From contig WIXG01000106.1 in the NCBI GenBank assembly GCA_009869945.1, forward strand, positions 1 through 64,000: DNA of 64,000 nt, read 5' to 3'. The notes below the pieces were generated by a model, which saw only the letters and a program-made list of their open reading frames with translations, made no database searches and was not told where the DNA came from. Position 1 is the stretch's first letter. Every line of letters begins with the position of its first letter. The DNA is from Mesaphorura yosii (taxonomy: Eukaryota; Arthropoda; Collembola; Poduromorpha; Tullbergiidae). The position numbers and the translations under genes were made by a program. This document shows, piece by piece, positions 1 through 64,000 of this stretch.

Positions 1-436
1 TCCATTCAGCTGGCCTTCAACCTGTGGAGTATTACAGGCAGGCACGGCAAGGAGTAAGAGTCTCACTCATCTCTCTCTAGAAGAGTAGGGCGAACACACC
101 AGAAACTTCCAAATTCGCACATGTAGGTGGAAACGACGAAGACGATGTGATCACAACACACGTACACACATCGGAAGGAACGAGAACGGATCACAGAATT
201 TACCACACGCTAAAAGGTCCTAACTCCGTGCGACAAAACCCACGCTCGTTACGAGAAGTTGGTTCAGTTCATTCTGAGATTTGTACACGTGAAGTTGATC
301 GTTGAAGCGAACGTACGTTGGACGTGCATACAAAAGACCAAGAGTGCTCGTGTATATTCGTTAATCAGTTGTTGAATCAATATACAATTCGCAAACTTTG
401 TGACTGCATAGTTGTGCGTTAAATTCGGATACCAAA
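1..436 (+). promoter_or_regulatory. 5' flank and 5' UTR of the Hsp70 gene
   Basis: Non-coding DNA upstream of the Hsp70 start codon. A single perfect two-unit heat-shock-element-like core (GAA-nn-TTC, AGAAACTTCC) lies at 101-110. I do not see the three or more contiguous alternating units expected of a strong heat-shock promoter. No convincing TATA box is visible. The leader just before the ATG is compatible with a eukaryotic start context (ACCAAAATGG). The transcription start cannot be placed. Confidence 0.4.
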
Positions 437-2530
437 ATGGCCAAGATTCCGGCGATTGGAATAGATTTGGGCACCACGTACTCGTGCGTCGGTGTTTTCC
501 AGCATGGAAAAGTGGAGATCATCGCCAACGATCAGGGTAATCGCACGACTCCGAGTTACGTCGCCTTCTGCGACACGGAGCGACTGATTGGTGATGCTGC
601 GAAGAACCAAGTCGCAATGAACCCTGAGAACTCGATCTTCGATGCGAAAAGGTAATAAAAACACGTTCAATTGAGAGACTCTGCTCATGGCTCCAAGATT
701 TCCAATCTTGTAATGCAATCACATGCACGCTTGTGCTTTTGCTCGTCTAGATTGATTGGGCGCAAGTTTGACGACCCGAAAGTTCAAAGCGACATGAAGC
801 ATTGGCCATTCAAAGTGATCAACAAAGGAAATAAGCCCCATCTCCAAGTTGAGTTCAAAGGAGAACAGAAGACCTTCTCGCCTGAAGAGATCAGTTCCAT
901 GGTTCTGACAAAGATGAAGGAGACAGCCGAAGCTTACTTGGGAGGGAAGGTGAAGGACGCCGTCATCACTGTGCCCGCTTACTTCAATGACTCCCAGCGT
1001 CAGGCCACGAAAGACGCTGGCGTGATTGCTGGTCTGAACGTGATCCGTATCATTAACGAGCCAACAGCCGCTGCGCTCGCGTACGGGCTCGACAAGAATC
1101 TGAAGGGAGAAAAAAACATTTTGATCTTCGATCTTGGCGGTGGCACTTTCGATGTCTCCATTTTGACGATCGACGAAGGTTCGCTTTTCGAAGTGAAGTC
1201 GACGGCTGGCGACACACACTTGGGAGGTGAAGATTTTGACAACCGAATGGTCCAGTACTTCTGCGACGAATTCAAGCGCAAGTACAAGAAGGACATGAGT
1301 GGGAATGCGAGAACACTCCGACGTCTGCGGACAGCCTGCGAGAGAGCAAAGCGCACCCTTTCATCCAGCGCGGAGGCGAACATCGAGATCGATGCACTCT
1401 TCGAAGGAATTGATTTCTACACAAAAATTTCTCGAGCTAGATTCGAAGAGCTGTGCATGGACCTCTTTCGATCAACAATGGAGCCAGTTGAGAAGGCGTT
1501 GAACGATGCGAAGCTGGATAAGAGCAAGATCAATGAAGTCATTCTCGTGGGCGGATCAACGCGTATCCCGAAGATCCAAAAGATGCTGCAGGATTTCTTC
1601 CACGGCAAAGAATTGAACAAGTCCATCAACCCCGATGAAGCTGTCGCGTACGGAGCAGCAATCCAAGCCGCAATTTTGTCTGGAGACACAAGTTCGCAGA
1701 TTCAGGATGTGCTGCTGGTTGATGTCGCGCCATTGTCGCTGGGAATTGAAACCGCTGGCGGCGTTATGAGCAAAATTGTTGAACGCAACAGCAGAATTCC
1801 GTGCAAGCAATCTCAAGTATTCACGACATACTCTGATAACCAACCTGCAGTATCGATTCAAGTCTACGAAGGCGAACGAGCAATGACAAAGGACAACAAC
1901 CTGCTTGGGCAGTTCAATCTTACTGGAATTCCACCCGCACCACGCGGTGTGCCACAAATCGAAGTCAGCTTTGATTTGGACGCGAATGGCATTCTGAATG
2001 TTTCTGCTACAGACAAGAGCACATCAAAATCTGAGAAGATTACCATCAAAAACGACAAAGGACGCTTGAGCCAGGAGGAAATCCAGAGAATGCTGGATGA
2101 GGCTAACAAATACGCTGCCGAAGACGAGCAACAAAGGCAGAAGGTGGCTGCAAGGAACCAGTTGGAGGGCTACGTGTTTGGAGTCAAGCAGGCGGCGGAG
2201 GACGCGCCGGCAGACAAAATCTCAGAAGCTGACAAGAAGACCCTGCTGGACAAGTGCTCTGAAGTTCTCAAATGGCTGGACAACAACCTACTTGCGGAGA
2301 AGGACGAGTACGACTTTAAACTCAAAGAGTTCCAGAAGGAGGCTCAACCAATTATGGTAAGTTCGTATTTCCTTGTCATTTCTTAATTGTGACTTTTCGA
2401 CTGTGACAATGTATTGCAGTAATTTGAGCCAGTTTTACTTCTCTTCCAGATGAAGCTTCACGGACAAAATGCAGGTAACACAAAAGCCGGCGGTGGTGGA
2501 GGCGGTCCGACGGTTGAAGAAGTGGATTAA
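437..2530 (+). CDS. Hsc70: Cytosolic heat shock protein 70 / cognate (Hsc70-type), three exons
   Basis: ATP-dependent cytosolic/nuclear chaperone. Model: join(437..651,751..2356,2450..2530), 1902 nt, 633 aa. Phases agree at both introns (AG|A codes Arg in FDAKR-LIGRKF; phase 0 at QPIM-MKLH). Hsp70 signatures are all present: [14 protein letters not shown] at the N terminus, [12 protein letters not shown], the [15 protein letters not shown] phosphate-binding segment and [14 protein letters not shown]. The substrate-binding domain follows, and the protein ends in GPTVEEVD, so it carries the EEVD tail that binds TPR co-chaperones and marks cytosolic members. The C-terminal tail is short and Gly-rich without GGMP repeats. 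Two introns and a weak heat-shock-element context favour a constitutive or mildly inducible cognate over the intronless stress-induced genes; that is inference. Poly(A) signal at 2832-2837. Confidence 0.97.
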
Positions 2531-2831
2531 ATCGAATTGGCTTGATTCTCATTCCAATACCATTAAGCGCTAAGCAACACTAAACGGGATGTGAGGAATA
2601 CTGAGCTGAGCATTTTATTACTGTAAAGTAAAATTAACCTGCAAATTGAACATAGGAATATAAGAGTATTAAATTAAAGTTTGTAAGTTACCAGAATGAA
2701 AGATAATTAATACTTCCGAGTATCTCGTGTCTCCTTATTAATTAAGTAACCAAGTAGTGAGTAGTAAAACTGAGAACAAAATATCTTCACTTAACGGTGG
2801 TTCGTTTCGTTACTTGAGAGTCCGTCTAACA

Positions 2832-2837
2832 AATAAA
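2832..2837 (+). terminator. Poly(A) signal AATAAA for Hsp70
   Basis: Canonical AATAAA about 300 nt after the Hsp70 stop codon, directly before the left inverted repeat of the adjacent transposon-like element. ATTAAA variants also occur nearer the stop, so the site actually used is uncertain. Confidence 0.5.
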
Positions 2838-2842
2838 GCATA

Positions 2843-3583
2843 TACCGTATTTACCGAATTAGAAAGTCAGGTGCTGTATTGTTTCAATGTCAAAATTTTG
2901 GTGTGATCACGACAAAATACCTGGGCACTTTATTGTTTGGAGTTCAAGTGAACACATTTTGTGTCACATCTTGTGTCTTTGGTGAAGATGGCACACCTTT
3001 CTCGCATCTCGCAAACTACCTCAAAACGGTGTAAAGTTCGCTTATTTTCTATTTACACGTTATCGTCCATTACTTTCCTTCGAATGTGAATGCCAGTTTG
3101 TAACCTGTTCAAAGCAGTGCCTACAGCAGACCACAGAAAATTCAAGGGCACAGAAATCGGTGAGGTATGAGCGTAGTCATCCACGTCCTTATCTTTGACT
3201 TCTATGACGAGCAAGTTTACCCAACTTACTCTGTTGCCCACAGTTCGTCCCTTCGGTCTGAGGCATTGTATTAGTTCGTATATCTTTGAGAGGAAAGGCC
3301 CGTCTGCGTGTCGGTGTTTGCTTCATATTTACCGAACATGGTTTAATTAAGCCAACCGAACTTAATTTTAACTTGGCTGCATGCTACAGCGATAAGGATA
3401 AAAGCAAACCTCCACTTAATCGGGCTTAACCATTTCTATTGTTCACAATTTGACTAAATCAGGGCCTTCTATTTCGACGGGGAGTTCTATTATTTCAAGC
3501 GCACGATTTTGTCGTGATCACAGCAAAATAGAACGCCCGGGCTCTATAATTCGACTGGAGGTAGTAATTCGGTAAATACGGTA
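2843..3583. mobile_element. Non-autonomous DNA transposon / MITE-like element with 19-bp perfect terminal inverted repeats
   Basis: The left end TACCGTATTTACCGAATTA (2843-2861) is repeated exactly, inverted, at 3565-3583. A second inverted match, TGATCACGACAAAAT, lies at 2904-2918 with its complement at 3506-3520, so the two arms keep the same order and similar spacing from the ends. The 741-bp unit has no credible coding frame, which fits a MITE or an internally deleted DNA transposon. It sits between the convergent 3' ends of Hsp70 and the next gene. A target-site duplication is not evident; a TA or AT dinucleotide is possible. I could not see a second copy in this window. Assignment to a superfamily is not attempted. 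Confidence 0.75.
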
Positions 3584-3684
3584 AATAAGAAATCTGATTA
3601 TGACATGTGAAGCGTAATGTATTATCAGGCTTATGGAGAACTGATTAATAAAGCTTACGTTATAGATTGCTTTTGAGTTTGTCT

Positions 3685-6342
3685 TCACTTCCGATGTTTT
3701 TTGCTCCCAGTTGCAGTTGTATCCGTGCCGGAAGAAGATTGAACATATTTATCGGCCATCTCACGAAGCCTACGACTTACTTTAACACGGCAGGGCTTAA
3801 CTATTCCTGTCCATTTTGAAGGAATTGGAGATCCAGTGGAAATTGTGGAAACAGCTGAACACTTGCTCTCTTCCTCGCCGTTTTCTGTGAACAATTTGCG
3901 CTTCACTCTCATTCCCTCCAGCTTTTGGCGCTTGGTTTCTAAACTCTCTTCGTCACTGTCGCTGCCGCTGTCAGAAGATTGCGATTTGTTTTTAGTGTCA
4001 GACTCTTCATTTTCTTTCTCAGAACCCGATGCACCTTTTTCGTCTGCGGGAGGACTCCAATCCGAATCGTCGTCATCGTTATTACTTCCTTTGGCCTTAG
4101 ATTTAGGCTTGGACTGGGAACCGGAGACACCAAAGCGTTGAGTATCCAACTCCAGCACAATTGAAGTTTGTGAAAATGGCAGAGATTCAGACTCCCTTGA
4201 TTTGTCTGCATTGGAACTGCTTTTATCCCTAGCACTTGTCTGTGTCTTGTTGGGCGAACGCGACACCAATTTTTTCTCAGTCTTGCTTGGTGGTTCCAAC
4301 GATTCATCTTCATTGCCACTTTCTTCAAAGATGCTCACTTCTGTGATTTTAGCAGCTGCGGCTCTGCTCGGCCTCTTTGAGATTGAGATGGAAGCCGGAG
4401 AGGCAGAAGGGCGTCTTCCAATCTTTACAACAAATAAGAGTATTTGAATTGCATCATTTCTGCTCAGAGTGACTTTTACTTTCTCCACGAAGCCTCACCT
4501 GCGAATTTCTAGCAGATCGGGTCGGCCTTGGGCTGGTAAGAGAAGCGTCGCTGGACTCTGATAAATGCCTTGCCTGTTTATGAGTTGGTTATTGAAAAGG
4601 AAGTCAGAATTGCCATACTATTTTGATTTAATTCATGTCTCTTTGCTACCTTTGAATTTTTAGCAGCTCGGCGAGGTCGGGCCGGCTTCTTGGCACTTGA
4701 GATAAGAGAATCATCACTGGAAGTAGAGGCACGTCTTCCCTGTTTCAAGTAAAACTGAAAGGTCAGAACTGAAGTCCACATTGCACTAATTCTAGATGGG
4801 TCGGTGAGGGATCACATTTGTTATGCAGACTTACCCGTTTCCTCTTGCTTTTCTTGCTCAAATTAGGCTCAAATGATGAGTCAGAATCAGATGCGCTTGC
4901 TTCCTGATCTGACGAAACGATATCAGAGTTTTTCTTGCTCTTCACATTTGTCTTAGACTTCGGTACGTTCAACGACTTATTACGTTTGGAAGCCCCTTTC
5001 TTCTTCATTGTGACCTCACTGTCATGAAATTCTTCCACAATCTCAATCGAGCTGTCGGAATCACCTCCACTATGACCCCGTTTTTCCAGCTCTCTCAGTA
5101 TGCCATTATTCGACAAAGATCTTGATTTACGTTGTGTAGGAGTTTCTTTATTTGTCGTTGGGCTCTGATTGGTCATGTTCTTCGCTTCAGCTGAGGTTGA
5201 TGGTTTATTCCTACCCGGGCTGGCTCGTGGTGATTTAGCAGTTTCGTCGTTCGATTCAATGTCATTGTCATTTTTGTTGTGTTCTAGTTCTTTCTCTTCT
5301 TCTGTGCTAGATTCTTCCTCAGATTCGTACTGTAGATCACTTCCGTTGTTTGTCTTAGGTTTAGGATAGATTTCTTCCACAATGTCACAAATGCCACTCT
5401 CCCCTTCCTGTATTAAGTAGTGAGAAATATTTCTTTCTTGAAAGGGCACGTTTAATGGGTCTAAATTTTCAACTGGGCCGAGAGAATTCTATCAGATAAA
5501 AATACAAAAAACGAATGGGTCAGTAAGGATACATAAATCGAACCAAATGTAAAGTAAGAACTTTGAACATCTAAATCATGAGGGGTCAAGGCAGGCGGTC
5601 AGAATATCGATTCCACTTACCTCATGTCTGTAGATGGCCAACACTGTTTCTGGCACTGGAATGTTCCCAAAGCTGTTTAGAAAAGCTGATTTGCTCTGGT
5701 ACTGGTACTTAGCGCCCCAGACAGCTAAGTAGTCACCTATTTTCAAAGAGTCGTGCAAAACATCAGCAAGCTCCGAATGGGATATTAAAATCCACTTCGC
5801 TATCTCCTGATTTGACTCCATGTTGTTTGCGCATCTGATTTCAGTTGTTTCTATCTGTAATTTGTTGGTGCCGTCTTTCTTAATGCACTCCAATTTGCCA
5901 ATGTTCTTAATCTCGAACTATAAGCACAAAGAGAATAAAAAACTTAATAAAAGTTGTCGAATAATAATAATAATAATAATAGGCCAATATTGGTCCGTAC
6001 AATTTGAAATTCAGAATCGTCAGTCCTAATACCAGAACGCTTATGTCCATGGATTGTTGTATAAAACTTCTTAGCCAATGATTTTCTGGAGTATTCCAAA
6101 TATTCCGCTTTAATGTGTGCTTCAAAGGCTGCGTACATGCGCTTGGACCAACATTTCAGCAACGTCCAGGAATACTTTCTGGAATCTTGAGTGTTTTCCA
6201 GGGTCGCCACGAACGGTGGCACATGCACATCACTAACTCTTCTACCGGGAGGCCTTCCTCCTCTACCTCGATTAGTACCTCCATGTGCGGTAATTGCCTG
6301 TTGTACACGACCTTGCCTCCGAACAATGGATGTCTTAGGCAT
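3685..6342 (-). CDS. Unrecognised Ser-rich, acidic/basic (probably nuclear) protein, six exons
   Basis: Model on the minus strand: exons 6342..6001, 5917..5621, 5488..4835, 4739..4650, 4573..4499, 4422..3685; 732 codons, 731 aa, every junction phase 0. I do not recognise the family. Residues 1-40 are Gly/Arg-rich (RGRGGRPPGRR). Residues about 50-213 are globular, with an OB-fold-like alternation of strands (LKIGDYLAVWGAKY). From about residue 214 the chain is disordered, with acidic runs (SEEESSTEEEKELE), many Ser-Asp phospho-acceptor patterns and basic nuclear-localisation-like stretches (KKSKRKR). Exons 4, 5 and 6 each begin with a related R-R-x-S-x-S motif. The composition suggests a chromatin or nuclear protein, but that is inference. 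The first donor (ATT|GTACGG) is weak and is the least certain junction; the others are strong. Confidence 0.8.
5960..5981. repeat. (AAT)n microsatellite in intron 1 of the unrecognised gene
   Basis: About seven uninterrupted AAT units lie inside the 83-bp first intron (5918-6000) of the minus-strand gene, so the repeat occupies about a quarter of the intron close to its donor. Confidence 0.9.
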
Positions 6343-6998
6343 TCTCTCCTACCTACACAAAAGAGAATTAGGCATTATATCTTCACTAATCAGAAATAGA
6401 ATGAAGTTATACAGTCTTAAGTTGTATGCCCTTACTTTTTCAGGCTCCAGTCTTCAGTCCACCTTCAAAATTACCTATCTACACCTTCTCATACTGTATG
6501 TAACTTATTTTGCTTCCACGACGCAAGATCAGACTTAGAACACTGCCGAATTCCTTAAGTAGCTAAAATTCACGGGATAAAACATGAAACAACGGGACTT
6601 TCCGTCTCTGTTTTCAAAAACATCAAACATATCTTGTGAATGAACGTTAAGCGATTTGTGGATAGACTGAGAAAAGGCTCAAATACGGGATTTCGCTCCT
6701 TTTTTGTTCGCCAAAGCAAGCCAACTTAACCCTTGCATTGAACCGACATTGCGTCTTGTCATCCTTTCATGATTTTGGGGACAAAGGAAAGGTGTTGTTC
6801 TTTTACAGATGTCGGACACCAGAAAATGTTAATTAGTCAGTTAGGCATTAGACCAAACGTTTGCTGGTGACTAATAAAATTGTGGATGTTCGGCTAACGC
6901 TACTTCTATTATTTTAATTGTGTTATAATCTTGAGTAGAAGATATACAGAGGAAGTTACTTCTTTTTTTGCATTCATACATTGGGAATCTAAACTAAA
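6343..6998. other. Intergenic region
   Basis: About 650 bp between the 5' end of the unrecognised gene and the 3' end of the glucoamylase-like gene, both on the minus strand. It must hold the promoter of the former and the 3' UTR of the latter. Short ORFs here lack splice context and coding character. An ATTAAA-type signal on the minus strand near 6911-6920 could end the glucoamylase transcript, but this is weak. Confidence 0.5.
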
Positions 6999-8357
6999 TT
7001 ACAAGATAACCATTAAGAAAACGACAATGAGTGTCATTCTACTAAATGCAGTCAATGCAGTTGACCCTGACACCGGGTCGGGCTGAAATCCGACCGCGGA
7101 CATGGCTCGCTTGACGTGCGGATCTTCCATGTAATACTTCCAGACGAATCCAGTGCGGTAGTTTTCCGCCATGAGCATCGTCACTCCCACGTCGATCCCA
7201 ATCACATCAGGATTGTACCATGGCGGATTCATGATTGGGTTGAAGGCATCGATGAACCCGTACGGACCCCAAGTCTGGGGAAAATTTGTCCTCAGATTAC
7301 GCAGCACAGCAATGGTCTCTTCAGGCAGGAAGGGAATTGACCCTGCAGTCGCACAGGGCACGATGGCTCCTTCCGGTCGTCCTCGCAGTGGCGGTCCTCC
7401 CCAAGCGTCGTAGCCGTATGGAGTGTCTGACGCCGTGATGCCCCAGAAGTTTTCGTTGTACGAACTGTAATTCTTACCTAGCTCCTCGATGCACCACGCC
7501 TTGTGTGCTTTAGTTGCAATCACAGAATTTTCGTAGTAATTTGCGTACTTATCTCGGACGCCCTTGAGGTCGATGAAGGCATGAGAGAACTGATGCGTGA
7601 ACAGCGGGCCATTTCCGTCGATATACGTGAAGTCTTTGTAGGTGATTGTGTGGCGCGTGAAGTCGTTCCAATGAGCGGCTGGAATTGGATGGGTTGTGGA
7701 GCCGATGGCTTGGAAGAGCAGAATTATCAGCTCGCAGTACCGATTCCAGGAGTCTTCCAGGAATCCGTTCTCCGGTGACCAGCCCATGCTGAGTGTTGTT
7801 TTTCCGTTCAGCATCCACGCAAAGTTGACGCGGTCGTAGATTTCGGTGGCCAAGTCCACAATGTGGTGCACCTGCGAGAAGTAGTTGCGAACCATCAGCA
7901 CGCCTCCGAGCAGCAGCGCCGTGTCGATGGAGGACAATTCGGAGTTCCAAACTCTTTCACCGGTGCTCATGTTGACAAAGTGGTAGTAGAATCCTTCGTG
8001 ACCATCGAGCTCTCCATCGACGATGAACTTCAGAGTGTTCTCAATTCGTCTGAAGATATCGGCTCGATCGTAGTAATTTCGTTCGTATGCAATTGCCAAT
8101 CCCACCAACCCAAAACCGGTCGCTGCTATGCTGGCCACATCGCGTGGATCCTCAGCGCCTGACGCAAGCGCCCGATCTTTTACTTGGCCGGATTCGGGAT
8201 CCGCTTGTTCCCAGAAGAATTTGAAGGCTGCTCGTTCAAGCTCGTCTAGCAGAGCATCGTCTTGTGGGGAAAGTTGGCTCGACGCAGAAGCCACTAAAAA
8301 TGTACAGATTATGAATGCGAAGGCGTGTAGAAATGAAGAATTCGATAGACAAGTCAT
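6999..8357 (-). CDS. Secreted glucoamylase-like (PF10091-type) protein, intronless, putative GPI anchor
   Basis: Single-exon 452-aa protein resembling the glycoamylase-like (alpha/alpha toroid glycoside hydrolase-type) family that is widespread in bacteria. A signal peptide occupies about residues 1-27. Family blocks appear in order: ERAAFKFFWEQA (41-52), GFYYHFVN...TGER..NSELSSIDTALLLGG (122-152), a W/ENG block followed by GSTTHPIP (193-226), GPLFTHQFSHAFIDLKG (250-266), WGITASDTPYGYDAWGGPP (305-323), and PDVIGIDVGVTMLMAENYRTGFVW (383-406). The last about 16 residues are hydrophobic after a small-residue SGST stretch, which looks like a GPI-attachment signal. It probably hydrolyses glucans outside the cell; the substrate is not predictable from sequence. 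No introns, unlike most neighbours, and a bacterial-type architecture suggest horizontal acquisition. A TATA box lies about 155 bp upstream. Confidence 0.9.
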   Translation of the reverse strand: MTCLSNSSFLHAFAFIICTFLVASASSQLSPQDDALLDELERAAFKFFWEQADPESGQVKDRALASGAEDPRDVASIAATGFGLVGLAIAYERNYYDRADIFRRIENTLKFIVDGELDGHEGFYYHFVNMSTGERVWNSELSSIDTALLLGGVLMVRNYFSQVHHIVDLATEIYDRVNFAWMLNGKTTLSMGWSPENGFLEDSWNRYCELIILLFQAIGSTTHPIPAAHWNDFTRHTITYKDFTYIDGNGPLFTHQFSHAFIDLKGVRDKYANYYENSVIATKAHKAWCIEELGKNYSSYNENFWGITASDTPYGYDAWGGPPLRGRPEGAIVPCATAGSIPFLPEETIAVLRNLRTNFPQTWGPYGFIDAFNPIMNPPWYNPDVIGIDVGVTMLMAENYRTGFVWKYYMEDPHVKRAMSAVGFQPDPVSGSTALTAFSRMTLIVVFLMVIL

Positions 8358-8513
8358 TTCTAGATTTGAAGTGGCGTAGCAGACGCTGTAGCGGAAATTG
8401 GAAGTGGAAGTCTGCGGTCTACAGTTTACTGGAAATTCGAACGGAAGAATGTGATGACTGCTACCGTGAGTGAGATCGACCGATACGATAGCGATTTCAG
8501 GAATGGCAAGCCA

Positions 8514-8521
8514 ATTTTATA
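8514..8521 (-). promoter_or_regulatory. TATA box (TATAAAAT) of the glucoamylase-like gene
   Basis: On the minus strand TATAAAAT lies about 155 nt upstream of the ATG at 8357. This would place the start of transcription near 8485-8490 with a 5' UTR of about 130 nt. The match to the consensus is good, but the initiator is not decisive. Confidence 0.5.
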
Positions 8522-9711
8522 TTCAGAGTATTCCTCTGAAGAGCTTCGTGTGTAGAACACCGCATTCTTTTTCAACACACCAAACCGTGGTTGTAATTAC
8601 AAATCAATTTTCAGATATATAAATAGCAATTGAAGATTCATGAGTAATACAGAAGCCATGTTCAGGAAGGTATAATTTAATGATATTTCAAGTTTATTTA
8701 AGTATCAACATGTTTGTCATTTTTCCACTTGACACGACGCAACGTTTTGTGCTTGAACAAAAGGCTGAAACGATCAAATCAAAAACGATGAGTATTGCGT
8801 GAATGATTTCTCAATTCCCAATTGTAAGCTGTCATCCACTCGACTTATGTAGCGTAAAGCAATTTCATCGGGAATCAATGCGTTGAATTTTGAGCCTAGC
8901 TTTGTGGAATTGAGATGGGTGTAACACGAGTAGCAATCGACAATCGAATTGAGACACGATCAGACCAAAAATGTCATCTACAATTAGCCAATAATTTCTA
9001 GGGCTCTAACGCCTACGTGCTATTTATTGTCATATTGCCTGTTGCTTCAGTGCCTTATCAAAAAGGCTCCTGACATTCTGCGTACGCACTCCTACAATTG
9101 TAGTTTTGAGAATTTTCCATGACTCTCATGTTGATTTCAAGGGCGCGAACTATGCACGTATGCATCAGATTAATCAGATATTTTACTCCAGTTTCACTTT
9201 TTTAAGCTATTATATACCAACAGCTCTAATTAATTATGAAATACAAAGAGTTAAATGGCGTGTGAAGGGAATGTGAAATATAACATGTCACACTGCGGAC
9301 TCTATTACGCTAGTCACAAAGAGTCAAAGAGAAAGAGTTTCACAAGCGTAGATTCAAGTTTATTGACTTAACGGTAGGTTGTTTACAATGTCATAGTCTG
9401 GAGTTCCGGGTTATTGCCTCCGGAATGCCAGTCAAGAGACATAAATCCCACATCCCATGAATTATGGAGCCTCCGGTGCTCAGGGCAGGCAATTGATCAT
9501 CTATTCAAGCAAGCACAGCAGACTTGACGCTTTGACGGTCAATTAAGTACACGATTCCTCTAAGCAACCTCTTGTGGGCAAAACCGAACTCCTAAACTAT
9601 GAACGTATGACACGCCGACACGCAGCAAGATGCTAAATTAGCGTCGGATTTCGCAATCCAGGAAACTTCAGCCGGGTGGGTTGGCCAGTAGGCAGTCAGT
9701 CATTTCTAGAA
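8522..9711. other. Intergenic region between divergent glucoamylase-like and receptor genes
   Basis: About 1.2 kb of AT-rich non-coding DNA serving as 5' flank for two divergently transcribed genes. A TATATAAATAG at 8616-8626 reads on the plus strand, but no gene follows within 1 kb except the receptor. No long ORF, repeat or RNA gene is seen. Confidence 0.5.
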
Positions 9712-12003
9712 ATGGTTCGATGGGCCATGGGTCTCCTGCCTTCAAACGTTTTCGCTTTGCTGCTGCTGCTGCTCACAACTCGTTGCCTTAAATCTCAGAT
9801 TCTCGAAGCCTCAAAACTCCTTGAATACTCCAACACTGACTGTGAGCATCAAGAAACGCTGAAATTCTTGGAATTCTTCATTCCAGCCCATTTCCCAGAG
9901 CACGTCCAAGTCAATGTGATACAAACGACGCAGTTTGGCAGCAACTACCACGACCCGGTGGACGAAATTGGTGGCGACAGAATAACGGAACTGCTTCAAT
10001 TCCAATTCCCGAGAATAATGATCAAGTATTTTGTTCTGCAGAATGTGTATCATGTGAATATTGAGAAATACAGTATCTCCGATGATCACCGACGTTTCAT
10101 TGGATGGAGGTCGCTGAACATCGTCAATCTCATGGATCACAGCACGATTCCCAGAGAAACTTTCCTGAATAATATTGTCAGGACGGATGTTGACTGGAAT
10201 TTGGTGGTGTCACTGAAGCCAGGACGGCCCGGAGTCAAACCGAATATGGAAAGAATATCGCAGCTGATAAATTACAATTCGTTCAATTACTGGAAGTACA
10301 AAATTCAAGTGTACACGAAGCGACAAGAAAACACATCAAAATCAGAATGGACGTTGCAACTACAAACTACACAATCATTCGATTTGGATTTGGAAAACAA
10401 CGAAACTGATTCAGCTTGCCACAATGAAGGCAGATACATTCACATTGTACAATCCGTATGTTTCTACTGCAAGTACGGGAATTCTGACATCGTCAGAATC
10501 CACGAGTCCTCTGCTGGGCTCGGGTTAGAATCTACAAGGAAAACACCTGCCAACGACGGACTCACATTCGACCAACTCTTTCCCGACTTCACAAAGGCTT
10601 TTCATGGTCGCAAACTGAAGGCAGTTGCTGGAAGAGGAATTCCTGTCCTGAATCGTTTCGAGAAGGACAACAGCACGGGAGAATTTGTGCCCACGGGTGG
10701 GTTTCAAACTTCCGTCGTGCTGGCCTTGAAGAAAGGAATGAATTTTACAATGGAGATCGGACTGGACTCTTTCGGAGTGCTCCAGCCATATGGATACTTT
10801 GATGGCATCGTCGGCAAACTGCAGTACAACCTGGCGGACTTGGGATTTGGCGCTGCTATCAACTTAGAACGTTACCGCGCAGTGCATTTCTTCGCTCCAA
10901 ACTCCTTCCAGAGCATGCGGTTTGTGACCAACCGCCCAGCAGCACGGATCAAGTGGCAGGCCATTTTTCGGTCTTTTACATTTAATGTTTGGGTTTTGCT
11001 GCTTGGGACCGCGTATTTCATGCTTTTGCCTCTGTTCATGGTCATCTACAGAATGAAAATGAACACGTCGACGGCGTCACTTGGACCCGCATTTGTGGAG
11101 GGGCTTGGATTTCTGGTGCGCCCACTGCTTGAGCAACCGCTTTCAAAGATCCAAATGCTCAATGACGCCGGCGTGGGTGGAGCGACAGTCGTCACGCTTT
11201 GGCTGCTGGTCACAATCGTGCTTGGCACGGCATACAAAAGCATTCTCATGCGAAACCTCATCTCGCCCACCTTCGACGTGGTTCCAAATACGTACGATGA
11301 ACTGGCCCAAGATAAGCACTTTGGAATCTACGTGCACTATGTGGGCGGTGCACTGGAGAAAGACATTGCAAGAAGCAAAACGGCAACATTCCAAGCAATT
11401 GGGAGGCGTGTTGTTCTGGAGAATGACATCGTTTCCTGCATTGAACACGCGTACTCTTCAAAGTCGGCTTGTCTGTCATATCGGGACAACATTCTCGGCG
11501 AATCGAGTCGCCATTTCAGTGATAAGCACGGGAATTTGCTGGTCCGCATAGCTCCTGAAGCGGTGTTCAGTCTGCCGATTTGTTTGCTCTGCCCCAAGAA
11601 CGCATTGTACAAGGACTCGATGGACTTCATCTTACGACAGCACTTCGACATGGGCCTCAGCACTAAATACACATTCGACGAGATCGAGCTGGCCTCGGAT
11701 CAAGGGAAACATGCGGCGAAAACAAAACACAAGGATCGGCCGGTGCTGGAGACGAAGTCCACAGTTTCGCTCAGCATCGAGCACTTTTTAAGCTGCTTCG
11801 CTTTACTGGCGGGTGGCTGCTCCATCGCTTTTGTGGCTTTCTTGATGGAGTTCATTACCCACTGTTGCAAGCGATGCATCAGTCAAAGATATGAAGTCAA
11901 TACGAAGTCGAATCCTGCAGCAACTTCTATTTTTGTCCAAGATTTTCAACATGTCCAGCGTTTCACAAGCAGTAGCAACAGGGAATGGTTTTTGACGAAA
12001 TAA
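9712..12003 (+). CDS. Divergent ionotropic receptor (variant ionotropic glutamate receptor), intronless
   Basis: 763-aa membrane receptor of the protostome IR family, ligand-gated cation channels used mainly in chemosensation. I chose the ATG at 9712: the frame is open 36 nt further upstream, but only from a GTG, and the ATG start directly precedes a Leu-rich signal peptide (GLLPSNVFALLLLLL). After a long extracellular N-terminal region come the S1 ligand-binding half, TM1 (about residues 424-446), a pore segment, TM2 (about 490-510, ending LGTAYKSILMRNLISP, the place of the iGluR SYTANLAAF motif), S2 (FDVVPNTYDELAQ onward) and TM3 (about 691-713), then a short cytoplasmic tail. The canonical glutamate-binding arrangement is not kept, so the ligand is unknown. 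A single exon is usual for divergent IRs. AATAAA overlaps the stop codon and recurs at 12079-12084. Confidence 0.93.
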   Translation: MVRWAMGLLPSNVFALLLLLLTTRCLKSQILEASKLLEYSNTDCEHQETLKFLEFFIPAHFPEHVQVNVIQTTQFGSNYHDPVDEIGGDRITELLQFQFPRIMIKYFVLQNVYHVNIEKYSISDDHRRFIGWRSLNIVNLMDHSTIPRETFLNNIVRTDVDWNLVVSLKPGRPGVKPNMERISQLINYNSFNYWKYKIQVYTKRQENTSKSEWTLQLQTTQSFDLDLENNETDSACHNEGRYIHIVQSVCFYCKYGNSDIVRIHESSAGLGLESTRKTPANDGLTFDQLFPDFTKAFHGRKLKAVAGRGIPVLNRFEKDNSTGEFVPTGGFQTSVVLALKKGMNFTMEIGLDSFGVLQPYGYFDGIVGKLQYNLADLGFGAAINLERYRAVHFFAPNSFQSMRFVTNRPAARIKWQAIFRSFTFNVWVLLLGTAYFMLLPLFMVIYRMKMNTSTASLGPAFVEGLGFLVRPLLEQPLSKIQMLNDAGVGGATVVTLWLLVTIVLGTAYKSILMRNLISPTFDVVPNTYDELAQDKHFGIYVHYVGGALEKDIARSKTATFQAIGRRVVLENDIVSCIEHAYSSKSACLSYRDNILGESSRHFSDKHGNLLVRIAPEAVFSLPICLLCPKNALYKDSMDFILRQHFDMGLSTKYTFDEIELASDQGKHAAKTKHKDRPVLETKSTVSLSIEHFLSCFALLAGGCSIAFVAFLMEFITHCCKRCISQRYEVNTKSNPAATSIFVQDFQHVQRFTSSSNREWFLTK

Positions 12004-12587
12004 ACTTGTATTGGGAACTTTATTAGAATTTATTAAACTAAAAATAACGTAAAACACGTAAATGGCTTAGATGGACAAAATAAATTAGAAATAAGTTTAA
12101 AATCATGGTATGATCTTTCCTAAATTAAGTTATAAAGCTAAGTTTAAGTAGAAATGTTACAATTCACTCAAAGCATAGAATTTCAATATTACGACGCGTG
12201 TACTAAAATGGACAATGTATGGAGGGTATTGACAGTAACATATTTCATGTTTGAGGCATGAGCATTTGCACTAAATGGAAGGAAGCAGGATAACTGAAAT
12301 TTTTTTTTACTAAAATGTTAACTTTAAAAACTAACCACTAACCAGTAAAAATCTAAAACATACGTTCAAATACATCATTAGGTAGTAGGGTGGCAACTTT
12401 TTCGGGTACGTGTGTTGGCATTACAAAATATCTGATTGATCTGACTTACAAGTTTTAAAAATGGAATCTCTTGATTGATTCGTGAAAAATAAAATTGAGC
12501 ACCTGTGATCAATGATATTGGTTCGTGCCAATCTCTCCAATTAAGAAATCTGTAAAAAATCTCAAGCATTCCGTTGCCGGTACGCAC
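12004..12587. other. Convergent 3' intergenic region (receptor / cortactin)
   Basis: AT-rich DNA between two converging 3' ends. On the plus strand AATAAA at 12079-12084 serves the receptor. On the minus strand, complements of AATAAA (TTTATT) near 12020-12036 could serve cortactin, giving a 3' UTR of about 560 nt that overlaps the receptor's 3' end. No ORF of interest. Confidence 0.5.
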
Positions 12588-15068
12588 TTATTGTCGAAGT
12601 TCAACATAATTGGCTGGAAAGAGCCCGACCTTCCCACGTACTTCTCCTCTCCACCAACCCTCGTCAATCTGCAATAAAATCAGGGTCATGAATTTCTTGG
12701 CGTCAGCGCCAGTAAATCTATGGTGTTTGAGCACATACCATTTCAATATTGGTGATGACATCACCAGGATCAAAGGTAACTTCGTCCTCTGCAGCTGCAG
12801 TGATAAAAAATACACAATAAGTTTTCAAAAGTTAAATTGAGTTCATGATGTATACATACCAGCTTGATAATCATAGACAGCCACTGCGGTGTAAGTTCCT
12901 TGGGTACTTGGAGAAGCAGAGTTTGAAATGTTTCCGTTGCTTTTCGCCGCTGGCTCGTCTTCCCATTCAGCGTCGTCGGTGGGATGATCCTCATCTTCCT
13001 CTTGTCTCAGTCTTCGTTGTGCGGCTGGTAGGCTCGCCTCCATCTCTCTCGCGGCTTGCTTTTGCTTCTCCTCCACAGCCAGAAGCTCGCGTTCCATGTC
13101 CTTCAGTTCCTGCATCGCACGGTCCGCCTCCTCTTCCCTTCTGCGGAGGTCATCCTCTTCTTCTTCGCGGGCACGTTGTCGTGCCATTTCTTCCATCTCT
13201 CTTCTTTCTTGGGCTTGGTATCTCAGTTTTTCTCCTTCCTGTTCCTTCTCGCGCTGAATTCTTCTAGCCTCATCTTCATTTCTCTTTCTATCGTCGGCTT
13301 CACGTCTTTGAGTTTCCAATCTAGTCCGTTCGGCTTCCTCTTCTTCCCAATTTTTACGTGCTTGCTCCGCTTCTAAGGCACGGGCCCTTTCCTGTTCTGC
13401 CTTCAATTGCTTTTCTGAAATCTCCTGTGATTTCCGAACCTCTAAACCCTTCCTTTGTTGCTCCACTTCCTTCGCCTCCAATTCCTTACGCTTCCGTCTT
13501 TCTTCTTCAGCTTTCAGACGTGCTTCTTCTTCGTTCGTTTTGGCCATACTCTCGAACTTTGCACGAATGTCGGACGTTCGTCTTTCAATTTTAGGTTTCT
13601 CTTTCTGATAAACACTCCCGACTTTCTCCGGTTGACTGTCTTCAAAATTATGCACGGATTTATCAACGCGGTATGTCTGAAAGCGTAAATATCATTGATT
13701 GAACTTTCTTCATAATATAGACTCTCATTACTATCATTACCTCCTTGTCAATTTGTTGGCTCGGATGTTTTTCAACTTGCTCGTGATGATTCCAGTCCAA
13801 TGCACTTTTATCTTGCCTTTCATCCAGTCCAAAGCGACCGCCGAAGCCCTTGGCGTAATCTAGTTAAAGCAAGTCACTTAACTCAATTTCTCCTCTTGTT
13901 CATAGAATTCACGAACCTTTCTGCGACTCATGTTTTTCAACTTTCTCATGGTGGCTCCAATCAACTGCACTCTTATCTTGTCTATCTTCAACTCCAAATT
14001 TTCCGCCAAATCCTTTGGCATAATCTGCAAAATCAATGTTTAAGAATTACTTCAAATTACTTGGGTGGACAGATTTTATTTTTTAGAAATATTCCGTGAT
14101 AATTACCCTTTTGTGATTCGTGCTTTTCCACTTTTTCATGATAGCTCCAATCAACCGCACTCTTATCTTGTCTATCGTCCAATCCAAATTTACCACCAAA
14201 CCCCTTAGAGTAATCTGAAAAATGGCAACCACAAGTGCATTAATAACTTCAATGATAATTTTCAGTTTAAGCAACAAACCAATCACCTTTCTGTGACTCA
14301 TGTTTCTCAATTTTCTCATGATAGCTCCAATCAACAGCGCTTTTATCTTGCCTATCAGTCATGACTCCTACAGATCATTAGAATTAAAATTAGTACAACG
14401 TTTCGTCCTTATGCAATATATGTACTAAGTTACTGGAAGATGCTAACCGTGCTTTCCACCAAATCCAACGCTATAATCTTTTTGCGATGCATGCTTCTCT
14501 AATTGTGGAACATAATCATGACCAACAGCTGATTTATCCATTCTAAAGTGAGGAGAGATTAAAATTTTAGAACTACGCCATGCATAAATTAAAATTGACG
14601 TAAGGTCCAACCGATCAGACTCAACTCCAAATGCTCCTCCATAACCAAATCCAGGTTTTGATTCTTCCAAAATTTTCTTTTTCGCTTGCGCATCGCTTGC
14701 TGCAGTTTCCTCTCTGAGTTGCTGCATGCTAAAAATATTGAAGAGCAACCTTAATATTGCATCACAGTTTAAGTTTCTTCAATTCGAGTTTCGTACTTGA
14801 TTGAACCCGCAGTCCTTCCGGAGCCTTCGATTGTTTTTGAGCCCCATCGCTGCTCTTCTTCGGAGACGTCATTGATAAAATCTGGGTCGGTCTCCCAATC
14901 ATCATCCCCATTTCCTTCGGCAGTGGCCCTTGCCAGCGCAGCCGGGCTGAGACCTGCCATATCAAGCAAACCATTTTAAATTATTGCAATATTTACATTG
15001 GCGAAAAGATCCGACTGTCATTTCGTGTGCGATCGCAATTTGGACTTACCAACAGTTGTCTTCCACAT
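12588..15068 (-). CDS. Cttn: Cortactin, 11 exons
   Basis: Actin-branch scaffold that binds Arp2/3 and F-actin at the cell cortex. Exons on the minus strand: 15068..15050, 14953..14797, 14728..14612, 14542..14448, 14367..14287, 14214..14107, 14024..13917, 13859..13741, 13676..12860, 12794..12739, 12668..12588; 1758 nt, 585 aa, all phases consistent. It starts MWKTTVG as cortactins do. The acidic Arp2/3-binding DDW motif is at residues 24-26, followed by [16 protein letters not shown]. About five 36-37-residue cortactin repeats (GFGGKFG...[10 protein letters not shown]...EKHESQKDY) span residues about 84-268. A long charged helical region rich in Glu/Arg covers about 285-490, and a C-terminal SH3 domain (AVYDYQA ... 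WWRGE ... [12 protein letters not shown]) covers about 530-585. The middle repeats are encoded one per exon with phase-1 boundaries. The proline-rich Tyr-phosphorylation region of vertebrate cortactin is very short or absent. Confidence 0.97.
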
Positions 15069-15801
15069 TCTGCTAAAAATTCACACCAATTACTAAATCT
15101 GAATAATGTCACAAGTACATACCAACACCACAAACTCGAGCAATCACTGCAGTTTTGGACTTTCGCTATTATGTGCAATTTGGAGTAATTGTATGACTCA
15201 TCATCGGATCGTTGTGGCTAAAAGGCTAAATGCTTCGTGCGCTTCTAAAATGACAGCACAAAGTGCAAGTTGCAAGTACCGTGCAGTTGGGAGCGCCCAA
15301 TAAACTGCTACCAATACTACAAATTATATTGCACGACCGACCGTGTAATTAATGGAAAGCGACAGCCTTTGATGAACTAAATACCAAACACGTCACAGAG
15401 AACAGAATTCACGTTATCATAAATCACATCCGCTTTCACCCGCAATGCAAGTCGCAAGTCGACACCAAGGCTTTGGCTTTTGGGCATAAAAAGAACTTTT
15501 CAAATGGCGATGAAGCGGCAAAATGAATCAAGTGTTTCGCGTGTGAAATACGCAAGCAATTTTTAATTGAGAAAGTTAATTAAATGTGTGATTCACAATC
15601 ATAGTTAACCTGTCGAGTGTTCTGTCTTATTGCAAATGATGTAATTCGACAAGATTTCTGGCTGCTAAAACTAATTAAGGTAAGGTCTGGCAAGGTTTTT
15701 TAGATTTTGGGCACAAATTGATGGAATTAAAAATTAGTCCGTTCACAGGCGGAATTCGAATTGTTGCATTCACACTCGCTACTCGCTGTTATCAAATAAT
15801 C
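15069..15801. promoter_or_regulatory. Head-to-head intergenic region, cortactin / SMIM20
   Basis: About 730 bp between the divergent starts of cortactin (-) and SMIM20 (+). Untranslated leaders and promoters of both must lie here. I see no clear TATA box or repeat. Confidence 0.45.
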
Positions 15802-16270
15802 ATGAGCATACGATCATCCATGACCCTCAGTCAGAAGCTTTCAAGGTACAAATATCCTATATTTATCAGCACCTTCGTTACAGCTTGGTTGTTAGCTATG
15901 TATCCCATCGTCGTGTCTCCAATGATAAACCCTGACCAATACAGTAAGTCGTAAACTCAGCTTCAGCTAATTTTAGTTTCTCACTGATTTGATTCACGAA
16001 TCAGCGGACGGAATCAAACCCTTTCTTGTATTGTTTAGAAAAGCGACAGGCCATTAATCGAGCTGGAATTATTCAAGAAGAAGTGCAGCCTGGAAGTAAG
16101 TGGAAGTGCGCGTTCAATGTAATTAAACGCCAACCTTAATTAAGAGGAAAAGTCACGTTTACACACAGTCTTTCTCAATTTTGCCTTGTCTACATGATTC
16201 ATGCGTGTTTTCAGATATGAGGGTTTGGTCGAATCCATTCGGACCGAAGCCGGAGAAATCTGAAGATTGA
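15802..16270 (+). CDS. SMIM20: Small integral membrane protein 20 (MITRAC7-type) microprotein
   Basis: Mitochondrial inner-membrane microprotein; in human cells SMIM20/MITRAC7 stabilises newly made COX1 during cytochrome c oxidase assembly. Model: join(15802..15943,16039..16095,16215..16270), 255 nt, 84 aa, phase 1 at both introns. One membrane segment (about residues 22-40, FISTFVTAWLLAMYPIVVSP) is followed by the family block KRQAINRAGIIQEEVQPG and VWSNPFGPK, which match the conserved C terminus of the family almost residue for residue. The N terminus is about 15 residues longer than in vertebrates; a second in-frame ATG at 15820 would give a 78-aa form. The gene is too small and too split to stand out as an ORF. 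Confidence 0.9.
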
Positions 16271-17917
16271 ACTGCACGTCAGAAACGAAACAACAATCGC
16301 ATTTGATGGCTGGATGATAAAGCAAGAGCTATTGTCTAAGGAGTGAAGTAAAAGCGAGAGTGCGAGTCAGCTATTTTACTGCTCGCATCCCCGAATCCTT
16401 TAATTTTATGCCATTAATTATGATTGCGCACTGTGTAGTAAAGTCTCTGACAATTTCGTGATGCAATAAACTAAATAGTTGCTGCTGCTAGCTGTCCAAA
16501 AATATGCTTGATTGCCGTAATAATGTGGTTATCTGCCATCTGCTGCAATGACAGTAAAGAATGTCTACTCAAATCATATTTCTGGAAACAAAGTGCATTT
16601 TTATTATTAAATCTCATTAGGCAGAGCCGGGCAGATGAAGGCCATGCCTTCAATTTCCTTTATGGCTGGAACTTGAACACCACCGACCGTGCTTCATCAT
16701 CAGTTTCTCTCCATATGGATGCTTGGCACGTTTGATGATGTACAGAATCGGATTGGACACAGCTTCTTTGCTTGCATGAAGCACCAAGCACGGCGTGTGC
16801 CCGCATGAGAAGAGAAGTCATTCTATAATCTAACTAATCCTTCGGCCCTCGGGACGCGAAATTGAGAAATTAGATGAAACTTTGAAGGTTATTGCTTTCC
16901 GTATGCAATTTAGGACGCGTAGTAGCTTAGTAGTACACGTGCCACGCATCCGAAACAGTTTGTACAAGCCTTGTTGCAAATGATTCCTGGAAGCCAATCC
17001 TGTTTCCGTGCTCGTACATCAATAATGGAATTTCATTAAGTGCGAATTCCACTCCATGATGCGGTTTCATGTCTATGCCTATGAGCCTGGAAATGCCCTG
17101 GAAAAAATCTAAGTGTGTGAGCTTGGTCAAGCCTCAGAATTTCCTGCGTTGGTCTGGAATGAATGTTCCTTTGTGTGATTACTGCTGTGATTTGTGAAGC
17201 TGGAAGCAATAAATCCAGTTCAAGACACGAGGAGAAAGTTGTTTTTATTGAAAACTTTGGATTTGTGCAGCACTTGTAAAGCATCGTGGTGAAAAATTGG
17301 AAATTGTAAGCACACTGAAGATGTGCTGATAAAGAGATCATGTTCATAGCACGACGCGAGGAAACAAGGCGGTTCTGGTTCTGAGACGAAGGAGATGATG
17401 TACAAGTTTTTATTGATTTTCTTCATTGCTTTGAGGGTGACACGCATTTCCTTTTTTGCACAATATGAGAACGACTCGTGTTATTTCGTAATACGCAGGC
17501 TAAATTTTTTGAACTCTTGCTCACGCTCACGGAATCGTGGGAAGTCGATTTAGTTTCAGATCAGGACAGGAAAAGGGAGCATCGCGTGGATTCGTCCATG
17601 CGCAAAATATTTATTCCTAGTCAAAGTCCAAATTATTATTAGTCATCATTTCCATCTGAATTCTAGCTCTGTTTACATGTGATGTGACTTTTATGCATGT
17701 ACCATTCAAGATTCCAGATTTACGTTAGTTTACCGCAATATTTCATTAACTCATAACTTATCGACCACAACTCAACTGGTCAGTCTTCCGACGCTGCTTG
17801 CGTACAACTTAGGGTCAACACTCTTGGAGTTCAACATATTCTACTCCGAATCTACGCAGTTCATGTCAAGTCGCCTGCTTCACCAATACCCTGCAGTCGA
17901 AAGTGATTGCTCACTAA
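16271..17917. other. Intergenic region
   Basis: About 1.65 kb between SMIM20 and the KIAA0930 homologue, holding the 3' UTR of one and promoter of the other. Only short unsupported ORFs are present. No repeats or RNA genes recognised. Confidence 0.5.
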
Positions 17918-20926
<3,009 letters not shown>

Positions 20927-21728
20927 GGATGCTTCACGCTATGCGGATCTGTTTCAAAGTGGCTTTGGAGTATCAAGTTTCTGGTCTTAAAAACATAATC
21001 TCAGTGTTCCGGTGATGTACTCTTCAAAATGCATGCTGGAATTTCGTCAAAAATCGTACTAATTTCATGAGCAACTTATTGGACAAGATCTTCATGATTT
21101 TGATTTACATTGTTATTGTGATATGGTTGTGATTTCGTTTTACTTATGATCAGCAGATCTGTTAGCTAAATTAGTTGATTTGTTCTCAACGACTGAGTTG
21201 TATTTTGTAAGCTTTCTATGGGCGAAAAACCTTAATAAAATTGTGATCAATGGTGAATGAAATCATGTAACTCCGGTTGTATTTTTGGTAAGAATGTCTC
21301 ATACGCGTTAACAACATCTTAAAGTTGTAAAATTTTCGAGATCCCAACGTTGTATGAGGAAACAAAACAGCAGAACCCGGAAACCAATTAAATCACTCTT
21401 CAACCCCGGGCATGTTCCCATTTTAATTCCGTCTGTCTGACTACGCTACACTTGCATTTGGCAGTAATCCATAATCACATTTCACCAATAAAGCTACTAC
21501 TCGCATCGCACCTCGAAGTTCTTGGTGTTGTTATGAATCAGCTGATTTATACCACAACACATGCCTGTATGCCTCAGGTCTCAAGAAACAGATCAAGTTT
21601 CACGAGTATTCTGTTCTCAGCTCCGGCGACGGGCGGCCGTTCATCAGTCATTATTTTCGGCATGTGCTCGGATAGTGCAAGTTCATCTTCACAGTATTAG
21701 TGTCTTGAATTAGTGTAACTAATTAAAT
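20927..21728. other. 3' UTR of the KIAA0930 homologue and intergenic DNA before METTL22
   Basis: Contains AATAAA at 21234-21239, about 310 nt after the KIAA0930 stop, then about 490 bp of METTL22 5' flank. No ORF or repeat of note. Confidence 0.6.
21234..21239 (+). terminator. Poly(A) signal AATAAA for the KIAA0930 homologue
   Basis: Canonical hexamer in the AT-rich 3' flank, followed by GT-rich sequence. Confidence 0.55.
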
Positions 21729-23211
21729 ATGTGCGATGGCAGCGATGACGAGCTAGCAGCAACCAGGGAATGGATGAAAGCTCCGCACGTCGTTTCCGAA
21801 ATTAACACGTTTCTTGTGGCCGCTTCGGACCGTACTCCTCTAGCGAAAAGTACAAGTAAGTTTTGCTGATTGCGCTATCATGATCTGAAGGTCGTAACTA
21901 AACAGTTAATCAGTTAATGCCCGAGCCTCAATTACAGACACAATTGCAAAATTATCATTTGCCCTACCATGCCCCAAAGATTCCTGGGGTAAAGTGGAAG
22001 AAACTGGCGACCAGTTGAAATTTGATAAGGATGGAGATCCCATATTGACGAATATTCGTGCAAAAGCTAACGGTAAATTAGTCAAGGACGAGAATCTTTT
22101 CATCGGTAAGTAAGGTAGGAGGACGCCGAATTCTTTCTCGCTGTCAATAACGTTGGGTTTCATTAAAAACTGATTTTGTTTCAGAATTTGAGAATTCAAC
22201 CACGCTCGATCTTGTCGGGCTGCAAATATGGCGTGGTGCATTATTGTTAGCGGATTTCATAATCCATAATCAGTCATTGTTCAGGGACAAGATAGTTCTG
22301 GAACTGGGTAGTGGTACCGGGCTGTCAAGTGTGGTAGCGTCTTTCTACGCGTCGAAAGTGATTGCGACAGGTATATTTTGTTCACATTCAGAGCTTTCAT
22401 ATATCATTGGCCTTCATTGCACATGTTAATTTTGGTTCCTCTCTCCTGCCTCGCAGATTTGAACGAACCTGACATTTTGAACTTAATCAGAGCAAACAGG
22501 GACCACAACGAAACATTTGTTAACGCAGAGTTTGTGGTTACGGCATTGGATTTTACAAACATGAACTGGCCAACGGATTTGGAAAAATGCATCAAGGAGG
22601 CCGACATCATCCTAGCCGCCGATGGTATGCGTGTGCCACCTTTCACTGCGAGTCATGTCAGACGATAAATCGAATTTATTGTCTCTTATCTTCGCTTACA
22701 GTTGTTTACCACAACAAGATTACGGAGGGCTTCGTTAAGACGTTGCAAAAATGTCTACAAACGGGAAAGCCAAAGAATGTGTTCATTGCGTTGGAGAAAA
22801 GGTGACTCGTCTTATCACTTCATTGCCTGTTATAATCATAAATTTTGATGCGTGTATGAGATTCTGAGATTCATCACACTCGTAGTAATCTTTGATGCTT
22901 GCAGATTTGTTTTCACCATTTCTGATCTGGACACAGTCGCGCCAATGTACGACAATTTTATGGATCTGCTACACTCTATCCTTCCCTTATCTTCGTCGCC
23001 AGAAACAGAAGACGGACAAGAAGGGGAAGTCTCGGAAGGCCCTGCTCAAGCATCTGCTTTCGAACTAATCTCAGAGGGTCCAGAAAGTATTTCTGCTCGG
23101 TACAGTCTTGCTCCCGTCTCCACCAACGACTTCCCACAGTATTTCAACTATGAACGGACCAAAGAATTAGTGTTATGGAAGATTCGACCGAAGGAAAGCT
23201 CATTCAAATGA
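21729..23211 (+). CDS. METTL22: METTL22-type S-adenosylmethionine-dependent protein lysine methyltransferase
   Basis: Seven-beta-strand methyltransferase of the METTL21/22 group; human METTL22 is reported to methylate lysine in the chromatin protein Kin17. Model: join(21729..21855,21938..22105,22185..22370,22457..22624,22702..22801,22905..23211); 1056 nt, 351 aa, all phases consistent. Residues 1-98 are a variable N terminus with FDKDGDPIL. The catalytic domain starts with LVGLQIWRGALLLADFI (about 108-124). SAM-binding motif I VLELGSGTGLSS (136-147) follows, then the acidic loop after VIAT (DLNEPDILNLI), motif LDFTNMNWP, and post-motif ADIILAADVVYHNKITEGF in the place of the family's (D/E)xxYD segment, where the Asp is His here. 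The C-terminal half includes a Ser/Glu-rich loop (SSSPETEDGQEGEVSEG). Poly(A) signals overlap at 23348-23357. Confidence 0.88.
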
Positions 23212-24349
23212 CAATGACACATTTATTTAAAAGTTCTCCAATTCTACTCGTACTTGTACTTGTTAATGGACAATTTGTTAACGTATTCTTACAATCTTTA
23301 TTCGTATGTGAGATAATTATTTGTATTGAAGCGAATTATACGTGTACAATAAATAAATCAACTAAACGAGTATGCGATTTCCTCGTAATTATCGTAGAGC
23401 ATTCACATTCACTACATACTTCTACACGTGATTGTACAAAATTCGAATTAATTAAGCATTACAGTTATTGAGACTACAAAAATACTAGATTTAGTTTACT
23501 TTCCACATCATGCCGTATAACGCGTACGCGAGACAAGACTGAAATACAATTTACCCAAGCTTGGCTAGCAGTCTAGCGTAATTATGCGAAATATTAACCA
23601 CAGTTTGACGTTGAAAGCGAAAATCATTGCACCACTGATAGCATACCTCTTCATTATTCACAGCGACATAATCCGCTCTAAGTATTAGAAACTTTTTATT
23701 GTCTGAAGTCAACGCGTCGGTTGAATTTGGATTTCTTTGCGTTAAACTTTGCTTGAATGTAATTGGCTACAAAATCTAAACCACTAACTTCACTAAGCCT
23801 TAAGCATCCGAGTACTTTATTATTCGAGACGCCTTAAATCAATTCCAATTTACAAAACTTCGAGTTTTACAAATGTACATTGCGATTGTGGTTGTAAAAA
23901 AGTGTCATTTAATTCGTTAGCCTTTGTGTTTCTTGCAAGGCGCAGGCGCGGCCGTTGACCAGTTGAACACAATCAATCAAATTCAGATTCAATTGAGCTA
24001 CGATTAATTTTAATAGTAGACAGTTCCGTGTTTTTGCAGTGTTGGTTGAAATCTCACTTCAAGAGTTAAGAACTCTGTCTTGAGCTTTATTGCTAAAATG
24101 TGTCTGTGCGTATTTGAGTTGTAGGAAGTGAAGTCGGCAAAGGGCAAACAAGACGCCAAATTCTGAATTACTGGACGGGGTAGTTTGAGACGGTCGGCGA
24201 AAGTAGAAGTAGAAAAATTCGTCTCAAGCATTCAGACTTAATTAACATGGCGCTAAGTGTTGGCGCTCGTGTAATCAAAAAAGTTTTAATGCAAAACTCT
24301 TTCTTCAACACGCTTCTTTGGGGTTGAAAGTTTTGACCTCGCATCGCTT
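23212..24349. other. Convergent 3' intergenic region (METTL22 / NCKAP5-like)
   Basis: Plus-strand AATAAA at 23348-23353 (and an overlapping copy) ends METTL22. A minus-strand AATAAA (TTTATT at 23816-23821) would give the NCKAP5-like transcript a 3' UTR of about 530 nt. No other features seen. Confidence 0.55.
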
Positions 24350-27300
24350 TTACTTTGAAGGTGAGAGAATGTCTTCAGATTCGGAGCTTGACAAGATTTC
24401 AAGGATCTGATTTACCTGCAATGCAAATGAAAAATGACTTAGCATTCATTTGTCTCTGCTCTCGGGTGCCAATCTCAAAGTTGTGAGGTGCTTACTTCCG
24501 TATTGGACACTCCCTTAGGAACTGAAACCCAGGTCGTTGGAGAACCCATATCGGCACCTGTCTCTCGTGTCCCCTGGTGCATGAACGAAGATGAACTCCC
24601 TGCCTTCCTTTCTTCGTCCTCAGTCTCGTCTCCGCTCCCCACCAGCCGCTTAATTAATTCCAAGCAATTCCTGCACTCTGTGAATAGCTCAGACGAAACC
24701 GAAAGACTGTCCAACGAACAAGCGAAATCAGTCTGGCTAATTTTGTCGTCCATTGTTTGGCCGTTTTCTTCAGCTTGCGCCCCTCCGACATTGCTTCGTC
24801 TCTTGGAAAAGTAATTACAACTTTCAAAGCTCTTGCTGCTGTTCAAGTTGACGAGATGATAATATTCCGGAGTGAATTCAATCGCAGGTGGCGGTGAGGG
24901 ACTGTTTTGACTCGTTCTCTCAGCGCTGAGCGAATTATCAATCATTTCAGACGACGATTTCTCTCCTGGAATTCCTTCTTCGACTTCTTGTTCCTTCTTA
25001 ATTAATGAACGACGTGTGCTTTCTTCCTCGCCGAGCTTTATCGAATCCCATTCATTGGAAACTTTGCTCAATTTTTCTTCGTCCCGTTCCCCTCCTGCGA
25101 GATTTCTCCCGGCACTTTGATTGCTGCTGCATGTTGACAATTTTTCCTTTGGTTCATTAATAAAATTTGCGTCATTCTTTATTGTCATATTTCTACTGCT
25201 GCTGCCGCTTGACTTTGTCCATGTATTGGAATCAATTCTATTTTTCTCGACGGCGACGGCAGTGACAACGTCTTTTGTGAAGGTTCGTGATGAGCCTGCA
25301 TCCCGCGTGCCTCGGCTCGAAAGCGAATTCTTGGTTGCTGTCGCAGTCGAACTCGAACTGCAGTTCTTCCACGCTTCATTGCTTTGTACTTCTTCAGATT
25401 GATGCTGTTGTTGATGTTCTGGTCCAGAGAGTGTAATTTTGTGATCAATCTCCACCGGTTGCGGTGGTCTCGAGTTGACGCCGTTGCTTGGAGTCCGATT
25501 ATTTTGGTACCTCGCAAGTGGATGTCTCTTTGTCCTCTCGACTCCGTCCCAGTCCCAGGCCCATTCTTCTTCCCACTGCACTTGATTCCTGACGTCCTCT
25601 AATTTCATCCATTTCTCAATTAGAGCTCTTTCTTCAACCTCCTCGTCCATCACGCCGTGGCCGAGAGCTCTGTTCTCGTTCTCTGCCGCGTACGCATTCA
25701 TGTTGCGCTGATGATGTGCTAATTTAGACGATAACAACGCAACGAACTCCTCGCCTTTTGTCCTTCGTAATGGATACTGTTCGTGCCCACTCAGAGTCGA
25801 ATCGTTGGTCGCCGTACTCGAATTGTAATTATTGCAGCTCGTAGATTGGTCCGACAATGAGGTCGTAAGTGGCACTAGAGTCGATTGTGAATTCGATTGA
25901 TCTTCTGAACTCACTTCCAGCGGGAGAAAGAGAATGTCAGAGTCATCCGAGTCTTCCCAGAGGATCGTTGATGGATCCTCTTCATCATCGTTGTCGTGGG
26001 CGTGCGCGTGTTCATGTGCTTGTTCGTCGTCATCAGCGTCGTAGCCGTATCCGATGCATCTTTTTGTTCTTGTCTGATGACGTGTTGAAGTGCTTGGGAG
26101 CGAACTGCTTGCATTTGTCATCACAGTCAGGGCCATGCCATTGCAGTCATTATCACAATTTCTTACATTTCTGCCACCGATGCCGATGAGGTTATTAAGT
26201 CTTCGCTCAGCATCTCTCATCATCATCAGCTTTCTTTGTTCGGAAGGGCAATTCGTAGGGCTGGAGCCAACACTACCTGGCAGAAACGTGTTGACTGTGT
26301 TTGACTTCCTCATGCTGACGCCAAAGCTCTTCTTGCCACTGATGCCAGTGCTGCTGCTGGTGCTGGCACTGCTTTCATTCTTCGCACTCTTATCAATCCC
26401 ATCGCTCTTCTTCTCCATCGTGTTACCAGTGATTAGCAGTGTGTTATTATTTTCTTGTTCTGCTAATGCCTCACTTGACATGGTCGAGTATCCTTCGTCC
26501 TTGTGAGCAACTAATCCCGGAACTCCAATCCGTCCTTCCTCGTCCACGTGCAGTGCGATGGAATTATCTTGTTGCTGTAATGATGAACTGACTGAGCCAC
26601 CGTCTTTGGACTTACTCGTAAGAAGATTACAACTTCCATTCGTACCGACACCAGCAGCACTGGCACTAGCAGGAGTCAGTCTATTCTTCTTCCCATCAAA
26701 GGAATTGATAAGCTTCTTCAGATTTGTATTCTTTCTCAACACAGGAAGTCGGCTACCGTTGACAGCAGCACCAGCACTGGAAGATGCGCTGCCATTTGAA
26801 TAGTTATGCAAATCACGTACCGGTGAGCTGTTAAAACTCCTTTTACCACTGCCGACACCAGACTCATTGTTCTTTGAGGACTGATTGGAAAATAATGGTG
26901 ATTTGATGTTGGAGTTCGTAATTGATGTTTTGATCGGAGACGAGTTGCAGGACGCGTTTGAATTGCTCCTTACACTGCTGCTGTATGCATTGTTGCTGGA
27001 GGGCGACGGCGACGGTCCTGACGCCGATGCAATTCGTGGAATTCCAGAGTACGTTAAACTCTTCTTCGCTCCTCCCCCGACCAGCTTGCTGCTGCTGCCA
27101 CCGCTTCCGTTTTTCTTGGCGTGGATTTGATTCGATGAACGCGTGATTGAAGAAGATTCGGATTTCGACAAAGGCGAAAGACGGCCGTTGCTTGTCCCGG
27201 TGCTCGCGCCGGTACTCGCATGGGCCCGAGCACTGACTCTGGTAGAAAGCAGTGGATTTGTGTTTGTGCCGATGCTGCAGAAAGGATTAGCATTAGCAGA

Positions 27301-30300
27301 AGACAAAAGTCCGTCTTCCTTCCCGGTAGTCGCAATCACTGGATTAGAATTAACTGCAGTTGACAAGGACAGTTCCGCCTCGCCTTCTTGCCTGGACTTT
27401 TCCTGAAGTTGCTGCTGGTGTTTTTGGCTATTTATGCCAGTGTAGTTTCCCGCATTCTTTGTTGGACTTTTCTTGCTGCAGTTTCCGTTAATCACTCGAA
27501 TTACGTCGACTTTTGATTTCTTGTTAAAGTTTGCAACGTAATCTCGATTCTGCTGTGCTCCGAGTGCTCGACGCGCGGTGAAACGATCACAGCTTGCACT
27601 TTCTCCACGTGGAAGGGCTCGAGTAGCTTTTGGCGAGGAATTTGCGATTGTTTCTTCCAATCTCATCTGCAAAAGAAACAAACGAAGTCTGTAAGCAGAG
27701 AAAGTGGACAAGTTAAGCTCAACCTCAGGTCGTGTTCTTTTGTGTGTCCACGTCCATAATTTTAAGCGTTAAGTGTCTATTGTCCGAATGTCTGCACGCA
27801 TTGGCAATTGAATGCCAGAACCGAGTTCGAGTTCATAAACCTGACCGTAAATAATGGTTGCCTGGCAGTGTGGCAGTTCTTTATGAATGAAAAATGAGAT
27901 GCGTGTCAATCACATGCTTAATGTGAGTATGCGTATTGCGTATTTCTACTGGCTACGAGTATTTGTATCGCAAGCTTGATCTCGTGCTGTGCCAAGCCGT
28001 ACTTATGTGTTTCTTTCCTAATCTTCTATTAATACATAAATAGCATCGTCTTCAAAGCTGCACTGCACTGGCAAAACGCAGATTGATTCTTTTGCAGCCG
28101 AGCCCAGTCAGTCCGACAGCCGACTTGTGAGGTAATAAACATAATAATGTAACGTAAGAAAGAACGCCAAAAGCATTGGCATTTGCATTCACCCAACGCA
28201 TTCATTATTCATTGCCTGTCATTGTTGGCGCTGCGCTGGTATTCTTCCAAGTCATGTCGTGTCGGCAAATATAAAAACGATACGCACTTCATTTTGTATT
28301 CTTTTTGCCACGCTGCATTGCGAAATGAAGGATTCTAAATGAGCTGTCAAGTTATGTCATGCGTTCAACATGTACGATGTAACAAATGAATCATTGAAAC
28401 TTTTCTTCAGAAACTGGACTTTCTTTCGGCAAACTTTGACACGGCGCTTGAGACCCGAAAGATGAACGAAATTAAAAGCAGCTTACCAGTGTCGGAATAA
28501 TCATGGACGCAATCGTATTGTTGTGTGTCTCCAGCTCAACAATGCGCGACGTCAGCTTCTCAACTTCGGACTTCATCAGCTGTTGAAGGCTGACTGCCCT
28601 CGAGACTTGCGACGTCAGCTCAGTCATGCACTTTTCGTACTCGTTCTTGTCCATGACGCGGCAGTTGGCCAGATTTCCTGTGAGACCTTCCATTACCCTC
28701 AGCCTGTCCTCCAGCAGGACGGTCCGCAGCCGCAGCGTACGAGCAACCTCTTCTGGGTTGCTCTCATCAGTTGGCACACTGTACGTGTTCTCTTCCTCGT
28801 CCTCCTCTTCGACTTCGACCTGCCGCTGCTGCTGCAGTTGCTGGCGCTCCTGCTCGATTTTCCTCTTCTCTGGTGATACGCCGGGCCCCTGCAGCTGAAT
28901 GGGCCCAAGCAGACGACTCTGCAGGCTGATGGCAGCATCTCCGCCTTTAATTTTCGGCCTGAAGCCCAAATTATTATTCTGGTGCTGAGGACTGCCGTGA
29001 TCCGGATGCTGTAACAAAAACAAATACAAGAAACGAATCATTAAAAGTGCATCGAAGCATTTGTCTGTCATCTTGCATCATTTTCTTGAACAATAACATA
29101 CTCAGCAATTCTAATTCGGAAATTGAACCCCTTGCTTGCTGCCTTGTGCAGAGCAGACTCGACTCGGTGCTCAAGTCTCAAGTATCAAACATCAACGAAA
29201 TGAACCAACCCTTTGAATGAATGAAAGCACTCACTTAACTTTTACTACTTACAATAATAATCGTGAGTGTGTTCTCGTGCCCGTAAGATTTCTTGTAAAA
29301 ACAGAACTCAAGTAAAAAATCTCGAATTATATTTTTGTACTTCTGCTACGCGAGTTACTACTTCCAAAATCCAAATTTTGACAACTGGTGAGCTGAACCC
29401 TCTTGAAATTAATTTGGTCTTTCATCCACTGCACATTTCCATTGCATCGCATTGCCTTCAACCAGAATAAGCAGCAATATGATGGGTTGCAGTTGTGTTT
29501 ATAAAAATCGAAGTGGAAGACGCACATGCCGAAATCATGGAAAAACAAGACCACGAAGAGCCTGAACGAAGGCGAGGGCGAGGGACGGACGAGTAACCGA
29601 GCAGCAGCTCTTTAAAGAGACAAATTGGTTGCGTGCTCCAAAGAGCCAAAGCCAAAGCCATAGTCAAGATGATTCAACTTTAAAAAACAGAACAAACCCC
29701 AAAATTGGTATTTCTGTCAAGAAGAACATGAAAAACATGAGAACATGAAGTACCATGCATCTTGTGCATCAGAAGATGAGAAAACTACAAGACACATTGT
29801 CAGAACATAAGTTTCTGTGCTCCAGACGCAGGACCAGGCTGGCTCTGCAATAATGCACGAATACAAGCAATATATTAATAAATTTTCTGGGTTTCAAACT
29901 TTTTACGACCGGCATGCTTAATATGAGATCATAAAACCGGGGAAGAAGATTTTTATTCAGTTCCGACGGCAAAGCAAGCAAGTTGTGCAAATGTGAGCGG
30001 AAGAAAGGAAGCTGGCTCATAAAAAGGCATTTACTTAACTTGAACTTCATTCTTGTACGTACGCGCTCCGCCCGACTTTGAGTCAAGTGGAGCCTTTATT
30101 TTTATTTTTCTATTAACAAACTTCCACGCTTAGTCAAGAGTATCTTTTACAGACACACTTACATACAAGCAAAGATGCAGATGCCGACCGGCGTGGCACA
30201 CGCGAGATGCATCGGCGTCATTATTGCATATGTAAACAATTCGGTCGCATACTTGAGAAAATGCATTGGAAAGTGCAGCCTGCCAAGATAAACAAGCGCA

Positions 30301-33300
30301 TGAGCCATAAATACAGTGCAGTTTATTAATTTCTAGGAGAACATTGTCTGAAACAATTCTTTTCCTTGTCCTTCGTCTTGATTTCTGAAATTAAGCTCTG
30401 AATTATCATCTCTGAATTACTGAGATGATAACTCAATGTCAGCCTTGCATATTTAAACGTGTCTGCGTCTGCATTGCGTTTTGCTCAGGTTTAATAATCA
30501 CTCAAGCACATCATTTGACAATTTTCGCCAGAATGAATCGGATTTCGTTGTGCCCTCCATATTCAAATGCAATCGGTCTGATTTATGCCAACGTCTCAAG
30601 CTCACTGAACTTGAAACTTTATTTAAGAGAGAGAAAGATTAGAACGAGCAGTATCTTATGAAAAATCAAATTCGCATTCGCCAGTCGCATCGCAACGGTG
30701 CAAGGCAAGACGCAAGCCAGGCTCCCTCGGTTCTTCGTTCTACCATGCCATGTCACGCCGTGAAAGAAAGATTAAATAAACTTAAGTCGCATCGCGACAT
30801 GTTAAGACGCTTAGAATACGAGTGCGAGTGCAAGGAAATGCAACAATTCATTAATTCATCTTCCCGCACTGCACTGCAAGCAGAAGAAGACACAAGACAG
30901 TGTCGCTATTTCATTTCCTTGTTGATTTATACTTGAGCTCCTTCATCTTTTTATCTTTCATATCCCATTTAATACTAGCACAAGGCAAAAACTTACAAAC
31001 TCGCACTTTCTGCTTGCCTGAATCGTGGCACCATCGCCAGTTTCGAGAAGAGAAGTTTGTTTTATAAACAGACGCATGCCAAACCGCAGCGCAGTAAGAA
31101 ATTAACGCGGAATTCCAAGTTTATAAGTTTGTGTATGATTTTGATATTACTAAAACTCCTTCTGTACAATAAGACAATGAACTGGCGAGGAAGAGAATTG
31201 GGGACCGCGTCCAAATATACTTGGCATGGCCACACAGCGACGAGGATACAAAAAAGCAAGCTGTTCGGTTTATTTCCAAAAGTGCTAATTTGCGTCTGAT
31301 TTAATTAGTTCGGAGTTTGGTCGACGCAACGCGGCGAGGCGAGGAGGAATTTGAGAAGCCCAACAAAGCTCGCTTCGGTTTTCACCCCAACCATGTAAAC
31401 GTCCGTGGCCTGATACTTTTAGTTCATAACCATTTGATACAAACTAATGTTGGTTCAAGGTCCGTGGTACACACCTCCTAATGCAAAGTACTCTTAGGGC
31501 AATGGCCACTTTAGTACAAAAGTCTTTTTTGTACTACAAAACATCGAAAATCATTTAAAGTATGAAATTCATTGATATGAGCATGTAGAGACAATGCGAA
31601 TTTTTTCAAATAAGGCCGAAGGGATGCCCGGATATTGAACATTTAAGAACGGTTCGCCTGACCTGTGAAGGGGCGCGTAGCGTTTGGGAAAGTACAATCT
31701 CCTTTCATAGGAAGCTCAAAAACGTGCTACGGACAGTGCAGATGCCTGCAGTCCTAATGACATGCGTGCATTTGTATGGATGAGGTCTACACAAGAATTT
31801 TGGTGACAATTACATCGGGCTTGACTGGGATGATGTTCTATGCTCTATAACCTTTCGGAATTGCTTGAATCAAAGTGCTTTGTATCAACTGTTCATGAAC
31901 TAAGCATCCCTACAGCGCAAATGTTTTGCCAGTTTATTAAAAGCGAGTCTGAGTCGGTAGGCGGAAGGCAGGGAATCACACGAAGCAGTAGCAGAATTAT
32001 TATCGGAGTTCTCATCAGATCTGTCAATTAACGCGGCTGTGCAATAAATCTTTTGTCACAGACCGCAAGCCGTGTGAGTGCATTGCGTTGCAAAGTTTTC
32101 CACAATCTGCTTTTTAATAAGATCACAATTTTGTTTTATTTCATTGTGGCTGCAGCTTCTATCATTTTAATTTTAAATTCCATACCACAGAGTACAGAAA
32201 TGCGAGAGTAGTAGCATCTTGCCATCGCAGCGCACACACGAAGATGATGACGGATGGCATTTTGGTTTAAGTTCCTTTAATAAAATATAAACTACAAAGA
32301 CATTCCCGTCCGTGTGCACGTCCAAGACTCCAGGCCAAAGACGACAGACGACTGTGCACGAGAGTAATCATAAAAGTGAAAGAAAATCTCAAGAAACCCA
32401 AGCCGGCTGGCAATGCAAGAAGTCAAGATTGGAGACAGCAGTAGCCGGGCACAGTCATCTGGAGCACGTACGACCAACATTATTTAAGAAGAGTGGTAGT
32501 AAAAGGACTTTAGAATTTTATTAGCCCAGACACTACACTGCCACGCATTGCAACGCAACTGCCTCGAGGTACTTCGCTCTTTAACCACTTTCTCTACTCG
32601 GTTTTATTACGCCAAGTACGAGTCTGGGATTTCACTAAATTGTCGGCCATGGAAAGACAAGCAAGCCAAGGCGACTGCAACTGGGAAATAGATTTACGAA
32701 ATGTTGCCAGTTTCTTAACAGGGCTCGGGCTTTTTGACTCCTGCACGCAATCCAGTGCATGAGTAAAATTGCAATGATAATGCTTTGGAGTTTTATCAAA
32801 AGATGCGTCAACGAGAGAGCATCTTGAACCAATGCATCTGTTTGAAGTCAAGTCAAACTTAAGAGTCTCTTCTCTTCTCGAAGTGGACTAAGAAGTCGCC
32901 GGCCGGCTTCCGTCACGGCACTCAAGAGTCAGAGGAGACTCAGTAGATTTTGCATGACTAAATTGTGCTTGAACTTGAGCCCGAGTGAAATGCGGCAAGA
33001 TGTCTTTAAGAGGTTGAAGATCATCATCACCTTTTACATTTTTGCTGTGAATGCAACAAACATCTGTGACATTCAAGATCCTTGGAGTTTGCGGTTCGCT
33101 TGCTGTTTGTTTGATTGTCATTTCAAAAATGAAGAAATGAACCGTCCGCCATGTGTGCTTCGCTGTGCTTGAACTAGCACCAGGAAGTTTCACAATTCTG
33201 CATTGCACAGCAGAAATTGAAAAATCGCAGAAATTGAAAAATCGCAGCAATTGAAACCACAAGCGTAACGAGTAATGATGTCCATCACAAAGTGCACACA

Positions 33301-36300
33301 TGAGTGTTTTTTCTCGAGCAGTCTGTTGCGATCCAAGTCCAAGCCGGTAATTTTGTGGACTCTGTGGTCTGCAGGGCTCATTACCAATAATTATGGTTTA
33401 TTGAGCAAATGGGCGAGACATTACCATCATTGCGGCTAGACATAATTCAAAATTACGGTAATAAGAGCAATGAGTCGAGTCGAGATACTCTGCCTGCCTA
33501 CTACTTTTGTGGTTAAATAAGAAAACAATTGCCAACGCCAGCCTACCGTTGCAGCATAGAGAAAGAAAATGTTTCGACTGCAACTGCAAATCGGGACCTC
33601 ATTTCGTAGAATAACAACCACACAATTAACTGCAATCGAGATAATGTAGTTCCTTTTGCATTATCGCTGAGCTGTGTCGTAATTTTGATGACAATTCTTG
33701 CAAGCAGGCATGACAGAACAGAACACAGTCGACCCGGGCCTGAACGGTCCGTGATTAATATTTTTCTGCTGGCATTTCAGAGCGGGACATACGTGGCTTG
33801 TAAATATGAATTATTATTACAAGAATGGAGAAAGTTTTCGATAACAGTTTCTAATAAAAGAAAACGTTTAATGCAATCATGTCTTCATAGAAAGAGCAAT
33901 AGCAGTCGTAGTCGTAATATCGAATTCATGCTCCCGTCTTTGCCCGTGCTCGTGTCCGTGGTGGCGGTCCGCCCATGCACTTTCTCCAATTACATTTTTT
34001 CTTCTGTCACGTTTATCTTTCGCCTTTTTTCTTAATCACACAAAAATCTTGGACCAAAAACGTCCTGCGTTCGCGTTCTGCAGTCGACATAATCATAAAT
34101 CAAATCAGTACTTTCACTTTTCCCATTCTTCCTCGAGTGAAAGTTGAACTGATGCGAATTTCGCACACGCACGAGCACAATGCACAACTTCGCTAATGTA
34201 TTGAAGCGAATGAATGGTAATGGCTAGGCCGTGGCGGCGCCAATGGTACAAAAGTGCGTGGTGGTCGGAATGACGCTGCAACTCCAAGAAATCATACAAA
34301 TGGACCGTGCATCAATAGTTCAGGCTAGGCCCTGTCTAGGTGTCTAGGAGCAGCGTCGCCCAAAACGGAAGTCAGATAATAAGATTGGTTAGGTCGTGTG
34401 CTCATACCGAATTTCGGCTGGAGAAGAATGGAAGAGTTACACGCACCGCACTCCGCGTGTCTGGAAATAATGGCCCAGAAAAAGAAACTATTGGAAATTC
34501 CACAGTGTTATCAGCACGCTGAAACGGGCCACGGGTTTTCCTTCGGATGCTGTTCTATTCTTATTCGTATTTAGTTATGGAAGTGCGTGGAGAAGGAAAC
34601 TTTTACATCTTTTCTGGAGTCCCCCTGGCGCCAACTAACACTCTCTCCAAGCTATTTGTAGCTACGCCAAGCCAATGCAGTGTCGTGCTTTTGCTTTTGC
34701 TCTGATGCACTCGCACTTGATTCTTCTTAGGTACTTTTCTTGATGACTTTCTTCCGAGCAGTGCAGTCTGGAAATACCCAAGCAGGGTGCGTCCTGCGTC
34801 GTATGACAATGAAAAGATTGAATAGTATGCACACGAAACGGCAAACAGGCAGGCTCAGCAGCGGTATAAAAGTGAAAATGGTAATGTGTTGGCAGTAAAC
34901 TTAAATAAGTACTTGCGAGGACTTCGCTGTGACAGCAACAAAACACAACATCAGCCGAAAAGTGTGACCCAGCGTAGTGCAGGAAGTTACAAGTTCTGAC
35001 GCTGTCGCCTCTCATTCTCGCTGACTCCAAGCTTCAAGCTTAATTTGAATTCAGAGAAAGAGAAATTCAGACAGAATTTTGCCTTTGCCTGCTTGCTCGT
35101 GTTTCAGTTGAACAAAATTCTCTGAAACCGGAACTGTTCAACATTTAACTTCATGATCAAGCTTATTTCTGCTTTCTGTAATACGTTGCAATTTGAATCT
35201 TGAATTTTGAGCTCTGAGAGAGTTTGGTTCGAAAACAATTTCAATTTCAATACAATTCTGAGTTTCTGAGCTTGCCTGTCTTTGCATTTTGGAAATTGTG
35301 GACAATGCAGTGGAACTTTGAATAGAGCTGCACGTGCACAAGTCCGTTCCGTTTACATAAACTATAAACTTTCCAAATACCATTCTAGCTGGAAAAAGTT
35401 GGCAGTGCATGGCATAGAACAGGACATTGCATTGCACGAGGCTTTGCCATAACTTCGACAAACGTCAATAATGCACTGTACGAAACGAAACTGTATACAT
35501 GCACTGAGCACTGTATTTTCAATTGAATTCGCTAATCAAAGAAATCGAAAACTTTAAATTGCATTTGTACAAATCCCGATGCACATGCAATGCAGCAGGC
35601 ATTCGTTTACAAATAGGAAAGTTTGGACAGGGCAGAGCAGGCAGATGAATAGGGAATCATTAAAATTTTGTAGAACTTTTGTATTTGCGCTACGCCGGTG
35701 CGGCGGTGTGTCATTATTTCGTAACTCAAGCAAAGGCAGAGGTGCACCTCCGTCCTCCACAATTTCAATAACTTCTCTGCCAACTCGCTTCAATTGCCTT
35801 AATGAGCCGCCTGAATGAGTGGCTTGCGGTAGCATACTAGTTCTTCATGATTCTGAGATGAGTCCTTTTAAGGTAAAGTTTACACGAATAACTTTGTGAA
35901 AATGCAGAATAACAACAGAATTTCGTCATCATTACAAGGGATTATCAAAAATGTCACCCACACTCGTGTTTCGCGCAAAAGCACGAGCGTGCAAACGGCA
36001 TGTAGAAAATATGGCCAGACCAGGTAACTTTGTTGTCATTGTCGCTGTCCTGTCGTTGTCCGTGTCATTGTTATTGTGTGGTTGTGGTTGGCTTTAGCTT
36101 TGTGTGGGGCAAGAGCAAGAGAAGAGATAAGACAAGACAAGCAGCTTGGCTTGTCACTGCACTACCAAATGCGAAATTGAAAACCATGCCAAGCCATAGA
36201 GTTCAATGGTATTTGATTACGAAAACTTGATGAATTGGTTCGAGTCGAGTCAAAAGAAGAGGGAGAAATGAGTCAGTGAAATTGAAATGCGAAACGAGCA

Positions 36301-39300
36301 AAAATGGTATGAAATTGGAATTTCTTGGCCTGCCACATAGCAGCCGAGTATGCACGTTAAATGCACCAAGACGGATCAGATTACCAAAAATGTGTACTTG
36401 TATTTGTGTTTTGATCGCAACACTGACTGAAAATCAGTCTAATCTCTCCCGATCTCCATTGCACGCAAGACGAGTTCATGTTTCATGTTTCTGCGGATTT
36501 TCATTCATTGAGGCTGCTCCCTCGGTTTGAACTTTCAATACATTCAATTAAATTACTGCATTCGGGCGGCTTCTGCTTAATCTGAGCTGTAATCTTAATT
36601 CGCCATTCACGAATCATGAGAAGTGAAATACCTTTAGCCTTGCAGAACTCTTGTACATGTATCACATGTCACGTTTGCTTTCTGAGTTTGAAAGCAAAGA
36701 TTCAAAGATCATGGATCTTGAACAACGACTGAAGTTTCTCTTGGCTGTGGCTTCGATTTCGATTTATTGTAAGCCAAACCTGAAATCACGACGTGCAGGA
36801 AGCAAGATCAAGGATCATGAACAACTTTCCTGCGTGCTCCGCTTGTAAACAAACGGGAACAACAAATGCGAATGCATGCGAATGACATGCTCGTAAAATG
36901 ACATGCGATAAACTCGCATGAAACCACAATTCCCAATAAATCCAACATATCTGCGCACAACAATGGAAAATGCTGCATAAGTGCCCAATAAATCTTACGA
37001 ATCAATTTCACTGCAGTGCAATGAAACGCACGAATTTTGTAGCAACTTAATCCAGTTTTTGTTAAAAGGTCCCCATTAACGCTTTGAATGGAGCCCGAAT
37101 GTAAATCATGTCTCGGCCCTTTTTCTTGTTACAAATTACGGCAATTAAATTGTAAAGTACAACTGCATCTTGAATTATAACGTCTTGGAGCAATAACAAT
37201 AAGAATATCACTAAAGTCGGATTAAAGACGCAACTCACAAAGCAAATTCACGTACACGTTGCCTTTGCCTGCTAAACGTCTTCATTTTTTTTGGGCATTG
37301 TCGTTCACGTTCGCGTTCGTGTCGTTAAATGCGATTTGCGATGCAAACTTGCACTGCCCTGCACGTGAAAATGCATTGAGCTCACTTTAATTGGGCTGTA
37401 AAATGGTCGGCCTACAATTCATTTTAATTGTAGTTGTACTCTTATTGTGCGTCGTGCTTTCTGCAATAAATTGCGGCACTAAATCACACAAGTCAAGCGG
37501 TTATACAAAATAAAACGTCGGGGACTTTTTACTGTGTTCGTATTTATTTGAGAGAATCCGACGATGGATATCAAGGTTTGAGATTTCTCGCTGCCGCTGC
37601 TACAATTCGCATTTGCAAACATGTGAACTCTTTCAATTAAGCCGGCCTGCTTCTACTGCCCTTCCCGCATTTCATTTACTGATGCGCTTGCGATGCGTTG
37701 CGGTGTTTATCGCGCTCTGTCAGCTTTTATAGCAGAAACTACAGGAACTTCCTCCTGTTAATTGTGCAATAAATTAGATTAGGGCATGAAACCACAACAA
37801 AAACAGCGGTAATAATTTCTGCATGAGAGCACTTTCACAGTTTGCACCAGCTACAAGGTACATGCAGATAATTGAATATCAGAAGGTGAGGAACTCGTAA
37901 TTACGGGTTTGACTTTGACCCCACGCTGATTGCTGATCTCTTCTGATAGTGATTGTGTACTGTAAATGCAACGCAGTTTCATGCGTTAAGAACATTTCGC
38001 CAGGATTTTAATGAGAGAAACAGCACTCAGGTTAAATATCAGCCTGGGAAATCGGGCGCCTTTGCAGAGTAAACAAAGTAAACGATTCTACCCTAAAAAA
38101 CTAAATGCGTAAAACGTGCAAGTATTAATCCTCGTTTAAATTTTGTCTAATTGATTCAAATTGAATTTCAAATTGGTCTGGACAGGCAGTATTGAAAAAA
38201 GCATTCGAAAGCAGAATGAAATAGTAACACGGCAGTTAATTGCATAATGAAGTGACATAGTACCATACGATCACAGCATGCCAGCCAGCATTCGAGCACC
38301 GACGGCACCGAGCCTCCGCTGCACCTGTTCCTGCTCCATTTTGAGTTACGAATTGTGTTACGTGATTTGCGTTCACAGAATCTCATTAATTGCGTCTCTG
38401 TGCCGTGGCTGTGATTGTGGCATGCATTGCAACAGTTGCGCCTGGCATGCATTTCCTTCTCAGCTGGAGCCAGCGATAAAACGCAGAAGACAAAGGAAAA
38501 ATACTTAACAGAGACATTATACGCTCGCTCAATGTGCGGTTGAATGGATAAAAACAATGGAAATTGAGGGAATGAAAGCGGGCATGAATTTTTACGTACG
38601 CACTGCGTACGGCATGCCGTGATGTAATGCGCACCTGCGCTGCGCTAGACGCTAAATCGGCATCTTAAAACCTGACGGGGTTCTAAAAATATTCATTCAT
38701 TCGTGCTCAATTCAACAACTGCGAATGTTGGATAGCTTGGAATTGTCAATAATGTCAACATTAGTCAGAAATGAGTTTATAACTCTTTTCTACAGGCAGA
38801 GAAATGAAGCTGTTGTTTTCAGGCTGAGGCAGCATAGGCACAAGAGAAGGGCATAAATATTGAATTGTTTCTCTCCGCAATTTCACACTGAGACCGCGCA
38901 ATACAAGCGCGTGATAAATGCAAACACATTTCGCTGTCCACAACTTGATAGCAATACTTTATCAAGTCAGTCGGAGTTCTTTCTTTCGGCAAGACTGCAA
39001 GATTGCCAGATGCAATCAAGCGAATCGCAAATCAAGGCTCAAGATTCTCAGCCAAAAACCAGCAACGCACCACGCTAGTCGAAACAAGAAAAAACTTGGA
39101 TTAAATCTAGTACCTTGAATTTTCGGGCCAGGCAAGGTGTATTCGAAGCGGACGTGCAGGCCGTTCGGGTAGAAGCCGTATCATCACTCATCTTGTAATA
39201 AGATTTATTGTTATTAGTATGAAACGAGAAAGATCTCGAAAAGCGCCTTCTGATTCCTGATCCCCGTCTTTTTCTCGCCATTTCATCCTCGCCATCACCA

Positions 39301-42300
39301 TCAAGCAGCTGATTGTAATTCTTGTTACTGTTGCAAGCAGCGGTGGCTGAGCTGGCCACTGCCACTGCACCGTTGCTGGTGTTGCTGGTGCTTCGCTTTC
39401 GACCAAATTTGAAGAATCGTGACATGAGAGAACAGTGCAGGGATTGTTTCTCTCCGACTGACGACAACGAGGATGAGTAGTAATCGTCTGACTTTGGCAG
39501 CTCCTCGTCTCCTGCTGGTCCTGTTGATGTGGACATGATCGTGGCCGTGGTTGTGGCTGTTGCTGTGCTGTGACTGCTTGCGGGCGACTCACTAAATCGA
39601 CACCGGCTTTGGCCACGATGACCATGGCCATTCTTCCACTCATTATTGTCATCGTCATTGTGTTGCTGGTGCTGAGTGGCTTGATTGTTATTGCAGTAGT
39701 AATAATTTGAATGCGAGTACGAGTGCGAATACGGGGAATGCGAATTGGACAATGACACTGTTGTTGTTTTCGCTTCCACAGCGGGCTGCTTGGGTGCCTG
39801 GTCATCGTCGCTTCCTCCAAATTCATAATAGTCGTCATTATCCACGACTGCAATGGGAGCCTGAGCTTGGAGTCTTCGTCTCATTAGCATTTCACTCGTC
39901 GTCGTCGTCGTCGGTGACAAAGTCGTGGTCGTCGTTCTGATGGATGATCTTGTCAACGGGGAAGGCGAAGAAGATGAGCTCCACATGATTAGATTAAGAT
40001 TATGGAGTCTTGCATTACAATTACAAATTATGCAGCACGGTGCAAACGCAAACTGGACGTGGACGTCATTAACTCAGTCGGTAATTATTATTCTGAGTGT
40101 ATCGCAGTCGCATCTTCGTCGTAACAAAAACTCATTTTATAAATTAGGAGCTATGAAAGACGGTTTCGAAATTCGTAAACAAAAAAGGGTTGAATCGTTG
40201 AATCGCATCGGTTTAAAGTTTAATGAAATTTTGTAGGACTACGACTCTTTTGTACTTGTGCTTGTTCTTTACTGTGATTTGCTTGGACGTGGCTCGGATC
40301 ACTCCGTGAATACCAAATAGGCCAGTTGCGACCACAGGTAGAGAGAAATTTGACAGAATAATGCCAACTTAAGCCGTACTTTGTGTAATCTTCTTGAGCT
40401 TAGCGTAATGTTGGTCATTTTTTGTGTTTGTTATCGCCATGAATGCAATTCTGACACGTCGGAGTTCGTGTACGTGAGTTCAGCACAGATTTGTGAGATT
40501 TTCATCAAAGACAAGGCACAAAATGCAATCCAGAAATCCGGTTCACAGTTTAGTCCAATCCGGAGAAAGAAGTTCGAAGAAGACTTTGATGCACTAAGCT
40601 TATCGCTGACGGGATCTTGTCAGTCCAGGTGTAGTGTGAGCCAGGACCACCGCCAGATTGGCCAGATCAAGTCTGGTTTGTAATTTAAAGTGGGAAATTA
40701 CAATAATCTGACAGTTGGCATTACAGAAACAATAGAGTAATAACCATCATCTCCCTGCGATTTAATCTGGCTCTTAAATTCACACTTGTGGCTTGTAATT
40801 ACATAGCTTCGTATTGAGTGCTGTGTGATTGGAGATGATATTGGGAGCTTGGCCAGTTTTCTCCCAACAACTGCCAGGCCCAGACCGTAATTACGCTCAT
40901 CAAACATTCGTGTCTCACTCTCAAATCATTTTGTGGCCGTGGCCGTGGCGGAGATCAAAATTCAATTTAAATCACTTTGCGTCTTGACTTGGCTTGGCCT
41001 GGCCTGGCACTGGCACTGCACTGTGTATCATGTGGAAGGAAATCTCTGCCGAGACGGATCCGCCGTCTGGATGGACGAAGTTGATTAAATTCAAATCACA
41101 CACGAAAACAAACACTCACATGCTCTGCTACAGTCAGACTGTCTCACGTTCAGATCAGGTTCACATTCACGCACCAAGCCGGCACAAATGGCGAAAGAAC
41201 TTAGAGCTGAGGAACCGCACCGCAACGCAAGAGAAGCAGATGAGACTCTGCGGCCGACTAAAATGTGAATCTCAGAATCTCAGCAGATCTTCAACGAAAC
41301 CTGCACCACGACCAACCAAATTCTTCACGAACGCATCTTCTTGCCGTGGCGAGGCGATGAGAATTTCAAGAATGAAGTGAGGCTTTGGTTGCGAGTTGCG
41401 GCTGGGCCGAAAGTGAAGAAGAACCGAGACTCAAGTCGCGAAGAAGATTCACCGTACCGTACGCGCATGAAGAAGAGATTCATTTGTATAAAAGTACGAG
41501 TACAATGCTATGCAACTATGCAGCAGCAACTAGCTGACATTGAACTGTGAAGATTTTTGTAGGTTTCACACAAAACTGCAACTGGTCACGTTCGTTCATA
41601 TTTACACTCGCATTGCACCTCCACGGCGGCGGCGATGTGTCTGTGTGCCGTGCTGAATTTACTTCACACGCACGTTCGTCTCATTGTTATTAAATCCGAC
41701 TTTTGGATTTGCTATTCTGTGTGCAATGCGCTTGGATTTCAATTTGAGACACAGAAACAACACCGACACCGGAGACACCAATTGAATCGAAAGAATGTGC
41801 AAGAATGCCAAGCTAATGCGGGCTAAATCACGACTGAAATCCGCGAGTGAATGTTTCAAGAGAAACTTACGACGCCTCAAGTCGAATTTAAGTGTTTGTT
41901 GTTCTTTGCACAAGAATTTGCAAAAGACAAAGACAAACACGGCACAGCACAGTGAAATGGCAACTTTGAAGCAACTGCAGCAGTATTTTGCGTTGCAGTC
42001 CAAATAAAGAGTTTGCCATTTTTATTATAATGGCAATAATATACCTTCTCATCCTCATCAAATGTCACACTTTCACAAGATAAGGGGAAGCTTGAAGCTC
42101 AGATTCTATTCTTTTCGCCTAATCAGAAGCGAAATGCGAAATGCAAAACTGCACTGCCTACACACAGCCGAGTAACGCAATTAATAGTCTAATAATTCAA
42201 TATTTATTGTGCTGGTATTGCATTGCATCGTATCGCATCGCATTACGAAAGTTAATCCTGCTGACTTTCATAAAATAAACGTATAAACGTTTCCATTGCA

Positions 42301-45300
42301 GACTCAACAATATTCGCAACTTGTCCTGTCCTCCCACAACATAACACAATATAGAACTCATAATCTGTCTTTTGCTCTTGCAATTTGACGATTTGCAATT
42401 GTGAATCTTCATCGCGTTACGCTTTTTCTTTTGTGTTGTGCCTGCGCGGTGGTTAAGAAAACCAGATCACCAATTGTTATCATAATTCTTTGTGGACATT
42501 CATGAATAGAGAATGCAGTTCATTATTGGCAGTGAATTATTGGGTGGACATGACCAGTCCTAATTTGGGTGCAATAAAACTGTAATCATCATCAATCATT
42601 TGCATCAATCTGAATTAAATTGGGAATTTTACGGCTGGTCGGTCGCTGTCGCTGCGCTGGTCAATGTAATGGTAAAGAGCATAAAATGGGACAGCACAGC
42701 TGTCCGTCCCGTTCACTCTCTTCTTTGCCGGCCTACCCACCGCCTTCGAATGAAAGGATTTATTGCTTTCACACCATATAAGGAAATCTGCAATAAAAGA
42801 CGGTGCGGTGCGCACCTTTGCCAACTGAACCGGCAAACGACAAACGAGAATTACAATTTGCATCGGTTTGTGTCAAGCAAATACAACAACAATGGTTGGA
42901 GGATGGTTTTGCGTTACGTTCAGGCACGAAGAAAATTAACGACACCACGAATGCGGTAATTACGTGTATATCTCGAGTAACATGACGATCTTGTAATGTA
43001 AGTGTACACGTTTGGCGCTTGGACGGAGACGGGCAGAAGTGATAGCGGGAATGTAATTATTAATGTTGCACATGTCATGGGAGTCATGCCTTCTCTTCTC
43101 GTGCGTATTTTCGCCGTAGTTTGTACGATGCAGCTCGAATGATAAATTATTGCGCAGATACTTTATTACTTGGCTTGTATCCTCTAATGAATTTGTTACA
43201 TAACACTTTTTTGTTTTGTCTTGTTTTCGATCCATGTTGTTGAACTTGACATTATTCATCAAGCAGAAAGACGTGTAAATGTTACTTCCACACACACGCA
43301 TTCGCGCAATAAAGACACGAATTCTTTCTCACGACTCTAATTCGCACGCACTACATCTGCATCGCACGTCTTCATCTCACACTTCGTGTTCTTCGTGCTC
43401 GTGCAACAGATACGAAGTTGTCAACTGGCCTAGCGTATTAGATTCTTTCGCTCGCTGATTTACGCCAACGTGAATTTGAATGAATTGAAATTAGTCTCTT
43501 CTCTCAATCTACATCGACTCAAATACAGCCTGAGTTATTGATTTTTGCATTAGCTCTAAAAACAAAGTTGAATTTTGGATCGACGCAGATAATAAATAAT
43601 TTAAATAATTGAACTCTTTCCAAATGCCAGTCTCACAGGCAATTGTTGACGCGTATCGACTGAATACGCAGAATGCAGCATGCCGCGAGTCAACGCGGCA
43701 TACGCACGACTCTTTCCATAAATTTCACTTTTTCACCACAAACCACTATCCGAGACCGAGCCCAGAAATCCAGAACCGAGTGCAGAAACGAAACGAACTC
43801 GTCATCAAAGAAGATACCCAACTCTCTTAAACTAGAGCCTGATTTTAGCTTCAAGTTACCATACACTTGTAAGAAATGAATGAATGGTTTGTGGGTGTTG
43901 CTGCTCTGAAGTCTTCTTCGCCATTCTCGTCTTATTTATTTTCTTTAATGCGTTTTATGGTGAATTTTATTTGCAACACGCTTGGACAGATTTTTTTTCT
44001 AAAAACAAAAGATGCCTTGGCGCGTAGAGGCGTCGAGACGTCTCTAAAATTGAGTTCGGAGGCCATAAATATAAGAATTGTTGAAGTGCAGCGTACAAGC
44101 ACGCAAGTGCAACGAAGCGCCGGCGAAAGTACTGCTCGCAGTATTTTAGGAGTCATTTTTATTTCACGCTTCATTGGGAGTTAAGATGCCAGCAAAATGC
44201 AGACTGCACAAGAGAGATGAAAAGTGTTGAGAATTTCTGGAGGAGATTCGTAAATCGTGAATGTGCAAACGCTGAAGGCAGAAAATGCGTCAATGCACAA
44301 CGCAAGAAAGCGGGCAAACTGAAACTCTCTGCGTTCTGCACATGACGTAAGTGGAATTGTCATATTCACTTCAGAAAAATATAAAATTACACATGAAATA
44401 TGAAATTCTTCCAGTTGACAGCAATCTGACTCGTGCACAATGCGCTGCATCGGTAGAGGAGCTCGGCGAAGATGGGCGAATAATTCTTGGATCGGTCGTC
44501 CTATCAAATCAGGATGCATTCAGCCCAAGCCCAAACGAAAAAAGGAATGATGACTTTAAGATTGAGAATGCTCAGTGCTGCCAATGCACAAAGAAGCCAT
44601 GCAAGACCTCAATATAATCATAAAACGAATTTATCCTATGTCAACAACCGGCGCGGGAGAGAATCTTTTATATCAAAGAAATGCGCAGTCTTGGCTAGGC
44701 TTACGCTCAAATTCCCTCAATCTGAATCTGAGCATCCATTTTTAAAGAAGTAATACGAGAATAAAGAATGAATGCAATTCCAATGAAGAAGATGAGCGAG
44801 AGGGTGAGCCAATGCACAATTTCAGACACAATCAACTTCATTGACATTGTCGCTTTGCGTTTCGGTTGCCGTCGCCGCCGTTGACAGCATAGAAAAAAGA
44901 GTCTCAGTCAAGCCTGGTCTTGGCTAGGCGATTGACTAGAAGAAAATAATTCCCAATCCAATCTAATCGGATAAATGAAAGCCGAGGCCGCGTCACGACA
45001 CGTAACGGAAAAGATGCAGTGAGCACTGAGTAGAAACGGATGCGTGCATTCTCTGGGATCTTGTTCCTTAAATTGCGGACTATTAAAGTAAAGCACCGAG
45101 AAAGTGCAGCGACAAAGAATGATGAGCTCAGACACAAAGACAATAAATTCCTTTCCATCGTATTCGCTATTCGCACGCATTGTCGCACAGTGGAAGTCAG
45201 AGTCGAGTCTAGTCGAATTTCTTTTCACCCGACAAATCTTTGCTCAGTGTCAACAGAAGCAAGTGACCCGTGATCGTAAATAAAAATACTTTCAAATCGC

Positions 45301-48300
45301 AGAAAACTGTTTTATTGGATAAAGCTCCAGTTCATCTCACTTACCCGAAATCCCGTCACTGTCGCAGGCCCGTCACCTCCGGCGCACCAGGAGTGACGAG
45401 TGTCGTTCCTCAATCGGCCACTGAGACGTCGGAGCTTGTTCGTCGTCGTGGCCGTGGCCGCGTCGCTGCCGCGTGGACTGACGCTCGCTCCCGCTCCTTT
45501 CCACAGCCCGACACCGACGCCTGTCATGGGGCTCGGAGAGCTTTCCTTGCTCACGAGTTCAATTCGACCCGAGTTGACATGGATGAATGCGGCGGGGCTT
45601 CCAATGTCCTTCTTCTGGATTCCACGATGACGTGGAGACAGACTTTGGCCGTCGGCGCCGTTTTTCCCGGGCAGGGTAGCCATAGTTTTTGTATTTGTAC
45701 TGCGTTGTGGTGAGCCTTGATTGAGATTTGTGAGCGTGCATTTTACTTCAGTCTTCTCTGAAATGGGATGAATTTGTCTGCAATAAATAGCGAAATAAAT
45801 TAGGCTCATTTGTCATAATATAAAGCCCATGTTATCGTATCGCATTCGCAACGAATTGAGTAAATGCATATTTCATTACAGGTTTGTTGCATTCTCACGA
45901 TGCACTGCCGTAGAGCCATTAGCCATTAGTCTTTACGTGGATTTCGTATGACAGATAAATGCATATGTGCCATACACGCACGCGTTGGTGGAATTTACAG
46001 CATGCATTCAAGGAACTGAGATTTCACATTTCGAATGGGACCAGACCGGTAAAGTAAGTGAAATATGGTAAATGGCAATTCTCCGATGAGTTATTTGACA
46101 ATTTCAGGAAATGGAATATAAATCCACTGCTACTGCAGGAATTCACTTGGGCTAGATAATAAATATTAACAGCAGAGCGAAATGCAGTCCGCGTAGTCTT
46201 GTAGGCACCGTTAAGCAAGAACGGTTTCCAAGAATCTGACTTTTCTGGTTTAAAAATACAGAAATAGAGACCCATTTCGGGAGCCGACTGCCGCTGGCAA
46301 ATTGCCACTGGATTTACCAGCGGAATCAGGAATTAGGAATTCGTCATTTCGAAATTCATCCGAACACGCACTCACGCACGCATTGTGCCATTGTGCGTTA
46401 TGGAATCGAGCCGAGCCACTGTCGCGCTCCGCTAGAGCAGAACCGGTAAAGTGGTCTTGGAACAATGAAACGTGTTGAAATTCCTTAAAATGCATAAAAA
46501 TCATTATCAGTCGAGTGCTTCATAATAACTGGAACATCCACTCTGCATTTTGTTCCAGCAGCATGAAGATGAAGACTTCCAAGAGCAGAAAGGCTTTGCT
46601 GGCATTCATGAGTTTTGTGGTTTCGTGTTTATTGTTTCGTATTTTGCACTTGAGTGAGAAAATTATGCAGTGCCAGATTCTTGAACAACAAAGGACAGGC
46701 AGGCTAAGATCTTTGTCATGAATTAGAATTGCATGTGGAAAATTAAGAGCATTCGAGCTCCGAGCGCTTTCATGGGCAAAACACAATAACCGTAATGATA
46801 ATGATAAGTTACTGGATGTATAAACACGGATTATTGTTAGGCGAGTCGCAAGTAGAAAAAATATAAAGCGAGTCTTCGCTCTTTGGAAAACCTCTTTACG
46901 AGTATTTTTTGTCATTTTAATTCTATTGTTGTTCAAACTTGGAGCACTCAAAGCTGAGACTCAGGCCAAGACAAGAAAAAAGCACTTCTCATCTTTCGAG
47001 TAGTAGAAAGCTTAGAATTAAACGAAGACGAGCATTTCTTTTTATTGATTCACGTATTTTATAATATTTAAAGGCTGCTCGGGCCCAGACTGGGTTCGTT
47101 CAATATCGACGCGCTTGTGAAGTAGAAATGAATGTGGAGACAATTTCATACGACTGTTCAATTCAATTTGAATTTCGGCTTTAGGCAGGCTTTTTAATAA
47201 TGTCAGTGTTGGTGCTTAGCCCACCCAAACTATTCTACTTTAAGGCAAGCGAACAGGAATCAATTTCTTGTAATAAAGACTTAAGACTTCAGAACTTAGC
47301 GCCTTAGGAGACAGAAATTTTAACAATTTCATTGTAATTCTGAATCTATAGGCGATTACATTACACGAAGTACAAACTCGTCATTTAATTACAAATGCAA
47401 ATGCAAACTCTTGGCTGTGTGCTTGTTGCTGTGTTTTCATGGGCAAGAAATTCAACATCAAGATCCGTCATTATTTTAATGATTTCGCGAGTGACGAGTA
47501 TCGCATAATTAATGTGCACAAGTACGAAGACAGTCTTCATAAACTGCTGTGTCGTGCATGTTGATTCATGGTTTTGCTGATTCAAACCTTCAATTAAGCA
47601 ATTAAAGTGTATTGATCCCAAAGATACGTTCCAACCAAGTATTATTTGGCTGTTAAGCGCATCTTTATTAAATCTCATCTCAATTAAGTTGGACTATTGA
47701 AGTTTCGACAAATGTACGTTAAAACGGGTAAGAAATCTCGAGTTAGTAAATCTTTCATAAGATACGAGGACGACCGTCTCACACAAAAGCCATATATTTT
47801 TCTAGTTTTGTAACGCATGTCATATTATAATGCGGTTTACAACTGCTTACAAGACAGGACAAGTCGTACGAATAGGACAGAACCCTTTTTACCTTTTACT
47901 GTGTATCAACTGGAATTCTGGATATTAAAAATGGAGCCAATTGTTGGATACAGGCGAACGACGAAGCATTTGCACAATTTACAGAAACTGGGAATATCAA
48001 AGAAATGAATACGAAATGTACTACAAAATTGATGTACTTTCTATTCCAATGCGAGCATTCGAGCCCTTTAATTCAGAGCCCTCGGACCAGTTCTCGATTT
48101 GGAACATCAAAGGAAATTGTGCAACCAAATGCATAAAAGAATGCATGACATGACTCAATGCTGACTGAGCAAAGTGCTTCATTTTGCGGCGAGTGCAGGA
48201 CAAAAGTATAAAGTAAAGGGGATTTTCCCAAGAAAGTTTAAGAATTTGCTTTGCGTAAGAAGTTTGAGCGCATAATTTGGTAATAATTGGAAGAATGTGA

Positions 48301-51300
48301 AAACAACTGGAAGGAAGCAGTTGGCAAATGCATGGCTAAATGCATGCCGGCAAAGGAAATTCTCATCCTCATCGTGCGCGTGCATTGAAACTTTTAAGAA
48401 CTGGAATTCCAAGACGCTCGCATGCACACATACGCATTACCGGCATTGCATTGTCCCTTGTGGGAAGAAAACAAAAACAAAGTCATGCTACGCTACGCAC
48501 TTGTAATCATGTGCGAGACTTTTGATATGAAATGTTGATTAAAAATGCACATGGACTTAATGGCCTCAGACACAAGAGGCAAATGTTGGCAAATGAAAGA
48601 TTATGCAATATTTATTATTTTATGCGTGCTCGAAGAATTCGAATTCGTGTGTCGTGTCGTACGTGTTCACATAATTCAGTCTACTAAAAAGGAGATGTCA
48701 TAATTTTAGCCTCGTTATAGACTGGACTAGACCAGGAATGGGTCTCTGTAACTTCGCAGGTTGAAATGGAGAGAGTCGAGTCCTCGTTTTGGAGCTCTGG
48801 GTGCCCATGTTCCGTGTTCCTGTTCTGCTCGTGTATTTATTGCCGTACGTGATCATAATTCTTAAACTTGTGTGGTGCATTGTGTGTGCAGCTGCTTGGC
48901 TTGTTCGTAAATTGAATCGTAATCCGTTCCGTCCAGCGATCTGGCTTAACGCTTAAAGCTTCGGCCATGTAATGCTTTAAAGTTTCATTCCAAGCTCGTC
49001 ACCGTCATCCTGCCTGATCGAATTAAAACGACTACGACTATCCGTGCCGTGAAATTAAGTTTTGGATGCGCTCGTGAATTGTGAATCCAGTTTCGTTTTC
49101 GTTGTAATGCTAATGCATCTTGCTATTAGTTATACGCTCAGACAACCTGGCAATGATCGTAACCAGACACTTTGGTCTGGTCAATGAAATCGGGATTCAG
49201 AATTGAATTTCAGTGCATCGCCAGCGGGCAAACTGCGTGAATGCGCTACGCGCTGCATGCATTCACGCAACGCTGAAAATCCAGACTAGACTACAATTAA
49301 TGAAGCGATGATAACAACGAGATGATCAAATATCGCGTTTCTCCAACATTTCTTCACATTTTCTCTGCTCTGCGTGCAGTCGTTGAGCGAAACTCACATT
49401 CGATTACGCTTACCTTCACGACTCGCAATGCAAGTAATCTAATCGCAATCGTAATGCTGTCGACAGCAGAATAAAGTGGATCGGATTCTTATTTTTCCAC
49501 TAGCCATGAACAGAGCATTAATTTCAATTTCACTTTAAATAATGCCAGTTGACAGCGTTGTTATTAATGTGAATGACATAAGACAAAAATCCCAAAGGCT
49601 CATCGCGATCGCTTTTTATCAAGATGCACCAAGCCAAGATGGAATTAATCTTGAGATGAGCTTTGGCTTTGGCGTTAGCTTTCTTCATCTTGATCTTATG
49701 TCTCGTTCATCGTTCAAGTATCATACTTCATTGACTGGGTTAATAAATCATCCGCCAGCCTGCATTGCTGAACTGCACTGCTTTCACGTTCGTCGTTCTG
49801 TATCATGTTTCTTTTTCAATGTTCATTGAATCTTGAATTAATCATAACTCGTATTCGCAGGGCATTCATATCGAAATGCATTGCGATGATAAGAAAAATG
49901 GCATGACGTACCTTGGAGATGGTGGCTTGGTTCCATTTTTCTCATTACTGCCATCGCCTCCAACGTCAGTGAATGCGCCCCGTGTGACTGGACAGTTGTC
50001 TGACGACGTCGAAAGATTGCTCGTGGTTCCCTTGTGCAGGACTTTGGCTCTGTGAAAGAAGAAGTCATAAAACTAATAGCCTATTGTTTGAGCAGCCTGG
50101 AGACAAAGAAGTCATAGTCATGCCATAAAGCACTTTCCTCACGCCCTCACGCGCTCTTGCCTTCTGCTGCGCTATAAAATGTAAATTCCATTCCAGCGAC
50201 AACGACAACGACTTCGTTATATTCTAAATATGGACAAGTTCCAATTTCCAGAAAGAAAAATTGGGCCACCATCAACAAGAACACAATTAAGCCGTCTGGT
50301 TTTAATCAAAGGTCTAAATAAATGCGGGGAATTCGGAATGGCAAAAGCTGGCAGGTAAAAGCGGAAAGTGTTACAAGTCGGTTTATTGCCGCAGTTAAAA
50401 TTTAATGGAATGAATGATGAAAACAGTAAAACCATGCCGTGTGTTAATATGCCACGCTGCTATGCGCAATGGTTTTACAGCGGAAGAAGTTAGCTAATCA
50501 TGCTAAACCTCGCCGAAAGACCCGGCGGCATACGCTTTTCCATACACTCGGCCCTTGTTTTTATTTATTCTGTTCTTAAATGTTATTATTCTTTTATTTT
50601 TACTGCCAAAACTTTTACACTGTTATTGCCCATTAAAATAATTGCAAATTGCAACGAGCCTTTTTTATTTCGGGCACTCGCGCAAAAGAGTGAGTGAAAA
50701 GTAGATGGAAGTGTTGGGTCCATGCCGTGCTTGTTGACTGTATGACCTGATAAACCGAAATGAGATAAAACGACGCTATTCTGTTGGGAACAACAGTCAT
50801 TGAGACGAAAGTTCGACTAATTCCGGATTCCCGTCTCCACCAATGCCGGCAACGAGTTTGGAGTTTCACTATTGGCGTGCATTTGCAAAGAAGATTGCGA
50901 GCAGAGATAAGAGGCCAAGGCAAATTGACAAAATGTGAAATAAGGAATTCTTTCATAAGTCATTTTAATGAGGAACGTCTTTTAATAGAACGACGCCACG
51001 GCCACGACCACACTGCGATGAGTAACGAGGCTGATGCCATCGCCAGTTGGGGCCACCCGAACTCATCACAAATAATCGTGATCATCAACGCAGCTTAAAC
51101 TTAATGTTTAATGGTAATTGTTATTAGCAGTCTGCTTTGCTTCATTGTACCTGGCTTGTGCCTTGGTCTCTCATATTCTGTGCTTTATATCAATGAATTT
51201 GTTAAGAGCCTTAATATTTTAAGCTCATGCCATTCTCGGTCTCCACGTTCTGATACTTCTCCGAGCCATTTGTCTTGCATTGTCTTACGACGACCACACT

Positions 51301-54300
51301 CAAATTGTTGCGTTAAATATTCTAAACGACAACATTCCAGAAAAGATTCCATTTACCATTTTGTTATTACACTAGATTAAAATATTAGGAAATGGCTGAT
51401 ACTAAAAATGAATATTTTTCATTATGAAAGGGCGCATTGTTTCTGGACGTGGAGTCATGCTCGTCGATTCTTCGCCTCAAAACAATAGCAATGGCGAGGC
51501 AAGCATACACATAACGAAAGAATGTGTAATTTCCCGTTAACCAGACACACCTAAGAATCCATTTGTGCGATCATTCTGGCTATTGCTATTAAAAGTTACT
51601 GTACACATAAATCGAGCGAACAATGAAGTAGAATGCGCTAGCTGGACGGAATTGGAATTGGTGAACACCTTCAGCAAACAAACGCTAACGCACAAAGAAC
51701 CCTTTACTTTTTCTTTGTTCCCGTATATTCGATGGGTACATGATCCACTGCACTGAACTGGACAAGGAATAAAATGGTAGGAGTGCCAAGTTTCTGTGAC
51801 CATGCATAACTTAAGAAAGACCTTCCGGATTACTACTTGTAATATCACATTTCAAAATTTCGGTAGCCAACTGTTTTGTTTTGGAGGGTGAGTACGTGGG
51901 GCGTGAGGAAGCGGATCCGAACTTCTGATTGGAATTAATCGCAGAGCCAGAAGTCAGGAATCACTTGATTCGATATCAATTCGATAGACGAGCAGCTACT
52001 ATTAATTAGGTTCTTGAAGGCGACAGCCGATTAGGGCTTAAAGCAAAAGCAGAGCCACGAGGCCATGACATTCAACGAAATAACAAGCCTAAACAAGTCA
52101 TGCCGTTTGAAAAAAGAATTTTCAAGTATGAGTACTCATGGAAGCAGTGGTAGATTCCGGGTTCGCGATGAAGCATGATCTCAGACAGGAATCAAGATCA
52201 CGATGTAGTGTCAATCGTCATAAAAACTTGCAAGCATATTTCTCTTTCAATGCAGGTACGAAGTGCACAGCACAAGTGCATTTTCTCATTTGCATACGGC
52301 AGCACCGAGTCAACTCCCTGGCCCGCAATAAAGGAAACCTGGTTCCAAATCATCGCCATGCTTTGGAGCTATCTGTGTAGCAAAATCTTGTCTCGAGTCT
52401 TGCGAAACATGGAAAAGGCAAAGTGAGTAGGAAGACGTCGTCAGAAAGTAGCGTCGTAGCCGGCAAGGAGTAAGAGGGTAGAAAATGAAATGGTAATGGT
52501 AATCAGTAAGATGACTTTCTTGAACGAGAAACGAAAGAAAATGATTTCGTTCGGGAGCGGGCGCAGTGCAGCAAAATGCAGTGCGATGCAATGTAAAGAC
52601 CTCGTACTCGTTTCGATGATGATCTTGCTTCCATTCCTTCCCAGTCAGTCTGTCAGTATCCAGTTTGCCGTTTACAGTTTACAGGGTTTTTTGTAAAGTG
52701 TAGGTGGAAGTTATGCACTTGTACTTGATTTTATGGACACGAACCAATTGGGAATCATAAATCAAAATGAGAAAAAACGAGATGCATGATGTAGAATCCT
52801 GCATAGTGCATGTGCATCTCCAGCATAGCGTGTGGTTTGCCTTCCAGTTTTTCTGTAGACTGCTGACTGGCTTTGATTTTACATTTCACGTTTCACGACC
52901 AGAAGTCGACTCCACCAATTCTGAATATATTGAGATCGAGTTGATAAATGAAAAATCGTAAACAAACGCCAAATGCCATCAAATCACGGCGTATTTTCCC
53001 AAAGATTGATTGGATGGGTTCAAAATTTAAATATTCGTAAATCTGAGCCCAGCTTTCGGTTTCGGTGTCTAGTCTTGTGAAACGGGATAGGATTTTGACG
53101 CTCTTATCTCAAAGTCGTATATTTTGATGAAATCGGGTTCTGGTCGTGGTCGCTGCATGTCAAACCCAAAACCAAACAAAGTTCTATCTATATCGTACAC
53201 AAAAGTAGATGCGTAGATGCCAACAAACTTGATAAACTCATTCCTATTAGTTCCGGATTGTAGCGCATCCAGGATGTGCGTACGTGTTACAGTTGCCAGC
53301 ACTAAATTCTGCAATCAGTGTTCTAATCTGAAGCTAGAAGCAAAAGCAAGGCAAGACATGGCATAACTTTCCACCTTGTAGCTTGTGGATTCTAATGCAT
53401 GGATTCTAATCTACTAATTGCCTTCTACTTCTAGTTAGCAACAGAGTAGCAGTGAGTGCAGCGTATGTATGTAATCAGCTGAGAAGATATGTGAACGCAG
53501 TAAGCAGATTACAAGAGATTTTGTCTCAAGCCAAGCCAAACCACACACATATATGCACATAGTTCAAGTTACTCATTGTACTCATTTCCATGTGAGATTA
53601 GTTTGCTAGTTGTTTCACTGCAGGTTGTAGATTGTAAAATTCTGGAAGCACGACACGAGACAGAGACGTGCTTCCTTCCTGTTTTCCTCCTGTCTGGCTG
53701 TTTATTGTGCACTGTATTTTCGTATACTCATAATCACAATCAAAAGTACGGAACACAGCTCGAAGGCTTTCAGGGCAAAACTTTGTGTTCAATGCAATGA
53801 AAATGCGCGTAAAATCGAATCGTAATCATAATCATGAGCGACCGAGGAAGGACGTCAAGCTCATCGCACCCTGATAACTGCACATGGCAGAATGCAGAAT
53901 GCATTTGCTTCCATGTAGGTAAAAGTAAAAATAGGAGTGGAAATGGGCAGGAAGATAATGGGCAGATTGCATTACACTCGCCGTGCCGTGCCGTAGTAAA
54001 TATTATCAGGAAGAAGGATTTTATTACTCACTGCGTCTGTAAATTTTGAGCTGAGGAAACCGGAGCAGGCAAATAAAGTACCATTTAAGTCTGAAATACC
54101 TTGCCTTGCCTGCCATCATATCTCTTCATGCTACATCAACACATGCAAGTGAAATCCCAGTCACAGTCGCAGTGCAGTGCGTAGATTTATACGACGATTT
54201 GAAGATATCAAACCTGTGACTGTACCTTTGCTGGTAGGCAGGAGTAGAAAAGCAATTTTATTCCTAGCTGAATGAATTTGTGGGGTAGTGCCCGAATACC

Positions 54301-55534
54301 AAGTGGGTCTTAAAATAATGCCTGCCTGCAGCCTGCGAAGCTCAGGAAGGAAAGAAAACGAACCCAGCCCAAAAAGTGCATGGAAAGAAAAGGAATCAAA
54401 TTAAATCTCATATGGACGGAAGGTTTCAGGCTTGATACTTGATTTTGATTTTATTTCATCAACTCTACCAGGCAGGTCTCTAATGCAGTAGAGGAGCTCA
54501 GGACATGGATTTGGTTTACTTTTTGATTTTTATTACAATAAATATCTCCAGGATAACTTCTGATCCAGCCCAGACGACTCCTGGATTCGAGTGTGGCATA
54601 TCAAGGAAGGAGTAGACATTAACGTTGCGCTCAAATGAAGGATGATGATCCGATTTATTTCACCCATCAGACTGTTGCATCGAATGCACGTCCACTCCAT
54701 TCATTTTGCCCACGTGTCTGCACAGGCAGAAGGCATAATGGGTTTTATCTTGAACTTGATTGCAGTAAATCAAAAATTGGAAACGGAGCAGAGCAGAAAC
54801 TGGAAGGCAGGGCAGAGTATTAAGTAAGCCATTTCGAATCAAAAATTCCATCACCATCAGCCCGTCCAGATTAAATTAATTAATTAAATCTCCTGCCTTC
54901 TGGCCTGAAAGTACGATAGAGGAAATAAGATTTCTATCGTCCAACCCAACACCTTGAAGCGTTACGCTCTCAACCTCAATCAAAACCTTATACACAGCCT
55001 TCATACAACATTTATGAAGGAACGTGAACTTGTTCGGAATAAACTCGCACCAAAAATCAGGAGTTCTTTGTCTCGTGTCCCTCGATTCGTGACTCGTGAT
55101 CTGTTGTAATCTCGCCTTCCACAGTTCCTTTCTACGATGAATATTATTGCACCTTTTAATTATCGCAGACGTTGGAAGAATTCCTAAAGAACCGAGTTGG
55201 CTGCGCCGGCACAGTGAAGGAGATGCAGGAGCAGCATTGCAGAAATGCAGAATACAGCGAACAGCAAGAGTCAGAGACTGAGGCAAAGCAGAACGAACAG
55301 GAGAAAAGTTTTTCGCCCATGGCTGGCTGACTGCCTTGAAGTTGATGATAACTGATAACTAAAACTATTGTTTGTGTAGTTACAGTTCTCGACTGCGACT
55401 GCCCTACGCTGCGTCCCGGTACAATTGAGAAAGAGAAAGTTAACTTACTTTCTTGTTCTTGAATTCCATCTTAAACTTGGACTTGGACTTGACGCGGACT
55501 TTCTCATGCCGACGCAGTGCAGTGTTTTGTGCAT
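24350..55534 (-). CDS. Nckap5: NCKAP5/NCKAP5L-like microtubule-associated coiled-coil protein, long split gene
   Basis: Exons on the minus strand: 55534..55449, 50049..49912, 39978..39114, 29008..28487, 27666..24496, 24415..24350; 4848 nt, 1615 aa, all phases consistent. The last four exons are strongly supported; the first two are proposed from phase-matched donors and acceptors only. Conserved parts: a coiled coil at residues about 483-533 (YEKCMTEL, SEVEKLTSRIVELETHN), equivalent to the N-terminal helix of NCKAP5L/Cep169; an end-binding SxIP motif, YSGIPRI, at 743-749 with a SRLP variant later; DEGYSTMSSE (about 927-936); and a C-terminal helix ELFTECRNCLELIKRL (about 1530-1545). The final exon encodes VNQILEILSSSESEDILSPSK. 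The rest is Ser/Asn/Thr-rich and disordered, as in the vertebrate family. Family assignment is by my reading of these motifs. Long introns (5.4, 9.9, 10.1 kb) suggest complex regulation. An alternative start is listed separately. Confidence 0.75.
24496..27666 (-). other. Nckap5: Giant Ser/Asn-rich exon of the NCKAP5-like gene
   Basis: One 3171-nt exon, 1057 codons, entered by a strong acceptor (TTTTGCAG|ATGAGA) and left at GAA|GTAAGC. It encodes two thirds of the protein, almost wholly low complexity (poly-Ser, Asn and Gly stretches; His/Ala/Asp repeat HEHAHAHDNDDEEDP), with islands likely under constraint: SGIP (codon 207 of the exon), DEGYSTMSSE, the WAWDWDG segment, EFTPEYYHLVNLN and the SQTDF...ELIKRL block. 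Confidence 0.85.
27667..28486 (-). other. Intron of the NCKAP5-like gene (820 bp)
   Basis: Flanked by CTG|GTAAGC and TTTTGCAG acceptor, phase 0. AT-rich, no ORF or repeat of note. Confidence 0.7.
28487..29008 (-). other. Nckap5: Coiled-coil exon of the NCKAP5-like gene
   Basis: 522 nt, phase 0 at both ends, with a strong acceptor (TTTTTGTTACAG|CAT) and donor (CTG|GTAAGC). It encodes a Gln/Glu-rich segment (EKRKIEQERQQLQQQRQ, then an acidic run) and the conserved coiled coil that matches NCKAP5L in the spacing of Tyr, Cys, Val and Leu/Glu positions. It is the exon on which the family call rests, and both candidate upstream exons (39114.. and 45345..) can splice to it in frame. Confidence 0.88.
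29009..39113 (-). other. About 10.1-kb intron of the NCKAP5-like gene
   Basis: No credible exon or gene recognised on either strand; the short ORFs have neither splice context nor protein-like composition. It contains a 17-bp tandem repeat (33211-33244), a block of different texture near 31300-31830, and many TGCA/GCATTGCA-like words. It probably holds transcriptional control elements and possibly unrecognised alternative exons. Confidence 0.5.
33211..33257. repeat. 17-bp tandem repeat, about 2.7 copies
   Basis: CAGAAATTGAAAAATCG occurs twice in direct succession (33211-33227 and 33228-33244), followed by a degenerate third copy starting CAGCAATTGAAA. Confidence 0.85.
39114..39986 (-). other. 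Nckap5: Low-complexity 5' coding exon of the NCKAP5-like gene, with internal ATG
   Basis: Open frame leading in phase 0 to a donor AAG|GTACTA and on to the coiled-coil exon. It encodes Thr/Ser/His/Asn-rich sequence and a basic stretch SGIRRRFSRSFSF. Two readings are possible: (1) an internal exon beginning at 39978 after a GTGGAG acceptor, fed by the 49.9-kb exon; (2) a first coding exon starting at the ATG at 39986, giving a 1543-aa product. A branch-point-like CTAAT lies just upstream of the acceptor, but the polypyrimidine tract is poor. Confidence 0.65.
43680..43701. repeat. Small perfect inverted repeat (hairpin)
   Basis: ATGCCGCG and its exact complement CGCGGCAT are separated by six bases (8-bp stem). 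GC-rich in an otherwise AT-rich intron. Confidence 0.8.
45345..45757 (-). other. Nckap5: Putative alternative first coding exon of the NCKAP5-like gene
   Basis: Open frame ending at a consensus donor CGG|GTAAGT in phase 0, so it can splice in frame to the coiled-coil exon at 29008 and skip the 39-kb exon. An ATG at 45683 with a good context (AAACTATGGCT) begins a 113-residue peptide starting MATLPGKNGADGQ, containing KLRRLSGRLRNDTRHSW and ending ATVTGFR. The resulting isoform would be 1365 aa. A TTTCAG acceptor at its 5' side allows it to be preceded by a non-coding exon. Inclusion between the 49.9-kb and 39-kb exons would break the frame, which argues for mutually exclusive use. Confidence 0.6.
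49234..49269. repeat. Perfect 11-bp inverted repeat with 14-nt loop
   Basis: TGCGTGAATGC at 49234-49244 pairs exactly with GCATTCACGCA at 49259-49269. It is too short for a typical pre-miRNA and could be a palindromic regulatory site. Confidence 0.8.
49912..50049 (-). other. Nckap5: Putative 138-nt internal exon of the NCKAP5-like gene
   Basis: Bounded by TTCTTTCACAG acceptor and AAG|GTACGT donor. In the frame set by the upstream exon it reads AKVLHKGTTSNLSTSSDNCP..., ending KPPSP, without stops. Both ends are phase 2 and match the 55449 donor and the 39978 acceptor. Confidence 0.55.
55449..55534 (-). other. Nckap5: Putative first coding exon of the NCKAP5-like gene
   Basis: ATG at 55534 (or in-frame ATG at 55507) opens a short peptide reading MRKSASSPSPSLRWNSRTRK across a GTAAGT donor in phase 2. 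An in-frame TAA lies shortly upstream, so no longer start in this exon is possible. The splice to 50049 yields RTRKKAKVLHKG. Only phase, splice signals and composition support it. Confidence 0.5.
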
Positions 55535-58500
55535 GAGTGTGTCTGAGTTTTATTATTTCTATAAAGGAATAAATATCGACCCAGCAAATAAACTTCCAAC
55601 GCTAATGCTCGCTGCATTGTGCAGAAAATCGCAGGATGCCTTTGCCGGTGAACGTGGAGAAATTGAATTGGATAAAGCCACTGCACTGAACTGCAGCCCA
55701 TTGCATTGCGGCATTGTGTTGAAAGAATGGAGAAATAATTGCATGGACCGGCACCAGATGAAAGTTTATTCAACCAGCACCAGCCACCAGCTCGCTGCTG
55801 GCTCAGACTTCGCCGGAATCGTACAAAGAATAATATTTGGAAAAAGTTGGCTGGCTAGCTTGTCCGGATGATGCATGATAAGAAATGAACTTGATCTTGA
55901 ATTGCGAGGAAATGGAGAAAGTTCTCAAACAATACGAATTTTTTGCTTTTCACGCATGACTTTTCCTGCACCCGCGTTCAGGAGTTGGGCCATTGTTCCC
56001 TTAATCAGTTCATTCTTTGTCGGCATCCGGTGCCAGCGCTGCAGTTCTATTAATTGCATTTTGGTTGCAGTGCGAACTTCAGTGGATGAGTGATCAAAAT
56101 CAATAATTCAATAATGTAATTAATTTCAGTGCAGTTTTCTCAATGTTACATTCGAAATAATTATTGCTGTGTCAGTGCTATTATATTAATCAATCCGGTA
56201 GTGCCACCGTCGTTCAAACCAAATACTCAACCCAACGTTTACAAAAAAAACTGAATATCTTTATAGTGAATCTGGCCACAATTTCAAATATGAAAATGGA
56301 ATCGAACATTCTCTTTTACAAAGTACGAATGCACTGCCCGCGCCCGCACTAATTTAACCCAGAAACGCAATTTAGTCATTAGGAGTCATGGCTCGAGCAC
56401 GATTATTAATTGCTGCTGTTAAGATCCTGATCACGATCACGGTTCAGTTGATATCTAATGAGTAATTAATGTGCATTTCCCTGCGCGATTGTGCCCAGCG
56501 CAGTGTATTGTGCATTCATTAAACATTAAATGCAATGTGCAGGCTTCCATAATAGGATACTAGGCGACATCATGCTCGTCGTGCATTGTGTGTGTATGAC
56601 AATGACAATGCGTTTTCCAGGAAGGAAACGCATCAAACTCCAGGCACAGGCACGGCACGCAGATATGAAAAGAGACAAAGGGTTTCGCTCAGATCATGGT
56701 TCCGTCAAGGCATTTAAAACAAATGATGTCAACAGTCAATGATAATGATTGTTGGGCTGGAGTTCTCACGTGAATATTCAATTCACTCTGGAACCGAGGC
56801 TCTGTCGTGTCGACAATTTGTGCCTACAAATTGGCATTTCACATACTGTGGCCACGTCGAGATTCGAGATGAGAATCTTCCGGATTTTCACATGAATTCA
56901 CGAATTCACAGACATCGCAGGTAAGAATTCTGTTGAATTCGAATTTGAATGTGGACTGCACGGAATAACAATGAATTTAAGAGTCATTGTGGGATCTTGG
57001 GAATTTGTGGCCGCCATTATCTGGAATCTCGACAGTCGGCCGACCAATTTTCTTCAAAGGTCCAGAACAATGACGGATGAATTGCAACATTTGGTTTGTG
57101 GTCGGCTATTTTTGCATCGTAATGACATAACGAAATAGGAAGTGCATGCACGAGGTGAATACCAATTTCTATTAAATCTGAAGCTGGTGTCATGCGATGT
57201 GATGAATGCGGACGTGTTCTTCTGCCATGCCAGACAAATTTAGCTGAAAAGAGATTAAGATCTGTGTTCTGTGGCATGTTGTTTAATTGTTATTGACTCT
57301 TGTCTTGCCTAATCCTCTTTTACGTTCAAGCTCGAGACAAAACGATATTAAAAACAGATTCGGACTCGATTCAATGCTGACCGCATATGGCCAAAGTGTA
57401 ATTAGCAAATATTATTGATTCTCTCCATATTTAGTTGCAGGGCAATTACAACAGGAACAAGCAACAACGGACAGAGCCGGAGCAATAATCTTTCGTATCG
57501 TAATTCATGTTACATAACAGACCGCTCGGATCAAAAGCCTCTTGCTTGCTGTCTTCTTTTTCGCAACAACTATCGTGAAGTCAAAGCCAAAGCAAGGCAG
57601 TAAATCCGCCAATCCGATTTGATTAGATCGTAAAGCCAGTACCAGTGCCGGTAATCTCGTGCTCGCATAATGGCACTAATCCTCTCGTTAAAACTTAATT
57701 TCAGAATATAAAGATGTACGTGCTTACACGCCAAACTCAATGCAACGAGCGTGAAGCATTTTATCTTTGATTTGAATGAACGCAGCATGCAGTCAATATT
57801 TAATTATGGGTTTATGTGCTGATGCAACGTGTTGCTGTTGCTCAATCATAAAATCAAATGTGGTCCATAAAAATAAAAGAAACACGCTACGCTACGACTC
57901 CAGCCTTCCCTCTTTACAATGAAACCGAGCCAAGAGAAGATGCGAAGGAGAGCCTGGACCAACATTATTATTGCAATAGAGGAGGTGATCTGAAGATGGC
58001 TCGTTACCGCTGGCTCGGAGTCAGACTAAGAGTCGTCAATTCCTAACCCTCAGTTTCCTGTAGCACCGCTGGAGGCTGATGACATTAATAGACCAGCAAT
58101 CATCATCTCTGGTTCCCATTATTTATTCAATAGGTGACTAGTGACTGTGACTTTTCTGAGCCCAAAGTTCGCTATTACCGAGTTGTGCTGTCAAACTTCG
58201 TTTTCGTTCTGTTTCTGCTGATTTCAAATTCAAGGACTGAATGCCGAATAATTATTCATTGGAGTCGGTCTCTGCTCCCTCATTTGAATAAGTTCTCGGT
58301 CTCGGGGCGGGTTCTTTTCCATTTCCATTCCACGCTTGCGAATGGCGTAAAATAGCTGGAAAGTTTAATGAAACTCGACTCTACGGTGCCAGACTAGTCT
58401 AAAAATTCAGGGTAATGGTTAATAATACGTGGAAATGAGAACTGGAACGGTAATAATGTATAAGACACGGACGTCGACGGTGACGGTGAGAAAGAGACTC

Positions 58501-61500
58501 TCATGATGCTACATAATTTATGAGAGATTTACAAAAGATACATCGTGCTAACAAAGATTTTCCCCTTCTTTCTTCCGTCTTTCTTCATTTATATTTCTTT
58601 TTCTTAAATCCCGTCAAGCCGAGCCGACGCGACTGCTTGCAGGCTTGTTTCTTTTAAAACCATTTTCACCAAGTGTTAGACGTTCGAAACACTGCTTCTG
58701 AAAACTCGCTTTGCTTGGAATTAGTTCACACTTTTTCTCTCCCTGCACTGCATTTGACGTCGCGTCTTCGTCTTCATTAAAGACTCACAACGAATGAATC
58801 GATTCAGTGCGTAGTGAATAAAAGAGTAAAATTTTACATTTTACTTTACTTCAAATTACATCCCAGCACTTCCTTTCTAGTAGCAAGCTACTTTTAGCCG
58901 GCTTTAGCGTTGTAGGATTAAAGTATTGTCTTTATCTTGCTGCACCGGCTTTCTCTTCCTCACTCGCTCGCTTTCCTTTTCCTAAAAGCGAAAGCAAGAA
59001 TTTAATCCAGCATAAAATGGAGTTCTCGGCTAAGGAAATAATGCCATCCAATTTGGAGGCAAATTCAGTGAAGCAAAAAAGCTTGCTGCATGTTGCTGGG
59101 CTCAGCAAAGTTAAGTCTCCCCTTGATCTTGATTCTTGAGCTAGAATTCTCAAATTTCTTATTAATAATAGAATCCTACAATGAAATTGCACCTGTGAAA
59201 TTGTATGCTTCTTGGAGAAAGGTTGCAAGAAATTCGAGGTGTAAAAGGAAGATGATCAAGGCCTGCATCGAGTAGCATGCAATCAAGAAATTCAAGAATC
59301 AAAGGAAGTTGATGCCTGAGTGTTGAGTGCCAGGCTACGAAACGCAATTTAGGATTTAGATTAGGAAATTTTAATGAATATGTTTCGCGCTTTGTAGTTG
59401 CACTTTGTACGGATACCTCCACTCGCCTTGCATTCGAACGCAACTCTAAATTGTCTTCTACAAGTTAACTTCATTCTTGTGCCATTCTTATTGTCACTAC
59501 TCAAACACGTTTTTCAATCGGTGAATGGTAATGGAGTCCATAAAGTGGAATTTGGCAGGTTCGCTAAGTGAACATGTCATCTCATTTAGATTATTTGCAT
59601 GGGCCCACATTCCAAAATTCCAGCCAGGGTCTTGATTACACTCACACGTCGAATTCAAGGATGTAACATGAATTTTGAAGCGTTCATCGCCGCCTTCAAG
59701 CGTTCAGCATGATTCGAACTGGCCAGTATTCGAATCGACTATCACGTTTCACGCATTCTTCTTCGAAGAGCACAACAACCTTAATTGTGGTTGACATCAT
59801 TAACCGCTCTTATCTCAGGCCATGCCATGCCATACTGTTGTAGGAGCAGCAGTAATTATTGCTGTTATGTAATCTAAACCCGAGTAAATAGCTTTATCAG
59901 CAAGCAATAGCAATAAATAACCACAACCGAACAAAACTCAACTGCTCTCGTCTCGCATCTATAATGTAAATACACGTAGTATTAAGTTACATTACATGAA
60001 TTTCTTTTTAACGTAGCCGTAGCGTAGCCTCTGGAGCTGCAAGATAACAGCCTAAGCCCAAGCCTGTTGCTTCTATTCTGCTCTTGCTGGCTCCTGCCGT
60101 TGATTAGACTATTAGCCTTATCGTTCTTGGGCTTTTAAAGTTTAATTTTAGACTCGATTGCGTACCATGTAGCATGTACCGTGTGTGGATGATGGCGATT
60201 GCAGGCTGCAGGCATTCGGAGTAATCATAAATGTGTCAAGTAGCCATTATTTATGACATGTGCACTGGAAGCAACAGCCATTTCCATTACACGATTGCCG
60301 TAAGTACCGGTAATTCGATAACCGCTACATGTGAGTCAGAATCACGAGCAGAAGAGTTCATAGTTCACTAATCTCAGTCATAAAAATAGGAATACGGTTG
60401 TAATCAGGATTTCGGTGGACATTAACTTGCTGCAGTGTGTACGAATGCAACGCAATACAGTTTGTGGCCTGAAAGTTGAAATAATATTTAATTATGGCAC
60501 AAGATGCTTGTTAATGAATTGAAGAAATAATGGCACTCATCTTGCATATTGCGTACATAAAATCACATGTGAATCCGTGTGCGTGCGTGTCATAAATTGC
60601 CCATACATAGCAAGAATTCTGACACCTTGGCACAAACAAATACAAATAAAGCTATTTATTTTGAGTCGAGGCGCGTGAGACATGAGAAAGGGCAAGTGTC
60701 GTTTCATTTTATTAGCACAAGATTATGATTATGCACAATCGCCTCGCCGAGTTACGTCGTCAAGTGTCAAGTGTGTTTCACACTTTTATGACTGAGTGAC
60801 TGCGGTTTGAGTCACACTTCATTTGCGTAAATAAATGAGACTTGTACATGCTTGGCTTTTGGCTTGGAATTATGCGTCTTGCGTCTTCATTCATTCGTGG
60901 GTTGTAATATCAAAAATAAATATTTGTCATTTCTTTTATTTACTGTGCCGTATTGCATAATAAAAAATTATGAATTCATTAACACAATATACAAGCTGAA
61001 ACTGTAATACGTGACCGTGACAAGAAACCTTCTTCAAAAATGCGATTACGACAAACTCCTACGATCAGAACCATAAATCTGAGCTCAAGCTTCAAACGCA
61101 CTGCATAAAGCACAAGCAAAGCATGGCCAGCATGGAATATCATTTCCATAATTTCTCAAAAATTATTGTGAAATAGCATGCCAAAAATCTGTTTCTGTTT
61201 TTTCACTCTGTATTTTGCTTTTGCATTATAAACCTGGCCAACAACTTCACAAAAAAACAGGGAAATATGAATGCATTAACGCTACGCACTTTTAATGCGT
61301 TTGCGTACATGAAATAATGGATTGTCAGGTCGTAAATGTTCTCTGCTCCTCGCAGTATTTTGTGTTTATGAAATTGGATAAAATGAACTCATGAACCCAT
61401 CCGGAGTGCTGCACTGCGATCAATGTGAACGCATAATGCATAAACACGAGACGCATGCGGGGAATGTGCAATAAATTGGTTTTAATTTCAGGTCATAATT

Positions 61501-64000
61501 ATATCACTTGCAGCTTGTGCAGTGCAGCGCGTGGATTCGAGGAATTTTCAATGATTCAGTGGCTGGTATATATCGCATCGTATTATTAGAATAATTTGAG
61601 AGTTCATAAATTAGCACCTTTTAACCACGGCGCAGTGCGTGTAATTTTCTTCCTCATCTCATTTCGTGCGCGTACAGATTGCAATAAATTGTAGCATGTT
61701 ATTTTGGCCAAGTCCTTAAGTTGGCTTGGGCTTTGGATTTCGCGTTTAGCCCGCTCGACATGAAAATGCGGAAGTTAATTATAAATCTATTTTGCTCACA
61801 CGATTTGTTACTCAAGTCCCGATTTGTTTTCAATTTAGTCGTGAAAATATTTCCATCAAAACAGCAGCGCGCAGCACAACATGCGTGTGTAACGCGATGC
61901 ATCGCCGTTGCCGTCAATTTACAGGGAACCCAAATCGTGTGGGTGAAAACATTAAGACCAAGACCAAGACTTGGACTGCTTTATGTGATAATACAGCGAG
62001 AGCGAACGTACTGCTCGCACGCACTGCACGCATTATTTGGAATGGAAATAAGAATTTCAATTTCGTCCACATTGCTGTGCCGCACTGTTTTTCCATACCC
62101 GCACTGCATTTTGGCATCACATGAAACATTTATAATTTATAAAAATGTGTTTAAAATGCGTACAGATCAGGCTTGCACTTTAATTCATTTTTTACTGGCG
62201 TAGTTTATGGAGATTTACATTGCCATTGCAAGAATGCAAGGCAAGGCAGAACTGCGTTGCTTTTTTGTTTAGTTCACGCAAACTATCACGCATTTAGCGT
62301 AATTTATGTGAGCATTATTTTATTATTATTGGCGCATAATACGCTGCACGCTCGCTCAACACTGCCACTTTCTCACAATAACAATGTAATGGGTTCTAAT
62401 TTCCATTACGGAAGAATGCGCTTACGCTTACACACAAAGCTAAGAAAGTAAACAGAGACCGAAAGTATGCGCACATAGCGGAAGAGTTAAAGAGTTTTGT
62501 GCGGTGTGAGCACAGGTGGGTTCCAGAAACTGAAAACGCATTAGGGCGCTATTGTGGATTGGCATGACATGCAGCCAGGCATGCATGCAGTCCTGTCGAC
62601 AAGAAACACGTCCGTACTGAGGAATTCTTTAAGGCTGGTCAACGCCAAGCCAGCGTACGCGAGGCTTTGAATAGTTCCGTTTTCTCAAAGTCAAGTCAGG
62701 TCTAGATTACTTTTATGATGATTATTATTAAAACCCAGCAAGGAGCAATATACTTTACGAATTTACCTCAATTTCTTTTGAACCTGCAGCGCACTACACA
62801 CGTAAGCATCAGTGTTTGCATAGAAAGAGTTCTGGCAGGAATCGAGTAAGCCGCTTTATGTGTACGCGAAATTAAAAATGGGAGTTAAGTATTCACTTAC
62901 TTTTTTGACTTCCATCGCCTTTTTATTGCTCCCAACATTTTTGCGTCTTAATCGCCTTCCTTTTGATCTTGCAATGTGAGTCTTAACTTCCCCGGATTCT
63001 AGGCTTCTTTCTTCTCTCGCTTGTGAATTTATTTATGACGAAATTCAATTTACCAAATTACGAACATAATCGCATTCGCATTCGGAAGCGAAGAGTTGAG
63101 TACCACGTTCGCTTATTGGCTTGCTTTCAGCTGATTCGGCATCTTCTCCACAAAAGTCACAAACTCAACACGAATTGTCAAAGCCAGTCGTCGAGATTTC
63201 TTTCAAGAAGTGAATGAATTCAGTTTTCTTATCGTTCACAAAGAAGGCGAAGGCGGCTTATAATTGACACGGAGTCGAGTCGGTGTCGTTGTCGGTTTTT
63301 GTCACCGTATGTAAAGTAAACTGAAGTGCATTTGAAATGTCAACAATGAGGTTACTCTTTATGACGGTTGTGATGCCGGCGATGGATCAATACCGACGGT
63401 GAATTGTCGTTATCAGCACACTGCTTCTATAAACTGCTTACACGGCGCATTCTCTTCTCGTCCTCGTTCTCGGTAATTGTAAAAAGACACCACACACCGC
63501 ATACCGCAATCACAAGAGTCTAGTCTTCGACTTCCTGGCTTTTTGTCAACCTTCAGCGAATGTAATCAGAGACTGTGGTGGCTTGTATTCGTTGAATTTG
63601 CTTACTGTCTGGCTTCGAAGTTGGCTTGAAAGTTTGGATTTTGGATTTCTTTGTCAAATGAAAATTCTTGCTGACTGCCTGCTCGTCGTGAATCAGTACC
63701 AACAATGCTGAAATCTCTCCGCATTCGCTTCAATTTCAATTGACAAGTTCTATTCTATTTCTTCGCCTGTATGAGATAGAAATCATTTCCACCATTTTCA
63801 GGAATATTTGCCATTCACGCTCACGTTCGATGCTCAAACTTGTCCACGAACGATTGAATTCTTATCGGTTAAGCGAATGAATGTTTGCTGAAGCACTCTT
63901 TCGTTCCGCTCAGCTCAGCTCGATTCCAGACTTTTACTTGGAATAATTCATGTACTTCAATGTCAGGCATTTCCTTTGTACGGACTCGAGCGTAACGTCA
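55535..64000. other. Upstream flank of the NCKAP5-like gene; no gene recognised
   Basis: 8.5 kb with only short, unsupported open frames on both strands. It shares the TGCA/GCATTGCA- and ATAAA-rich texture of the introns downstream. It may contain untranslated first exons, distal enhancers, or the start of a neighbouring locus beyond the window; none can be demonstrated from sequence alone. Confidence 0.45.

Follow-up and report, generated by a model that had tools for sequence, protein, structure and literature searches.

An arthropod gene of probable bacterial ancestry for a predicted, probably membrane-tethered GH144-type β-1,2-glucanase

The stretch of DNA analysed here (64,000 nucleotides, referred to as the window) contains an intronless gene at 6999..8357 on the minus strand, whose product we read as a membrane-tethered GH144-type β-1,2-glucanase that was taken up from an Acidobacteriota-related bacterium and serves in digestion at the cell surface; the probability of this reading is put at roughly 0.7. 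Foreign carbohydrate enzymes are frequent in soil arthropods, and the kind of event is already known, e.g., in the springtail Folsomia candida, where 809 genes were called foreign and 229 of these have CAZy domains, as described in PMC5490193. In the literature searched, neither an animal GH144 enzyme nor one with a membrane tail was found among the papers listed. If a tethered animal GH144 enzyme is real, it would put a bacterial polymer with ties to symbiosis and infection directly within the reach of an arthropod, or under its control. Three domestication steps also come together in this one gene family: the change of an export signal, the gain of a membrane tail, and a duplication with the change of a residue at the substrate site.

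The gene and its genomic setting

Open reading frame analysis of the window showed an uninterrupted minus-strand frame of 452 codons that runs from ATG to stop at 6999..8357. Its 452-residue product matches PF10091, the Pfam family named “Glycoamylase”, at residues 203–412 (7122..7751, minus strand), with 214.6 bits against a cut-off of 27 and an E value of 1.6e-63, and the domain was also recovered in a family search of the assembly. A TATA box had been claimed in the first-pass annotation, and a TATAAAA motif, a possible TATA box, is indeed found about 160 bases before the ATG (8515..8521, minus strand); an ATTAAA motif, a possible polyadenylation signal, lies about 80 bases past the stop codon (6913..6918, minus strand). 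An Rfam scan of the window gave no matches.

The gene lies on contig 106 (220 kb) of an assembly of 93.0 Mb in 1127 contigs. PF00379, a cuticle-type domain that we take to be a mark of arthropods, has 66 matches in this assembly versus none in 14 control genomes (prokaryotes, as far as these are named), and by this count the host of the gene is an arthropod; a COX1 search of the assembly had no hit. A cytosolic HSP70 exon at 659–2386, with HSP70 1A as its best PDB match (8.8e-276), is a clearly animal neighbour; it gave the sole match when ten long frames of the window were submitted to Pfam, and before it lies the border of an earlier exon, with what looks by eye like a GT donor. To the right of the gene, on the plus strand at 9676–12003, an uninterrupted frame of 775 residues has the look of a divergent ionotropic (glutamate-type) chemoreceptor, from its signal peptide and membrane segments, with no Pfam match at E ≤ 0.01.

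The gene had been described as a single exon among multi-exon neighbours. As the receptor-like frame next to it is itself uninterrupted, a single exon does not by itself count for much here as evidence. The central claim, i.e., that 6999..8357 is an intronless gene of a bacterial family in an animal genome, is upheld by the exact frame, by PF10091 and by the animal-side contig. Farther along the window, a minus-strand frame at 12846–13691 that encodes a highly charged coiled coil, with the SH3-like stretch VAVYDYQA near its end, resembles a cortactin/drebrin-like exon; it had no Pfam match at E ≤ 0.01, and its region shows a strong base skew.

Enzyme family and catalytic residues

The protein of the window gene (C106) matches eight PDB sequences at E ≤ 1, and no other chain is listed at that threshold. 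Six of the chains align from about residue 24–31 to residue 425–426 (E ≤ 2e-50); 5z06, the seventh, aligns in two stretches (1.5e-43). The scores of these chains, namely 4gl3, 8xul (XcSGL), 3eu8, 5gzh/5gzk (CpSGL), 4qt9 and 5z06, range from 152 to 192 bits, whereas the GH194 protein 8xuk reaches 52.7 bits and matches over a partial length only; no GH162 chain is among the PDB matches at E ≤ 1. We take 4gl3, 3eu8, 4qt9 and 5z06 to be GH144 chains. XcSGL (8XUL) and CpSGL (5GZH/5GZK) are named as GH144 endo-β-1,2-glucanases in PMC12102758. Judged by these PDB matches, the family nearest in sequence to the C106 protein is GH144, ahead of GH162, GH189 and GH192–194, and, as far as sequence identifies it, the enzyme is a GH144-type β-1,2-glucanase. 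An (α/α)6-barrel fold is predicted from the near full-length homology.

A glucoamylase of family GH15 was considered and rejected: PF10091 is the sole Pfam family above the cut-off, and NCBIfam gave no match at E ≤ 1. The term “glucoamylase-like” used in the first-pass annotation is thus a misnomer, the relatives of established activity being GH144 endo-β-1,2-glucanases (PMC12102758) whose key residues are kept.

These residues were followed in a 40-row alignment that combined both animal proteins with 38 bacterial loci taken from the 80 introduced below. E209 (7731..7733, minus strand) aligns with the general acid, E211 of CpSGL and E239 of XcSGL (PMC12102758), and is E in 40/40 rows. An acidic residue, D145 (7923..7925, minus strand), is present at the position of the proposed general base, E142 of CpSGL, the role of which is given in section 3.3 of the same paper, and is D in all 40 rows. 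F253 (7599..7601, minus strand; 40/40 rows) and Y316 (7410..7412, minus strand; 39/40 rows) align with the clan-defining F268 and Y330 of CpSGL and F286 and Y367 of XcSGL. The Glu, Phe and Tyr of clan GH-S are accordingly all found in C106. The sole exception at Y316 is the animal paralogue C185, in which the Tyr is missing and His takes its place; because this clan Tyr makes a stacking contact with the sugar in subsite −3 (PMC12102758), the C185 enzyme may, to judge from this residue, have another substrate range.

The two characterised enzymes also differ from the C106 protein. XcSGL (XCC2207), which scores 187.7 bits over C106 residues 30–425, has in common with it the acid position (occupied by Q in the E239Q mutant that was crystallised), the D at the base position and the clan Phe and Tyr (PMC12102758), but it is bacterial and has longer loops, and the signal and tail of C106 are not shared. 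CpSGL, at 175 bits, has the four corresponding residues named above, with E where C106 has D at the base position, and is without the animal tail; its D139 aligns with S142 of C106 (S also in XcSGL), and its D135 with a gap.

Bacterial relatives and phylogeny

In a search of genome contigs from 84,980 species for bacterial relatives, at least 585 stretches were confirmed, of which the best 80 were kept. The top five of these 80 loci (L015–L019) are all from Acidobacteriota, at 47–52% identity and E values of 5e-138 to 1e-115, and the next best is an Ignavibacteriales protein at 43% identity. On all four sister contigs examined, the match is adjoined by bacterial genes, namely those for GH39 and an outer-membrane barrel (L015), polysaccharide export (L016), an outer-membrane barrel (L018) and methylmalonyl-CoA mutase (L019).

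A maximum-likelihood tree of 88 rows (the 80 loci, six plasmid proteins and the two animal proteins) joined the animal pair at 100/99 and placed it with the five Acidobacteriota proteins in one group at 100/100, in agreement with a quick tree. Two further loci from Acidobacteriota, L044 and L070, lie elsewhere in this tree, and the donor group is therefore to be seen as a clade and not as the phylum. A match at E ≤ 1e-100 is present in 57 of 396 genomes from the phylum of L015 (that of L015 included), and the 29 best-scoring further loci from this phylum (L100–L128) were added to the tree. The enlarged tree has a group of 36 rows at 100/100, consisting of the animal pair and 34 Acidobacteriota rows, within which the animal pair is joined to 26 Acidobacteriota rows, the remaining eight being set apart, with a support of 87/92. 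When all 34 bacterial rows are constrained to a group that excludes the animal pair, the log-likelihood falls by only 0.37 units (AU p 0.476), and therefore both a position nested within and a position sister to the Acidobacteriota are compatible with the data.

The animal pair thus groups inside or beside a bacterial clade, as expected of a horizontally acquired animal gene. A horizontal origin from bacteria, as had been proposed at first sight of the sequence, is in this way supported by the maximum-likelihood tree, the rows of which are bacterial except for the two animal ones. Among the matches listed, the Acidobacteriota PF10091 proteins (L015–L019 and L100–L128) are the closest relatives, at 45–54% identity and in one clade with the animal pair; several of them have a twin-arginine-like start, and they are without a comparable hydrophobic C-terminus.

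A viral carrier was also considered and was rejected, as the search of viral contigs confirmed no relative and two human-gut phage records, at 28–30% identity, are too distant. Two plasmids carry relatives of the gene. A plasmid-borne relative in Spirosoma oryzicola (39% identity) adjoins genes for a TonB-dependent receptor and RagB/SusD, a neighbourhood as expected of a glycan-using system. On a plasmid of Criblamydia sequanensis (L013), a member of the Chlamydiota that lives in association with amoebae, a family relative adjoins a site-specific integrase, and this plasmid is a mobile setting for the PF10091 family near eukaryotes.

Paralogues and age of the transfer

A DNA search of the assembly located the gene in four places, i.e., the window gene (C106) and copies on C185, C474 and C785. 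The C185 paralogue is intact and encodes 473 residues, with PF10091 at 196 bits and 55% protein identity to C106. The C474 copy is broken as assembled, by an in-frame stop and a frameshift, and the C785 copy is a broken 5′ part; the latter is absent from the PF10091 family search of the assembly, which lists only C106, C185 and C474, because it holds little of the domain. Over about 2.15 kb (L002:18–2163 versus L003:1–2113), a stretch that spans a trypsin flank and the broken glucanase copy, C474 and C785 are 90% identical; past this stretch, the remainder of the gene is missing in L003 (C785). Trypsin exons lie beside the glucanase copy on C474 (Pfam) and the same flank is aligned in C785, so that the shared stretch, which includes this flank, is to be regarded as a segmental duplication. 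Since two of the four copies are broken, the function of the enzyme may be dispensable.

Directly downstream of the C185 paralogue lies a carboxylesterase gene. A TTTTAG splice-acceptor-like site, noted by eye about 10 bases before the ATG of this paralogue (L004, ~1334–1350), suggests a putative intron in its 5′ UTR. Beside the broken copy on C474, a plus-strand frame (L002:3653–4216) with several hydrophobic segments has a gustatory-receptor-type look, with no Pfam match at E ≤ 0.001.

Comparison of C106 with two separately open pieces of C474 gave dN values of 0.18 and 0.20, dS values of 1.8 and 3.1, and dN/dS ratios of 0.10 and 0.067, which are rough because dS is saturated; between C106 and C185, the synonymous differences are beyond correction and give no finite dS. 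The ratios point to long purifying selection on the animal copies. The transfer, if there was a single one, appears from the evidence to predate the duplications. A recent transfer, as it had been framed in the first-pass annotation, was rejected, as the synonymous sites of C106 versus C474 are saturated; with two intact and two broken copies in addition to this saturation, the transfer looks ancient.

Export signal and C-terminal tail

The N-terminus of the C106 protein has the features of a Sec-type signal peptide, predicted to extend from residue 1 to about residue 27 (8277..8357, minus strand; cleavage placed by eye), with the hydrophobic core FAFIICTFLVASA and a KD of 2.72 at residue 12 in a 12-residue window; the eukaryotic signal peptide proposed earlier is in line with this signal-like N-terminus. 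In the Acidobacteriota sisters, for which start codons were assigned by script, a stretch that we take to be twin-arginine-like is located near the start in L015, L016, L017 and L019, and L018 is plain hydrophobic there. A loose twin-arginine pattern occurs in 23 of the 34 proteins from Acidobacteriota; since it also picks up the RRSF within the start of the domain (L018, L111, L114), this count is given no weight as evidence.

At the other end of the protein, residues 441–452 form the hydrophobic tail MTLIVVFLMVIL (7002..7037, minus strand; KD 3.24). For the last 12 residues, KD is 3.24 in C106, 2.58 in C474 and 0.83 in C185, with bacterial maxima of 1.11 among 86 relatives and 1.64 among 29 further Acidobacteriota; the highest 12-residue values within the last 40 residues of the same two sets are 1.68 and 1.83. 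In C185, the hydrophobic stretch (KD 3.07) is followed by eight residues, HYITGCNF. A strongly hydrophobic C-terminal stretch (12-residue KD of 2.6–3.2) is thus a feature of 3/3 readable animal C-termini and of 0/115 bacterial relatives. This confirms the tail that had been noticed in the window gene, and its absence from the examined bacterial relatives speaks for domestication in the animal genome.

The assessment of a GPI anchor consisted of a hydropathy count and a simple rule. By this rule, the C-terminus of C106 follows the GPI pattern, with the small residues S430-G431-S432 (7062..7070, minus strand) as candidate omega site, then a short spacer, and then the twelve hydrophobic residues that reach the very end; C474 has a Ser/Thr-rich stalk before its hydrophobic tail. 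A GPI anchor is likely in C106, and the broken C474 fits the pattern as well. For C185, a transmembrane tail would fit as well as a GPI signal because of the eight residues that follow the stretch. The GPI anchor suggested in the first-pass annotation is plausible for C106 and C474, and C185 is a poor fit.

Proposed role and alternative explanations

In the explanation that we favor, an ancestor of the arthropod would have gained the gene from a bacterium of, or near, the Acidobacteriota. After the transfer, the bacterial export signal would have given way to an animal Sec signal, the C-terminus would have acquired its hydrophobic tail (in C106 probably a GPI signal), and the gene would have been duplicated. 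Once exported, the enzyme would be anchored on the outside of the cell membrane, presumably that of epithelial cells in the gut or elsewhere, where it would act as a digestive enzyme on β-1,2-linked bacterial glucans, both linear and cyclic. If the route of the clan applies, E209 would serve as the acid via the 3-OH of the substrate and D145 as the base, resulting in an inverting cut of the β-1,2-glucan. The simplest use to assume is the digestion of bacterial glucan. The surface β-1,2-glucanase might alternatively be directed at living bacteria and not at food, in defence or to control symbionts: it might strip or sense the cyclic and periplasmic β-1,2-glucans with which symbionts and pathogens establish themselves in a host, and C185, with its changed substrate-site residue, might now serve as a binding protein or act on another glycan, a possibility that we hold to be distinctly unlikely.

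The same origin could also have led to a different job, i.e., that of a surface enzyme acting on another glycan, for instance one of the animal or of a symbiont, with C185 having diverged further. This would be in keeping with the His of C185 at the position of the clan-defining Tyr 316, and with two loops of other relatives that, in the alignments, are absent from the animal and Acidobacteriota proteins. We are aware of no activity assay on any member of this clade. The C106 protein, however, keeps every named clan and catalytic residue, each conserved in 39–40 of 40 rows, and β-1,2-glucan is the substrate of those hydrolase groups in the clan that have been assayed, Group 4 apart, for which no substrate was found (PMC12102758); we consider another glycan unlikely, while giving it some weight. 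The origin itself might have been less direct, through a fungus or a protist and not straight from a bacterium. The GH45 cellulases of springtails and oribatid mites, which are thought to be fungal in origin (PMC13084967), would provide a parallel for such a eukaryotic go-between, to which we assign little probability.

That the gene is foreign and yet part of the animal genome can be questioned from two sides. Bacterial contamination, or a chimeric assembly that joined bacterial DNA to an animal contig, would suit a PF10091 family that is bacterial in everything searched and a coding part without an intron. The composition could be read in the same sense, as the G+C of the gene (0.515) is above the window mean (0.426) and its GC3 (0.60) lies inside the range of four bacterial sisters (0.51–0.67), but this GC3 is also near those of the HSP70 frame (0.58) and the receptor-like frame (0.56), and because it resembles both, composition is indecisive. 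The four copies, however, lie on four contigs with animal neighbours, beside HSP70, trypsin and carboxylesterase genes, the two broken ones within the common duplication with its trypsin exons, and the tail is absent from bacterial relatives; contamination was rejected on these grounds and is scarcely credible. Vertical inheritance, on the other side, would have an old eukaryotic PF10091 gene kept here and lost elsewhere. Among the endo-β-1,2-glucanases of the clan, those of GH144 and GH192–194 are described from bacteria and GH162 is almost exclusively eukaryotic (PMC12102758, section 2.1), so that a eukaryotic lineage of the clan does exist, but it is the GH144 chains that match, with none from GH162 among those listed at E ≤ 1. 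The grouping with Acidobacteriota at 100/100 is also not expected from deep vertical descent, and we regard this explanation as very improbable.

Further comparisons and observations

Two other known systems may be set beside the proposed tethered glucanase. The GH162 enzyme TfSGL belongs to clan GH-S, is inverting and has its acid position as in GH144, but its base is located elsewhere and the clan Phe is replaced by His (PMC12102758). FcAraf43, a GH43 enzyme of Folsomia candida, is likewise a bacterial-type carbohydrate enzyme of a soil arthropod; it is active and has a signal peptide reported as absent from its bacterial relatives (PMC9460274). It differs in family and linkage, and the term “GPI” occurs nowhere in the main text of that paper.

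Two more contigs of the assembly gave minor observations. On C382 (L135), a frame fragment has, by eye, the look of a BEL/Pao-type retroelement protein. On C759, the best of 12 assembly matches (C759:14869–15240; L133:874–1881, minus strand) is an intact intronless frame of 335 residues with a DIOX_N domain; it resembles a bacterial isopenicillin-N-synthase-type oxygenase and is possibly another foreign gene or part of a bacterial contaminant contig.
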